A stretch of DNA of 64,000 bases, from contig OZ020518.1 in assembly GCA_963971425.1 (NCBI GenBank), positions 14,514,190 through 14,578,189 on the forward strand, written 5' to 3'. Shown piece after piece: positions 1-64,000 of this stretch. Numbering within the stretch: position 1 is the first letter of the stretch; every line of letters starts with the position of its first letter. A model generated the notes under the pieces. That model had not been told where the DNA came from and made no database searches. It saw only the letters and a program-made list of their open reading frames with translations. Both the position numbers and the translations under genes were made by a program. Source of the stretch: Bryoerythrophyllum caledonicum. Its lineage: Eukaryota > Streptophyta > Bryopsida > Pottiales > Pottiaceae.

Positions 1-682
1 ATTATCATGCATATGTTACACTCAAAGATGCCACTGTAATGCAAGATTTAAACCGGACCTACTATGTGTTAGAGGACTATCATACAAAGACCCCCCACCA
101 AACCACATAGACCCTAGTCTCACTATTCAGTTTATTGAATTCACATATTGCAATGATAGATTCTCACCGGACACTACTGCAAACAAAACAAATAAATACC
201 AACCACTATTTGACGATATTCAAGCATTAGGATGGAAAGTAGACCCCCTCATTGTCATCACCGCGGGTGCTAGAGCCACCACCTTCATTCCTTCAATGAC
301 AACCCTTGAAGAAACATTTAAAATCCCCATCACTTCAATCAAAACCACTTTTTCAAATATTAACACTATTGCAATTCAACATGCTATGTCGATACTCCTG
401 CAAAAACTTGAAAACAACCAACCCCTTCCCGACGCTTCGAACCCCCCTCCATAGATTACATTTACACTTCACCGTACACGCCCTCCCTCTTTTGGAGACT
501 TTTGGGATCTTTGGTCCTTTGTTCTTGGCTACTTGTTATTGGATACATAATGTCCACCCTCGAAAGGGGGAAGTAGTTCCATACTACTAACCCATGTCCG
601 GTGGGCATGGACTTAGTGGTGGAATGAACGGACATTTTATTCATGCCGGCCCCCTTCGAGAACCGGCGTTCTTCTTCTTCTT
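1..682 (+). mobile_element. LINE (L1-like) 3' end, cut by the window start
   Basis: An open frame runs from position 2 to a TAG at 452-454 and reads like the C-terminal end of an L1-like reverse transcriptase ORF (key segments IQFIEFTYCNDRF, GWKVDPLIVITAGARATT, NTIAIQHAMSILL). About 230 bp of 3' UTR follow, containing a CCCATG..GGGCATGG stem and ending in a CTT-rich tail near 682. A second copy with the same frame and UTR lies at 29701-30318, and minus-strand UTR pieces lie near 9.2, 29.6 and 30.35 kb. The 5' part lies outside the window, so it cannot be told whether the element is full length. Confidence 0.8.
2..454 (+). CDS. LINE ORF2 C-terminal fragment (partial)
   Basis: 150 codons are open from the window edge to the stop, with no internal ATG needed because the start lies upstream. 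The frame is shared with the copy at 29702-30079; the two differ by scattered substitutions and by a three-codon length difference near the end (HKRKLEN there, QKLEN here). It would be the tail of the ORF2 polyprotein, after the reverse transcriptase domain, in an element that copies its RNA at the target site. The catalytic region is not in view. Identity rests on resemblance to L1-like plant reverse transcriptase tails recalled from memory. Confidence 0.7.
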   Translation, partial: LSCICYTQRCHCNARFKPDLLCVRGLSYKDPPPNHIDPSLTIQFIEFTYCNDRFSPDTTANKTNKYQPLFDDIQALGWKVDPLIVITAGARATTFIPSMTTLEETFKIPITSIKTTFSNINTIAIQHAMSILLQKLENNQPLPDASNPPP

Positions 683-850
683 AACTTTAAAACCGTAAGT
701 TGGAATTCTACGAAATTTGTGTCTACACAAAGCTAATCAAAAGTTGTCCATTCAATAAAAAAATCTTAGAAAATAATGCCTAGAATTGAGATCGTGGTAC
801 CTTACCCAAACTCAAAATGTCCCCCAAGGGGACATTGGTCCTTTAGAGGT

Positions 851-2782
851 TAATGTAAGACAAAATCTTGGAGGTAAAAGACAAAATCAAACTTTTGTTT
901 TTGATTCCTTCTATTTGCATTAGAATAAGCGGGTTTGAAGAGTTATTGGTGCGAAAGAGTACAAGAACTACAACTCTTTAACACCCAACTAGACTGTCAA
1001 GGCCTAGGAGAATCTATGAGCATAATAGATTATGTAGAGCATCGTTACACAACAAATACATTTCTTGTAACCCCACTTCACAAAAATTGGTAGAATACAC
1101 CAGTGCCTCCATCGTTTGGAGATCAAGAAGAAGCGTTGGAAAGCTATTGCAAAGACCAACGTGCATTCTAAGTGCCATGACAACAGCCAATCATGGAAAA
1201 AGTTACAACACCTGGAACACCAAAATCAACCATGCAAGAGCATCATAGACCTCAAAGGGCTAACTTCTGAATGCTAGAAGGTGCCACTGGTGGCCACAAT
1301 ATTCTACATGTATGGTATCATACATTTGAGGGTACTCTTGGTCTGAAATAAAATAACCTGCATGTCCATGCCTCTTGTGTAGTGCAAATGTGCAACATGT
1401 TTGACTCTGGATCTGAAAGCCAAGGCTTAACAATTTCATGCCAAAACTACCAGTAGTACATGTGTAAAAGAGGGATTCAAACAACCTTGAGGCAAGTCAC
1501 AAACTCCGACCCAGTCATGCACTCAGTGCCCATCACCAAACAAGCAGCAATCGTAAGCGGATGTACCCTGTACAATCAGTAAAAAACACTATCCCTAGCT
1601 CCAAAACCTCCAATACAACCTTTAGAATTCAATGTTACTCTGACATTTGTAATGCCTTCCACCGACAAGGGGTTCATCGAGCATGCACCGCCGAGAAGGA
1701 TTATAAATTTTCAACAAGGTGGAATACGAGACATCGGTATTTTAGACTGTGTACCTTCACAAGAAATACAGGAACTGGAAGAGGAATCCACGTCGTCTAG
1801 CATTGAACATGAAACCACGTGCAGTATACACAACTGCAGAAAACATCACACGAAACAGATTCTGTTTGTCATGGAGCAGAGTCAGCCATTACGAGTTATT
1901 GTTGCAGTGTCCTCAACAGCGTATCTATAATGAACAGAAAGATGCGAATTTCAGTGACTTTTAGTAGTCTGAATCTCTCCTGAAACCTAAATGTGGCTAT
2001 AGCTGCTAATTCCATCTACAGATTCTCCTTCTTTGAAAGATTCATGCTGCTGCAGTTCAGTGATTGCATATCTCTTCCACCTAATAATTCACTTTTGCTT
2101 GACTTCACTTCTACGGATATTCATCTCCCAGCCCCCAGATTATGAGGAAAAAGACACCAAAAGGTCAAGACTGAGCAGACACGAGGAACAAAACTTCAGA
2201 AACTGTAGTTCAAAGAGTATACCTCGTAAGGGTGAAACCATAACCATCACCTCTTCTTCAACAACCACATCCTCCACACTTGATCAACGGATGGTCTTCC
2301 TTCAACAATGGTTCCCCCAGCACTAAGCCAAAATAGCCAGACATCATGAATGGCGAAGGGTGACTTTGTCATGGTCAAAAATGGCGGCCAGACATCAGAG
2401 TTTTTCAAGACTGCCGAAAAGTTCTGTCCGCCGGAGCTGGAAGAAAGGGAAACGGTGCGGCAGAGAGAGAAGCGATTGGAGGCAAGATCGACCACCGTTG
2501 GTTCTCAATACCCCTGACATCCGCATGTACCAGCTGTTCCTCTGAGACTCTTTCATTCTCGGAAGGCAACCGCTTTCAAATTAGGGTTGGGAACACGCTG
2601 ATAGATCATGGCAGCCATGAAGGCAGGCAAATAAAGAAGGCTGACACGGAACATCTTACGCGCCGTGGCAGAGGTCGGAGACAAGTAAAACGACGTCGCA
2701 GAGGCGCTAAATGCAGCGCTGAGGAGCGCCATCTGCGTGCCAAAGCTGCCGGAGGCCTCATTACAGTCCACCGCCACGAATC
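851..2782. repeat. Segmental duplication, copy A (partner 25776-27866)
   Basis: From TTAATGTAAGAC at about 851 this stretch follows 25776 onward in the same orientation, nearly identical across 1520-2780 and weaker across 850-1300. Copy B holds about 200 extra bases (about 26235-26433) that are missing here near 1330; those extra bases belong to a dispersed repeat also seen at 5.7-5.96 kb. Copy A ends abruptly inside the COX10 coding homology at 2782, where a MITE-type repeat begins. The matching short frames in both copies (for example 1652-1930 and 26746-27024) probably reflect recent duplication rather than coding; I see no recognisable protein in 1000-2400. Confidence 0.85.
2405..2782 (-). 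pseudogene. COX10 3' fragment (truncated pseudogene)
   Basis: The minus strand matches the last ~125 codons of the intact COX10 gene at 27489-28829, from the GFVAVDCN region to the final FRQS and stop. Everything upstream of that point is missing: homology stops at 2782 and unrelated repeat sequence follows. A length change near 2575-2585 shifts the frame after the NPN residues and produces an early stop, whereas copy B stays open. With no start, no catalytic core and a broken frame it cannot make a farnesyltransferase. It is a by-product of the segmental duplication. Confidence 0.85.
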
Positions 2783-2919
2783 CAAATTCCACCCCAAATC
2801 GGCCCCATTTCCACCCATTCACTCTTTGTCAGCTCCAAGTTAAGGCTTATTATTGGTCAAGTCCCCTAACTTTTGGTCGGCGCTAATGGGGGTACCTAGT
2901 TGCAGAAATAGGCCACATA

Positions 2920-4226
2920 CAGTCGGCTCTCTATAAATGTTACTCCTCGGGAGCCGGATTTCTGGTAACACTTATGAAGTTATAACATATAACGTTTATA
3001 GAACTAGATACCGACGATTAGTAACACTGACAAAATAACACTTATGAAATACAATACCGATGGTTAGTAACATTTAAAGGAATAACACTTATGAAACTTG
3101 ATAGTGATGATTAATAACATTTAATGAAATAACACTTGTAACACTTCAAAGAAAAATCCATAACGTATAGAGAATATAAAAGCTGAAAATACAAAAAATA
3201 TAAACCATAATGCAACTAAATTCAACTCATCTAAACTCAACTAAACTCAACTAAACTCAACGAAACTCAACTAAATTCAACTGAACTAAGCTTTATCGAA
3301 GAAAGAATCCATAGTGGATTGATGGGTATCTTCCATACGGGCAATTGCCACATCTAGCAGAAGAGTTTGAACCAAATCGATGTGTGATGAAACATCACGT
3401 GGTCTTTGCTGAAGGAATTTCTTCACAATATGAAGTGCACCTTTAATAGTGTCAAATCCAACCACCTCGTCTACTGCATCATTTATAACCTCATCTGCAA
3501 CAATCTCCAAGTCTTCAGAAGGAAGCATGTCTAGGATATCCTCCTCAGTAGATTCAGAGGGATTATTTAAATCAAAGTCTACCTCATAGTTTATGAACTC
3601 ATGAGCGTCCATAACATCGCTATCTTTTAGGTCTGAAGATAAAAGTGAAAGCCAATGAGGCATACATCCATTTGGAAGTTAAAAATTTTTTTTAAAAAAA
3701 ATTTTAAAATTTTAGAATTTTAAAAACATTCACAGCCAGCAATCAAACCTTAGCCTGATAGGCCATGCATCTATGATGGGGTCAACGGCATGCATCTTGC
3801 ATGCGGCAAACAACCACGCCAAAAAAATAAAAAATAAATAATTAATTAATTAATAAAAATAAAAACTCACTATTTGGCTTGCGATATCCTTCTCGAATAT
3901 GGCCTGCGATGCTCCTCCAGATACTATTGGAAGAATCTTGACAGATTCTTTTTTAAAAGGACAAATCTTCTCAAGTTCCACAAAAGATATGGTATATATT
4001 CATGTGAAGTAATTGAAAATTTTTAAAACAAGATCTATAATGATGTTTTTGCCAAATGTAACTCTTATAGAATCATTTTAACAAAGGAGGGAGCGGAACA
4101 TGTTATAACACTTAACATATAACACTTACTAGTGTTAATTTTGAGGTTTTTTTTGGGAGTGAGATTCTTAGTAACACTTATGCGATTCTAACACTTATAG
4201 AGGTAACATTTATAGAGAGCCGACTA
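2920..4226 (-). mobile_element. pogo/Tigger-like DNA transposon relic (1307 bp)
   Basis: The ends are inverted repeats: CAGTCGGCTCTCTATAAATG at the left, and the same read in reverse at the right with one change at the outermost base. TA lies on both sides (2918-2919 and 4227-4228), as expected for Tc1/mariner/pogo insertion. Subterminal ATAAC/GTTAC motifs repeat on both sides. The interior holds the C-terminal end of a transposase on the minus strand (3286-3663). The CENP-B-type DNA-binding and DDE domains are not recognisable. A second short minus-strand stretch near 3880-3990 could be another exon remnant, but I could not assign it. Confidence 0.75.
3286..3663 (-). pseudogene. Transposase C-terminal tail (pogo/Tigger family)
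   Basis: 125 codons from an ATG at 3663. The sequence is acidic in its first half (residues 16-60, rich in D and E), then has a helical stretch with FLQQRP, and ends in QSTMDSFFDKA. That order matches the known tail of Tigger/jerky-like transposases, where an acidic region is followed by a helix and a terminal QTTLDSFF-type motif. The DDE catalytic domain that should precede it is absent, so the fragment is non-functional as an integrase. The ATG is probably just an internal methionine of the former protein. Confidence 0.65.
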
Positions 4227-4625
4227 TATGGCAGCACACTTTGAAAATTCATAACTAATTTAATCTTTATTGGTAAAATATGAAATCACTTGGGGTGAGA
4301 TTGCAATTCTATTGGCTATCACTGAAAAATAAGTATATAAATATTTGGGTTCTCCTTATATGCACATTGCATAATTTGTCGGTCATGGGGAGTATACCAA
4401 ACATGCCGAGATTCAACTTTTGTGAATTTTACTCAACCCTTTATTTTGCTTTCTTGACTGGTTTCATTCGTCTTCTGTTTGTAGGATCAGATAGAATGAG
4501 GTTCTAGGCTTGTAATTGGTGAGATATGATTAATTTCCTCATGTGATAGTGAAGAAGGATATTCTAAATGGTCCTTTGGAAGAGCGTATGGTATTCCTTT
4601 ATAAAAAGCAGATATTGGTGTGTGC

Positions 4626-5720
4626 ACATATGACTTTGGATCACGAACTTTGGGGAACTATTTAATGAATGTGGGTGTGTTTTTCTTTAAACCCTAAGAG
4701 CCCATTTAAACCAGGAGGGTCGTTTTTCAATTTGGGCAGGTTCCTAAACTTTCAAAACAAAACTTTTCTTTTGAAATTTTAATTCTAGATTTTCCTTGAT
4801 AAGATCTTTGTTAAATATATATATATATATATTTAAATTTGTATTCATAATATGAAAGTTATTAGCCTTCAAAGTCAAATTGGGGACTCTGGGCGGCTCC
4901 AAACATTTTGCAAGAAGTTTCTATTGACATTGAGATGCTTCATACATATGGACTATATTACCTTCTTTGATGATGTCAAAAACTAATTCATGCCTTTGAT
5001 GTATAAAACATTTTAACCCAAATCAAACATTTTCACACATTGTCGGACAAGGTACCAAAAAAACTTCTTCATTTCCACATAAAACCTAGAGATCTTCATG
5101 CTTTTTAGTATTTTTTTTTGACAACAACATGTGGTAAAAACCTACCTGATGACCGTTTGAATTATCATTCTTAAACATATTAAGTTCACAATAAAATAAA
5201 ACATGAATTGGCAATTTTTAAACCTCCACTTCTTGCACACTTGTTTTGAATATGCTACACCCCTTCTCTACCTCTAAAAAATTGGTGAATAAGGAACTAG
5301 CATCATGCTTAACACAATGGTAAAGGATTTAGACCTTGTGTAGTGAATTTTTTTGACACAAAGTGCAATCGAAGTCTGCTCATCCACGCAACAAAGGGAA
5401 GAAAGTGAACCATTGTCTTGATTTCAAACGCTTTAATCTTCATATTCGTGTGGTGGATTGTTGCCAAAAAAATATGTTGAATTCATATAGAAGTATATTT
5501 GAAGATCTTATGGTATAAAATCCAAAGTTATACTTTAACATTAGATTTTCTTGCCACTTGTTGATAGTGGCAATTTTGGAGTGTTTCTTGAGGGAAATTG
5601 CCTTGGGCTCTTAGGGGTTAAGGGTTCGGTGGGTTTTCTATCCAACCTCTTCTATGTCATCTTTACTACATCCTAACTTGAATGAATATTCTTAGAATTG
5701 TGATATTCCACAGTTGTAAA
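4626..5720 (+). repeat. Dispersed repeat split by T1 (unsplit copy at 12714-12880)
   Basis: The left half (GGATCACGAACTTTGG.., 4634-4686) and right half (GGGTTCGGTGGGTTTT.., 5622-5720, including AGAATTGTGATATTCCA) are adjacent at 12718-12865. No coding potential is seen. Its value is in defining the T1 insertion point. Confidence 0.75.
4691..5617 (-). mobile_element. TTAA-flanked TIR element, copy T1 (927 bp)
   Basis: TTAA lies at 4687-4690 and 5618-5621. Inside it the ends are inverted: ACCCTAAGAGCCC at the left and GGGCTCTTAGGGG at the right. No open frame of note. The same family is seen at 10079-10990 and 62074-63014 (opposite orientation), and in pieces at 7745-8260, 8541-8930, 16511-17215, 22990-23400, 44390-44640 and 63019-64000. 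The DNA on either side of T1 (4630-4686 and 5622-5720) is continuous in another repeat copy at 12714-12880, giving an unoccupied site. TTAA plus a CCC start resembles piggyBac ends, but no transposase supports that here. Confidence 0.8.
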
Positions 5721-5721
5721 C

Positions 5722-5960
5722 TTTCTTACAAAGTTGAATCCTTAAACCTCAAAAGGTGCCACTGGTAGCCACAATATTCTCCATGTACAATATTGTACTT
5801 GAATATAATAAGGTTCACATATTGAAATGAACTCCTAAATGAAAGGTGTGAGTTGAACAATCTTCTATCCAAAGGTTTATATCTTGCTAAACTATAATAC
5901 ATTTTTTGTATTCTATAGAGAAACATATGTTCTTGTACGTGTCGTTCGTGATTGGCGTTT
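5722..5960 (+). repeat. Dispersed repeat shared with 26190-26440 and 1280-1320
   Basis: The landmarks GCCACAATATTCT, ATAAGGTTCA and ATCTTGCTA occur in the same order here and at 26.2-26.4 kb. It holds no gene. Confidence 0.6.
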
Positions 5961-6519
5961 AATGTTTACTAGTATCTTCTTTTGATTACGTGCAAAAAAT
6001 GTGATAATGAAGAGGTTATAATGCATGTGTATGGTTAGTCTTGTTTGAGTTGGAATTGAAATTTGATATTTAAATGATTATTTACTCTTATTTATATAAG
6101 CAATCTGCAAAAAGGTGAAATCAACTCTATAAAGTAAAATGCTTTCTAATTTTTAATATGCAATGTCGAAGTGGTTTGACTTAAGTATGCAAAGTTAAAG
6201 TCAGTATGTATATTTTTCTTATGTATTCTTGCCAATAGATACATTTTATTTCACTCCTTGTTATTATCAGTGTATTGATTTTGAGGATGGTCAATCATGG
6301 TAATTCTAGTTGGAAAGTCACAGAAGAACATCCACCATGTTGAAGAATATATTCTTCATTTGCATAACTATTTGGAGATACAAAGAATTTGGTCTTCCTT
6401 CAATGTATACAACCATAGTGTGACATGACAATCACTACTTTCAATTGAATATTGAATACTTACAATGCAATTTTGATTCAATTGAATTGATAGAAAACAA
6501 CATGAATCAAACAATGAAT
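5961..6519. other. AT-rich intergenic, nothing recognised
   Basis: Only short frames; no repeat end or domain that I could identify. Confidence 0.5.
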
Positions 6520-7450
6520 ATATGCTACACATAATTGTACTAAAATGCAAATCGTCATATTGATGTTTAAAAAATCATGTAATGAAAACGAATGAAGAAT
6601 TTTACAATACTATAATCCTTAAAAATAATAAAATACAACTGAAGACAATTATGTATAGCAAGATATATATGTTCCTACAAGAATTAAATAATATTGGAAG
6701 TATATTGCTTATTAATAAATGATATCACATCTCACACATGAACTTGATAAGAAATTGGAACTTTAAACATCATCGATGGCCTATGTCACGTTTCTTCTAT
6801 GAGTTTTATTTTTTTAAAATAAATTTTTGAGTTATTCGAACTTGAGGTCACAGCCAATATACACTAGTGAAATGAAAAACTACAGAAAAGGTCATAGATC
6901 ATCATTGTGATAATATTCAAGTTGTAGAGGATGATATGTAGACAAATTTAACAGGGGTTGGCGGTGGCACCGTAGGGTTGAGGTCAATGTGAAGCATGTT
7001 TTTTCTCTCCCATGTCCTAATTTTGACTCTTTTTTCTCCCTCTCTTTCTTTGTATTTTGGTTGAAACCCCTTTGAATGATGCTGGAACTCCCTTTTCCAC
7101 ATGTCCAAGCGCCCAGTACAATTTCTGTACAGATGTTCACCAATTTCTGGACCCTAGACCATGGACCCTGAAATGTTAATGTATATTGGTAATGAGAATT
7201 GTGGACTTTGGAGGGTATACTACTTTAGCCATCAGTAGACTCTTGCAAGATTTTTTGTACTTTGAATTAAAGAGGTCACATGTGCACTAGGTTGATAGCC
7301 TTGCATTGACATATCATATGTGAAGAAAACATTCATACATGATTATTGATGATTTTCTTACTTCTCTCTATTTGGTTGTATAAGAAAATGTTCCAAACTT
7401 AATATATTAGTGGAAAAAGAAGATTTGGATGCAATGAGAGAGATCAAAAA
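6520..7450 (+). repeat. Repeat segment, partner 17225-18170
   Basis: Both copies run in parallel through landmarks such as GACAATTATGTATAGCAAGA, TATCACATCTCACACATGA, TTCTTGCAAGATTTTTTGTAC and CACATGTGCACTAGGT. In copy 17 kb it directly follows a TTAA-family fragment, whereas here about 900 bp intervene. No gene is recognised; the minus-strand frame 6892-7143 is not conserved in the partner. Confidence 0.65.
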
Positions 7451-7744
7451 TCTCTAAACATCGAAGAATCTCTCAAAGACATATTTCAATCAATATTTAA
7501 GACCAAAATCATTTTGCCTGTGTATGAAATACAACATGGTATGCGGCATGGTATCCATTGAAGTTTGGTAATTTGATGTATTTTGTGTTGTATTCCTAGC
7601 TTTCCCATGAGTATAATGATTCCAGATCATAATCTGATTTTTGCAGCGTGTTCATGTTATGTGAGCGTGAATCTAAACTTCAAATTTCACAACTTAACTC
7701 CTCATGGATTTCATGTAAATTGAGTTTTAACACCTCCAGAGTCT

Positions 7745-8260
7745 CATTTTGGGTCATTTGGGCTCAAAGGATTAAGCATGATATTAGTTCCTTGTACATC
7801 TGTTTTTAGAGGTAGAGGAAGGATATATCAATATGATTGTGCAAAGAGTGGAGGTTCAAAAATTGCCAATTCATGTTTCACTCTTTTGTGAACTTCATGT
7901 GTCTAAGAATGATAATCCAAACAGTCAAAAAGAAGGTTTACACAACATATTGCTTTGGAAAAATGAAATGTAAGAAATATGAAGATTTCTAAGTTTTATG
8001 TGGAAAGGAAGAAGATATTTTGGTACTTTGCCCGACATTGTGTGACAATGTGTGAAAATGTTTGACTTGGGTTGAAATGCTAATTTTTACGGAAGACATT
8101 TATTTTTAGATATGAAAGGAAATAATATTACTTGCTAGCATTAAAAATCTCACATATAATAGAGTGTCCTAGCAAAATTTTGTGGAGTTGCCCGACGTGC
8201 CCGCACTCAAGAAGTTTTCTTTAAGATGGCATAGCTTTCTTTCCAAAGGTCCAATAGTTA
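7745..8260 (+). repeat. TTAA-family fragment (T3 orientation)
   Basis: The order of landmarks (TTAGTTCCTTGTACATC, AGTGGAGGTTCAAAAATTG, TTTTATGTGGAAAG, ACTTTGCCCGACA, AAATCTCACAT) follows 62380-62830. Both ends are diverged, so no clean TTAA pair can be shown. Confidence 0.6.
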
Positions 8261-8540
8261 TAAAAATTATTTTTCCATGTACATCTTGTCTTCTTGCATC
8301 TTAATACTACAGAATTTTAAAAATTGTAAATATAAATTGCAACCATGGAAACATACCCGAGGTTTTCAAAAGCCCACCTCGGGACTTTTGCCATTTAGGG
8401 GCAAAGAATAAAACCACAAATCAATATATTCCTTTTCCCATGGGCAAACCTTGTTATTCTCTACTAGATAATTAAATTTGTAGAGATTGATGATCTTATT
8501 GTGGTGCCATGGTATAAAGCACAAACCACATATTTGTTAA

Positions 8541-8930
8541 TCGTTAGAGCCCTCGATTTCATTGCATTATAAAGACCTCAAAACTACATATTCTAGTGCA
8601 AAGAGAGAAAAACCATTACTTCTTTCTTCAATTGTGAGATCTTTAGCTATACTACTAAGTACACATGCCCACAAATTTTGAAGCATTTAACGGTATAGAT
8701 TTGAGGACTATAGTATTTGAAGTAAAGAGCAAGGTTTTTTAGTTTTCCTCCCAACTTTGGCAAGGATCAACAAACTTTGAATTCAATCAATAAATTGACC
8801 TTTTTTTCCTTCTAAAAGCTCTAAACTTTACACCATAATGCGGCATTGTTCTCTCTAACAACACTTGAAAACGTGTTCCCATGAATCACCGTTACCCTAA
8901 TATTATACATCAAGCAATCATCTATGACGT
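8541..8930 (+). repeat. TTAA-family 5' fragment
   Basis: TTAA at 8537-8540 is followed by a diverged end (TCGTTAGAGCCC) and then by segments matching the first ~350 bp of T3 and T2. The remainder of the element is missing. Confidence 0.5.
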
Positions 8931-9194
8931 GTTTGAAGCGCCTTTGCGAATGTCCAATTTCAAAAAGCAAATCACACCTCACAAATCAATTTGTCATTCA
9001 CCTTGGGTTGGAACTTGTCGGGACCAACTCCTTTCATTCATATGAGAAAAAGCAACAATTGTCGAATCAATGTACTTCATATATAGAATGAGGAACCTTT
9101 ATATTATACCTTTGCAGCAACATGTGCTTCTCATCCATGCCCCTCAACAAAATCATGTTCGCATCAGCTTCCATTATATAGCCATCTCAATATT

Positions 9195-9350
9195 TGGAAT
9201 TGATAGAAATAAGAAGAATTCCGGTCCCCGAAGGTGGCCGGAGTGAATAGAGTGTGTATTTGTTCTACCACTAAATCCATGTCCACCGGATATAGGCTTG
9301 TAGTATGGAACTACTCCCCCTTAACGATGGTAGACATTATGTATTCGGAA
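9195..9350 (-). mobile_element. LINE 3' tail fragment
   Basis: Read on the minus strand this is the LINE 3' UTR: ACATAATGTCTACC, then GGGGGAGTAGTTCCATACTA, a stem near the CCGGTGG segment, and a GAATTCTTCTTC tail. It is a heavily truncated insertion with no coding part. Confidence 0.65.
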
Positions 9351-10074
9351 TTGATACATATTTTGCCCACCTTCTATGGCTGGTACCTCCTTTGAAGTTC
9401 TCTTCCTCATGTTTTTCATGGAATATCTTCCAAGCAAAATTCTAGTATAATTGTAGTTGAGATTGAATCATTTGTTGTGATTGTTTTGAAATAACAATAT
9501 AAACTATAGCTGTGAAACGTATTTTTTAGAAAGATAGTAAGGGTCTTTTATTGGTTCATCGATGGTATTTTGTTCTTGCTATATGGAGCCAAATTGCTTT
9601 CTCAATTATTGGACATCTTGTTTTGGCTAAATTTTGTCAAGGAAAAATACTATTCTATTGCCAACTTTTGTTTTAAAATGGATGTATGTGGTTGAAAATA
9701 ATAAAATTAGATGAAAGAAATATTATACATGAACAAAAATTGGTGTCTATTCAAGTTTTGATGACACCATGACTATAAGCACAACCAATTGCCAAGCCTA
9801 CCCCCAAATCTTAAAAAATAACACCATGGAGAATAGCTAAGAATACGTTGAGGTGTTTGGTAGGATATTCTATACTTAGTTTGAAGAGGTTTGAATAAAT
9901 GTCACATCTCTATGTGTTTTTTTAGAAACATGGTATCAAATTTACTAATAGTCCTATTAGTATCTCCAACCCAAGTGAGCCATGTAAATAATAGTCCGGT
10001 GAATAGTAGTACAAGGAAGAACCCCTCTTTGGTCACCATTGTGCACAATGATTGTGCTTTTCAAGTAGGCGTTA
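9351..10074. other. AT-rich intergenic, nothing recognised
   Basis: The short plus-strand frame at 9891-10085 runs into the next TTAA element and has no recognised domain. Confidence 0.5.
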
Positions 10075-10078
10075 TTAA

Positions 10079-10990
10079 CTCCTAAAAGCCCGTGACGATT
10101 TCACACCAAAAACACTTCAAAATTGTTGATTCTAGTGCAATGAGTAAGGAAGGAAACAAAACCTTATATTTATCCTTTTGACTGTTGGATCTTCATAAAG
10201 ACTTTCTAAGTAACATACTCACTAAACTTCATACACTTTGACTGCATGGATTGAAAGATTATAGTGTTTGAAGTCAAGAATATGGTTCATTTTCTTCCAT
10301 GCATTGAGTGGATCAACAGACTTTGGCTTCACTTGGTATCAAACTTTTGCAATACACAAGGTCTAAATCCTTTACCATTGTGTTAAGCATGATGAAAGTT
10401 CTGTATACAACAATTTTTGGATGTAAGGAAGGGGTGTAGCATATTCAAAACAAGTGTGCAAGGAGTGGAGGTTCAAAAATTGTCAATTCACGATTTATTT
10501 TGATGAGAGTTTTATATGTTTTAGAACATTGATAATCCGAACGGTCAATAAGAAGTTTTACACCACACATTGTTGTTGAAAAAATAAAAAGTGAAAAATA
10601 TGAAGATCTCTAGGTTTTATGTAAAAAAAGTTGAACTTTTTGTTCCCGCTTGCCCGAAATGTGTAAAGATGTGTTAAAATGTTTTTTTTACACCAAAGAC
10701 AAGAATTTTTTTTTGACATCTTCAAAGAACGTAATATTCTCTACATGTATGGAAAATCTCAATGTCAATAGAGACTTCTAGCAAGATTTTGGAGCTGCCC
10801 GGAGTCTCCATTTCTAACTTTGAGTCGTACTAACTTTCAAACCATGAATCCAAAAAAAATAGTAAAAATATATCCATGGAGCTCTTATTAGGGAAAATCT
10901 AGCATAAGCGTTTCTTAAAAAAAAGATTTTTTTTCAAAACCTGCCCAAAAATCCAAAACGTACGCCCCACGTACACTTGGGCTCTTAGGG
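10079..10990 (+). mobile_element. TTAA-flanked TIR element, copy T2 (912 bp)
   Basis: TTAA at 10075-10078 precedes CTCCTAAAAGCCC; the far end is GGGCTCTTAGGG followed by GTAA, a one-base departure from TTAA. Internal landmarks follow T3 throughout. No coding capacity. Confidence 0.75.
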
Positions 10991-10994
10991 GTAA

Positions 10995-11689
10995 ATCTTT
11001 GTGAAAATGTTTCATATAGTACCATGCAACGTTTCCACAAATATGTGTTCCAAAAAAGGTGGCAAAGATTCACGGTAGAACACAATTTCTCTGTAGACTT
11101 CCTTCTCAATGACAACTAACACTATGTCTAACTTGAGTTTAGAGACCACCAAGCTCTCTAGTACTGAATAGCTATTAAGATTGGGGAAAGACTAGTATTC
11201 AAATAAAAAAGAGTCATTAGAAACCATGGATTCCTAGAGGCAGCTTGGGGAATCTCAAACCCTAAAACCCTAAACCTGACTCGAGTTCCTGAATGATACA
11301 TGAATCTGAACTGAAGGGTCCCTGGATCTCTAGAACATGCTCACTTGATTAACCACGATATACAGTGACTCACAAAAGTCTAGATTCTCGTTCTATATGA
11401 ATCACAATCGACTTCAAGAGCTAGTCACCGACCTCAATTGATTCATGCACATGAGATGTCCAAAGAGACTTAGAGGACGTGAGTGGCAGGAACCACAAGT
11501 TACAGATACAGTGCAGCAAACTTTACTGAAGTGAATGGCCACCAGCTCCATGCGGGTCACGTTCGCTGCGGAGGCGGTGGGGGCGGGGAGTGTTCCCGTG
11601 ACCTGGTGGCAGCTCTGTGTCCTTGTGGTTCGGGTACCCGTTCTGACGCAACTGGTGAGCGGTCAAGGTGAAGAACGAAGCAGGAAGAG
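10995..11689. other. Intergenic, nothing firm
   Basis: A short run of AAACCCTAA-type units occurs near 11264-11280. GC content rises sharply from about 11530. No recognised gene. Confidence 0.5.
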
Positions 11690-11965
11690 GTGGCTGATTC
11701 TCGCAAGCAGCAGGACGAGATGGTGGAGATGGTTGATTCTGGCAAGCTGGAACACATGGCTGATGGTCGCAAGCACGAGGAAGAGATGATTGAGGAAGAG
11801 ATGGGTGGATCTTCACAAGCAGAACGAGATGGCTGACATGGTCGAGAAAGTTCAGATGGCTCATTCTCGCAAGCAGCACCAAGAGATGATAGTTGATTCT
11901 TGCAGGCAGGAAGAGGTGATGCTTGATTCTCGCGAGCAGCAGGAAGAAGAAGAGGTGGCTCATTC
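11690..11965 (+). repeat. Imperfect tandem array, ~8 units of about 30-50 bp
   Basis: A unit of the form GCTGATTCTCGCAAGCAGCA recurs near 11692, 11731, 11761, 11812, 11860, 11894, 11924 and 11957. In the plus strand two overlapping frames read decapeptide-like repeats of the type DSRKQQ(D/E)EM; one frame ends near 11830 and a shifted frame continues to 12122. This looks like a coding repeat that has lost its frame, but no start or parent protein is recognised. The opposite strand is also open through low complexity, so strand is uncertain. Confidence 0.55.
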
Positions 11966-12201
11966 TATAGACTTATATTCCACTTCCGGTCACTCCTCCA
12001 CCTGCTCTGCACCCGCTCCTCCTCGCTCTCGGGCTGCGCTCTCGTCGTCGTCTTCACCGGGCAACTCAACAGGGCCTCCACACTCACGCCTCCCGCGACT
12101 AGGCGGATATCTTCGACTCTGAACTCGAGCTGTGCGAGATTCGTGTCCAATTCTAGATTTTCCAGAGACTCTAAACTCCTCTTCTTCGGCTTCTTTGACA
12201 C
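11965..12201 (-). CDS. Unrecognised basic/acidic ORF fragment (no ATG)
   Basis: On the minus strand 78 codons are open, starting after an in-frame stop upstream and without an ATG; the first possible residue is a GTG at 12201. Residues near the start are lysine-rich (SKKPKKRSLESLENLELD) and later E/R-rich. Composition and GC content look more coding-like than the surroundings, so it may be an exon of a gene whose other parts are lost or lie beyond the tandem array. I do not recognise a family. It could equally be chance within a GC-rich island. Confidence 0.25.
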   Translation of the reverse strand: MSKKPKKRSLESLENLELDTNLAQLEFRVEDIRLVAGGVSVEALLSCPVKTTTRAQPESEEERVQSRWRSDRKWNISL

Positions 12202-12640
12202 AACTGTGTCTGCGCTTAAACCCTAAAGCCTGAGTCCAATCTCATGCCTGAAAACTCGACTAGAAGATTCTCCACGCCGATGACAAGTTAGTGATATAAG
12301 CCACAAGTTTGAGTGAAAGCGGCAGGTGTGCTAGAAGTGGGTTGAAGCCAGAGCTCTCACGGTGACGTTCAACAAGTTGATCATGTTCCCGTAAACTTGA
12401 TTTCAATCGAAAGAGTGGATGTTTCCACTCAAATATGTTGCTTATCACTAAGTCATTCATGAGGAAACGTAAAAAGAAGGTCTAAAATTTCTCTTGTCCC
12501 CCGGGACTAAAGTCACTGTCTTGGCAATTTCAACTGAAAACAACTATGTGACAACGGTGTAGTGCAAGTGCACAACCTCCTCACGCCACCTCCACACCAA
12601 TCTCCAACCACGGTGCAACTCGTCTAAGTACCACTCACTG
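12202..12640. other. Intergenic, nothing recognised
   Basis: No domain, repeat end or strong frame seen. Confidence 0.5.
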
Positions 12641-12713
12641 ACATGTTTCCAAGTAATTTGGCCCGTAAGCGCCAACAAATTCACTTTTCTTGTGTTCCAC
12701 CAAAAGTTTTAGA

Positions 12714-12880
12714 CTTTGGATCACGAACTTTGGCGGACTATTTTATAAATGTGGGTCCTTTTTTTCTTAGAGATTTCCGTAGGTTTCCTGCCCAACCTCT
12801 TTTATGTCACCTTCACTACACCTTGGTTCTAATGAATGTTCGTAGAATTGTGATATTCCAGAGTTGTTTACTTTCTAACC
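12714..12880 (+). repeat. Dispersed repeat with unoccupied T1 site
   Basis: Continuous counterpart of 4634-4686 plus 5622-5720. At the point where T1 sits in the other copy the sequence here reads TTTCTTAGAGATTTCC, so the target is TTAG rather than TTAA. Confidence 0.75.
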
Positions 12881-12973
12881 TCTGGAGTGGTCTCCCCAGA
12901 ATAGAATAGCATGTAAAGTCAAAGAGTCAGAACATTGAACTAACTAAAACTGTGCAGAACCTCAGTGCATATA

Positions 12974-13326
12974 AGGCAAGCCCCCCTAAAACCGAAAGGT
13001 AAATGAATGTGCATATACGGAGAGAGGAGATAATTATACTATTATTTTTCATTGATAGCCCATAGAATTACGATTCCAACTCAAGTGATTTCATATTTAT
13101 TCGATGAAAACTGAATTAGTTATGAATTTTCAAAATCTGCGGCCATGTCTAGTGGGTGACCAGCAGTAGGTACCCCCATAACCAACTACCAAAAGTAAGG
13201 GTCTTGACTAATAGCAAACCTCCATTTAGAGTTGAGTTGGTGGTAATGGGATGGAAGAGGGTTGAATATACCCCAATTTTATAGGCGTTGGCTATGGGTT
13301 TTTGTTGGTTACGGGGAGGCTTACCT
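12974..13326 (-). mobile_element. TA-flanked MITE, copy M1 (353 bp)
   Basis: Ends AGGCAAGCCCCCC and GGGGAGGCTTACCT are inverted repeats, and TA lies on each side (12972-12973 and 13327-13328). The body matches M2 at 41273-41600 in reverse orientation. It is non-coding. The TA target suggests mobilisation by a Tc1/mariner-type transposase, which is inference. Confidence 0.75.
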
Positions 13327-13626
13327 TATATTGCTTTTGTTTTTGTTCACGAATCCAGCTTCGTACTAATTTTACAGTCGTTCACATTCATCTAAACTGA
13401 CATGACACAGCTCATCTGCAACTGATCAGGCCTCGAGGGATTCGTAACCCACTCTCATGTCACATGCTCATTACTCTGTTTTGCTTCAGCAGCTACGGAA
13501 TCCAGCTTCCAATCCCATCCATATCTCTCCAGTCACTTGTGAAAACGTCTCAACAGGATGTAGAGCTCAGAAGAATTGATGCACACTGGGACCAACGTGC
13601 TTGTGCACCGCAGACTAGAGAAAGGG

Positions 13627-14042
13627 AGAGAAAGATGGCTGGGTTCACAAAGTCGGAGGACCTCAGGATCCTTCCCACCGGCCCTAACAGGATTCGAGGG
13701 GCTTCCGTCTACAGTGTCTTCATCCAAGGTGTGCTGTCGAGCCGAGAAATATATGTCCAGCACGAGCTCTCCAAACCCTGAGCTCAGAAAGATGGATGCA
13801 CACTGAGACCAACACCCGACCTCCATCAAAGATGAAGGTGCTCTCGTGATTCTGCTCTGCAAACTTGAGAGTGGAAGATAAAGATGGATGAGTTCACAAA
13901 GTTGGAGGAGGGACACCAGGAACCTACCCACCGGCCCTAACAGGATTCGAGGGCTTCCGTCTACAGTGTCTTCATCCAGGGTGGGCCGTCGCGTGGAGAA
14001 ATAAATGTCCAGCTTGAGCTCTCCAAACCCTCAGCTCGCCTT
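13627..14042 (+). repeat. Tandemly duplicated upstream module of kinase A
   Basis: Two units of about 165 bp (13627-13790 and 13876-14042) share CACAAAGT.GGAGG, CCACCGGCCCTAACAGGATT, TCTACAGTGTCTTCATCCA and GAGCTCTCCAAACCCT. A third copy precedes kinase B at about 20060-20223. The spacing to the start codon is similar in both genes, so this is probably promoter or 5' UTR sequence copied with the gene; no protein is recognised in it. Confidence 0.7.
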
Positions 14043-14153
14043 CTTGGACTCACGGTTCGCGCTTCCCCCGCAGTGGTGCTATTCCATCGCCGGCGTCGCT
14101 CTCATCTTATTCTCGGGATCAGGACGCTGCATCGGCGTCAGGTCGCCAGTGAG

Positions 14154-14294
14154 GTATGGTGCTTCTTCTCTGTCGTGCATCGTCTTCTGTTGCGGATCTC
14201 TTGCTTATGGACGCTGAAACCCTGGTCGCACTTTGGCTGGAATTAGTTGGTGTTCGTGGTTAGGCCATCGATACAGAGTCCTTCCCCTGTGCAG
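14154..14294 (+). other. Predicted 5' UTR intron of kinase A (141 bp)
   Basis: AG|GTATGG donor and TGTGCAG|GTCG acceptor. The homologous interval before kinase B (20337-20477) has the same length and sites. It lies 85 bp before the ATG. Confidence 0.5.
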
Positions 14295-14379
14295 GTCGTG
14301 GGGACGTGCATCGATCTGAGGTTGGGGTTGCAGACGGGCCGAATCTAGAAAGCCAAGGGTTGCAATTTGTGATCGAGTG

Positions 14380-15639
14380 ATGGGGAACACATGCACATGC
14401 TTCCGCCGCTCGGGAGTTGTTTCTAGCTTTGTGACGGCTCCTCCCGCTTCAGGAGTTGATCGCGGAAGTAGCTCCGATCATGCCCATGGCAAATATGAGG
14501 GCAGGGAGAGCTTGGAGAGGGCCACACAGAGTGGGGAGGTGAGGAGTGATGTTGAGGACCGAATTGAGCGTTCCAAGGTGCATTGGAGCCAGCTCACGGA
14601 TTGTGAGTTTGATCTTGACGATGAGGAAGTGGTGCAAGAGAATAGACAAGTGTTTGAGGAATTGGAGTCGCATTCCACTTGGGGTCATTTCTTTGCAACA
14701 TTTGGTTATGACACGAGGTGGTTGAGGATGGGTGAGTTGGTGATGGGGGAGAAGTTTGCGGAGGGGGGACAAGCTGAGCTCTTTCATGCCAAGGTCATAT
14801 GGAGTAATCCAAAGCAGAATGAGTATGATTTGGAAAATGGATATGAGTGGGTGGTGAAGGTGTTTAAGAGGGGCACCCGCTTACGCGAATTACAAGCGCA
14901 ATGGCCCCTTGGGTACTTGCAATGGTGGGTAGAAGATTTGGATCGTTCTGAGCAAGGTCTACCTCCACCAACACGATTTCGTTGTGATGTGAATCGGGGG
15001 ACATTGTTACAAGATGGTAGGTTTGCCTTTCTTATGGAGAAAGAACATGAAGATTTGCGAAGCCGGATTGATCGTGCAAAGGTGGACATTGGAAATGACC
15101 ATGGACCATTTTCAAAAGATGAAGTTGAAAGGATCATGTTTGATGTTGCACTAGGGATGGATTGGTTGCACAACCACAACATCCTTCACAGGGACTTGAA
15201 AGCATCAAACGTGTTGGTTCGTGAATATAAGGATGGATTCTTACCAAACTACTACGTGGCGGACTTTGAGTGCTCTATTGGAGTTGTAGGAACTGGATTC
15301 TTCATGGCACCAGAGATATTACAAGCTTTGAAGAATAAGGTTGCAAGCAAGGATTCGAAGGTGTTCTCAAAAGAAGCAGACGTGTACAGCTACGGCATGA
15401 CATGCTATGAGGTCTTGACAGGAAAACTTCCTTTCGAAGGCCATTGTAGAAATGATTATGATCTAGTTATCCATGGAGCACGGCCTAGAACTCCGGAATA
15501 CGTAGATAGTTGGATAAAGGAGTTGTTAAATAGATGTTGGGATGTAGATTGTTCTAAGAGACCTTTGTTTCCAGAGATAATGGGAATTCTCTTAAGTAAT
15601 TCAGCTGTTGTTAGGAAAGTTCAACTAGATCTTCAATAG
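14380..15639 (+). CDS. Protein kinase A of a tandem pair, N-myristoylation type
   Basis: 419 residues, no introns. The ATG at 14380 gives MGNTCTCF, a typical start for N-myristoylation at G2 with nearby cysteines for palmitoylation, so membrane attachment is likely. The kinase domain spans about 118-408: nucleotide loop GEKFAEGGQAE (123-133), lysine K160, HRDLKASN (270-277), MAPE (309-312), D334 and a C-terminal RCW..RP segment as in tyrosine-kinase-like (TKL) plant kinases. The DFG motif reads DFE (295-297), and only about a dozen residues separate it from MAPE, an unusually short activation segment. HRD and K160 are kept, so activity cannot be ruled out. The paralogue at 20563 continues 25 codons further; here the equivalent lysine codon is TAG and a related frame persists after it. 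Substrates are unknown. Confidence 0.85.
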   Translation: MGNTCTCFRRSGVVSSFVTAPPASGVDRGSSSDHAHGKYEGRESLERATQSGEVRSDVEDRIERSKVHWSQLTDCEFDLDDEEVVQENRQVFEELESHSTWGHFFATFGYDTRWLRMGELVMGEKFAEGGQAELFHAKVIWSNPKQNEYDLENGYEWVVKVFKRGTRLRELQAQWPLGYLQWWVEDLDRSEQGLPPPTRFRCDVNRGTLLQDGRFAFLMEKEHEDLRSRIDRAKVDIGNDHGPFSKDEVERIMFDVALGMDWLHNHNILHRDLKASNVLVREYKDGFLPNYYVADFECSIGVVGTGFFMAPEILQALKNKVASKDSKVFSKEADVYSYGMTCYEVLTGKLPFEGHCRNDYDLVIHGARPRTPEYVDSWIKELLNRCWDVDCSKRPLFPEIMGILLSNSAVVRKVQLDLQ

Positions 15640-16390
15640 TCTGAAGAAGACTACAATAGAAATCATGATGAGAAGTTATTGCAACAAGGTTTGGTTGTAA
15701 AACCATAATAGGTAGGATGGGAATTCCAAGTAGGTGCCTTTATAAGCCTCAGAGGCCCAACATGTATTTGTATTAAATGATAAGTTGTAATATGTGTAGT
15801 TGGCAAATTGATGGAACGGACCATGTTTTTGTATTTGTATTAATTTATTGACTTACTTTTGTACTTATTGGTTGTCCTTTCTCTTTTTATAGATTAGCCA
15901 TTCACATTCAATGCTCGTATGGACTTGTACTCTTCATCCCACATGTATTTTTCAAGGTTACTTTATTGTTTCCTTCTATTTCAACATTTTAGAGGAACTC
16001 TATATTATCTATACCATGCTCTTCAAGAACCTCATTTAGGAATCATGCTCCTTAAAGGTCCCTAAATATAAGGCAATTCAACATGGGTTCTTGATTGTTT
16101 TGTTATCCTTTGTAGTAGATATTGTGAGTATATAGAAAAGGGATTTTTTTCTGTTGTGTTTCCTGAATTCGCCCTATGATCCCTGCATGGTCCATTGTTG
16201 TTTGCACTGATGTGCCATATGCTAGGAGCACCATGACATGCAGGGCCGTCTATCTGACAACATGGTGATGCGCATGACCGTCAGCGATGCCCCGCCTCAA
16301 CAAGAGATGAATGCCAATGAATCAACAACCATGAGCCATAAGGTAGTCCTGCCCATCACCGCCACTTTCCTATCACTGCCACTCTATACT
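15640..16390 (+). other. 3' flank of kinase A
   Basis: 15640-15708 still reads like the C-terminal extension of kinase B (KLLQQGLVVKP). Homology to the kinase B 3' flank continues to about 16030 (GGCAAATTGATGGAA.GGACC, CTTACTTTTGT), so the UTR was part of the duplication. From 16030 to 16390 nothing is recognised. Confidence 0.6.
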
Positions 16391-17215
16391 TTGTCCCAAA
16401 TCCACCCCATATTTGCCCCATTTCCACCCATTCACTCTTTAACAACTCCAAGTTAAGCCTTTCTATTGGTCAAGTCTCCTAACTTTTGATTAGCGCTCAC
16501 GACGGTACCTATTTTCCTTGATAAGATCTTTGTGAAAAAAATATAAATAAAAATCTAGATTCATATTATGAAAATTATTAGCCTTCGAAGTCAAATTGGG
16601 GACTCCAGGCAGCTCCAAAATTTTTGCAAGAAGTTTCAATTGACATTAAGATTTTTCATACATACAGACAATATCACCTTCTTTGGTGATGTCAAAAAAG
16701 AATTCTTGCCTTTGATGACAGAAAACATTTTAATCCAAGTCAAACATTTTCACACATTGTTGGGCAAGGTACCAAAAAAACTTCTTAATTTCTTCATAAA
16801 ACCTAGAGATCTTCATACTTTTCACTTTTTATTCTTTTGATAACATGTGGTAAAAACGTACCAACTCGCCGTTTGGATTATCATTGTTAAACATATCAAA
16901 TTCACAGTAAAATAAAATAGGAATTGGCAATTTTTAAACCTCCACTTCTTGCACACTTGTTTTGAATATGCTACATTCCTTCTCTACCTCTAAAAATCGG
17001 TGTAGAAAGAACTAGCATCATGCTTAACACAGTGGTAAAGGATTTAGACCTTGTGTAGTGCAAAAATTTGATATGAAGTGAAGTCAAAGTCTGATGATCC
17101 ACTCAACACTAGGACGAAAGTGAACCATTTTCTTGACTTCAAACGCTATAATCTTCATATCCGTGCGGTGAATTGTAGCCAAAAAAGTATGTTAAAGTCA
17201 TATAATAGAAATATC
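16391..17215. repeat. MITE fragment joined to a TTAA-family fragment
   Basis: 16391-16510 matches the left part of the repeat at 2783-2919 (CCCCATTTCCACCCATTCAC, AAGTTAAG, GGTACCTA). From 16511 the sequence follows T1 internal positions 4790-5510 in the same orientation (TTTCCTTGATAAGATCTTTG, GTCAAATTGGGGACTC, ACCTCCACTTCTTGCACAC). Neither fragment has its outer ends, so this is a rearrangement junction. Confidence 0.6.
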
Positions 17216-17224
17216 TTATGTTGA

Positions 17225-18170
17225 TTTCATAGAGAAATAATTGTCATATTGATGTTTAAGAAAACCATGTAATGAAAATTAATGAAGAATTTTACACTAT
17301 TATAATCCTAAAAAATATAAAAAAATACATCTGAAGACAATTATGTATAGCAAGATATATATGTTGCTCCAAGAATTAAATGATATTGGAAGTTTATTGC
17401 TCATGAATAAATGTTATCACATCTCACACATGATATGACATGTTATGACATCTCACACAAAGGAAAAAATCAGCACATATCTTGGTTTTGGTTTTGGAAC
17501 TGTAAACATCATCAATGATCTGTGTCACCTTTCTCCTATGAGTTTTAAAATTTTCTTGTAAACTTTTGAGTGTTTCCGACTTGTGGATATTCAAGCTTTG
17601 GCGGGATGTGAAAAACTCTATCGCATAGCCAGCCAATTCATTTAGCCTAGCAAGTCAATAACATAAGGGCTTACAAGGAATTTCACATGACCAAATTTTG
17701 GCGCTACACAAGGTCTGTATTCATTACCATCATGTTGACCCTTTAGTGCCCTAGTCATGTTTCTCCAAAACCAAGATATGTGCTGATATTTTCCATTGGA
17801 CCTACTTTGATGGAAAATGGAATGCTACTTTTAGTATCCAAGCTTACAACATTGAACTCAAACCATGACCTGAAGTTTGGGGAAAACTTGCACAACATCC
17901 AGCAGTATATTTGAAATGAAAATTATGGATTTTGGAGCGTATACTACTAAATCCATCAATAGATTCTTGCAAGATTTTTTGTACTATGCATAAAAGAGGT
18001 TCACATGTGCACTAGGTCAATATTTCTCCATTGGCATATCATATGCGAAGAAAACATTTATTATACATGATAATTGTTGATTTTATACTTTTGTCACTTG
18101 ATTGTATACAAAAATGTTCCAAACTTGTACGAACTAAAACGGAAGATTTGTATGCAAATAGAAAGATTAA
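17225..18170 (+). repeat. Repeat segment, partner 6520-7450
   Basis: Parallel to the 6.5 kb copy throughout; no gene recognised. Confidence 0.6.
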
Positions 18171-19900
18171 CAATCACAAAACAAATGAAGAATCTCTTTA
18201 AGTTCCTTGTAAACATCAGTTGGAGTTGAATGATTTCCTGTTGACTTCGATAAGTTCAACTTTCATTCATTTCCATAAACTCTCTAGAAAACAACGTGGT
18301 CCAGTCCAAGCCTTGAGTCCGAAACTTGATGAACCATTCCGAACATAGACATTATTTCCGAGACAAGAGCATCCACAAGAAAGTAGAAGCATCTGCAAAA
18401 TCAATGAACTCGCGGACCAAGTTGTTTCATTTCTCTTCAGTGATGGAATTCGACGCACAACTGGCTGGTACATTAACCCAAAAGCACGACAGTGCGAGGT
18501 TCATCAACTGGAAGGCTCTGTGTTTTGTCAATCAACAGTGTACCAGTCAGTATGCACACACCTGGACTTTCAAGTTTTCATCACACATCTGCTTGCATCA
18601 TAAACCTGTGATATCCTGACTCACGAACACAAACCAGGCTCCCAATTGTCCTACCCTAGTGTAATATACTCTCAAGTTAGAGCCAGATTGGATCTTCCAG
18701 AAACCCTAAGACTAATGAGTAAAGCAACATTACGAGCACACCAACGCTTATGACCATACAACATATTCTGCCATGTGCAACCTAGCAGATTATATCCTTG
18801 AAACTGAAGAGAGAACTACAGTGCAAGCTGTAATCTCAACGGTGCGGAAGTGTCCTCAGCTCTCATAGCTAAAGCATCAGCGGTGGCTTCTTGGCAGACA
18901 CCACCTCAACCTGCAGAGGAAACTACAAAAGAGAGAGACTATGAAAGAAGAGACGAGACCAAGGAATAAGAGAGAAGTTAGTGAAGCAGAAGAGAAAGAA
19001 AGTTGGTGTCAGCCACCACACTAGATCCATATGATCCACAGTTTAACCCTGAACCCTGAACTCTTGAACCCTGAACTCGATCTTCACTCACCATGTGTGA
19101 AAATCGTGTCTAACCCCAATTCCTAACGTCTTACCAAGCTCATCATACGCGTTGATACACATGTTGCATACAACTTACCAACAGATAGCTGGCAAACTTA
19201 GCAAGCATTTGTGAGGGTGGTAAACAGCAATATCCATCTCTCACAGACCCGACCCGACACAAGGGGCCGCAGAAGGCATTACCACTTGAAGACATAGTAA
19301 ACACCACACTTTTCCTAGGTCTGCCTAACGAGCATGTGGTAACTTGCATTCCTTGAGCAAAAAAAGGCTTCTTTTACTACTTTCTAAGATCCACTAAGAA
19401 AGTAATTGTTTGTGTTCTGACATATCACATTACCATGAGTGCAAATCATGTGTGAAAGTCATGTGAGAAAGTCATGTGTCAATGTTCCATGTGTGAAATC
19501 ATGGTTGCTTCTTTATCCCATATCGTTTGTCTCGGGCAAGTGAAGGGAGGGGTATAAGTAGTGGAGGTGGCTTCAAGAGAGTTCCTTGTGTGGACATGGT
19601 TAATTCTAGCTATCCACTAGTTAGGATTAATTCGAGTTCGTAATTTGTGGGCATGGCTAGCTAAGTTCTGAAGTCATGGACTGAAAATATTGAAATTGTT
19701 TAGTTGAAATTAGAAGATTGAAATGGAACCCTATGTGAATATTGAAGAAATTATCATATGTGAAAACAAAACAATTTATCATGTGAAAATTCCTTGAAGA
19801 TTCACGAAAATCATGTGGTACTGTCGCATTTTTCCCACATGGGGTGACTTTACCACATTAGTGTTATTCTTTGCTAAATAAGGAGAGAAAAACAGTTGGT
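18171..19900. other. Long intergenic stretch, nothing recognised
   Basis: Only short frames on both strands. A local run of AACCCTGAA-type units lies near 19045-19080. No transposon end was found. Confidence 0.5.
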
Positions 19901-20059
19901 TTACTATGTGGTAATGCCTCCTGCAGCCCCTTGTGGGACTGGACTTCAACGAGCTCAAGGAAAGAGCATGAGGAGCATGGCTTCCCAGAAGGTGCAGCCA
20001 ACGTTGGCCACGTCAAAGCCCTTGACCACCAAGGTGCTCCCGTGATTGTGCTCTCCAGA

Positions 20060-20223
20060 CTTGAGAGAGGGAGAGAAAGATGGTTGGGTCCACGAAGTCG
20101 GAGGAGGAACCTTCCCACCGGCCCAACTAAGATTCGCGAGGCTCCCAACTACAGTGTCTTCATCCAGGGTGCGCCGATGGAGAAAAAATGTCCAGCTTGA
20201 GCTCTCCAAACCCTCAGCTCGCC
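20060..20223 (+). repeat. Upstream module of kinase B
   Basis: Single copy of the unit that is doubled before kinase A (GAGAGAGGGAGAGAAAGATGG, CCCACCGGCCC, TACAGTGTCTTCATCCAGGG, GAGCTCTCCAAACCCTCAGC). Confidence 0.7.
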
Positions 20224-20336
20224 TTCTTCGACTCACAGTTCGCACTTCCCCCGCAGTGGTGCTCTTCCATCGCCGGCGTCACTCTCATCTTATTCTCGGG
20301 ATGAGGACGCTGCATCTGCATCAGGTGGCGAGTGAG

Positions 20337-20477
20337 GTACGGTGCTTCTTCTCTGCCGTGCATCGTCTTCTGTTGCGAATCTCTTGCTTATGGATGCTGA
20401 AACCCTGGTCGCTCTTTGGCTAGGATTGGCTGCTGTTTGTGGTTTGGCCATTGATATAGAATCCTTCCCGTGTGCAG
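20337..20477 (+). other. Predicted 5' UTR intron of kinase B (141 bp)
   Basis: AG|GTACGG donor and GTGTGCAG|GTCG acceptor, equal in length to the kinase A intron, 85 bp before the ATG. Confidence 0.5.
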
Positions 20478-20562
20478 GTCGTGGGGACGTGCATCGATCT
20501 GAGGTTGGGGTTGCAAACGGGCCGAATCTAGAAAGCCAAGGGTTGCAATTTGTGAGGGAGTG

Positions 20563-21927
20563 ATGGGGAACACATGTGCATGCATCCGCCGCTCGGGAGT
20601 TGTTTCTGGCTCTGGGGAGGGTGGCATGGTCGAGTGTGGACACGATGAGACGGCTCCTCCTGCTTCTGAGGGTGAGCGCGGAAGTAGCTCCGATCATGGC
20701 CCGGTGAGATGTGAGGTCAAGGAGAGCTCGGAGCAGGCCAGAGAGAATGGGGAGGTGGGGAGTGATGTTGAGGACCGAATTAGGCGATCCAAGGTGCATT
20801 GGAGCCAACTCACGGAGTGGGAGTCCGACCTTGACGATGAGGAAGTGGCACAAGAGAATAGACAAGTGTTTGAGGAATTGGAGTCGCATTCCACTTGGAG
20901 TCAATTCTTCGGGACATTTGGTTATGACACTAGTTGGAAGCGGTTAGGTGAGTTGGTGATGGGGGAGAAGTTTGCGGAGGGGGGACAAGCTGAGCTCTTT
21001 CATGCCAAGATCATTTGGAGTGATCCAAAGTCAAATGAGGAAGACTTGGAGAAGGGATATGAGTGGGTGATGAAGGTGTTTAAGGAGGGCACTCGCTTGC
21101 GCGAACTACAAGCTCAATGGCCCCATGGGTATTTGCAATGGCGTGCAGAGCGTATAGATATTATGATGAGTGGTCTACCTCCACCAACACGATTTTATTG
21201 TGATGTGTATCGGGGGACATTGTTACAAGATGGTAGGTTTGCCTTTCTTATGTTGAAAGAACATGAAGATTTACGGAGCCGGATTGATAGTCTGAAGATG
21301 GACATTGGAAATGACCATGGACCATTTTCAAAAGATGAAGTTGAAAGGATCTTGTTTCAAATTGCACTAGGGATGGATTGGTTGCACAACCATAATATCC
21401 TTCACAGGGACCTCAAAGCATCAAATGTGCTTGTTCGTGAATTTAAGGATAGATTTCATCCAAACTATTTTGTAGCGGACTTTGAGTGCTCCATTGGAGT
21501 TGTAGGAACTGGATTCTTCATGGCACCAAAGATATTACAAGCTTTGAAGAATAAGGTTGCAAGCAAGGATTCGAAGGTGTTCTCAAAAGAAGCAGACGTG
21601 TACAGCTACGGCATGACATGCTATGAGGTCTTGACAGGAAAACTTCCTTTCGAAGGCCTTTGTAGAAATGATTATGATCTAGTTATCCATGGAGCACGGC
21701 CCAGAATTCCGGAGTACGTAGATAGTTGGATAAAGGAGTTGTTAAATAGATGTTGGGATGTAGATTGTTCAAAGAGACCTTTGTTTCCAAAGATAATAGG
21801 AATTCTATCAAGTAATTCAGCTGTTGTTAGGAAAATTCAACTAGATCTTCAAAAGTTTGAAGAGGTTGAGAATAGAAAACATAACGAGAGGTTATTGCAA
21901 CAAGGTTTGGTTGTAGAACCAAAATAG
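20563..21927 (+). CDS. Protein kinase B of a tandem pair, N-myristoylation type
   Basis: 454 residues, no introns, same strand as kinase A and 6.2 kb downstream of it. The start MGNTCACI again fits myristoylation plus palmitoylation. An extra ~10 residues lie in the variable N-terminal region (15-30). The kinase domain is about 128-418 with GEKFAEGGQAE (134-144), K171, HRDLKASN (281-288), DFE at 306-308 instead of DFG, and APK (321-323) where nearly all kinases have APE. Loss of that glutamate, which normally salt-bridges to the arginine of the C-lobe, together with DFE makes low or altered activity plausible. The C-terminal tail (residues 419-454) is longer than in kinase A. Pathway unknown. 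Confidence 0.85.
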   Translation: MGNTCACIRRSGVVSGSGEGGMVECGHDETAPPASEGERGSSSDHGPVRCEVKESSEQARENGEVGSDVEDRIRRSKVHWSQLTEWESDLDDEEVAQENRQVFEELESHSTWSQFFGTFGYDTSWKRLGELVMGEKFAEGGQAELFHAKIIWSDPKSNEEDLEKGYEWVMKVFKEGTRLRELQAQWPHGYLQWRAERIDIMMSGLPPPTRFYCDVYRGTLLQDGRFAFLMLKEHEDLRSRIDSLKMDIGNDHGPFSKDEVERILFQIALGMDWLHNHNILHRDLKASNVLVREFKDRFHPNYFVADFECSIGVVGTGFFMAPKILQALKNKVASKDSKVFSKEADVYSYGMTCYEVLTGKLPFEGLCRNDYDLVIHGARPRIPEYVDSWIKELLNRCWDVDCSKRPLFPKIIGILSSNSAVVRKIQLDLQKFEEVENRKHNERLLQQGLVVEPK

Positions 21928-22989
21928 GTAGGGTGGGATGTTTTAGTAGTTGCCTTTATTAGTCTTCAAGGTCCAACATGTACTTCTAAAGAATGATAAG
22001 TTGTAACATTTGAAGTTGGCAAATTGATGGAATGGACCATGTATTTGTATGTTGATCAATTTATTTACTTACTTTTGTGCTTATTGGCTCTCCTTTCTCC
22101 TTTTGTAGATTAGTCATTTTCATTCAATATTCTAGCAAACCTTTGCTTTTCATCCTCACATCTACTACTCAAGGTTACTTCTATCTTTCCCCTTGTTTTA
22201 ACATCATAGTGGCACTTGTTATTTTCTATACAATGTTCTTCAATCCTATATTTGAGGCGTAGGTCATTATTTGTTTTCTAATCATTGAGAGTATTGTTGT
22301 AGGAGACCTATGTGTAATCACATAAGGACCCTTGATAGAGTGGAAGTGGGAGATATGGAGGCCGTCAATTGATAGGATTGTGCGTTAGAAGTTACGAGAT
22401 CTACAATGATGCCAAGATATATGTTTTTTATTATAAATTCCATGTTACATTAGATGTTATCATGTTGATGAAGAAGAGATTAATTACTTTCGTAATAAAC
22501 TTGGTATGTATGATGAAGATGTGGTTGGATAAAAAGTTACAATAAAGACATTTGTCTAATGTTGTGGAAGTTGTGATTTCTTTGTTACAACCATCGATAT
22601 TTGTATCTTCGTTGTAATTATTTGAAGTTATAAGAGTTGTTTTGCAAAGTCACCCAAAGTTTATGTCGGAGACTCAATTTAATATTAATAATAGTACAAT
22701 TTGTAAAGTATTGAAAGCTATTGATGTGGAAAAGCTTGGTGGTTTCTTTTAATTAGAGTCTTTATCAAATATAGAATAGGTTGGTGGTGTTTGACCTCAA
22801 GTTTGAACTAAGTTTAGTGGCCTTTGAAGATGAAGAAAGAGAGATCATATTGTATTATGAAACTTTGCCACATTTTTTGTCTTAGAGTTGATAATAGAAT
22901 TTTTTAGATATTATAGTTTACTTTTAATCACATTTAAGTGTTAAGGTTGTCAATCATATTTAACAAAAAGAATCTGGTCTTTTCTATTA
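21928..22989 (+). other. 3' flank of kinase B and AT-rich DNA
   Basis: Homology with the kinase A flank continues to about 22240. Beyond that no gene or repeat end was recognised. Confidence 0.55.
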
Positions 22990-23400
22990 ACATTCCAATA
23001 CATAGCAACTCAAACATTTTCAAGAATTATTTGAAAATGTACTCTATTTTGTCATAAAGGATAACTGTAAGTTGGAAATTTCCATGTTCTATCTTTACAA
23101 CCACAAGATGTGGCGTAAAACTTACTTTCTATTGTTTGGATTCTTATTCAATGACAAATTGAGTTCACATAAAATTAAAATGTGTTTAAGCAATTTTGGT
23201 GCCTCTCTTCTTTACTCAAAATGTCACACCTGTCCCCTACTTCTACAAATTGGTTTATATGGAACTATTATCATTTATATCATAATAGTATTAAAAGTTG
23301 ATATTGTGTAATAAAAAAAAAGACACCAAATGAAATCAAGATTTGTTGATTCGCTCAAGTGTAGGAAATGGAATTAATACATTCAAATATCAATTGAAAC
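22990..23400 (-). repeat. Highly diverged TTAA-family fragment
   Basis: The order of segments (CATTTTC, AAACTTACTTTCTATTGTTTGGATT, AAATTGAGTTCACA, CTACAAATTGG) follows the interior of T1 (5030-5400) at low similarity. Confidence 0.4.
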
Positions 23401-23756
23401 ATGAAATTATGTTTCATGATAAACATTTGGAAGTTATTTATTAAAATATAATAAAAATTTCATATTGTCATTCAAGTTTCTTCGACCAATGTCAATATTA
23501 AAAGAAGATATCTTAACTTGTCTTTGTTTATTTATAAGAAGACCGTTCTCTCCACCCCCTCCCCTTACAAGCTCCTAGGTCCAAGCTCCGTCCTACTCCT
23601 TTTGTTATCAAGATTCCAACTCCAACATTCCTAATGCCTTTAGATTTTCCACAACCTCCTCTTCTTATGCATGTTTGTCATTGCAGCAGCATTGACGGTC
23701 AAGTTCCTTCTCCCTAGGGCAGGTATTTGGATGTTTGATTTACAGCTTTCAGAGAA

Positions 23757-24033
23757 ATGTTCCCTTGTGAGTTTGAAGGTCTTCAACTCTATCATGGAAA
23801 TCTCACCAGGATTATGGTGTTGTTTGCAACCGAGATTTTACTGAAACTTGACCAAATACTGGAAGTTCTAAATAAATTATTGTTGACCGAGCCCAGAGTG
23901 GTGGTTGCATCCATGAGTCTTGTGTCCACCAAGACAGACGACTATGCGTTGGAAATAGACGATCCTCTCGTTGTTGATGGTTTGACAACCAAACTTGCCA
24001 AAGACGACTTCCCTTCCGAGCAATTTGATAACG
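23757..24033 (+). other. Possible exon, unrecognised
   Basis: An ATG-started frame (95 codons to a stop at 24044) has coding-like composition in its second half (VVASMSLVSTKTDDYALE, then DDFPSEQFDNG) and meets a good donor, AACG|GTAAGG, at 24033. An acceptor-like TTTACAG precedes it at about 23747. It could be the 5' part of the PLAC8-like gene whose relic exon lies at 24715, but the splice phases do not match directly, so an intervening exon or a different gene is required. No family recognised. Confidence 0.3.
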
Positions 24034-24714
24034 GTAAGGCTTGAAATTTATCTACTACGGAAGGGCCGGTTCTCAGAGATTTTAGAGTAAGACTTTCAGT
24101 ATGTTATGCCCTCTTTTAGATTATAATACTTTTCTTTCCTCACTCTTGATAGAAAGTAGAAGAGCTTGGTGATTTCTTTCCTAGAATCCTTGATAAGTAT
24201 AGAACAGCTTGGTGGTCTAGAACCTCAAGTTCGAACTGATTTCACCCTGCTTTGAGAGCGCTTAGAATGGTGATTTTTGAAAGGCGCATAACTTGAATTT
24301 TTTTTTATTTGTCGGAATTTTTTTATAGAATACGAGATTGTCCTGTATAGAAAATCGTTGCAAGTAAATATTGTCTGTTTAGAATGTTTCCTTTCTATTT
24401 TCAGTAGAAGTGAAATTCTCTGGATTATTTCTCTGGAACGAGGTTGTTATGAAGAAGACACATAGCTCACTCATTTGTGACATGTTCTGAAATATTTGTA
24501 GAGCGTTATGAACTTTAATCTTGCTAATTTAGTAATATTCCTTGTGTTGTAGGAGTGCTTTGGGTGTTGTGAGTAGAAGTGAACTTTTCTTGATTATTTT
24601 GCTGGAACAAGGTTTTTATGAAGAAGACGCAGATCTCATTTGCGAGAATATTTGTACTTGTAGGTAGAAGAATTCAGGGATGATTTTTACTAAGGTTTGA
24701 GGTTGTTGAAGCAG

Positions 24715-24864
24715 TTGGTGGTACATCGGTGTAATGAATGTGGCCAACCACTTCCAAAGAGCTATGAAAGGCCAGGCAATGAGCCGTGGACATCCGGGAT
24801 CTTCGGATGCGGGGATGACCTTGACTCTTGTACGATTTGCCTAATTTTCACTTGTTCACTGTAA
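24715..24864 (+). pseudogene. PLAC8 / cell-number-regulator family exon relic
   Basis: After an acceptor TTGAAGCAG the frame reads LVVHRCNECGQPLPKSY, then NEPWTSGIFGCGDD and ends SCTICLIFTCSL and stop, 49 codons. Plant PLAC8 proteins of the CNR6/MCA-like type have HKCNECGQPLP, then EPWTTGIFGCAED and SCxTGLFCPCVLFG. The first two blocks are intact; the third, which should carry the conserved CPC motif, is degraded and ends in a stop directly before a TIR element begins at 24866. The transmembrane and cysteine-rich remainder is missing, so this is a truncated relic of a membrane protein gene. Confidence 0.7.
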
Positions 24865-24865
24865 G

Positions 24866-25340
24866 GTGGAGGCACCCAATTCCGATCACTTAAGCCAGTT
24901 GGGGACTCAAATGACATTGTATGTCAAAAACATTTATGTCGAAAGATGAATAAAAACTCAACAAGTATTTTTTCAAATTTAATTTGAATGATGTACAATT
25001 GATATAAAATTTAAAAGCCTAAAATCCACCGGTGCACATAATCATATTGTAGAGAAAGTGAGATTTGGTGCCCTCCTTTGCCCAATGCCAATAAGTGAAC
25101 TCATAGAGGTACCCAATGCCGATCAGCCTTGTTCAACTTTCAAGGGAAGGTCACCAATGAGAGTTCAATTGAGGTGGAGCAACCCAAAATTGCACACTTC
25201 ATGAGCCACTGCCGGTAGTGACTAGGGTTTTCACATTTTGAGTTATTGATTTTGGGTTGCTTCATGCACCATTTCAAACACTTACCATTTTCAAGCACCA
25301 TTTCATGCACACCCTTCTGATCGGAATTGGGTGCCTCTAC
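24866..25340. mobile_element. TIR element with GGCACCCAATTCCGATCA ends, copy 1 (475 bp)
   Basis: Left end GTGGAGGCACCCAATTCCGA and right end its near-perfect inverse, ending TGCCTCTAC at 25340. A second copy lies at 37002-37541 in the same orientation. Internal landmarks are shared (GGGGACTCAAATGACATTGT, TTGAGGTGGAGCAACCCAAA, CATGCACCATTTCA). No coding frame. A target duplication is not evident, so the superfamily is unassigned. Confidence 0.75.
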
Positions 25341-25775
25341 GATAGCTGTTGAAAAGTTGGAAATGCTTGGAACGGATTCCTTGAATTACGGTTTTGTTTT
25401 GGAATGTGCACTTGAGTTATTGGTGAAGTCACCCTGAGTTTGAATAATCAAAATGCAAGAAGATGATATTACTCAAAATCACCAAGAGATGAGTTGACGG
25501 TAAAGTCACCTAGAGTTATAATACTTTTATTTGTTTACTCTAGGTAGCTATTAGAGATATAAGAGCTTGGAGGTCTCTCAATCATGAAGTATGGAAGAGA
25601 TTCTTCAAGCTTCATATACACCATGGTGGTATAAAAATCAAAACTTTGTATATAGCAAAAATTTAACACCAAGTCCATTCAAAGTTTGTTGGTCCTCTCA
25701 ACGCATGGAAGAAAAGAACCTTTCTTTACCTCAATCTGTGATCAAGGTTTATGAGATTTTGTGAATATGTTATTT
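25341..25775. other. Intergenic with a small TTAA-family fragment
   Basis: 25600-25760 resembles part of the TTAA family interior (CACCAAGTCCATTCAAAGTTTG, AACGCATGGAAGAAA). Nothing else recognised. Confidence 0.4.
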
Positions 25776-27866
25776 TATTAATGTAAGACAAAATCTTGGA
25801 ATTAAAAGACATAATCAAACTTTTGTTTTCGATTCCTTCTATTTGCATTAGAATAGGCGATTTTGAAGAGTTATTGGTGTGAAAGAACACAAGAACTACA
25901 ACTCTTTAACGCCTAACTAGACTGTCAATGCCTAGGAGAATCTATGAGCATGATAGATTAGGTAGAGCATCATGACACAACATATACATTTCCTCATAAC
26001 CCCACTTCACAAAAATTGGTACAGTACACCAACGCCTCCATCATTTGGAGATCAAGAAACGTTGGAAAGTTGTTGCAAAGACCGACGTGCGTTCTAAATG
26101 CCATGACAATAGCCAATCATGGAAAAAGTTACAACACCCGGAACACCAAAATCAACCCTACAAGAGCATCATAGACCTCAAAGGGCTAACTCTTGAACAC
26201 CATTGGTGGCCACAATATTCTACATGTCTGGTGTCATATTTGAACATGATAAGGTTCAGATATTGAAATGACCTCCAAATGAAAGAGATTAGTTGAAGAA
26301 TCTTCAATCCAAAGGTGTAAATCTTGCTATACTTCAATACACTTTTATATTCTACAAAGTAAACTACTACGTGCCAGTCTGTACGATTCCCGACTGACGT
26401 TTGACGGATAAGGGTCAGAAATTGTTTAAACGTGTACTCTTGGTCTGAAATAAAATAACCTGCCTGACCATGCCTCTTGTGTAGTACAAATGTTTAACTC
26501 TGGATCTGAAAGCCAAGGCTTAACAATTTCATGCCAAAACTACCCAGTAGTACATGTGTAAAAGAGGGATTCAAACAACCTCGAGGCAAGTCACAAACTC
26601 CGACCCAGTCATGCACTCAGTGCCCATCACCAAACAAGCACCAATCGTAAGCGGATGTACCCTGTACAATCAATAAAAAACACTATCCCTAGCTCCAAAA
26701 CCTCCAATACAACCTTTAGAATTCAATGTTACTCTGACATTTGTATTGCCTTCCACCGACAAGGGGTTCATCGAGCATGCACCGCCGAGAAGGATTATAA
26801 ATTTTCAACAAGGTGGAATACGAGACATCGGTATTTTAGACTGTGTACCTTCACAAGAAATACAGGAACTGGAAGAGGAATCCACGTCGTCTAGCATTGA
26901 ACATGAAACCATGTGCAGTATACACAACTGCAGAAAACATCACACGAAACAGATTCTGTTTGTCATGGAGCAGAGTCAGCCATTACCAGTTATTTTTGCA
27001 TTGTCCTCAACAGCGTATCTATAATGAACAGAAAGATGCGAATTTCAGTGACTTTTAGTAGTCTGAATCTCTCCTGAAACCTAAATGTGGCTATAGCTGC
27101 TAATTCCATCTACAGATTCTCCTTCTTTGAAAGATTCATGCTGCTGCAGTTCAGTGATTGCATATCTCTTCCACCTAATAATTCACTTTCACTTCTACGG
27201 ATATTCATCTCCCAGCCCCCAGATTATGAGGAAAAAGACACCAAAAGGTCAAGAATGAGCAGACACGAGGAACAAAACTTCAGAAACTGTAGTTCAAAGA
27301 GTATACCTCGTAAGGGTGAAACCATAACCATCACCTCTTCTTCAACAACCACATCCTCCACACTTGATCAACGGATGGTCTTCCTTCAACAATGGTTCCC
27401 CCAGCACTAAGCCAAAATAGCCAGACATCATGAATGGCGAAGGGTGACTTTGTCATGGTCAAAAATGGCGGCCAGACATCAATCTTTTTCAAGACTGCCG
27501 AAAAGTTCTGTCCGCCGGAGCTGGAAGAAAGGGAAACGGTGCGGCAGAGAGAGAAGCGATTGGAGGCAAGATCGACCACCGTTGGTTCTCAATACCCCTG
27601 ACATCCGCATATACCAACTGTTCCTCTGAGACTCCTTCATTCTCGTAAGGCAACCGCTTCGAATTAGGGTTCGGAACACGCTGATAGATCATGGCAGCCA
27701 TGAAGGCAGGCAAATAAAGAAGGCTGACACGGAACATCTTACGCGCCGTGGCAGAGGTCGGAGACAAGTAAAACGACGTCGCAGAGGCGCTAAATGCAGC
27801 GCTGAGGAGCGCCATCTGCGTGCCAAAGCTGCCGGAGGCCACATTACAGTCCACCGCCACGAATCC
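25776..27866. repeat. Segmental duplication, copy B (partner 851-2782)
   Basis: Contains the 3' end and downstream flank of the intact COX10. Similarity to copy A continues into the coding region up to about 27866, where copy A is cut. Confidence 0.85.
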
Positions 27867-28829
27867 CAGAGGCAGCAAATATATACAGTTCCGAAGCGAT
27901 GCGAGCGCGGTTCTGCGTCCAGAGTGGTCCCCGAGGGAGAGCATCTTGTACCTGCCTGCAGCATAATCCTGGCGACACAGGAACGCTAACGCCATGAAGT
28001 GAGGAATCTGCCAGAAATACAACGCGGCGCCGCAGATCCACCCGCCGGCGTCCATCTGCCCCGTCGCTGCAGCCCAGCCCATCATCGGAGGGATGGCGCC
28101 AACCACGGCTCCAATCCATGTGTTGATCCAGTGAATCTGCTTCAGAGGAGTGTAGACTAAAGTGTAGAGGAGGAGATTGGCCGCGCCGAGCTCTGCTGTC
28201 AAGGCGTTCGTCTGGTAAGCCAGAGTTGCAACCCCACCAACTCCCATAGTGACCGCGAACGCGACGGCGTGCGGAAGGCTCATCCGGCCCGAGGGCAGCG
28301 GCCGCCGCATCGTCCTCTTCATCCGAGAGTCATTCGCAATCTCCATGATCTGATTGAACGCATTCGCGGAGCACGCAGCCATCATCGTCCCCGCAAACGT
28401 CCACGCAAGCCCCGCCCACTCCACGACCTCCCCGCTGCCCATCACATACCCCAGCCCCGCCGTCGTCACCACCAGCATGCTCAGCCGCGCCTTCGAAATC
28501 TCGTAGTAACACCTCAAAGACGACCGCACCAGGGACGAAACCCTAATCCCCGCCCCGACTCCCGCTTCCACTCCCTTCTCACTCCACGCAAGAGCGGCGC
28601 TCGCCGTGCCCCGGGAGACCACGCGCCGGGCGAAAGACCCGCTCTCGCCGCTCCGATGTGAAACCCTAGCCTGAATTCCCTGGAGAGCGCCATTCCGGAT
28701 GCCTACACCGTCTCTGTAAGCGCGAACGGCTGTGGAGTTTCCAAAAAACGCCGTATCAGCGAATTGCCTCAGGGGTGTGCTCACGGTGGAGCGGCTGGTG
28801 GCGCGCAGGAGGAGCGCGATGGCAGCCAT
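27489..28829 (-). CDS. COX10: COX10, protohaem IX farnesyltransferase
   Basis: 446 residues, one uninterrupted exon. It transfers a farnesyl group to haem B to make haem O in the inner mitochondrial membrane, the first step towards haem A of cytochrome c oxidase. The UbiA-type prenyltransferase domain covers about 110-390, with the aspartate-rich motif NQIMEIANDSRMKRT (159-173), RPLPSGR (176-182), YTPLKQIHWINTW (226-238) and FWQIPHFMAL (272-281). Several hydrophobic spans are present. The C-terminal AAPFPFLPAP matches the plant COX10 tail. I chose the ATG at 28829, which begins MAAIALLLRATSRSTVS, an Arg/Ser-rich mitochondrial presequence; the open frame continues 19 codons upstream without another ATG. 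A truncated copy of the 3' end lies at 2405-2782. Confidence 0.93.
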   Translation of the reverse strand: MAAIALLLRATSRSTVSTPLRQFADTAFFGNSTAVRAYRDGVGIRNGALQGIQARVSHRSGESGSFARRVVSRGTASAALAWSEKGVEAGVGAGIRVSSLVRSSLRCYYEISKARLSMLVVTTAGLGYVMGSGEVVEWAGLAWTFAGTMMAACSANAFNQIMEIANDSRMKRTMRRPLPSGRMSLPHAVAFAVTMGVGGVATLAYQTNALTAELGAANLLLYTLVYTPLKQIHWINTWIGAVVGAIPPMMGWAAATGQMDAGGWICGAALYFWQIPHFMALAFLCRQDYAAGRYKMLSLGDHSGRRTALASLRNCIYLLPLGFVAVDCNVASGSFGTQMALLSAAFSASATSFYLSPTSATARKMFRVSLLYLPAFMAAMIYQRVPNPNSKRLPYENEGVSEEQLVYADVRGIENQRWSILPPIASLSAAPFPFLPAPADRTFRQS

Positions 28830-28925
28830 GGAGGTCCACCATAGCCAACAGTTGCCCTGCAACGCGCGCAGCAAAACCTTCCTCACACGAGATGTGCTCT
28901 TCAGTTCTGGTGCGCGGATGACGAC

Positions 28926-28981
28926 GATGCTGAGTCGGATGCTGAGTCGGATGATGAGTCGGATGGTGAGTCAGATGTTGA
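28926..28981 (+). repeat. 12-bp tandem repeat upstream of COX10
   Basis: About four units of GCTGAGTCGGAT with small changes, 100-150 bp before the COX10 ATG. It lies within an overlapping minus-strand frame from an ATG at 29070 that is out of frame with COX10. Confidence 0.6.
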
Positions 28982-29201
28982 GAGGAGTCTGAGCTAGTAG
29001 GATTTTTCCACGTGGACGAGGACAGTCGCAATTTAGAGCCAACTGGGGACGATGTACGTGTGGACGACATTCTGGGTTGAAATCAAGAGATTTAGTAGAT
29101 GCTGCGGGTTTTGGTCTCCTGTTTATTGTAGTTGAAAGCAATCTGCGTCGGAGAATACGATAACAGTAATCCGATTTGCTATCAAATTGATTTTGATATT
29201 A

Positions 29202-29523
29202 GAGTTTTCCTGAAAGTCACCAAAATACACTAGAAAGTGACCCCGAATCTTAGGGTCTTATGTTAGTAATTGGAACCACATGCACATGGTGACTTGGCTT
29301 GGGAAAGGTGTGGGAGAACATTGGTCAATTCTTTGAGAACTTAGGGTACTATGGGGGAGCTTTAGCTTGGATGGAGTAGGGTCCAAGAACATTGTTGCCA
29401 AGCAAAAAAAAAAAGGGATGTGAATTTCCTCGTGCTCTCTTTCTTTTTGTTTTTAAATCGCACAGGATCTAGCACCATATTCCTCTTGGCTTGCCTCTCG
29501 TGGAAGCACTTTCAGGAAAATTC
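29202..29523. mobile_element. Possible TIR element with GAGTTTTCCTGAAAG end
   Basis: GAGTTTTCCTGAAAGT after TA at 29200-29201 and, inverted, ACTTTCAGGAAAATTC ending near 29523. The left end equals that of the element at 60996-61439. The right flank does not show a clean TA, so the limits are tentative. Confidence 0.4.
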
Positions 29524-29611
29524 TTTTAATGATACAACTTTGAATAGGGAGTATTATTAGAGTGACATTGCATTTAGAAATTGGTAGATTGGTGAAAAGG
29601 GGTATCTGAAG

Positions 29612-29700
29612 CGCTAGGAAGAAGAAGAATTGCGGTTTCTGAAGGAGACCGCCGTGAATATAGTGTTTGTTCATTCTCTTCACTAAGCATATGGCCACGG
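29612..29700 (-). mobile_element. LINE 3' tail fragment (minus)
   Basis: Read on the minus strand: CTTAGTGAAGAGAATGAAC, a TTCACGGCGG segment and a CTTCTTCTTC tail. It is joined head to head at about 29700 with the plus-strand copy that follows. Confidence 0.6.
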
Positions 29701-30318
29701 GTACAAAGACCCCCCACCAAACCACATAGACCCTAGTCTCATCATCCAATTTATTGAATTCACATATTGCAATGATAGATTCTCTCCAGACACTATTGCA
29801 AACAAAACAAATAAATACCAACCACTACTTGATGATATCCAAGCACTAGGATGGAAAGTAGACCCTCTCATTGTCATCACCGCGGGTGCTAGAGCCACCA
29901 CCTTCATTCCCTCAATGACAACCCTTGAAGAAACATTTAAAATCCCCATCACTTCAATCAAAACCACCTTTTCAAATATTAACATTATTGCAATTCAACA
30001 TGCTATGTCGATACTCCTACATAAACGTAAGCTTGAAAACAACCAACCCCTTCCTAACACCTCGAACCCCCCTCCATAAATCTACACCTGCATTTGCATT
30101 TCACCATACTTGCCATCCCTCTTTTGGGACTTTTTGGGACCTAGGGCCCTTTTGATTTCGGTTACTTGAATATTGGGTACATAGTGCCTACCCTCGAAAG
30201 GGGGAAGTAGTTCCATACTACTAACCCATGCTCGGTGGGCATGGACTTAGTGGTGGAATGAACGGACACTTCACTCACGCCGGCCCCCCTTCACGGACCG
30301 GCGTTCTTCTTCTTCTTA
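29701..30318 (+). mobile_element. LINE (L1-like), 5'-truncated copy
   Basis: Starts inside ORF2, carries an open frame 29702-30079 (125 codons plus stop; YKDPPPNHIDPS at the start, HKRKLENNQPLP near the end) and the full 3' UTR with the CCCATGC..GGGCATGG stem and CTTCTTCTTCTT tail. Compared with the copy at 1-682 the frame differs by scattered substitutions only and by three codons in length. The catalytic domains are missing, as usual for 5' truncation. Confidence 0.78.
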
Positions 30319-30390
30319 TGGCCATGGGACATAGGCTAGTGTAATTAAACTACTCCCCCCTCTTGAGGGTAAACACTTTTCTACACTAAG
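30319..30390 (-). mobile_element. Short LINE 3' UTR fragment (minus)
   Basis: Minus-strand reading gives GTTTACCCTC, GGGGGGAGTAGTTTAATTAC and a CCATGGCC segment that ends at the tail of the plus-strand copy, so two tails abut. Confidence 0.5.
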
Positions 30391-30827
30391 TGCTTCCTTA
30401 CACAAATTGCCTTAGAGACAACTGACATGTTCCCAAGGCCTTTGTGGGTCCCATACAACGAGGCCTTGGGACCCCCCACCATAATTGGGTGGACTATGGT
30501 GGTAGGCACCACGGCGGCAATATGACCTGAACTCACAATCACCTCACCGGTGTGCCATGACCCAAACCACTACACCAAGGTTGTAGTGCCCTGGAAGCGC
30601 TAGGAGTATAAGTTGGGACGTTGAAGGAGCTTTCACAGCAAGATTCTTCAACGCAAGGTTGAGGAAGAGCTGCAAAGGAGGTCGAGGTCGTGGAAGAGGG
30701 TGAACACATTACAGATAAGTTTTCCCCTCACTTTAGCATATCATATGTGATTACCTTGGAATTGTTGATAGGTTTGTGTTTTTACTTGTTGAGTCTGACA
30801 ACCTTCTTGTTTGAGCTGCTAGAGTAA
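30391..30827. other. Intergenic, nothing recognised
   Basis: Short GC-richer patches but no domain or repeat end. Confidence 0.45.
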
Positions 30828-31421
30828 ATTGATTATGCGATGGTTCTTGGAGATTTCTATCAATATGCTGATGAAGGTGTCATACTAAAGGCCATTTGGA
30901 AGACGTATTATGCACCACTCGATGAGAGGCGCGGCTGGAAAATGAGGTGGTGTGATCTTAAAGCGCATATATTAGAGGCGACGCGATTTAGGGAAACATC
31001 CAAGTAAATCCAAAGATTTGTCGATAATACTGTCGTTGGAGCATCTCTCTGGTCGGCATTATGAAGATTGGCCAATCGAGTTCTCGGAGAAGATGAGTCT
31101 TGTCCTTTGTACGTACATTGGCTCAAAGTAGATGATCTTGCAATGTTATTTTTTCATATGTGGAAACACCTTGGCTGGAGTAGGTAGATCCGTAACTACG
31201 AACCAGGTGATGCTGCAATTGTTGGTCGTCCTCTTGAAACTCTCACAATTCAAGAGCTCAACAACCTAGAAAATTTGATAAAGAAGTTTGAAGATCTTAT
31301 ACCATTTCGATTCTTTTAGACAAATGGTAGGTGCCAACCATGGCCTGCCGATGACTTGATGTTGGAACCTCCTTTTCACCTTGGAAGTCACTTAAGAGTA
31401 ATGAGTGTTGTAGTGAGATAG
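30828..31421 (+). pseudogene. Unrecognised coding relic, about four stops
   Basis: One reading frame keeps protein-like content for almost 600 bp: GDFYQYADEGVILKAIWKT near the start, then LYVHWLKVDDLAMLFFHMW, LTIQELNNLENLIKKFEDL and PADDLMLEPPFHLGSHL near the end. About four stops interrupt it. The consistent frame suggests a once-coding region that decayed by point changes. I do not recognise the family; it may be a host gene or part of a transposable element. Confidence 0.4.
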
Positions 31422-31839
31422 TTTTGTTTGTTTGTGATTAGTTAGCTTTTGTTGATTTTATATTTTTATTAATTTTATTGATTGACCATGATAGTCAATT
31501 CTTTAAACCATATAAGTGTTTTAAAAAAGGGTAAGGAATTACCGGATTATGAAGAAGGAAAAGGTGTTTTTAAACATCCCGTTAAAACTAGATAGGGTTA
31601 CAGAATTGGGCTGTGGATTTGGAACCGGATAAGGAACATGAACCAAAAGTTTGACCAAAATCGGACCGTAATTTGTGGATCTGATATTTGTTTGTGAGAT
31701 CTGGTCGGGTGGTCTTTGGAGAGTTTTCGGCAACCGTTTTTGGATCTTTGAGGGCCGTGTTGACTTTGTGTGATAGTCGGATTTTTAGGACCATGAGGGA
31801 TATTTTGTGTACATAAGCAAAATGGTTGCAAGCCATTCG
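31422..31839. other. Intergenic, nothing recognised
   Basis: No repeat end, domain or strong frame. Confidence 0.45.
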
Positions 31840-32225
31840 CATCTTTAATCTTCATCCCCCATCTTTGCAATTGCCGTGCTCCCAAGTATCCTAGTAGAGG
31901 TGTGGCTTCCATTGCAAATGGTTGAGTGCCTTGGTGATGCCCAAGTGTTGTTGTTGGAAGGGTGGATTCTAGATCGAGTTTTCTTTAGGATTTTGTGAAA
32001 AGGTTACAAGTCGCTTTAATCTTTAACCTTCATCTTTACATTCGTGTGTCTCTTACCTTCACATTTGTCGTGCTCCCAAGTATCCTTGTAGAGGTGTGAA
32101 CTCGATTAGTGTATGGTTGAGTGCCTTGGTGATGCCTAAGTGTTGTGGTAGGAAGGGTGGGTTCTAGAACCCGGTTTCCTTTGGATTCCTAGAAAGGGTC
32201 GCAAGTCCTTTTTACTTGTGTGTTT
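31840..32225 (+). repeat. Two-unit tandem duplication, ~194 bp each
   Basis: GTGCTCCCAAGTATCC, GGTTGAGTGCCTTGGTGATG and GGAAGGGTGG occur near 31878 and again near 32072 in the same order and spacing. Confidence 0.7.
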
Positions 32226-32568
32226 TCTTTTTGCTGCTGCCCGGCCACATTCCCTACAGTTGTAAAAAGACATGCAGGATCACTGACCCTAACTGGATCC
32301 AAAATCTCTGAAAAGTCGTTGTTGTAGTATTGGGAAGGATTAGTCGGTACTTCTTACGTGACTGGCTGTTCGGTGGCGTTCCCTATAGTTGTGAGGAAGC
32401 ATTACCTTGGTGCTTATGTTTGTGTTTTCTTGATGAGCTGGTTGGGTTGACAAGTGGATTCTTTTGCCACTCTAACATACGAGAGGAGATTTTTGAGCAC
32501 CGTCTCTCTCCCAATCAGGACGCGCCGTCTGATAGCTAATATCATGAGGCTAAATTAGAGCTTGATTA
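32226..32568. other. Flank of the LTR element, nothing recognised
   Basis: No gene recognised; the sequence ATTA at 32565-32568 borders the LTR. Confidence 0.45.
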
Positions 32569-35313
32569 TGTTGAATGGACTATGTCCAGTTGTCTATTAA
32601 CACACAAGAGATGATCTTACAAGAAAGAAGTGCTAACTAATATACTGACTATTGCTACCTAAATGAGGAAGTGAAGCTGCGGTCCTATCAGAGATGGGAG
32701 CCGCCATGGATGAACAGAGGATGAATGAGGAACGCACAGGCACGTACTTCCAACACCCCCCCGCGACGCATGTGCCTGATATTCTATAAGTGGACTGTAC
32801 AGACGAGGGAAGACAGTAGCGAGACACGACGTCAAAAAAATGAGTACTATGAGGGAGTTGGTAAGAAATTGTTTGTGCAATTCCGGTTTTGTTGTTGATA
32901 TGAAGAACGTTGAAGAGAGGATGTTGTTTTTGTAGGTCGAATTGTTCGTTGACTGGGTGGTGATGACTGCGTACTTGTTACTGCGGATTTTGACGACGTT
33001 CTTCGGTGCCTTAGGAGAGGTCTTTGGTATTAGAGGTCACTTGTTCTTTAGTGGCGGTGATGTACCGGGAACTGGGAGGCAAGATGAGCGGTCTTTGGAG
33101 AAGGTGCCAACGGTTCGAGCGTCATCAAGTGGTAAAAACGAAATTTCGGAGGAGAGTTTTGGTCCAAATTTCATACGGGAAGTTAGGGTTTCAGGGGAAA
33201 AACCAGTTTTAGGTATCGGTAGGAGGTTTAAAGTGTATGCTATAAGAAGAGGGTACTGTACTGGTCTGTTTTATACTTGGAAGGAATGCGAGCGCCAGGT
33301 TAAAGGATTTAGTGGTGCTGAATTTCGAGGTTTTAAGGATATGGAGAAGGCGATACAGTTTGTTGGTGTATGGTCTATCACCTGTAAGGATGACTTTGTT
33401 GAAGGTGCCTTTCTCAAAAATCCAAAAATTTCTTGGGCCAAAAAGCGTGTAGTATCCAGCATCAGCAAGTTTTCCTAGAGATAAGAGATTCTTGCACAGA
33501 CCCGGTACATACAGAATATCTGAGATCCGTTTATTTCCATGTAATGTAATAGCACCTTGTGCGTTTACAGGGAGAGCACGGCCACTTGCAGTTTTGACCT
33601 GAGATTTTGGTCCAGCTCTAATGTCTGTGAGTAACCCTCGATTACTCGTGACATGTGTACTTGCTCCGCTATCTAAGTACCAATTTGATTCATCTCCATG
33701 AAATTTTGTTGCGTAGATCTCATGAGTAGTCTGTGAAGGTGGAGTCTCTTCACTCGTGACGGTTGCAGGAACAGTTTCTGTAATATGAGCTTGATTTCCC
33801 TTCTAGGCATGTCTCGAGTTTCTTCCCTATCCATTTCGAAGTTCCCGGATGCGGTTTTGCAATAATTGAATTTCGCATCGGTCGGCCCAGTGGTCGTAGC
33901 TACCGCATAGGTGGCATCCCCCGGTTATGCCGAAGTAACTGCGAGGAGACTCACGGTTATAGGTCCCAGTTTCGGGGTTCTGACCTGATTGGTTACTGTT
34001 CTGATTTTGATTTTGTGCGAAGCTGGAGCCACGGCCGCCACCGCTTGAGTTGTTGTTGCCACCAGAATTCCAGCCGCCTGAGTTGACGCCGCCGCCTAAA
34101 TTCCAACCGCCTTGTTGTGAATCTCCTTGACTACCGCGACCACGACCGCATTGTGATGTGCCGCCGCGATTGTCTTTGATACCACGCTTGTGAGTGTAGT
34201 TTGTTGTTTCATCAGTAGCCGCAAGAGCTTCTTGAGTTTTTTTTTTTCTGGAACGTTTTTCATCTTCCTGTAGTAACCTGGATTCCAATTCTGAGAAACT
34301 GATTTGTGTTTCCTGTGCAGATATAATCTCACAGAAAACAACCCAACTATGAGGTAGGCTTGTGAGAGTGCGGTCGACCAACTCATCGTCCGGGATTATG
34401 ATGCCAAGATTGGCCAATTTTGCAACTACTATTGTAATTAGTTTTAAGTGATCCTCAATGCTGGTTTTTTCTAGCATTTTCAAATTGTACAGCTGGGATC
34501 TCAAGGTAACTCTATGATTGATAGACTTGAACTCAAACAGAGCACGTAACTTGCTAAACATTTGTCTAGGATTAGTGAAAATCATGATGTGAGGTAAAAG
34601 GGCGTCCTTAACTGATGATATGATTATCCGAAGCGCCTTGAACTTCTGGTCTTCTACGCTCGATGTTGTTGCAGATGGTGCTGCAGATGTTGCGGCTACT
34701 GAGTTCGATAGTGAGACTTCAGATGAGTCTCCTACGTCAGTTAGAACTGGTGCCAGGTCTGGATCTACCAGATGTCATAAGTGCTCGCCTTGAAGAGTCG
34801 TTTTGATCTTGAAAGACCAGATGGAGTAGTTTGTCCCTCCTTGCAGTTTCGATCCCTCTGGAACGTCTCTGTTGTTCAAACAGGACTCCATAGTTTCTAA
34901 GACGTAATGTACTTCAAAAAAACAAACACGATACTGACAGACTATGAGAGACGATACTCTAGATAAGATTCGGGTCGATGCCCGTAATATAACTAGTAAT
35001 GCAATGTGAGTATGTCACAACCCTACGATGAGAGTGAAAAGATGTGTTGCTAAGCAACATTGCTCACAATAAGAAACAAGAATATTCAGACACAGTATGT
35101 GGGCGGAGAACCGCACTGTGATATCATGTTGAATGGACTGTGTCCAGTTGTGTATTAACACACAAGAGATGATACAACAAGAGAGAAGTGCTAACTAATA
35201 TACTGACTACTGCTACCTAAATCAGGAAGTGAAGCTGCGGTCCTATCAGAGATGGGAGCCGCCATGGATGAACAGAGGATGAATGAGGAATGCACAGGCG
35301 CGTACTTCCAACA
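32569..35313 (-). mobile_element. Copia-type LTR retrotransposon, broken and internally short
   Basis: Two 187-bp repeats, 32569-32755 and 35127-35313, both start TGTTGAATGGAC and end ACTTCCAACA; ATTA borders both outer ends. By eye they differ at about ten sites, so the insertion is moderately old. In minus orientation the primer-binding region follows the right repeat (a TGATATCA start resembling the initiator-Met site of Copia elements), then gag (about 34890 to 33827) with a glycine-rich region and a CX2CX4HX4C zinc knuckle, then a protease fragment with the DSGAS motif, and a G-rich polypurine tract next to the left repeat. The internal region is only 2.4 kb; integrase, reverse transcriptase and RNase H are absent. 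Their place is taken by an oppositely oriented ORF at 32963-33478. Gag has a small number of breaks. The element cannot be autonomous. Confidence 0.85.
32963..33478 (+). CDS. ORF with RNase H1-type hybrid-binding domain, inside the Copia element
   Basis: 171 residues from the first ATG. Residues 88-134 (RFKVYAIRRGYCTGLFYTW, then ECERQVKGFSGAEFRGF and EKAIQFV) match the RNase H1 N-terminal hybrid-binding domain, also called the viroplasmin or Cauli_VI fold, which binds RNA-DNA hybrids. The N-terminal part starts with a hydrophobic stretch and then a charged linker. No RNase H catalytic domain follows; the last ~40 codons overlap antisense protease sequence of the host element. An acceptor-like TTTTTGTAG lies just upstream at 32935. 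It probably derives from a host RNase H1-like gene copied into the element; expression is unknown. Confidence 0.6.
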   Translation: MTAYLLLRILTTFFGALGEVFGIRGHLFFSGGDVPGTGRQDERSLEKVPTVRASSSGKNEISEESFGPNFIREVRVSGEKPVLGIGRRFKVYAIRRGYCTGLFYTWKECERQVKGFSGAEFRGFKDMEKAIQFVGVWSITCKDDFVEGAFLKNPKISWAKKRVVSSISKFS

Positions 35314-35325
35314 ATTATTGTTATT

Positions 35326-35600
35326 TGTTGAGAGGAATTCGGATCCGGAATCGTAAATGGAAACATGACAAAAGGAATGACTCCCCGGTTAACCGGAAGG
35401 GATGGTTGACCAGATAGATCATAAAAGAGAGTTGTAAAGAAAGAGATAAAAATAAGTAAGACCGGATCAGATCTAGCCACTTCACCAGAATCCTAGGAAC
35501 AATACACGAGTCACTTCTTGGATGTTATGTCATTAAAAATGCTCATGGGAATACACATGTCCAAATGTGTTCCAACACTTACATTGTGGTATCAGCATCA
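35326..35600 (+). mobile_element. Second LTR fragment with primer-binding site
   Basis: 35326-35577 begins TGTTGAGAGG and ends TTCCAACA; nine bases on lies TGGTATCAGC (35587), the usual Copia primer-binding motif. It starts only 12 bp from the end of the previous LTR element. The internal region is lost after about 35760. Fossil, strongly truncated; no partner LTR found. Confidence 0.5.
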
Positions 35601-37001
35601 CGTTAGATCCGAATGGCGTTACGACTAGGGTTATCGTGGAGGCCAGTGCCCTTTTTTATATTGGACAACCTTTAAACCCAAACTATGCAATGGACGAAAG
35701 TCTGGGGGAGGCGGAGGCAGGGCAAATGGCATGGAGGGCGAGGCGGACTAATTTGAATTAGAGAACGTTAGGGGGTATCATACCAATGTTTTAGGATACA
35801 ATCCCGATGGAAATCTAAAAGTATTAAATATGCCATTGTCACTTTTATTTACTCTATATTGATTATTGATGCAATATTGAATGCAATATAGAATTGACTC
35901 ATCAATGATTCTTTGTCCCAATTAATTCCAAATGAAATACCATGTAATGCTTCAAAAAAATTTGCAATCTTTCAAATTCCAACCACTGTGGTTTGTAGAA
36001 AAATCGATGGCCTCAAATACATCTTAATGACCTCACAACATTTTCTTACAATTGCTCATGTTGTATTCACTCCAATTTGAAAAATATCTACAAGCATAAA
36101 TAAATAATTTTTTGTTGTTGTTCATAAAAGAGTTACTACAACCTGTATTTCTACAAAAAGGTCATCCCTAAATTTTTTTTCTTCTTGAAGACACGGCCTA
36201 ATAAAGCACTTAAATACTCAAATGTATTTGGCCTCACTCTCATCCACTTGCAAAATTCAACCTCAAAAAATGATCCAAAAATAATATGTTCTATAAAACC
36301 TCCATGCCTCTCAAATTGCCATTATGACCTATGTGATGTTATCCTGTATTGTCTTCTATAAATGCCTCCATAATCAATGATTGAATATTGTGGTGATAAA
36401 TTGCAAGCTTTTGCAATGCCTAAATGTCCACAATGAAATATTTCATAATCATAAAGATCAAAAGAAGCATAAAAATGTGTTCGCTTGTAAACTACTAAAC
36501 TCCATGGATTGGGAAAGTGAGAGAGGAGAATTTTAGAAAAATTAGACCTTTAAGAAGTAAAAATTGGCTTGGAATTTGCCAAATGGTATGGATCAAGACC
36601 TCTCAACTCGGCCCTTGGGCTTTCACACTACAATGACCCAAACTCCACAAATTACATATTGAAATGTTTTTTTTCAACCCTAAAACTAAGCCTCATAGCA
36701 TAACTTGGTTTGGTCTTTGCTCCTAGTGTGAAACCATCCTTATTGCAAGTTGGACGTGCATGGCGTGATTTAAGAGTGATCTACTAAACGTTGAAGGGTC
36801 ACCATATGTGAGTTGAAGTGAACCGCAATATTACTTTCAAAGATGAAGGTTGTTGCGGGCTTGGTGACTAGAGAATATGCACTTGATAGTGGCATGAAAT
36901 TGAATGGGGTGTAGTAGTTATTATTTGAGGTGGCCATGTGTGTCACTAGGGTAGATGATGCATTGCATTAGGCAAGAGAGGTTGTAATTGTAAATTATAA
37001 G
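35601..37001. other. AT-rich intergenic, nothing recognised
   Basis: The first ~150 bp may still be leader of the LTR fragment. The rest has no recognisable gene or repeat end. Confidence 0.45.
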
Positions 37002-37541
37002 GTAGAGACACCCAATTCCGATCACATAAGCCAATTGGGGACTCAAATGACATTGTATGTCAAAAATATTTATGTAGAAAGATGCGGAATTAGGAATGAA
37101 ACTCAACAATTATTTTTTTCAAATTTAATCACAAAGATTTGCAATTGGTATAGAATTTAAAAGCCCAAAAACCATCGAAGCCCAGAATCAAACTGTAGAG
37201 TAGGTGAGATTTGGTGCCTTCCTTTGCCCCATGCCGATAAGTGAGAGTGAGTAAAAGAGAGAAGACATGCCATAGATAACCAACTCATAGAGGGTATCCA
37301 ATAACAATCAGCCTCGTTCAACTTTCGAGGCAAGGCCACCAACGAAAGCTCAATTGAGGTGGAGCAACCCAAAATTGCACACTTCATGACCCAATGCCGA
37401 TAGTGGTTGGAGTTTCAGATTTTGAGTTATTGATTTGGGTCACTTCATGCACCATTTCATCCATTTGTCATTTTCATGCACCATGCCATGCATACTCTAT
37501 TGATCGGAATTGGGTGGCCGATTGGAATTGGGTGCCTCTAC
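37002..37541. mobile_element. TIR element with GGCACCCAATTCCGATCA ends, copy 2 (540 bp)
   Basis: Same family and orientation as 24866-25340. Its right terminus is present twice in tandem (GATCGGAATTGGGTG at 37502 and again in slightly changed form up to 37541). Confidence 0.75.
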
Positions 37542-38446
37542 TTTATATAGATGTAAAGTACATATAAATGTGCACAATTGCCATTGTTATAGACAAGTGC
37601 ATTTTTGAATTCCAAAGACATATTTGATTTACATCTATATATATATGCAAAATATTGTCACTTTTTACATGATTTGATTTATATCTCACATATTCTATGC
37701 AAAATGACTTATTTCAAATACTTATAAACCACCTTAAAATTCATTGTAAAAAATTTGTCAACATTATATTAAATCAAGCTTTAAATATGTCTGCTCTATC
37801 TGAAATGGTACAAATGAGCTCTTTGCACCTTTATCCCTTACTTACAAGTGTAGCTTGATTCATATCCACCAATCAAAATGCTGATAATCAAAAGCTATAT
37901 ATTGCATAATAGGTCCATATATCGATATTGAGTATATATTAATACAAAATAAACTTAGAAGTCAACACATGTTAAATTCTTTTGAAAATTACAACCCTTC
38001 ATATTACATCCAATTACAACATCATCTTTACCATCAAAGTGTAGTATTACTAAGATAATCATTCAATATTATCACATTTACAAAATTCAACAAAAAGTGT
38101 TACATGATTTTTTAAATCTATTATTAACCATATGTATATTTATGTTGGTATCTTTTATTGTTTGACAACTCAAAAATGTTCAACAATAATTGATTGGAAT
38201 ACTCCTACACACGTGGTTAATCACATAGAATGTATACTTACCATGTTGTCAAAGCTAGAATAGAGGTACTTGGAAATGCATCCAAAATTTAAATCAAATA
38301 CCTGTCTTTTGATTTATAATACTACTGCTTATTTTCTCTTTAAACCCATCAAATATGAAAGAAATTGGTTGTGGATCTTTGTCTTCACAAAATGAAGAAG
38401 AACTTGGTGCTCTCTAAACACAAGTCAAACCTGGTTTTATCTGCCT
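37542..38446. other. AT-rich intergenic, nothing recognised
   Basis: No coding frame of note on either strand. Confidence 0.5.
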
Positions 38447-38450
38447 TTAA

Positions 38451-38741
38451 CCCTTTATCGTCTACAAGGCCCTGGCACGGTCAATTTTGGTGCTTTTGCT
38501 TTTCTAACTCTTTCACAATTGGCCTTTGTCTCTCACGTCCGCTAAACACATTTCGAGCTCTTTCCCAGCTCTTTAACAAATCTCTCCAATCTCCAATCCA
38601 TGCATGCATTAGCAAACTACAGTGATTTCCGTGAAGTGGGGTCGTACTGAAATGTACCCATTGTGAACATGATGTTTTGCCAAATCAATTAAAACTCGTA
38701 GATTCTCCTAAGCCCTCATGGTCCACATAGACATTAAAGGG
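38451..38741. mobile_element. Short TTAA-flanked TIR element (291 bp)
   Basis: TTAA at 38447-38450 and 38742-38745 flanks CCCTTTATCGTCTA and TAGACATTAAAGGG, which are inverted. A relative with a nested MITE lies at 41071-41690. Non-coding. Confidence 0.65.
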
Positions 38742-38745
38742 TTAA

Positions 38746-39265
38746 GGAGTAAGGAGAGATCATGTTTTGCCATACCCTACATGCAGATTAGCTTTGTACA
38801 TAATTAATTCACAATGGAGAATGTCCAATTTTTTTGAAAGAATCAAGAGATTCCTTCTGATGATATCCATGTAATGCCAAAATAATACCCGTGTAATACC
38901 TAGGTGATACACATGTAATGCTTGGGTGATATCTATTGTGTCCAAATGCCTCCAAAGGGAAAACACTTATTTCAGCAGCTAGGTGCCAAACTTGACCCAA
39001 ACGTACGGTAAATCTTAGTTGTCTTTTTCCTCTTTGATTAAATCACTTAGGACAAATCTTAGTTGTCTTTATCAATTAAAATCACTTAGGACTACCTGTT
39101 ACTATCTAAAATAGAAAAAGAGGTCAAAACTCACGATCTATTTGCCTCAAAGTCCAACATGTTCAGAAAGACAACCACAGAAAGGAAAAAACTAAAGTTA
39201 AAAGCGAAAGGCAGCCCACCGCGACAGTGAAATTACGCTGGGGCGTTGCCAATCTCCGAGAAGAA
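38746..39265. other. Intergenic before E2 copy 1
   Basis: Contains two near-identical stretches ATCACTTAGGAC at about 39041 and 39080. No gene recognised. Confidence 0.45.
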
Positions 39266-39270
39266 GAGAG

Positions 39271-39279
39271 TGGATGTAT
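39271..39279 (+). promoter_or_regulatory. Possible TATA box of E2 copy 1
   Basis: TGTATAAGT about 220 bp before the ATG, on the side not shared with the other E2 copy. Both copies share ATGTTCTAGGTTTG (about 39307 here) in their otherwise different leaders. Confidence 0.35.
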
Positions 39280-39434
39280 AAGTTAAAGCCACAGCCATCG
39301 CCACAGAATGTTCTAGGTTTGAAGCCTCCTCCGCGCCTTCTCCTCTCTGCTGCCTGCGCACACAACGCGGCCCGCCTTCAAACCGCTGCTCTTGCAATTC
39401 GGAAGAGAAGGAGGAGGAAGAGGAAGAGGAGAAG

Positions 39435-40742
39435 GAGGGATCTGGTGAGGGAGTGAGGGCAGGGGTGTTGGGGTTGGGGTTGGGGCGGGAGTGGCGATGG
39501 GGGACAACCAGGCGAGTTTGCTGCTGCGCAAGCAGCTCAAGGATTTGTCGAGGAATCCTGTGGATGGGTTCAGTGCGGGGCTGGTGGACGACAGCAGCGT
39601 GTTCGAGTGGAACGTGACCATCATCGGGCCGCCGGAGACGCTGTACGAGGGGGGGTTCTTCAACGCCATCATGAGCTTTCCGCCGGACTACCCGAACAGC
39701 CCGCCGTCGGTGCGCTTCACGTCGGAGATGTGGCACCCGAACGTGTACCCGGACGGGCGCGTGTGCATCTCGATTCTGCACGCGCCCGGGGACGACCCGA
39801 ACGGGTACGAGCTGGCGAGCGAGCGGTGGTCGCCGGTGCACACCGTGGAGACCATCCTGCTGAGCATCATCGCGATGCTGTCGAACCCCAACGACGAGTC
39901 GCCCGCGAACGTGGACGCCGCCAAGGAGTGGCGGGAGACGCGAGAGGAGTTTCAGCGCAAGGTGCGGCGGATCGTGAGGCGCTCGCAGGAATTCATGTGA
40001 GGCGCGGTGGGATGCCGTGGAGAGGTCGGTATTTCTTCTGGAGGGGGCGGGCGCATCTGGGGGCTCGGATCCTCCCGCGTTGTAATGGTCAGCCTCATGA
40101 CATTTTTTTTTCTTATAAGGGATGGCGATCTGAGAAGGTGTGGGGTTATGTTGGTAGTGGATTGACAGTGTAGGGATTAAACCCATGTAAAGATTACCGT
40201 GCACAGTGGGCTTTATGGAAGTTGGCGCACAAGGGCTGGGATTACATGTGTAATTGGATGGCCGTTGTTGCACAGCGCAGAGTAGAGGTGCAAGCAGGTG
40301 AGTGGGAGGAGAGGGCAAGGGTCGATAAGCACATACACATAATAGTCAGGATATTGATATGATAAGTCGAGATATTGGGGACACGAATGTAATGGGGGGA
40401 TGTAAACGTGGACACGATGATGAGCATGGGGTGCGAAGCTCCAGTTTCTGTCAAGATTTGTGGTGTGTCGATGTGGTGTGTGATGCTGGGGATGGGTGAA
40501 TTGGCAGTCTAGGCACGTGATTTTGGTGCTGTGTAGTGATGAGGCAGATCGATGTGTTGTGGCGGAGTGATGAGCTTGTGATTTCCAAGGCAAGTGGGTG
40601 CTTTTAGGGCTTATGGCACGCATCGTTGGTTGTGTGGGAGGAATTTGAGTTGGGACTGGGTTGCTTAGCATTGGATGGGGTGTTGTGAAGACGAATGTGT
40701 AGATGGAAGTCGAATGCAGTGGCATAGATCTCTTCCCATCTT
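39435..40742 (+). repeat. Inverted duplication, left arm
   Basis: Matches the reverse complement of 54827-56135 almost base for base, from the G-rich leader through the E2 coding region and about 740 bp of 3' flank. Homology stops at CCCATCTT (40742). The spacer to the right arm is about 14.1 kb. Confidence 0.9.
39497..40000 (+). CDS. UBC7: Ubiquitin-conjugating enzyme E2, UBC7/13/14 type, copy 1
   Basis: 167 residues, one exon. The protein accepts ubiquitin from E1 on a cysteine and passes it on with RING-type E3 ligases; plant UBC7/13/14 and animal UBE2G2 relatives act in ER-associated degradation. The UBC fold spans almost the full length: FEWNVTIIGPPETLYEGG (36-53), HPN (80-82), catalytic C90 in GRVCISIL, and the acidic loop HAPGDDPNGYELASERW (95-111) that is the hallmark of the UBC7/CDC34 group. 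The ATG at 39497 gives MGDNQASLLLRKQLKDL, matching the usual start. Coding GC content is very high compared with the flanks. The protein is identical to copy 2 at 55568-56071. Confidence 0.92.
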   Translation: MGDNQASLLLRKQLKDLSRNPVDGFSAGLVDDSSVFEWNVTIIGPPETLYEGGFFNAIMSFPPDYPNSPPSVRFTSEMWHPNVYPDGRVCISILHAPGDDPNGYELASERWSPVHTVETILLSIIAMLSNPNDESPANVDAAKEWRETREEFQRKVRRIVRRSQEFM

Positions 40743-41066
40743 GAGCATGATGATGAGCATGGGTTGGGAAGTCCTAGTGCTTTTCAATCCGTCGTGTGGT
40801 GAATGGATGTTCTATGTTGGTGAATTGAGGATCGGCAGTCTATACATTCAGTTGCTGTGTTGGGCAGTGTTGGAGCAGGTAGAGGTTTTTTTTTTTTCTT
40901 ACTTAGTGTGTGATAATGGCCAATGTGAAGTTCAGCCGGTAGGTTTCTGATTCTATATTTCCGAAGGCTATTGGGCAGAATGGTTGTGCCAGAGTTCTAA
41001 ATTCTCCGAGGCCCTTGTGGTCCACTTAGGCATGAAAGAGTTGAAGTGGTTCTAGTCTCTGTAGAC
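40743..41066. other. Intergenic; possible element end
   Basis: A GAGGCCCTTGTGGTCCACTT segment near 41008 resembles the right terminus of the 38451-38741 element, but no second end was found. Confidence 0.4.
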
Positions 41067-41070
41067 TTAA

Positions 41071-41690
41071 CCCTTTAACAACAAGGCCTTGCATAGAGCA
41101 GAGAAAAATCTACAAACATAGTAGATGAGTCACAAAACAAATTGAACTATGTCTACATGGAGGGTACATTTCCCTGTTGATTTTTTTCATAGAAATCATT
41201 GTAATTCAACCGATTAGAGATCAGGAAGAGAGGTTAGATGGAGGAATGCAAATCACACTGCCACCCCAACTAAGGTAAGCTCCTTCAGAACCAACCAAAA
41301 CCCATAGCCAACGCCTATAAAAATTGGGGACCACTAACTCAGCTCCAAGTGGAGGTTTGTTGTTAGTCAAAACCCTTACTTTTGGTTGTTGGTTATGGGG
41401 GGTACCTATTGCTGGCCACCCACTAAACATGGCTGCATAGTTTGAAAATTCATAACTAATTCAATGTTCATTGAAAAAACATGAAATCACTTGGGTTGGA
41501 ATTGTAATTCTATTGGCTATCACCGGAAAATAATGGTATAATTATCTCCTCTCTCCATACATGCACATTCCTTAACTTATCAATTTAGGGGGGCTTACCG
41601 TAGTGCAAATCAATCCAACGATTCAATCAACGGTTGTTCCCTGAAAACCAATCTCATTGACCACTTTTTGGTTCCTTCGTTGTCAAAGGG
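41071..41690. mobile_element. Short TTAA-type TIR element with a nested MITE
   Basis: TTAA at 41067-41070 precedes CCCTTTAACAACAAGGCC; the other end is CTTCGTTGTCAAAGGG followed by TTGA (41691-41694). Removing the 328-bp MITE and one TA leaves 290 bp, close to the 291 bp of the relative at 38451-38741. Confidence 0.6.
41273..41600 (+). mobile_element. TA-flanked MITE, copy M2 (328 bp)
   Basis: Ends AGGTAAGCTCC and GGGGGGCTTACCG are inverted; TA lies at 41271-41272 and 41601-41602. Matches M1 (12974-13326) in reverse orientation. Non-coding. Confidence 0.75.
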
Positions 41691-41694
41691 TTGA

Positions 41695-43016
41695 GGCCGG
41701 TTTTATATAGGAGTAAAGTTCTTGGATGGAGTGGTGAGGCTTGAGAGTCCCATGCTTTGTGAACATGGGTTGCCGTGCTTTAGACCGTGGCAGAGGTACG
41801 CCTGTTGGATCTCAAGCCATTCACTGATGGTGAGGTGCAGTTATGGCAGAAGTTAGTGGGCGTTGATGAATCAGTTGGGAGGTTGAGTGATGGAAGGCCC
41901 TAGACCAGCCCCCCCTTTTTTCTTTTTCTTTTTCCGTTTTAGAGGGATGGCCACAGTGGCTACAAAGGCCAAGGAGCTGTAGCACTTCTAGCTTTCTCCT
42001 AAAAGCATACGAAACCAAATTTCCTCCATAAATATTCATTTTGGAGAATTCATCTCCACTAACATAGAATTGTACATCCTTTTTGGTAATAGGATGGAGT
42101 TATGGTTGTTCATTAGTGGCAATATGGCGATATAACAATGGCCATCAATGAAGTTTTGGCGACATAAAATCATAAGTTTCCCACTTTTTTTGGGAAGGTT
42201 CTTGTCTTGGAAAAATAATCGCCAGTTTGGCTCCAGATCAACAAAAAAAATTAAAAATAAGGCCTGGCCTTTGTGGGAGGAAAGGCACTATGTCTGGAGA
42301 TGAGATCCACCTTTCGTTCAAGCTTGAAACCAGGAACATTCATTCAACATAGCGTTGAATTCACGAAGTGGGACCGATGGAGTGTCGCGGCGTTTGTCCT
42401 GCAGTTGTAGCACTTTCAAGCTCTGCCAATGAAGGTCATCTGCATGGGAATGCACCCAAGGATGATCGTTCTGTTAAAGCTGCCTGCTGGTGATGGGCCA
42501 CGCTGGAGGTGCTGCTCCGATTCTCTTGTTTATTCCGACCAATAACCCCTGGGCATTCAAGAGGAATCTCTACTTCATTAGAGTTTTCTTCAAAGTGCTT
42601 TTTGAAGGGGAAAGCGAGTAGGAATAGGGTGCCAAACAGGATGGAATCTTGTTATGCACAAGAATAGACTTTCAAAAATCTCATACTTTCTTTTTCTGCA
42701 CCAATGAAATGCATGGCAATCAATGCCCTACCTCATGCAAGCTCAAGCTGTCCCATAGTACCCCAAGTTCCCAAAAAGTTGACCGGTGGTTCCCAAGCCA
42801 AGTCACCATGTGCATGTGGTCCCATTTACTAACGTAAGATCTTAAGATTTGGGATGAAAGATCCTTTACTTTCAGGATAACCCTATTAATTAAAAATTGT
42901 CCAGATGAACTTTTTGAGAATGTAATTGTAGGATCTTATTCTCAACTTTTATGAGACTAGAGGATCCGCCCATTGTCTCCAACAGAACATGGGCAGGTCC
43001 AAGTTAAATCCTCAAT
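41695..43016. other. Intergenic, nothing recognised
   Basis: Short frames only, for example 42649-42837, without a recognised domain. Confidence 0.45.
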
Positions 43017-43019
43017 TAA

Positions 43020-43157
43020 GGGGCGGTTTACACTACGGACCAAGAAATCGTCCCATGCATCTCTAAAATCTGTGATTGGCCAATCGAGTTGATGGAGCCA
43101 ATCACATATTTTAGAGGTGCATGGGACGAGTTCTTGGTCCGTAGTGTAAACCGCCCC
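43020..43157. mobile_element. PIF/Harbinger (Tourist-type) MITE, near-perfect hairpin (138 bp)
   Basis: Almost the whole element is a palindrome: arms of about 62 bp begin GGGGCGGTTTACACTACGGA and pair with few mismatches around a short loop at 43083-43095. TAA is duplicated on both sides (43017-43019 and 43158-43160), the target size of PIF/Harbinger elements. Confidence 0.88.
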
Positions 43158-43160
43158 TAA

Positions 43161-44288
43161 GTCCTTGTCCTACTCTTTGTAAACTCTGCCTAGTATCTCC
43201 TTGTTAAGTCCCTAGTTAAGTGTCTATCCTATTCCTCAAAAACTTCGCATAATATCTCCTAATTCAGTCTCGGATGAAGTCCTTGTAGCCCTTCCACGTG
43301 CCTTTACCGAGATTGCCAAAATTATACAAGTGGCTTCACCTTGCCGACCTTTGTCCTTTTATTATGTAGTTAGTTGATGTGGTAAAAAATTTGTGAATTT
43401 TGACTATATGAATTGGAAGATGATTGCAAGCAAAGTGAAAACATTTGTCTCTCAAAAGGATACTTGGTCTTTTAGGAGTTAACAAAAACTTTGACCATAA
43501 CATTTTATATACTAATGATGATATTTAGTGTTATGTGGTCAATAGCGTATTTACCATTGTTGGATCAATATCGGGATTTTGCTATACATGTCTAGTATCA
43601 ATATCAAATATTTAATAAAATGTCAATTGGGTTGGATTATGAGTATCACATGAATCAAATTTTTGCAGACCTAATATGATCTATTTATGCCAGTCATAAA
43701 TTGAACATTGAAGCGTCATTTCTAAAAGCTTCAATCAGGTTGGAATATGAGTATTAATTTTGGAAAATGACACTTCAAATTATCAATATCCAAGTATCAT
43801 GGTAGGTGATACCAATGGAGTATGTACACTCGTATAGCATTGATTTTTAAAAACTGCGGTAGTATTACTTTTAAAAACTTTTTTCTTTTGTAATTTTAAA
43901 AAAAACTTTTAGATATAAAATAAAATACTAAAGCAGTTTGTTTCCATTTAAAGTACTTCCAATCAAGTACTTGTAAACATGAATATAATCATTCATGTGA
44001 AAATGGTTGAAAACAAATAAAAACACATGATAGCAAGTCTAATGCATGCAACAAATTGATTTCAGTGCCCGACTCATGCTCTGTATGAAGAATGAAGCTG
44101 CCAATTTAACAAAACTACAACAGAGATAAAAACTATTGTGTGCTCTCCTCTTCAAAATTGTGTGAAATTACAACCACTCTACTCTCTAAAATTACAGCCA
44201 CTCCACTTCTTAAACCCACTCCGCAAGCTTCGAACAACTACTTCACCAAGCATTCACTGAGAACTTAATGTGTATAATGCATATAATG
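43161..44288. other. AT-rich intergenic, nothing recognised
   Basis: No gene or repeat end seen. Confidence 0.45.
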
Positions 44289-44289
44289 G

Positions 44290-44358
44290 GCTAACACATT
44301 ATTACTAGCTAATAATGGGCTAAAAGATGGGATAATAATGGAGTAATAATGTGTTAGC
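44290..44358. repeat. Inverted repeat, 15-16 bp perfect arms
   Basis: GCTAACACATTATTAC at 44290 and its exact inverse at 44343-44358 enclose 37 bp that contain further ATAATGG repeats. It could be a very short MITE or a hairpin. Confidence 0.6.
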
Positions 44359-44389
44359 TAAAAATTTACAGTTTTTACCTTATGTTTAG

Positions 44390-44640
44390 AGAATTAGTAG
44401 ATTTTGATTTCACTTGGTGTCAAATTTTTGCATAACACAAGGTCTAATTTGTTCATCATGATATTCTACATGATGTTATTAGTTCCTTGTACACCAATTT
44501 TTACATGAATAAGATGGGTGTAACATAACAGAAACTAGTGTGCATGGAGCATTGGTTAAAAATAGATTGTAATTTTTTGTAATATAAGTTTGTTATAGAA
44601 TGAGAATCCAAGTGATTAAAAAAAGTCTCATACCACATAC
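44390..44640 (+). repeat. TTAA-family fragment
   Basis: ACTTGGTGTCAAATTTTTGCA, ACACAAGGTCTAA and TTAGTTCCTTGTACA follow T3 positions 62320-62410; ends missing. Confidence 0.5.
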
Positions 44641-44878
44641 TAGAGTAGTAGAAATTAAAAATAAAAACTATCAAAAGTTATAGTATTAGCAAGAGGTGAT
44701 TTAAAAGTGAAGTTTAATCATCAACTTGAAGGTTCGCAATAGTCTATTATTCAAATAACTTCTCTCTCACAGCTTCTCCTTTGGCTTTGATACTCTCTAC
44801 TTCTCAAACAATTAGGAGCCCTAAACTCCCAAATCCTTGTGCATGATCCCTATAATGTGCTCTAATACCCCTTGACAC

Positions 44879-45421
44879 CTACAAATTGCGTAGCTCATAA
44901 TAGTTATATAACCAATAGCATGCTATGGTGTTCCTTGCTCCTCTATCAACATCGGAGTTGAAGTACTTCAAAATACTAGATTTGTTCCTTAGAAATCCAA
45001 ATGCATTCTCTGTAACGACCTCCCTTGAGATCATTGCATCATCAAACCTTTTCTTGTCTTCATGTTGTGATGGCTTTTGGTTCTTTTGCAAATAAGTGCA
45101 TTTTGGAGAAGCTAAATTACCTATCAAGTATGGAATGCACAGTTCCCATCCAGCATCCACAAGTGGCGTTTGCACTTCTAATATACATCCACAATGTATA
45201 TACACTTCTGATAGTTCACTTCTTCCTCTTCTTTCCAAACTTCTAGTGGTAGGTGATGATGATTTGCTGCAAAGGATGTGGTTGTAGTATCTTGGATTGT
45301 GATAATGGGTCTGAAGCTGATAAGTTGTTGTTTCATAGGTTTTTGGTCTTGTGTGGCATCTTTCTTTCTTCGTTATCCGTGGCTTCCCTACATTATGACT
45401 CTGCTTCAAGCACCCTTCCAT
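44879..45421 (-). pseudogene. PIF/Harbinger transposase, C-terminal remnant
   Basis: 180 codons from an ATG at 45421. The second half matches the end of the DDE domain of PIF/Harbinger nucleases: VDAGWELCIPYLIGNLASP (YLIGD.AYP in the family), then FDDAMISREVVTENAFGFL (FN..HS.AR.VVE.AFG.LK), where the glutamate is the third catalytic residue, and NTIACYWLYNYYE (ACCVLHN in the family). The aspartate of the YLIGD motif is replaced by asparagine, and the first half of the ORF is not recognisable. No first DDE aspartate, no MADF/Myb partner gene and no TIRs were found, so it is a dead fragment. Loci like it could once have moved the MITE at 43020. Confidence 0.75.
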
Positions 45422-45649
45422 TTTTCAGGTCAAGGAAAACGTTGTCTAATTAACTTGTGGTTTTTGGATTGCTCCAGAAGTGGGTAATTGGACTCAGGAA
45501 CCTAAAGCCATATTTAACTAAATATGGACTATTTGAGTACATTCTACGTATCCCATGGGTCTCATGATGCCCCTGGAAGACTCCCCAATCCAAGCTTTCT
45601 TCAAGAACTGGACAAAGCGTGACACCACAAGGTAAGTTAGGCCAACATA

Positions 45650-45870
45650 TATGTGATATGCACAAGTTTTCGACACTTTTTTTGACACTTTGTATAGATA
45701 CAACTTTTTGACATTTTTTTTGACATTTGCTTGTAATATGCACAAGTTTACAAAAATATGTTGTAATATACACAACTTTTGACACTTTTTTTGACACTTG
45801 CTTGTAATATGCACAAGTTTTTGACACTTTCTTCTAATATGCACAAGTTTTTGACATTTTTTTCGACAAT
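45650..45870. repeat. Irregular minisatellite of CACAAGTTTTTGACA units
   Basis: The units TGACACTTTTTTTGACA and AATATGCACAAGTTT recur four to six times with variable spacing. Apparent minus-strand frames through it are low complexity. Confidence 0.65.
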
Positions 45871-47757
45871 TCACAAAAATTGTAAAAAAATAGTATAAAA
45901 AAGAGCCCAATTTGTAGTAGCGATGAACCTGAACATTCATACAATGTATGAATTCTAACCTTACACTTGTTGCGATTGAGACTGTTTCTAATGTTTTCAT
46001 TTTTGATTCTGGATCAGCCTGAAGGCTATTCTTGTAATTTCAGCTCATTGGGATAGTAGCGTGCCGACAGTTATTGGTGTTACCAAGAACAACACCATTT
46101 ATGACTTCTACAACTTCTCTCTTCAGCTTTACCAAATATCCTTGATGGTGTTATGCATGATCTATTACTCTTGTGGATTCTCCTATTGTCTAAAGTTGCT
46201 CATCCTTAAAGGATTAGACAATAGAAAAGGTACTCAAACATCTATACTTAACAACACTTGTGTCCTCATGGGTACTTAGGCGTCAACCATAGGAATGTGC
46301 ACTTAGGGGTTGAAACTCATGAGTCCAAATTCTCAAGGTTCAGGATTTAGGGTTTAGCCTTAAACCCTAGACCTTGGTCATTTAAACGATCGACAAAGGT
46401 ACTCAACCCTTTAAGAACAACACATGCAACCAAGCCTGGAAGATGTCACAAGTGGATACATTTCATTGCAACTGATCACTACATCATCTATAGAGTGGGT
46501 ACATTCCATTGCAACTAGTTGCTGTAAATATCACTATAGTTCGTCAGTCAGATTTCCGTGCACATCCTCACCGAATTTGTTGAAAGCGCATGACTCTCAC
46601 AAACTTAAATTAGGCCACGGATCAAATAGAGATGAAATATTGGTCCACCAATTCGCAAATTACTCCAAAAGTGACCACCTATGGCCTCGCATCCTTAAGG
46701 GTTAGCCATGGGAATGGGCACTTAGTGGTTGAGACTCATGAATCTAAATTCTCATAGTTCCTCATGGTGGTGTAGCATCATTTTGGCCACATTCCTTTGT
46801 GATTTGTTTACTCTTTATAGCTATTAGATGTGGAAGAGCCACTCAACTACAACTCTCATGGATCGTGGAAGAGCTTGGTGGTTTTTAAGCTCAAGTCAAG
46901 ACATAGGTTTCCCCACCTATAAACACAAACAACAAGAGTTTGTTGTACCATGAATCTTAACCTCTTTGAGATGATTGTAGAAATTTAGAACTATTTAGGG
47001 CTGACTTTAAATGAGAAAAGAGGTTAAAACTCTTGGTATCTTTGTCTTTGACTAAAATAAACTAAGGGTTATTATGATACAAAGCTATTTTGGTGCAAGG
47101 CAACCTTTCCAGTTCTATTTGATAAGAGGTTTATATTGATTGAATTTTGTGTAATAGACGTGGTTTGTGTTTTCCTACATGCTATGGTCACCCTAGAACG
47201 AGTAAGGAATGCTAACTCAAGTTCAATTTTTTTATTTTAAGAGAAGCTATTGTTTTCCAATCCTGAACACCTCAACCCATGTGCACAAGTTCACTTTGAC
47301 ATGAATGATGCAAGGAAAATATGGAAGCACTTTTTGAATGAAATGAAATTTATTTTCATCGAATTGAAACATACCTGAGTACTTGAAAGAATGGAGTATT
47401 CAGAGGCCACCTCAATTTCGTAAATGTCATGTCATCTGCTCATGAAACGAGCCGCCCTTCCAGACTAGCGCCACCTGAGCTACAACATCAGCTGAATGAT
47501 AGGTCAAGGCAGGAAGTTGGCGGTGTTGTAATTTTTACGATTGTATTTCGTTTCATAATCAAATAAAGACAACGGGTTAGCGTTGCTAAAGACCGCTCTG
47601 GAGATTTCTACTCAAATGCGATTGATCCTGCCCAGGATTTGCATGCACCCGGATGCAATTTGTGTCCCGAGTGATTTGCTCGCACACAAGCTGTGTCACA
47701 ACCTTGCAAGAGCTTTGTACGTCTCCTTCCAAGAATCAGCAATTTAAAACTATGATT
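45871..47757. other. Intergenic with a local repeat pair
   Basis: GGAATGTGCACTTAGGGGTT at about 46291 and GGAATGGGCACTTAGTGGTT at about 46711 begin similar ~60 bp stretches. Otherwise no gene is recognised up to the QTRT1 stop codon. Confidence 0.45.
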
Positions 47758-52700
<4,943 letters not shown>

Positions 52701-52840
52701 AGACAGAGCCTTCCTTCTCCCGAAATAATGCAAAAATTAGCACGCAAAGACGATTAAAAACTAGCGATCCAATCACATCCGTAAGCTAAAATCTTCTCCT
52801 CCAACACCGTCACGACCTCCTCAAAAAAAAATCGCAGAAA

Positions 52841-53050
52841 CTAAACAACCGCTGATTCTACAACTGTGATCTCAAACGCTCTCGTGCACCGCGAGTCGAA
52901 GCATAAACCTCCGAGCCTCCCAAGAAAAGAGAAGCAGCCTGAAAGCTTGTAGAAATCTCGGAAACGTCCGTCGACGCTTCGGTAGCTGCATGCAAGGAAT
53001 GCTAATAAATTGCAAGTGCAAGCTGAAGTCGCTCGCAGATAAGTTGCCAT
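52841..53050 (-). other. Possible upstream ORF of QTRT1 (69 codons)
   Basis: ATG at 53050 to a stop at 52841, 140 bp before the QTRT1 ATG on the same strand. No domain is recognised. If the transcript starts upstream of 53050 it would be a uORF; if not, it is chance. Confidence 0.3.
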
Positions 53051-54826
53051 TTTTCGTCCACTTTCGTTCGATTTTCTAGATTCAAGGTGTGTTTCGTTCG
53101 ATTTCGTTCCGCGCGTGACGACGTCGTTGCTGTTAGGGTTCGGTGCATGGGTAGGGTTTAAGGGAATTGGATCGAGGGATGGATGCTATCCAGTTCGGGA
53201 TGATTATCATCCAACTTGTGACTGTCGGAGGACGTTTGACTTTAAAGTTCAAGTGTACGTCTATTCTGTTGGACTCGTTAGGATTCCAGGATGAAACAAT
53301 AGAGCAACTCCAACTTCTTTTCTGTTACGAAATGTAACGTGATTCCAACTTTAAGTACTGAACCGAGAACGAAAGAATTTGTTACGAATTGTGAAAACAT
53401 TGAGATTATGTTCTTTGAATGCCTATGTTGCCTCTATAACTGAAGTGAGGAAGGACTTGGTTTCAAATTACTCTTAGTAATAATTGTAAGACAGATTTAG
53501 ATGAGCGTTCCGTAAGTTTGACTTTGGAAAGATTCAGTTGCATTATCGAAATGACCGCACCAAAAGCATATATACCAGCTTCTTACACTAATTAAATATG
53601 AGAATTCCATAAAGAGAGTCCAAACACTGTACATCAAGTAAGCCTGTCATGAAAGAAATTCTGCATCACTGCCCAGGACACCATTGGGCAACTTGAATTT
53701 GTCAAAACAGCACACAGTACATCAAGTGAGAATGTCATGAAAGGAATCTCCACCGTCCACCGACTGCTGTTTTAAGTCCGACAGCAGCCAGTGTTGATGT
53801 TCCAACTGCTGAACATGCCTGTGGCACCAAAGGAAAAGCCATGGCCGTCACAGTTGCGTTGTCTCTACGCTTATTATGTCCATCATGTCATCTACTATCG
53901 TGGCAGAAACTACAAACCATAATTTGTGTCATAAAGATGACTTGATTCATACCCTGCCAACTAAGTCATAGAGACCTGAAGACCGAGTCTGTATGAAACT
54001 GCTTTGAACCTGAGACTCATGCATGTATATCCAACTGTAAATGTTGCAGCAACAAGAAGCTCAAGTCACTGGTACAATCCTCTCAACCTTCACCTTCTCA
54101 TAGCCTGCAAATGACCTTCACCTTCTCAATTCTGCAGAGCTCAGAGCTAGACTAGCCAACGACCGCACGGCCCCACTTAGTAAAATGAACGCTGTGTCCC
54201 AGCTCTTTGCACCTTCAGAGTGTGCAGGTGACTCCCAGATGCAACGGAATAACAACTTCTAGAATTTCATCAAAGCCAACTAATTTTTACCAGAATCACA
54301 GACGTAGCCCAACCAGAGTACTGGCTGGGTCAAAACACTCAAGGAGATCTCCATAACTGTGGAAGGCAGCGCGGACACAGTGGAGCCAATGCTTAACACG
54401 AGACTGTCACAAATTCTGCCAGATAGACCATACCCAAAACTGCCACAACCAACACCTCATAGTCCTGCGATCACTGAAGGCCTATAAATCTACACAACCA
54501 AAAGCAGCATACACTGATATCTCTGTTCATGCACCCTACCTAATGTCAAAACTAGCCAAGATTGCATAGAGAGCTGTGCAGAAAGATAAGTTCATACTAA
54601 TCCACAGGAGCATCACCATAACCTTCACAACACACCTACTTCTGCAAAAACATGTGGCTCGCAGATACACATGGAAACCCGTGCTAATTTCCTATACGAC
54701 TACCCTCCCAAAGCAATGATGTATCTACCTACTGATACCCATCTTTCTGCTTCTCCCTCGACAACCTACCGCACCCTTCACATCAGACCATGCCAAACGA
54801 CATTAGATCAACGAAGTACTTCCTCT
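53051..54826. other. Intergenic: QTRT1 promoter side and unassigned DNA
   Basis: 53051-53165 is GC-richer with AACCCTAA-like and GTTCGATTTCG repeats, likely the QTRT1 promoter and leader. From 53200 to 54826 no gene was recognised; CACAGTACATCAAGT and TGTACATCAAGTAAG segments near 53630 and 53715 form a small local repeat. Confidence 0.45.
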
Positions 54827-56135
54827 AAGATGGGAAGAGATCTATGCCACTGCATTCGACTTCCATCTACACATTCGTCTTCACAACACCCCATCCAATG
54901 CTAAGCAACCCAGTCCCAACTCAAATTCCTCCCACACAACCAACGATGTGTGCCATAAGCCCTAAAAGCACCCACTTGCCTTGGAAATCACAATGTCATC
55001 ACTCCGCCACAACACATCGATCAGCCTCATCACTATACAGCACTACAATCACGTGCCTAGACTGCCAATTCACCCATCCCCAGCATCACACATCACATCG
55101 ACACACCACAAGTCTTGACAGAAACTGGAGCTTCGCACCCCATGCTCATCATCGTGTCCAAGTTTATATCCCCCCATTACATTCGTGTCCCCACTATCTC
55201 GACTTATCATATCGATATCCTGACTATTATGTGTATGTGCTTATCGACCCTTGCCCTCTCCTCCCACTCACCTGCTTGCACCTCTACTCTGCGCTGTGCA
55301 ACAACGGCCATCCAATTACACATGTAATCCCAGCCCTTGTGCGCCAACTTCCATAAAGCCCACTGTGCACGGTAATCTTTACATGGGTTTAATCCCTACA
55401 CTGTCAATCCACTACCAACATAACCCCACACCTTCTCAGATCGCCATCCCTTATAAGAAAAAAAATGTCATGAGGCTGACCATTACAACGCGGGAGGGTC
55501 CGAGCCCCCAGATGCGCCCGCCCCCTCCAGAAGAAAAACCGACCTCTCCACGGCATCCCACCGCGCCTCACATGAATTCCTGCGAGCGCCTCACGATCCG
55601 CCGCACCTTGCGCTGAAACTCCTCTCGCGTCTCCCGCCACTCCTTGGCGGCGTCCACGTTCGCGGGCGACTCGTCGTTGGGGTTCGACAGCATCGCGATG
55701 ATGCTCAGCAGGATGGTCTCCACGGTGTGCACCGGCGACCACCGCTCGCTCGCCAGCTCGTACCCGTTCGGGTCGTCCCCGGGCGCGTGCAGAATCGAGA
55801 TGCACACGCGCCCGTCCGGGTACACGTTCGGGTGCCACATCTCCGACGTGAAGCGCACCGACGGCGGGCTGTTCGGGTAGTCCGGCGGAAAGCTCATGAT
55901 GGCGTTGAAGAACCCCCCCTCGTACAGCGTCTCCGGCGGCCCGATGATGGTCACGTTCCACTCGAACACGCTGCTGTCGTCCACCAGCCCCGCACTGAAC
56001 CCATCCACAGGATTCCTCGACAAATCCTTGAGCTGCTTGCGCAGCAGCAAACTCGCCTGGTTGTCCCCCATCGCCACTCCCTCCCCAACCCCAACCCCAA
56101 CACCCCTGTCCTCACTCCTTCACCGGATCCCCGCT
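54827..56135 (-). repeat. Inverted duplication, right arm
   Basis: Reverse complement of 39435-40742, with only scattered single-base differences seen by eye, for example in the poly-T tract after the E2 gene. Confidence 0.9.
55568..56071 (-). CDS. UBC7: Ubiquitin-conjugating enzyme E2, UBC7/13/14 type, copy 2
   Basis: 167 residues, one exon, protein identical to copy 1 (catalytic C90, HPN 80-82, acidic loop 95-111). The leader diverges from copy 1 about 60 bp before the ATG: here it has a CT-rich tract (about 56173-56192), a GAATATAAGG box near 56230-56240 and the shared ATGTTCTAGGTTTG segment near 56199-56212. Both copies are intact, so either could be expressed, possibly under different control. 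The perfect protein identity implies a recent duplication or ongoing gene conversion between the arms. Confidence 0.92.
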   Translation of the reverse strand: MGDNQASLLLRKQLKDLSRNPVDGFSAGLVDDSSVFEWNVTIIGPPETLYEGGFFNAIMSFPPDYPNSPPSVRFTSEMWHPNVYPDGRVCISILHAPGDDPNGYELASERWSPVHTVETILLSIIAMLSNPNDESPANVDAAKEWRETREEFQRKVRRIVRRSQEFM

Positions 56136-56658
56136 CCTCCTCCTCCTCCTCCACACATAAATTGCTACAACTCGCCCTCTCTCTCTCTTTCTGCAAACCT
56201 AGAACATCAATTGCCTTGCCTCTCGCTTCCTTATATTCATCCCTCTCCTCTGCCTCTGAAATGCCTAATTCACTTTCTCGGTTGAGTCCGCTGCCTTTTA
56301 CTTTTATGGCGCTCCGGCGCCTCGTTCGGCTTTTCGGTCGCTGTTGCTTTGGCCTTTAATCTTGTGTTAGGCTTTCTATCAACGAATTTAATCCAATCAA
56401 GGATGTCTACGGAAGAAGGATCACCACGCTAGTGTAGAAACGAAAAATAGTATCTATCCAATTTTAGAATACAAAAAACACTACAGTGGAACAGACTAGT
56501 TTTTTTTGGGTTTTTTTTTTGTTTTTTTTGTTTTTTTGTTTTCTCGGGCACACACGAGTTGCAATATTGACAATTTGTGGCAATGGTGTCAAGTGAGAGA
56601 AGACTTCAGAGCTAGGAATTGAACCTGCATCCATTTTATTTGATTTGGGTATCTCTTA
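56136..56658. other. Leader/promoter of E2 copy 2 and T-rich tract
   Basis: A possible TATA box lies near 56233 on the minus strand. 56500-56542 is a nearly pure T tract. No gene. Confidence 0.45.
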
Positions 56659-57243
56659 CTATCCAGGGGGCATATAAAAGATTAATACTAAACACAGAAT
56701 CATGCGGAAAACCGTCATTGTAGATTTTAGGGACCTTGTTAGCTTTATGTTCCATGATCCTTTTGTAGACCTATATGTGGGCCGGGTTGCCTCAGGAGCG
56801 GCAACATATGGACCCTGTACCTGTCCCGCATCATTCCTCCACGCCAAGACCGCATCATTCATCCACGCCCAATTCGGGCCATTCATCCATGCCAACAAGC
56901 CTCTTAAGTCCATGTGTGGGGGATCTTTTATCTGCGCCGTAGAAGAAGGCTCAAGTAAAACATCATCTGTGTACAGATCGTCGGGCCATTTGATGTTCTC
57001 ATCTTCCGCAAGTAAAACATCATATGTGTGTAGTAGGTCATCAGGCCATTTGATGTTCTCTTCCTCCTCCATTTCCACAAAGCTCCATCTAGAGCAACGC
57101 CTGTACTTGGACAATAGAAGGCCAGGATAGTAGTCCTCGTCTATGGAACCTTGCATCGTCATCACAACTTTGTTGAGATCAAGATGATGTGAAGATCTTG
57201 GAAACAACTCATAATATCGGACGTTGTCTCCGTTTGAACCCAT
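56659..57243 (-). CDS. Unrecognised 194-residue protein with short repeats
   Basis: Begins with an ATG at 57243 (MGSNGDNVRYYELFP) and ends at 56659, one exon. I recognise no family. Visible features: an acidic centre with a 20-residue duplication (ENIKWPDDL at 62-70 and 82-90, each followed by a DVLL motif), three AW[MR]N units (118-121, 126-129, 134-137), a basic stretch (161-173), and a short hydrophobic C-terminus (MILCLVLIFYM, 181-191), perhaps a membrane tail though short. A TATA-like TTTTATACTACTATA lies about 60 bp upstream. The start MGSN could be myristoylated. The internal duplication keeps the frame, which favours a real, lineage-specific gene, but expression is unproven. Confidence 0.5.
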   Translation of the reverse strand: MGSNGDNVRYYELFPRSSHHLDLNKVVMTMQGSIDEDYYPGLLLSKYRRCSRWSFVEMEEEENIKWPDDLLHTYDVLLAEDENIKWPDDLYTDDVLLEPSSTAQIKDPPHMDLRGLLAWMNGPNWAWMNDAVLAWRNDAGQVQGPYVAAPEATRPTYRSTKGSWNIKLTRSLKSTMTVFRMILCLVLIFYMPPG

Positions 57244-58118
57244 AACTTAAATTTCAGAAAAAACGATACAAAAACTAACTCACAGAACAAAATATAGTAG
57301 TATAAAATAAATCTGATAAATGAAGGAAGGGACTAAGGCGCTATTTATTGTAATATTGCTTTTACTTTACTTTTACTTTACTCTAAGTAAAAGAACCACA
57401 TTAAAAGCAAAAGAGTAGACACCTAAAGTAAAAGCGTAGATACCCAAAATAGAAGATTCGACCCCAAAAGTAAAAGATATCCGGAGTATGCCGACAGAAG
57501 AAGCTGGTGGCAGAGCGGAATGCAAGTCTAGAACATCTCTGTGAAGAGAACAGCGCGAGGCTCACAAGGCTGCAAACAGAATCAACAGTAACTCACTCAT
57601 TCATACACAAACAATGCTCCACCTTCATCTTCCATCTTGTGTGCATATCGTCAGTTGCAGACAGGAAAATGGGTCATCTAGTCTAGTGAATTGGAAAATA
57701 GAGTCCTCCAACACCAAAGTTTATCATTCACTAACTTAGTTATTCACTGAAGTGCTGGGAATGACATGGTGAAGGTCTTCCATTCTTCGACTTTTTTGGA
57801 AGACTGAAGTGATGGTAAGGTCGGATTATAAGAGTGAGGTGATAGAGGAGTGAGCCATCTCCTAAGACGTTTTTTGGGATCAAAGTAAACTCTTAATCTA
57901 GAACTAAAGTGACAAGGATTAAATATAAGAACTATGTTCAGGAGCGAAGGAAGCACTTTCTCATGTGCTCTCCTCCGAGGTTGGTTTGTTGTTTGGATTC
58001 ATCGTGCTGTGAAGGTAGAAAAGAGAGCCAGCTTACAAGTGGGAGGTTTACTAGCAGAGCCTCATCGACCATCTTTTTGAAGTTCACTGAAGACAACACT
58101 GATTTGGAGTGATCAGTG
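57244..58118. other. Intergenic and upstream region of the transporter
   Basis: 57358-57434 contains a small inverted repeat (GCTTTTACTTTA and its inverse). On the plus strand an ATG near 57961 opens a Ser/Arg/Cys-rich stretch (MCSPPRLVCCLDSSCCEG) that could be a first exon of the next gene; see that entry. Confidence 0.4.
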
Positions 58119-60581
58119 ATGTTTTACTTATTCGGAGAAGTAGCAGGATCGCAGTCTCCAGCGCGGAGGAGGTATGCGAGGTTGCTGGATTCGGTGGGGA
58201 ACGATGAAGATGGGGAGGATGAGGGGTCTGTGGGGTGTTGGGAGGGGTTGCTGGAGCCGATCGCTCCGCAGGCGCCTGGCAATCCAGACAGCTCGCTGTG
58301 GAATGAGGATTTCGCGCCGACCATGCCAGCGGAGCGCCACTTCTCCGCGCTCGACATGGCGTGTTTGTGGATAGGGTTGGTGGTCGGGGTGCCGACGTAC
58401 TACATGGCGGGGAGCCTGGTGGACCTGGGGATGGCGTGGTGGCAGGGCATTCTCACGGTGCTGCTGGGGAACCTCGTGGTGCTGGTGCCCATGGTGTTGA
58501 GCGGCCACGCCGGGACCAAGTTCGGCGTACCGTTCCCCGTGCTGGCGCGCGCCTCGTTCGGCATCCGCGGCGCGAATGTGCCGTCGCTGCTGCGCGCGCT
58601 CGTCGCCTGTGGGTGGTTCGGCATCCAGACGTGGATTGGGGGCCAGGCGGTCTATCAGCTACTCAACACGCTCCTCGGTGGGAGACTCGCTGCGGAGGTG
58701 GTGCCGTGGTTGGGGATCAGCGGCCCAGAGTTCTCGTGTTTCATGCTCTTCTGGCTGCTCCAGGTACTAGAAACATAGAAGTTTGTCACATTCTAAGATT
58801 GTTGATTGCCTTGAATTTTGTTATGAAATGAATTTAGGGTTTCATTATTTTCGTGAATAATCTGAATTGGAAATGTCATCTTTTGCATGTTTCATGCTGA
58901 GACTTCTGACTGCTCCAGTTTACTATAAAAAAGTGCAGTCATGCCATTGTTCATATGGAAGTTTGTCACATTCTGAAAATGATTGACGGCTTTACTTGCA
59001 ATTCATGATTCAGTTTGAAATGTTTCTAGGTTTTAGGGTTTAAATGTTTTTGGATAATAGAGTTATTTGTCAGGTCACTCGAAGCCCCGGCTTTTTTCAT
59101 TTGGATTTTGACTTGTGTTTAGATTACCACTAAATTCTTCTGTTGATCTAGAGTGAGGAAAGAGTAGTCTAGAAGAGGAGGTATCTCATTGAAACTTTGG
59201 GTGAATTTTACAGATAACTCTAATTTGAATTGGAAATGACGTCGTTGCGGGTGTGGTACTATGAATTGCAGGTTGCTATAATCTGGAACGGTATTGAGAG
59301 CATACGAGAGCTGGAGAAACTGAGTGCTCCAATTCTCATAGTTCTGTCTGGAGCGTTACTAGCATGGGCGTACATCCGAGCGGGAGGCTTTGGGCCCATG
59401 TTGTCGCTGCCGTCGCAGTTCATTCCCGGAGGTCCCAAGGAAGGACAGTTCTGGCAAACCTTCTTCCCTGCATTGACGGCCAATGTCGGTTTCTGGGCCA
59501 CCCTCAGTTTGAACATCCCAGGTAAGGCTGATCATGTGAAATGACTTGTAATAGTCCTCAAATCATCAGTAAAGTCACTGAAATTCGAATAGGATACCCC
59601 CTCTTTTGACTACTCTTTTCTCACTGTAACTAGTTAATAGATCAATAGAAGAGCTTGGTGGTCTTGAAGAAAGCAGAAAGAGTTTGCATGAGATCAACCG
59701 TGACTATTTGCTGCCTTGCTCTCCTTTGAGCTGATTTGAGAATCGTTTAGAACTGATTTTGATTACTTAAATTTCAGGTGACTTTACGAATGACTCTTTT
59801 TTTCCATGATGATGAACATTGGGTATTGTGTGTATGTGATTGGCCAGATTTTACAAGGTATTCCAAGAGTCAGGTGGACCAGCTGACAGGCCAAGCAATA
59901 GGACTACCGCTGTTCATGGCAGCCTTCACGTTCGTGGGCCTGGCAGTGACATCAGCGACAGTGGTGATCTTTGGGGAGGCCATATCAGACCCGATCCAGC
60001 TCTTGTCGCGAATCGACGGCGTCCTTCCCATCTTCTTATCTCTCATTGGCGTGGTTCTAGCCACTCTGACGACCAACATTGCAGCGAACGTGGTAGCCCC
60101 AGCCAACGCTCTGGTGAACCTGAACCCCTCGCTCTTCTCCTTCAGATCAGCCGGGCTGTTCACAGCTTGCATTGGCATACTACTCCAGCCATGGCGGCTG
60201 CTTCAGTCCAGCCAGGGGTACATTTACACCTGGTTGATCGGATACTCTGCTTTACTGGGACCCGTGGGAGGGATCATGTTGGTGGATTACTTCCAACTGC
60301 GAGGCCGGTCGCTCAATATGGATGATATCTTCTCTCGTGACAGAGATGCTCTGTACTGGTACACCAACGGGTACAATGTTGCAGCTCTCGTTGCCCTCTT
60401 TGCCGGCGTAGCTCCTAATATTCCCGGCTTTCTCGTCTCTACTGGAGCGCTGAAGAACTGCCCCGGCGTCTTCGTTGTCATATATGACAATGCCTGGTTT
60501 GTGGGCTTCTGTATTGCCGGATGCGTTTACCGGGCTCTGTCTAAAAGGCAAGTGCAAGCCTTGAGAGCGTCTGAAGTCTAA
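58119..60581 (+). CDS. PLUTO: NCS1-family nucleobase transporter, PLUTO-like, 3 exons
   Basis: Exons 58119-58763, 59272-59521 and 59848-60581 (GT-AG, phases agree), 542 residues from this ATG. NCS1 proteins are ~12-helix cation-coupled symporters of nucleobases; plant PLUTO carries uracil, adenine and guanine into plastids. Signatures: [15 protein letters not shown] (62-76), [20 protein letters not shown], a [17 protein letters not shown] loop, [26 protein letters not shown] (exon 2/3 junction), [20 protein letters not shown] and QPWRLLQSS. Sequence order follows Arabidopsis PLUTO throughout. The N-terminus is shorter than PLUTO (599 residues); an alternative first exon from an ATG near 57961 with donor GAAG|GTAGAA at 58012 and acceptor GTAGCAG at 58145 would join in frame before SQSPARRR and supply a transit-like peptide. 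Start therefore uncertain. Confidence 0.9.
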
Positions 60582-60993
60582 GGAGGTGGCTTGAGAAGCC
60601 AACAGACGTGATTCTTGCTGGACCAGGTTTCTGTCCATGTGGAGGTTTCTTTCTAATAGTCTCCAGAATGAGGATGCCAGGAGCAAGATGGTTTTCACAG
60701 CCAAGGTGAGGCTATACATGAATTCTGGTAATCAGGAAGCCTGTTGTAACTTGCGGTAGGTAGTGTACATTTATTTTTCAGGGCACTCTGTGATGAAGCG
60801 CTGTAAATTCATTCCTGTAAAGCTTTTAAAAACTACATTTGTTCATGGAGTTGTCCGCAAAGTTAGCCTCTAACTTGAGTTCTCTAACCTCTCCTTTCGG
60901 TCTAAGTATTGGAGTTTTCTTGAAAGTCTTACAATCTTGACAAAAGATTTGCAAGCTTGGGGTGAGATACAAAATGGGAAAAGTATGAGCAAT
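60582..60993. other. 3' flank of the transporter
   Basis: A diverged GAGTTTTCTTGAAAGTC segment at about 60911 resembles the end of the next element. No gene. Confidence 0.45.
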
Positions 60994-60995
60994 TA

Positions 60996-61439
60996 GAGTT
61001 TTCCTGAAAGTATGTGTTTTAAAGGGTGGCTACCTTGCGTCAGCCAAAAAGACCCGGTGCAGCATCCTTTAAGGACCTTGTGTCTTTCTCTATTCACCAA
61101 AGCAGGGTGAGATTTAAATACGGCAATATTTGCAAGGTGAAAATTCTGACCCTCCATATTTTATGGGCCACGTGCATGGAACAAGCTAATGTAACCAAAT
61201 TAGTAATTTGGAGTCACCAGTGCCACCTAGCATCTATGTTTGGATGGTGACTGTGCCTAGATGATTAACCGTGTAGCATGTTGGTTGGCTGACAAAGGAC
61301 CATAATTTATGGAATAAACCCCAAAGTTAACCAAACCACCATGTTTCTCAAAAACAAGTGGACTTTCAGGTGTACAATCCAATTCAGCATTTTGGGGTGA
61401 CAGTCAGGGTTTAAACCTTGAGTACTTTCAGGAAAACTC
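60996..61439. mobile_element. TA-flanked TIR element (444 bp)
   Basis: GAGTTTTCCTGAAAGTA and its exact inverse at the other end, with TA at 60994-60995 and 61440-61441. No coding frame. The same end occurs at 29202 near COX10 and, diverged, at 60911. Confidence 0.75.
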
Positions 61440-61441
61440 TA

Positions 61442-62069
61442 TTATCATGCTCTTTTTTTGTACTGGAACAAAATGTAGATATGACAATCAGTATTCTTGG
61501 GCCCTTAAATTACCATCCACAGTGTTTGCGTACATCACAAAAATCCGAGGGTCTTTGAATGATATTGTTCGCATATGAAAATCATATCGTTCCAAGGGGC
61601 CCTTGGATCTAATATTTTCTATATGTCGAAATGATATCGTTTGAATCTTTTGAAAAAATTTATATCGTTACTATATAAAATTTGTATCACAAAGTTTCAA
61701 TACAAGATTTAAACAAATGATATCTCAAATCCATATGAAAATAATTTTATAAAAATCTGATATGAAATTTTTGAAAGCACGACTAAAATCAATGAAATTG
61801 CAAAAGATTGGTTACAACAAATGACTGAATGTACATGATTGTTCAATCAGTCTTGCTCATTCAGTCCGACACCACCGTATACGGTCCCTCCACTGTATAC
61901 GGTCCCCCACAGTCAGAGATGAGACTCGAATTCAACTTGTCTCCATACGTGCATCTGGCCTTAATCCACCATCACCATCGATGCATACCCATGGGCAGGT
62001 TCCATTCTACATCGGGACATGGATTAGCTGCAGGCCTGACACATGATACCCAAATTGAGGATTCTCTAC
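61442..62069. other. Intergenic, nothing recognised
   Basis: Contains a local direct repeat TATACGGTCCC (about 61878 and 61897) and ATATCGTT-rich stretches; no gene. Confidence 0.45.
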
Positions 62070-62073
62070 TTAA

Positions 62074-63014
62074 TCCCTAAAGGCCCAAGGCATTTTCTCA
62101 CCAAAAACACTTCAAAACTGCTCCATTCTAATATATTGCCTAAGAAGGGAGACAAAACTTTTTATTTCTACATCTAACCGTAGGATCTCAATAGAGACTT
62201 CTTTATTGATGTCCCTACAAAATTTCATAAACTTTGACTGCACATACTGAAAGATTATAGTGTTTGAAGTCAAGCAAATGGTTCATTTTCTTCCCTACGT
62301 TTGGTAGATCAGCAGACTTTGACTTCACTTGGTATCAAAGTTTTGCACTACATAAGGTCTAAATCCATTACTATTGTGTTTAGGATGATGTTAGTTCCTT
62401 ACACTCCTATTCTTAGAGGTAGAAAAAGGGTGTAGCTTATTCAAGTCAATTGTGCTAGTAGTGGAGGTTCAAAAATTGCCAATTCACGTTTTAGTTTTTT
62501 AGAAACTTAATATGTTTTAGATTGATGATCCAAACGGTCAATATGAAGGTCTACACCACATATTGTTGTGGAAAAAATCAAAAGTTAAAAAAGTTAAAAT
62601 CTCTAAGTTTTATGTGGAAAGAAGTTTTTTTTGGTACCTTGCCCGATAATGTGTGGCAATATTTGAAAATATTTGACTTGGGTTCATGCGCTATTTTCCA
62701 CTAAAGACAAGATTTTTTTTGGAGAATATGAAAGGAAATAATATTAATTGCTAGTATTGAAAATCTCACATTCGATAGACTATTTTAGCAAAAACATTTG
62801 TAGGTGCCCGATGTGGCCGCTCTCCTCGTTCAAAATTCAAATCGCTATAACTTTTTCATGTGATTTCGGATTTAGAAAAAAATTATTTTCCCACATAGGT
62901 TTTAGTAATGTCCTTCAACAATGAAACTTTTGAAGAAGAATGTTAGAAGTTCACACCATAGGAACCTGACCGAATTTTCAAATTGCCATCTTGTGATACT
63001 TGGGCTTTTAAGGG
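62074..63014 (+). mobile_element. TTAA-flanked TIR element, copy T3 (941 bp)
   Basis: TTAA at 62070-62073 and 63015-63018. Ends TCCCTAAAGGCCCAAG and CTTGGGCTTTTAAGGG are inverted. No coding frame. Best-preserved member together with T1. Confidence 0.8.
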
Positions 63015-63018
63015 TTAA

Positions 63019-64000
63019 CTCCTAAAGGACTGTCATAATTTTGCACCAAAAGCATTTCAAAGTCACTGAATTTAGTGTAATGAGTATGAAAGAAAACAAA
63101 AAAAATTATTTCCAATCTTAATGATAAGATCTCAACTAACCCCTAAAATTCCTTGACAATTTCACACCAAAAACTTTATCAAATTACCTCTCTAAGGTGC
63201 ACAATTGCAAGACTAATTGAAACAGAAAAATTCTACTTTCGACCGTAGGATCCTCAGCTTAACTACTATAAGGCGACACTCAAAAAATTTCATAAACTTT
63301 GACCATACGGATTGTAAGATACATGCATTTTAAAAGTGCAGTGTGGTTTTCTCTTTCTGGCTGGAACAGGGTCAACATACTTTGACTCAAGATATTTGCA
63401 TACTTTTCCATTACACATTGCATAAAATTTATGGATATATGTTCTACCTTGTGTTAGGTCATTGCACACAAAAAATCACAAGTAATGGAGGTCTTTTGGA
63501 TAAAGAAAAAAACTTGCAATGGCAAAGATATAGAAACTAGCCAATTTCTTAGGAAAATAAGTTTATTCTCTAAATAGAAAAATATATTTGGATCTAAAAT
63601 CCGAATGGTGGATAGAAGTATCATGCATTATTCCATCAATAGAAAAAAAAAAAAAACCATGAAAAATGAAACCTTAATGCCTATGCGTTTTCAAGTGAAA
63701 ATGATGAAGGTTGCCAAGAACTTTCCTTCATTGCTTCCCACCACCAAAAAGTACATTGTTCGGCTTTCTAGTGGTACCATTCAAGCTCGACAGTAGTACT
63801 ATTTAGCCCTACAATACCCTGCCCTCCTTGCCCGCCCTCACCGCCTTCCCTGTTTCAAACTTTGAACCTCAATAACTTTAGTTTTGTGTATTTGTTTCAA
63901 GAATTCTTTTTTCCACAAAGCTATTACTTAAACACATCTATGATAATTTTTTTGAAGATTCATGACCTAAATTGACACCAATGTAAGCTACTTAAAATCA
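63019..64000 (+). mobile_element. TTAA-family copies T4 (fragment) and T5 (runs off the window)
   Basis: T4 starts directly at the TTAA that ends T3 (CTCCTAAAGGACTG) and repeats the first ~115 bp of the family. Near 63138 a second left end, CTAACCCCTAAAATTCC, begins T5, whose interior follows T3 with many differences to the window edge. T5 is either inserted in T4 or joined to its fragment. Confidence 0.55.

Follow-up and report, generated by a model that had tools for sequence, protein, structure and literature searches.

A gene-less TTAA-bounded repeat in a plant genome, very probably a piggyBac-type MITE

Background

Best known from insects and mammals, piggyBac is a workhorse of animal genetics, and to our knowledge land plants have seldom been described as holding intact copies. 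The window analysed here, a stretch of 64,000 nucleotides (C6:14514190-14578189) in a genome of 437 Mb in 894 contigs, contains a short repeat, T1, that carries no gene and is bounded by TTAA on either side, and it raises the question of what moved such an element in such a host. A preliminary description made from the letters of the window had proposed piggyBac on the strength of TTAA targets and CCC-starting ends, with no transposase visible to it, an assignment that was inference. In the passages available to us, PiggyBac is named among the MITE superfamilies of angiosperms (PMC10004981) and among the DNA-transposon superfamilies of plants (PMC10794571), and piggyBac-like elements are said in general terms to occur in plants (PMC8086355, PMC10813416). 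Here we follow T1 from its ends to its copies across the genome, and from these to the transposase genes with which its ends are associated.

Limits and ends of T1

The proposed limits of T1, 927 bp with TTAA on both sides, proved correct (Table 1). Its terminal inverted repeat spans 18 nt including the TTAA and is 94% complementary, and in the family alignment both termini of the consensus read CCCCTAAGAGCCCA. The earlier claim of CCC-starting ends thus stands for the family consensus and fails in one detail for T1 itself, whose 5' end reads ACCC; the terminal A in ACCCTAAG departs from the family consensus CCCCTAAG, in an element that is about 10% diverged from that consensus overall. Near its middle T1 holds a further TTAA, and in other T1-like copies this same internal site has received a 6.56-kb piggyBac element (locus L066) and a transposase-bearing block on contig C2 (loci L065/L096), both described below.

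Table 1. T1, its relatives and its unoccupied target region in the window
Feature	Position	Strand	Remarks
T1, piggyBac-type MITE (very probable)	4687..5621	+	927 bp between two TTAA target-site copies
T1 5' TTAA and terminal inverted repeat	4687..4704	+	TTAAACCCTAAGAGCCCA
T1 3' terminal inverted repeat and TTAA	5604..5621	-	TGGGCTCTTAGGGGTTAA
T1 internal TTAA	5309..5312	.	position read from the T1 sequence
Truncated T1 relative	7772..8202	-	consensus 195-627
Second full-length T1 relative	10075..10995	-	921 bp; flanked by TTAA and, at the opposite end, TTTA
Unoccupied paralogous copy of T1 target region	12712..12879	+	81% identical; junction TTAG
Truncated T1 copy	16511..17204	+	consensus 108-804
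Third full-length T1 relative	62070..63018	-	949 bp; TTAA on both sides

The window has other contents. A ubiquitin-conjugating-enzyme ORF (PF00179) occurs twice in opposite orientation (39491-40000, +; 55568-56077, -) with 169 of 169 residues identical, and the ORFs around this pair are duplicated too. Two similar protein-kinase ORFs (PF00069) of 420 and 455 aa lie in tandem at 14377-15639 and 20560-21927, an uninterrupted 465-aa ORF of the UbiA prenyltransferase family (PF01040) at 27489-28886 (-) is presumably, by its look, a COX10-type gene of haem A synthesis, two ORFs at 58116-60581 (+) each cover one half of a cytosine/purine/allantoin permease (PF02133), and a Copia-type gag ORF (PF14223) is found at 33827-34585 (-).

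Unoccupied sites and the four-base target

When the two flanks of T1 were joined and searched against the genome, 22 match rows were returned, all on contig C6: 11 cross the junction unbroken (the window's own copy included), nine match one half only and come from five occupied copies, and two are fragments. The empty copy near position 12,714, from which the preliminary description had fixed both the element limits and the target, is real, and the inference from it is sound in one part: the site does lack T1. It does not by itself fix the target, because its junction reads TTAG, and we rejected it as proof of a TTAA target. Three of the ten junction-crossing copies outside the window, picked among the best matches, were read, and each of the three has a single TTAA at the junction. 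These unoccupied sites are paralogs of a local repeat and not alleles; the repeat that received T1 recurs over C6:13.9-14.8 Mb. At three loci, L009-L011 (C6:14.13-14.46 Mb), T1 is present at the same place in the repeat, and since T1 and these three closest copies (C6:14.13-14.52 Mb) occupy one site they are best read as a single insertion that was copied along with its surroundings.

A genome search with T1 gave 46 match rows from the best 40 scored of 9,207 candidates. For comparison we took 43 loci, namely those with the best scores together with three taken by a 5' end pattern that itself includes TTAA; 34 are full length and nine partial. Removal from the full-length set of five duplicates of two insertions (L009, L010, L011, L039 and L042) left 29 distinct insertions, T1 among them; one of the 29 (L062) came in through the TTAA-bearing pattern. 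TTAA is found on the 5' side in 24/29, on the 3' side in 20/29, on both sides in 17/29 and on one or both in 27/29, where base composition would lead one to expect it in 0.8%. In 12 of the 29 at least one side falls short of a perfect TTAA, and in one of them (L015) the missing 3' TTAA reflects an alignment column shifted by one base. Column identity in the alignment is 83-93% within the TTAA; over the next four bases outward it is 28-48%, conservation there having fallen to background. The outcomes that would have told against the element as first delimited, a majority of copies without TTAA or an alignment running on past it into something longer, did not occur: in most copies TTAA is retained at one end or both, and the alignment goes no further.

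The ends are abundant in their own right. The exact 18-base 3' end, taken without its TTAA, occurs 117 times genome-wide and is followed by TTAA in 95 of these (a hand count over zero-mismatch rows); the 22-base 3' end GCCTTGGGCTCTTAGGGGTTAA has 3,397 matches at up to three mismatches against three for a reversed control, and the 23-base 5' end of T1 has 307 against none. Copies of the family lie 8-13% from the consensus, with a median pairwise identity of 82%, and by this measure of divergence the T1 family, T1 included, is old.

The four-base target bears directly on the possibility that T1 is a Tourist-like MITE of the PIF/Harbinger superfamily, in which a 3-bp TTA or TAA duplication happened to be followed by A. 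G/C-rich ends do occur in PIF/Harbinger. Tourist MITEs of this superfamily make just such a 3-bp TAA/TTA duplication in angiosperms, according to the available part of PMC10004981. In T1, conservation extends over all four TTAA columns on both sides instead of a 3-bp TWA, a full single TTAA stands at the three empty sites read, and the transposase linked to the family ends carries PF13843 (below). We therefore rejected PIF/Harbinger on the four-base target and leave it a practically negligible probability.

piggyBac transposases in the genome

In a profile search for the piggyBac-type DDE domain PF13843 (DDE_Tnp_1_7), 116 of 305 candidates were scored; they gave at least 120 match rows, every one above the cut-off, with two rows at some loci, and by our own count 47 of the 120 rows listed are without an in-frame stop. 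The same profile found no match in 14 control genomes. Five uninterrupted frames of 793-1059 codons have PF13843 as their sole Pfam family at E 0.01, and they are longer than the 594 and 578 residues of the PDB chains of Trichoplusia ni piggyBac (6x67) and piggyBat (9c0f). Both frames tested further, at L083 (1059 codons) and L066 (793 codons), match 6x67 (E 3e-24 and 1e-28) as well as 9c0f, and in both the residues D268, D346 and D447 (T. ni numbering) are aligned with those of 6x67; L066 also gives a marginal match (E 0.00098) to an unrelated protein.

In an alignment of 25 transposase ORFs, the second catalytic motif is kept in all 17 that were picked for having the first and third. Pairwise identity in the aligned core falls to 38%, so the genome holds several lineages. 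Fifteen of the 25 show a Cys/His pattern at the C-terminus; among the other ten, some frames end before the C-terminus, some are without the motifs, and L072 has a Cys-rich end off the pattern. The resemblance to T. ni piggyBac and piggyBat therefore takes in the PF13843 transposase with its aligned aspartates and C-terminal cysteine-rich motif, and equally the TTAA target and CCC-starting ends; the elements described below differ from them in their size, 4.6-8.6 kb, and in having a plant as host. Five further PF13843 loci (C2:9960665, C10:18467576, C3:19096604, C4:30447112 and C3:22752197) each hold a stop-free frame of 474 codons over profile positions 29-347, and may represent a young family, either truncated or intron-bearing, or else a host gene family.

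Ends of the larger elements

Several of the transposase-bearing elements could be delimited. The element at L066 (133-6687) was read at both ends, with a 200-N gap inside, and its insertion site is the TTAA within a T1-like copy: where the T1 consensus has CATCATGC-TTAA-CACAATGG, L066 has ATATCATGC-TTAA-element-TTAA-CATGATAATG. The 5' end of this element is found again at L067 and L069, where the flanks differ, so that copies stand at three TTAA sites; their aligned portions are 96-99% identical, so this family probably moved recently in evolutionary terms. Homology between the copies at L075 and L079 (5.04 kb, 95.7% identical) ends exactly at TTAA-CCCCTAA on both sides, and a TTAA-CCCCTAA-type end marks the 3' limit of both copies at L071 and L076 (97%); the 5' end of the C9 copy of this pair was assigned by matching TTAACCCTTAAACGCCCA, which gives a length of 4.93 kb, and at L072 two matching ends are separated by 4.64 kb. 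Other piggyBac families of the genome thus likewise end in TTAA-CCCYTAA. At 11 of 24 transposase loci scanned, the stretch read held no T1-like end at up to four mismatches, which may reflect the reach of the scan, divergence or decay.

Sequence of the T1 core (consensus about 203-769) is also present, reversed in most cases, within or adjoining piggyBac elements that belong to several lineages (L051, L053, L055, L066, L067, L068, L069, L073, L076, L080 and L083), and could there be either a part of the element or merely an abundant repeat. A terminal-repeat-like sequence, GCCTTTAGGGGTTAG, is shared by three transposase loci, at L083:1289, L065:4814 and L086:4491; it is internal and not an element end.

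Linkage of T1 ends to a transposase

Whether a transposase lies between ends identical to those of the T1 family, the check that the preliminary description had proposed, is answered on contig C2. At C2:23038527 the exact family 5' end TTAACCCCTAAGAGCCCATT begins inside a T1-like copy, and at C2:23047107 an exact family 3' end runs directly into the remainder of that copy (consensus 624-769). The block so enclosed measures 8,581 bp, sits in the internal TTAA of the T1-like copy and includes a stop-free PF13843 match at C2:23039800-23040942. It also contains an assembly gap and a young nested repeat, and with 3.5 kb of it unread it may be composite. Of the T1 consensus it shares only the first ~210 bp (76%) and the last ~105 bp (88%). 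Its first 397-473 bp are 92-97% identical, over 16 match rows, to a young MITE family, one member of which is 1.3 kb long with the same ends; this family (L087/L088) is itself ~95% identical and has the ends of T1. In the 3' part of the block, a young repeat at L065:5113-5570 begins some 10 bases into TTAACCCCTA and has, besides a copy on C11, 33 other match rows of at least 400 bp at 93-97%; it may be another TTAA element.

An independent element on contig C8, with a frame of 1059 codons and no gap on its 5' side, starts with TTAACCCCTAAAAGCCCA. It matches T1 consensus 5-207 at 71% (E 6e-20) and the C2 block at 73% over the first 357 bp of the latter and at 76% in the coding part. Taken together, the C2 and C8 data place a T1-type 5' end with a piggyBac transposase at two loci. 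The true 3' end of the C8 element lies beyond the stretch read; a T1-type end there would match GCCTTGGGCTCTTAGGGG. L065:1028-4814 and C8:126788-131920 were each considered as a complete TTAG-ended element and rejected: a 314-bp alignment between C8 and C2 (83%) continues about 285 bp beyond the TTAG end, which must therefore be internal.

These loci also speak to the possibility that T1 belongs to another TTAA superfamily, Kolobok or Sola3, both of which duplicate TTAA as well, so that the similar ends of the piggyBac elements would be coincidence. Coincidence would have to account for a transposase element on C8 that is homologous to T1 across its first ~200 bp, for a C2 block that has both exact family ends with host sequence resuming outside them and a piggyBac transposase in that position, and for the excess of the 22-base 3' end over its reversed control. 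We judge membership of Kolobok or Sola3 very improbable. The piggyBac assignment, supported by the PF13843 matches, the TTAA-CCCYTAA elements and the C2 block, is raised by this linkage above inference from target and ends and may now be called well supported.

How T1 would have moved

We are thus highly confident that T1 belongs to the piggyBac superfamily, as a MITE moved by a piggyBac transposase encoded elsewhere in the genome. Such a DDE transposase would recognise the CCCCTAAGAGCCCA ends of T1, excise the element and paste it into a TTAA, leaving one TTAA on each side. Movement would be by cut and paste with seamless excision; the empty sites seen are all unoccupied paralogs, with no excised alleles among them. 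The clade of the transposases at C2:23038527 and C8:131920 is the candidate source of this activity.

It is also conceivable that T1 is a piggyBac MITE whose own autonomous partner is extinct here, the C2/C8 clade sharing with it just ancestral ends. The divergence of T1 copies from their consensus agrees with this, as do the homology of only about 71% to the C8 element and the outcome of the search for a direct parent, in which no transposase-bearing element examined in the genome combined a closely matching end with matching subterminal sequence. Against it stand the young L087/L088 MITEs, whose ends are those of T1 and whose match to the start of the C2 block points to mobilisation of this end type later than T1 itself. 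An extinct partner is in our view a possibility to be taken seriously, though a doubtful one. T1 resembles other piggyBac-type MITEs in being shorter than 1.4 kb, gene-less, present in high copy number, bounded by TTAA and possessed of ends common to transposase-bearing elements, and differs from them in its unusual host.

An unusual host

NAC is a plant family, and NAC (NAM) domains (31 rows above the cut-off) identify the host as a plant; in an animal, piggyBac would be nothing unusual. Chlorophyll a/b-binding domains gave 58 rows (a cyanobacterium among the 14 controls matched as well), and dynein heavy-chain domains gave ten rows, nine of them above the cut-off; we know of no flowering plant with dynein heavy chains, so the host is probably not one. 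Among bryophytes, lycophytes, ferns and streptophyte algae, all of which would fit, genome size leads us to guess a bryophyte. A parallel is Ceratopteris richardii, a non-seed land plant whose PiggyBac repeats, in the available text of PMC6890710, amount to 1,230 annotated pieces over 122 kb; in the present genome, elements have transposases free of interruptions and TTAA ends that could be resolved. Of two occurrences of the word in a paper on a moss genome (PMC10619864), the one whose passage was available is 'piggybacking'. The open literature, as far as its text was available and with most subscription journals outside the scope of the search, yielded no intact, TTAA-resolved piggyBac family and no such MITE from a moss or fern, and no claim of a first report is made.

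Conclusions

The piggyBac superfamily is already known, and T1 represents a new family within that known kind; its mechanism is ordinary for a MITE, and it is the pairing of host and superfamily that is unusual. More tentatively, as a proposal that we would stop a little short of expecting to hold, the host may be a non-seed land plant, probably a bryophyte, in which a large community of piggyBac elements is still on the move. Its transposases, encoded by genes free of interruptions, would form several deeply divided lineages; copies would be nearly identical from one TTAA site to another, thousands of MITE ends would be cross-mobilised by these transposases, and MITEs would serve repeatedly as landing sites for full elements. 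If true, plants would have in it a piggyBac system that is active in nature. The many uninterrupted piggyBac genes and near-identical copies make the activity of the superfamily in plants testable, and the genome offers plant-adapted transposases and ends as tools. Furthermore, the case of T1 indicates that TTAA MITEs of plants can be tied to piggyBac through direct linkage, and not through the target site alone.
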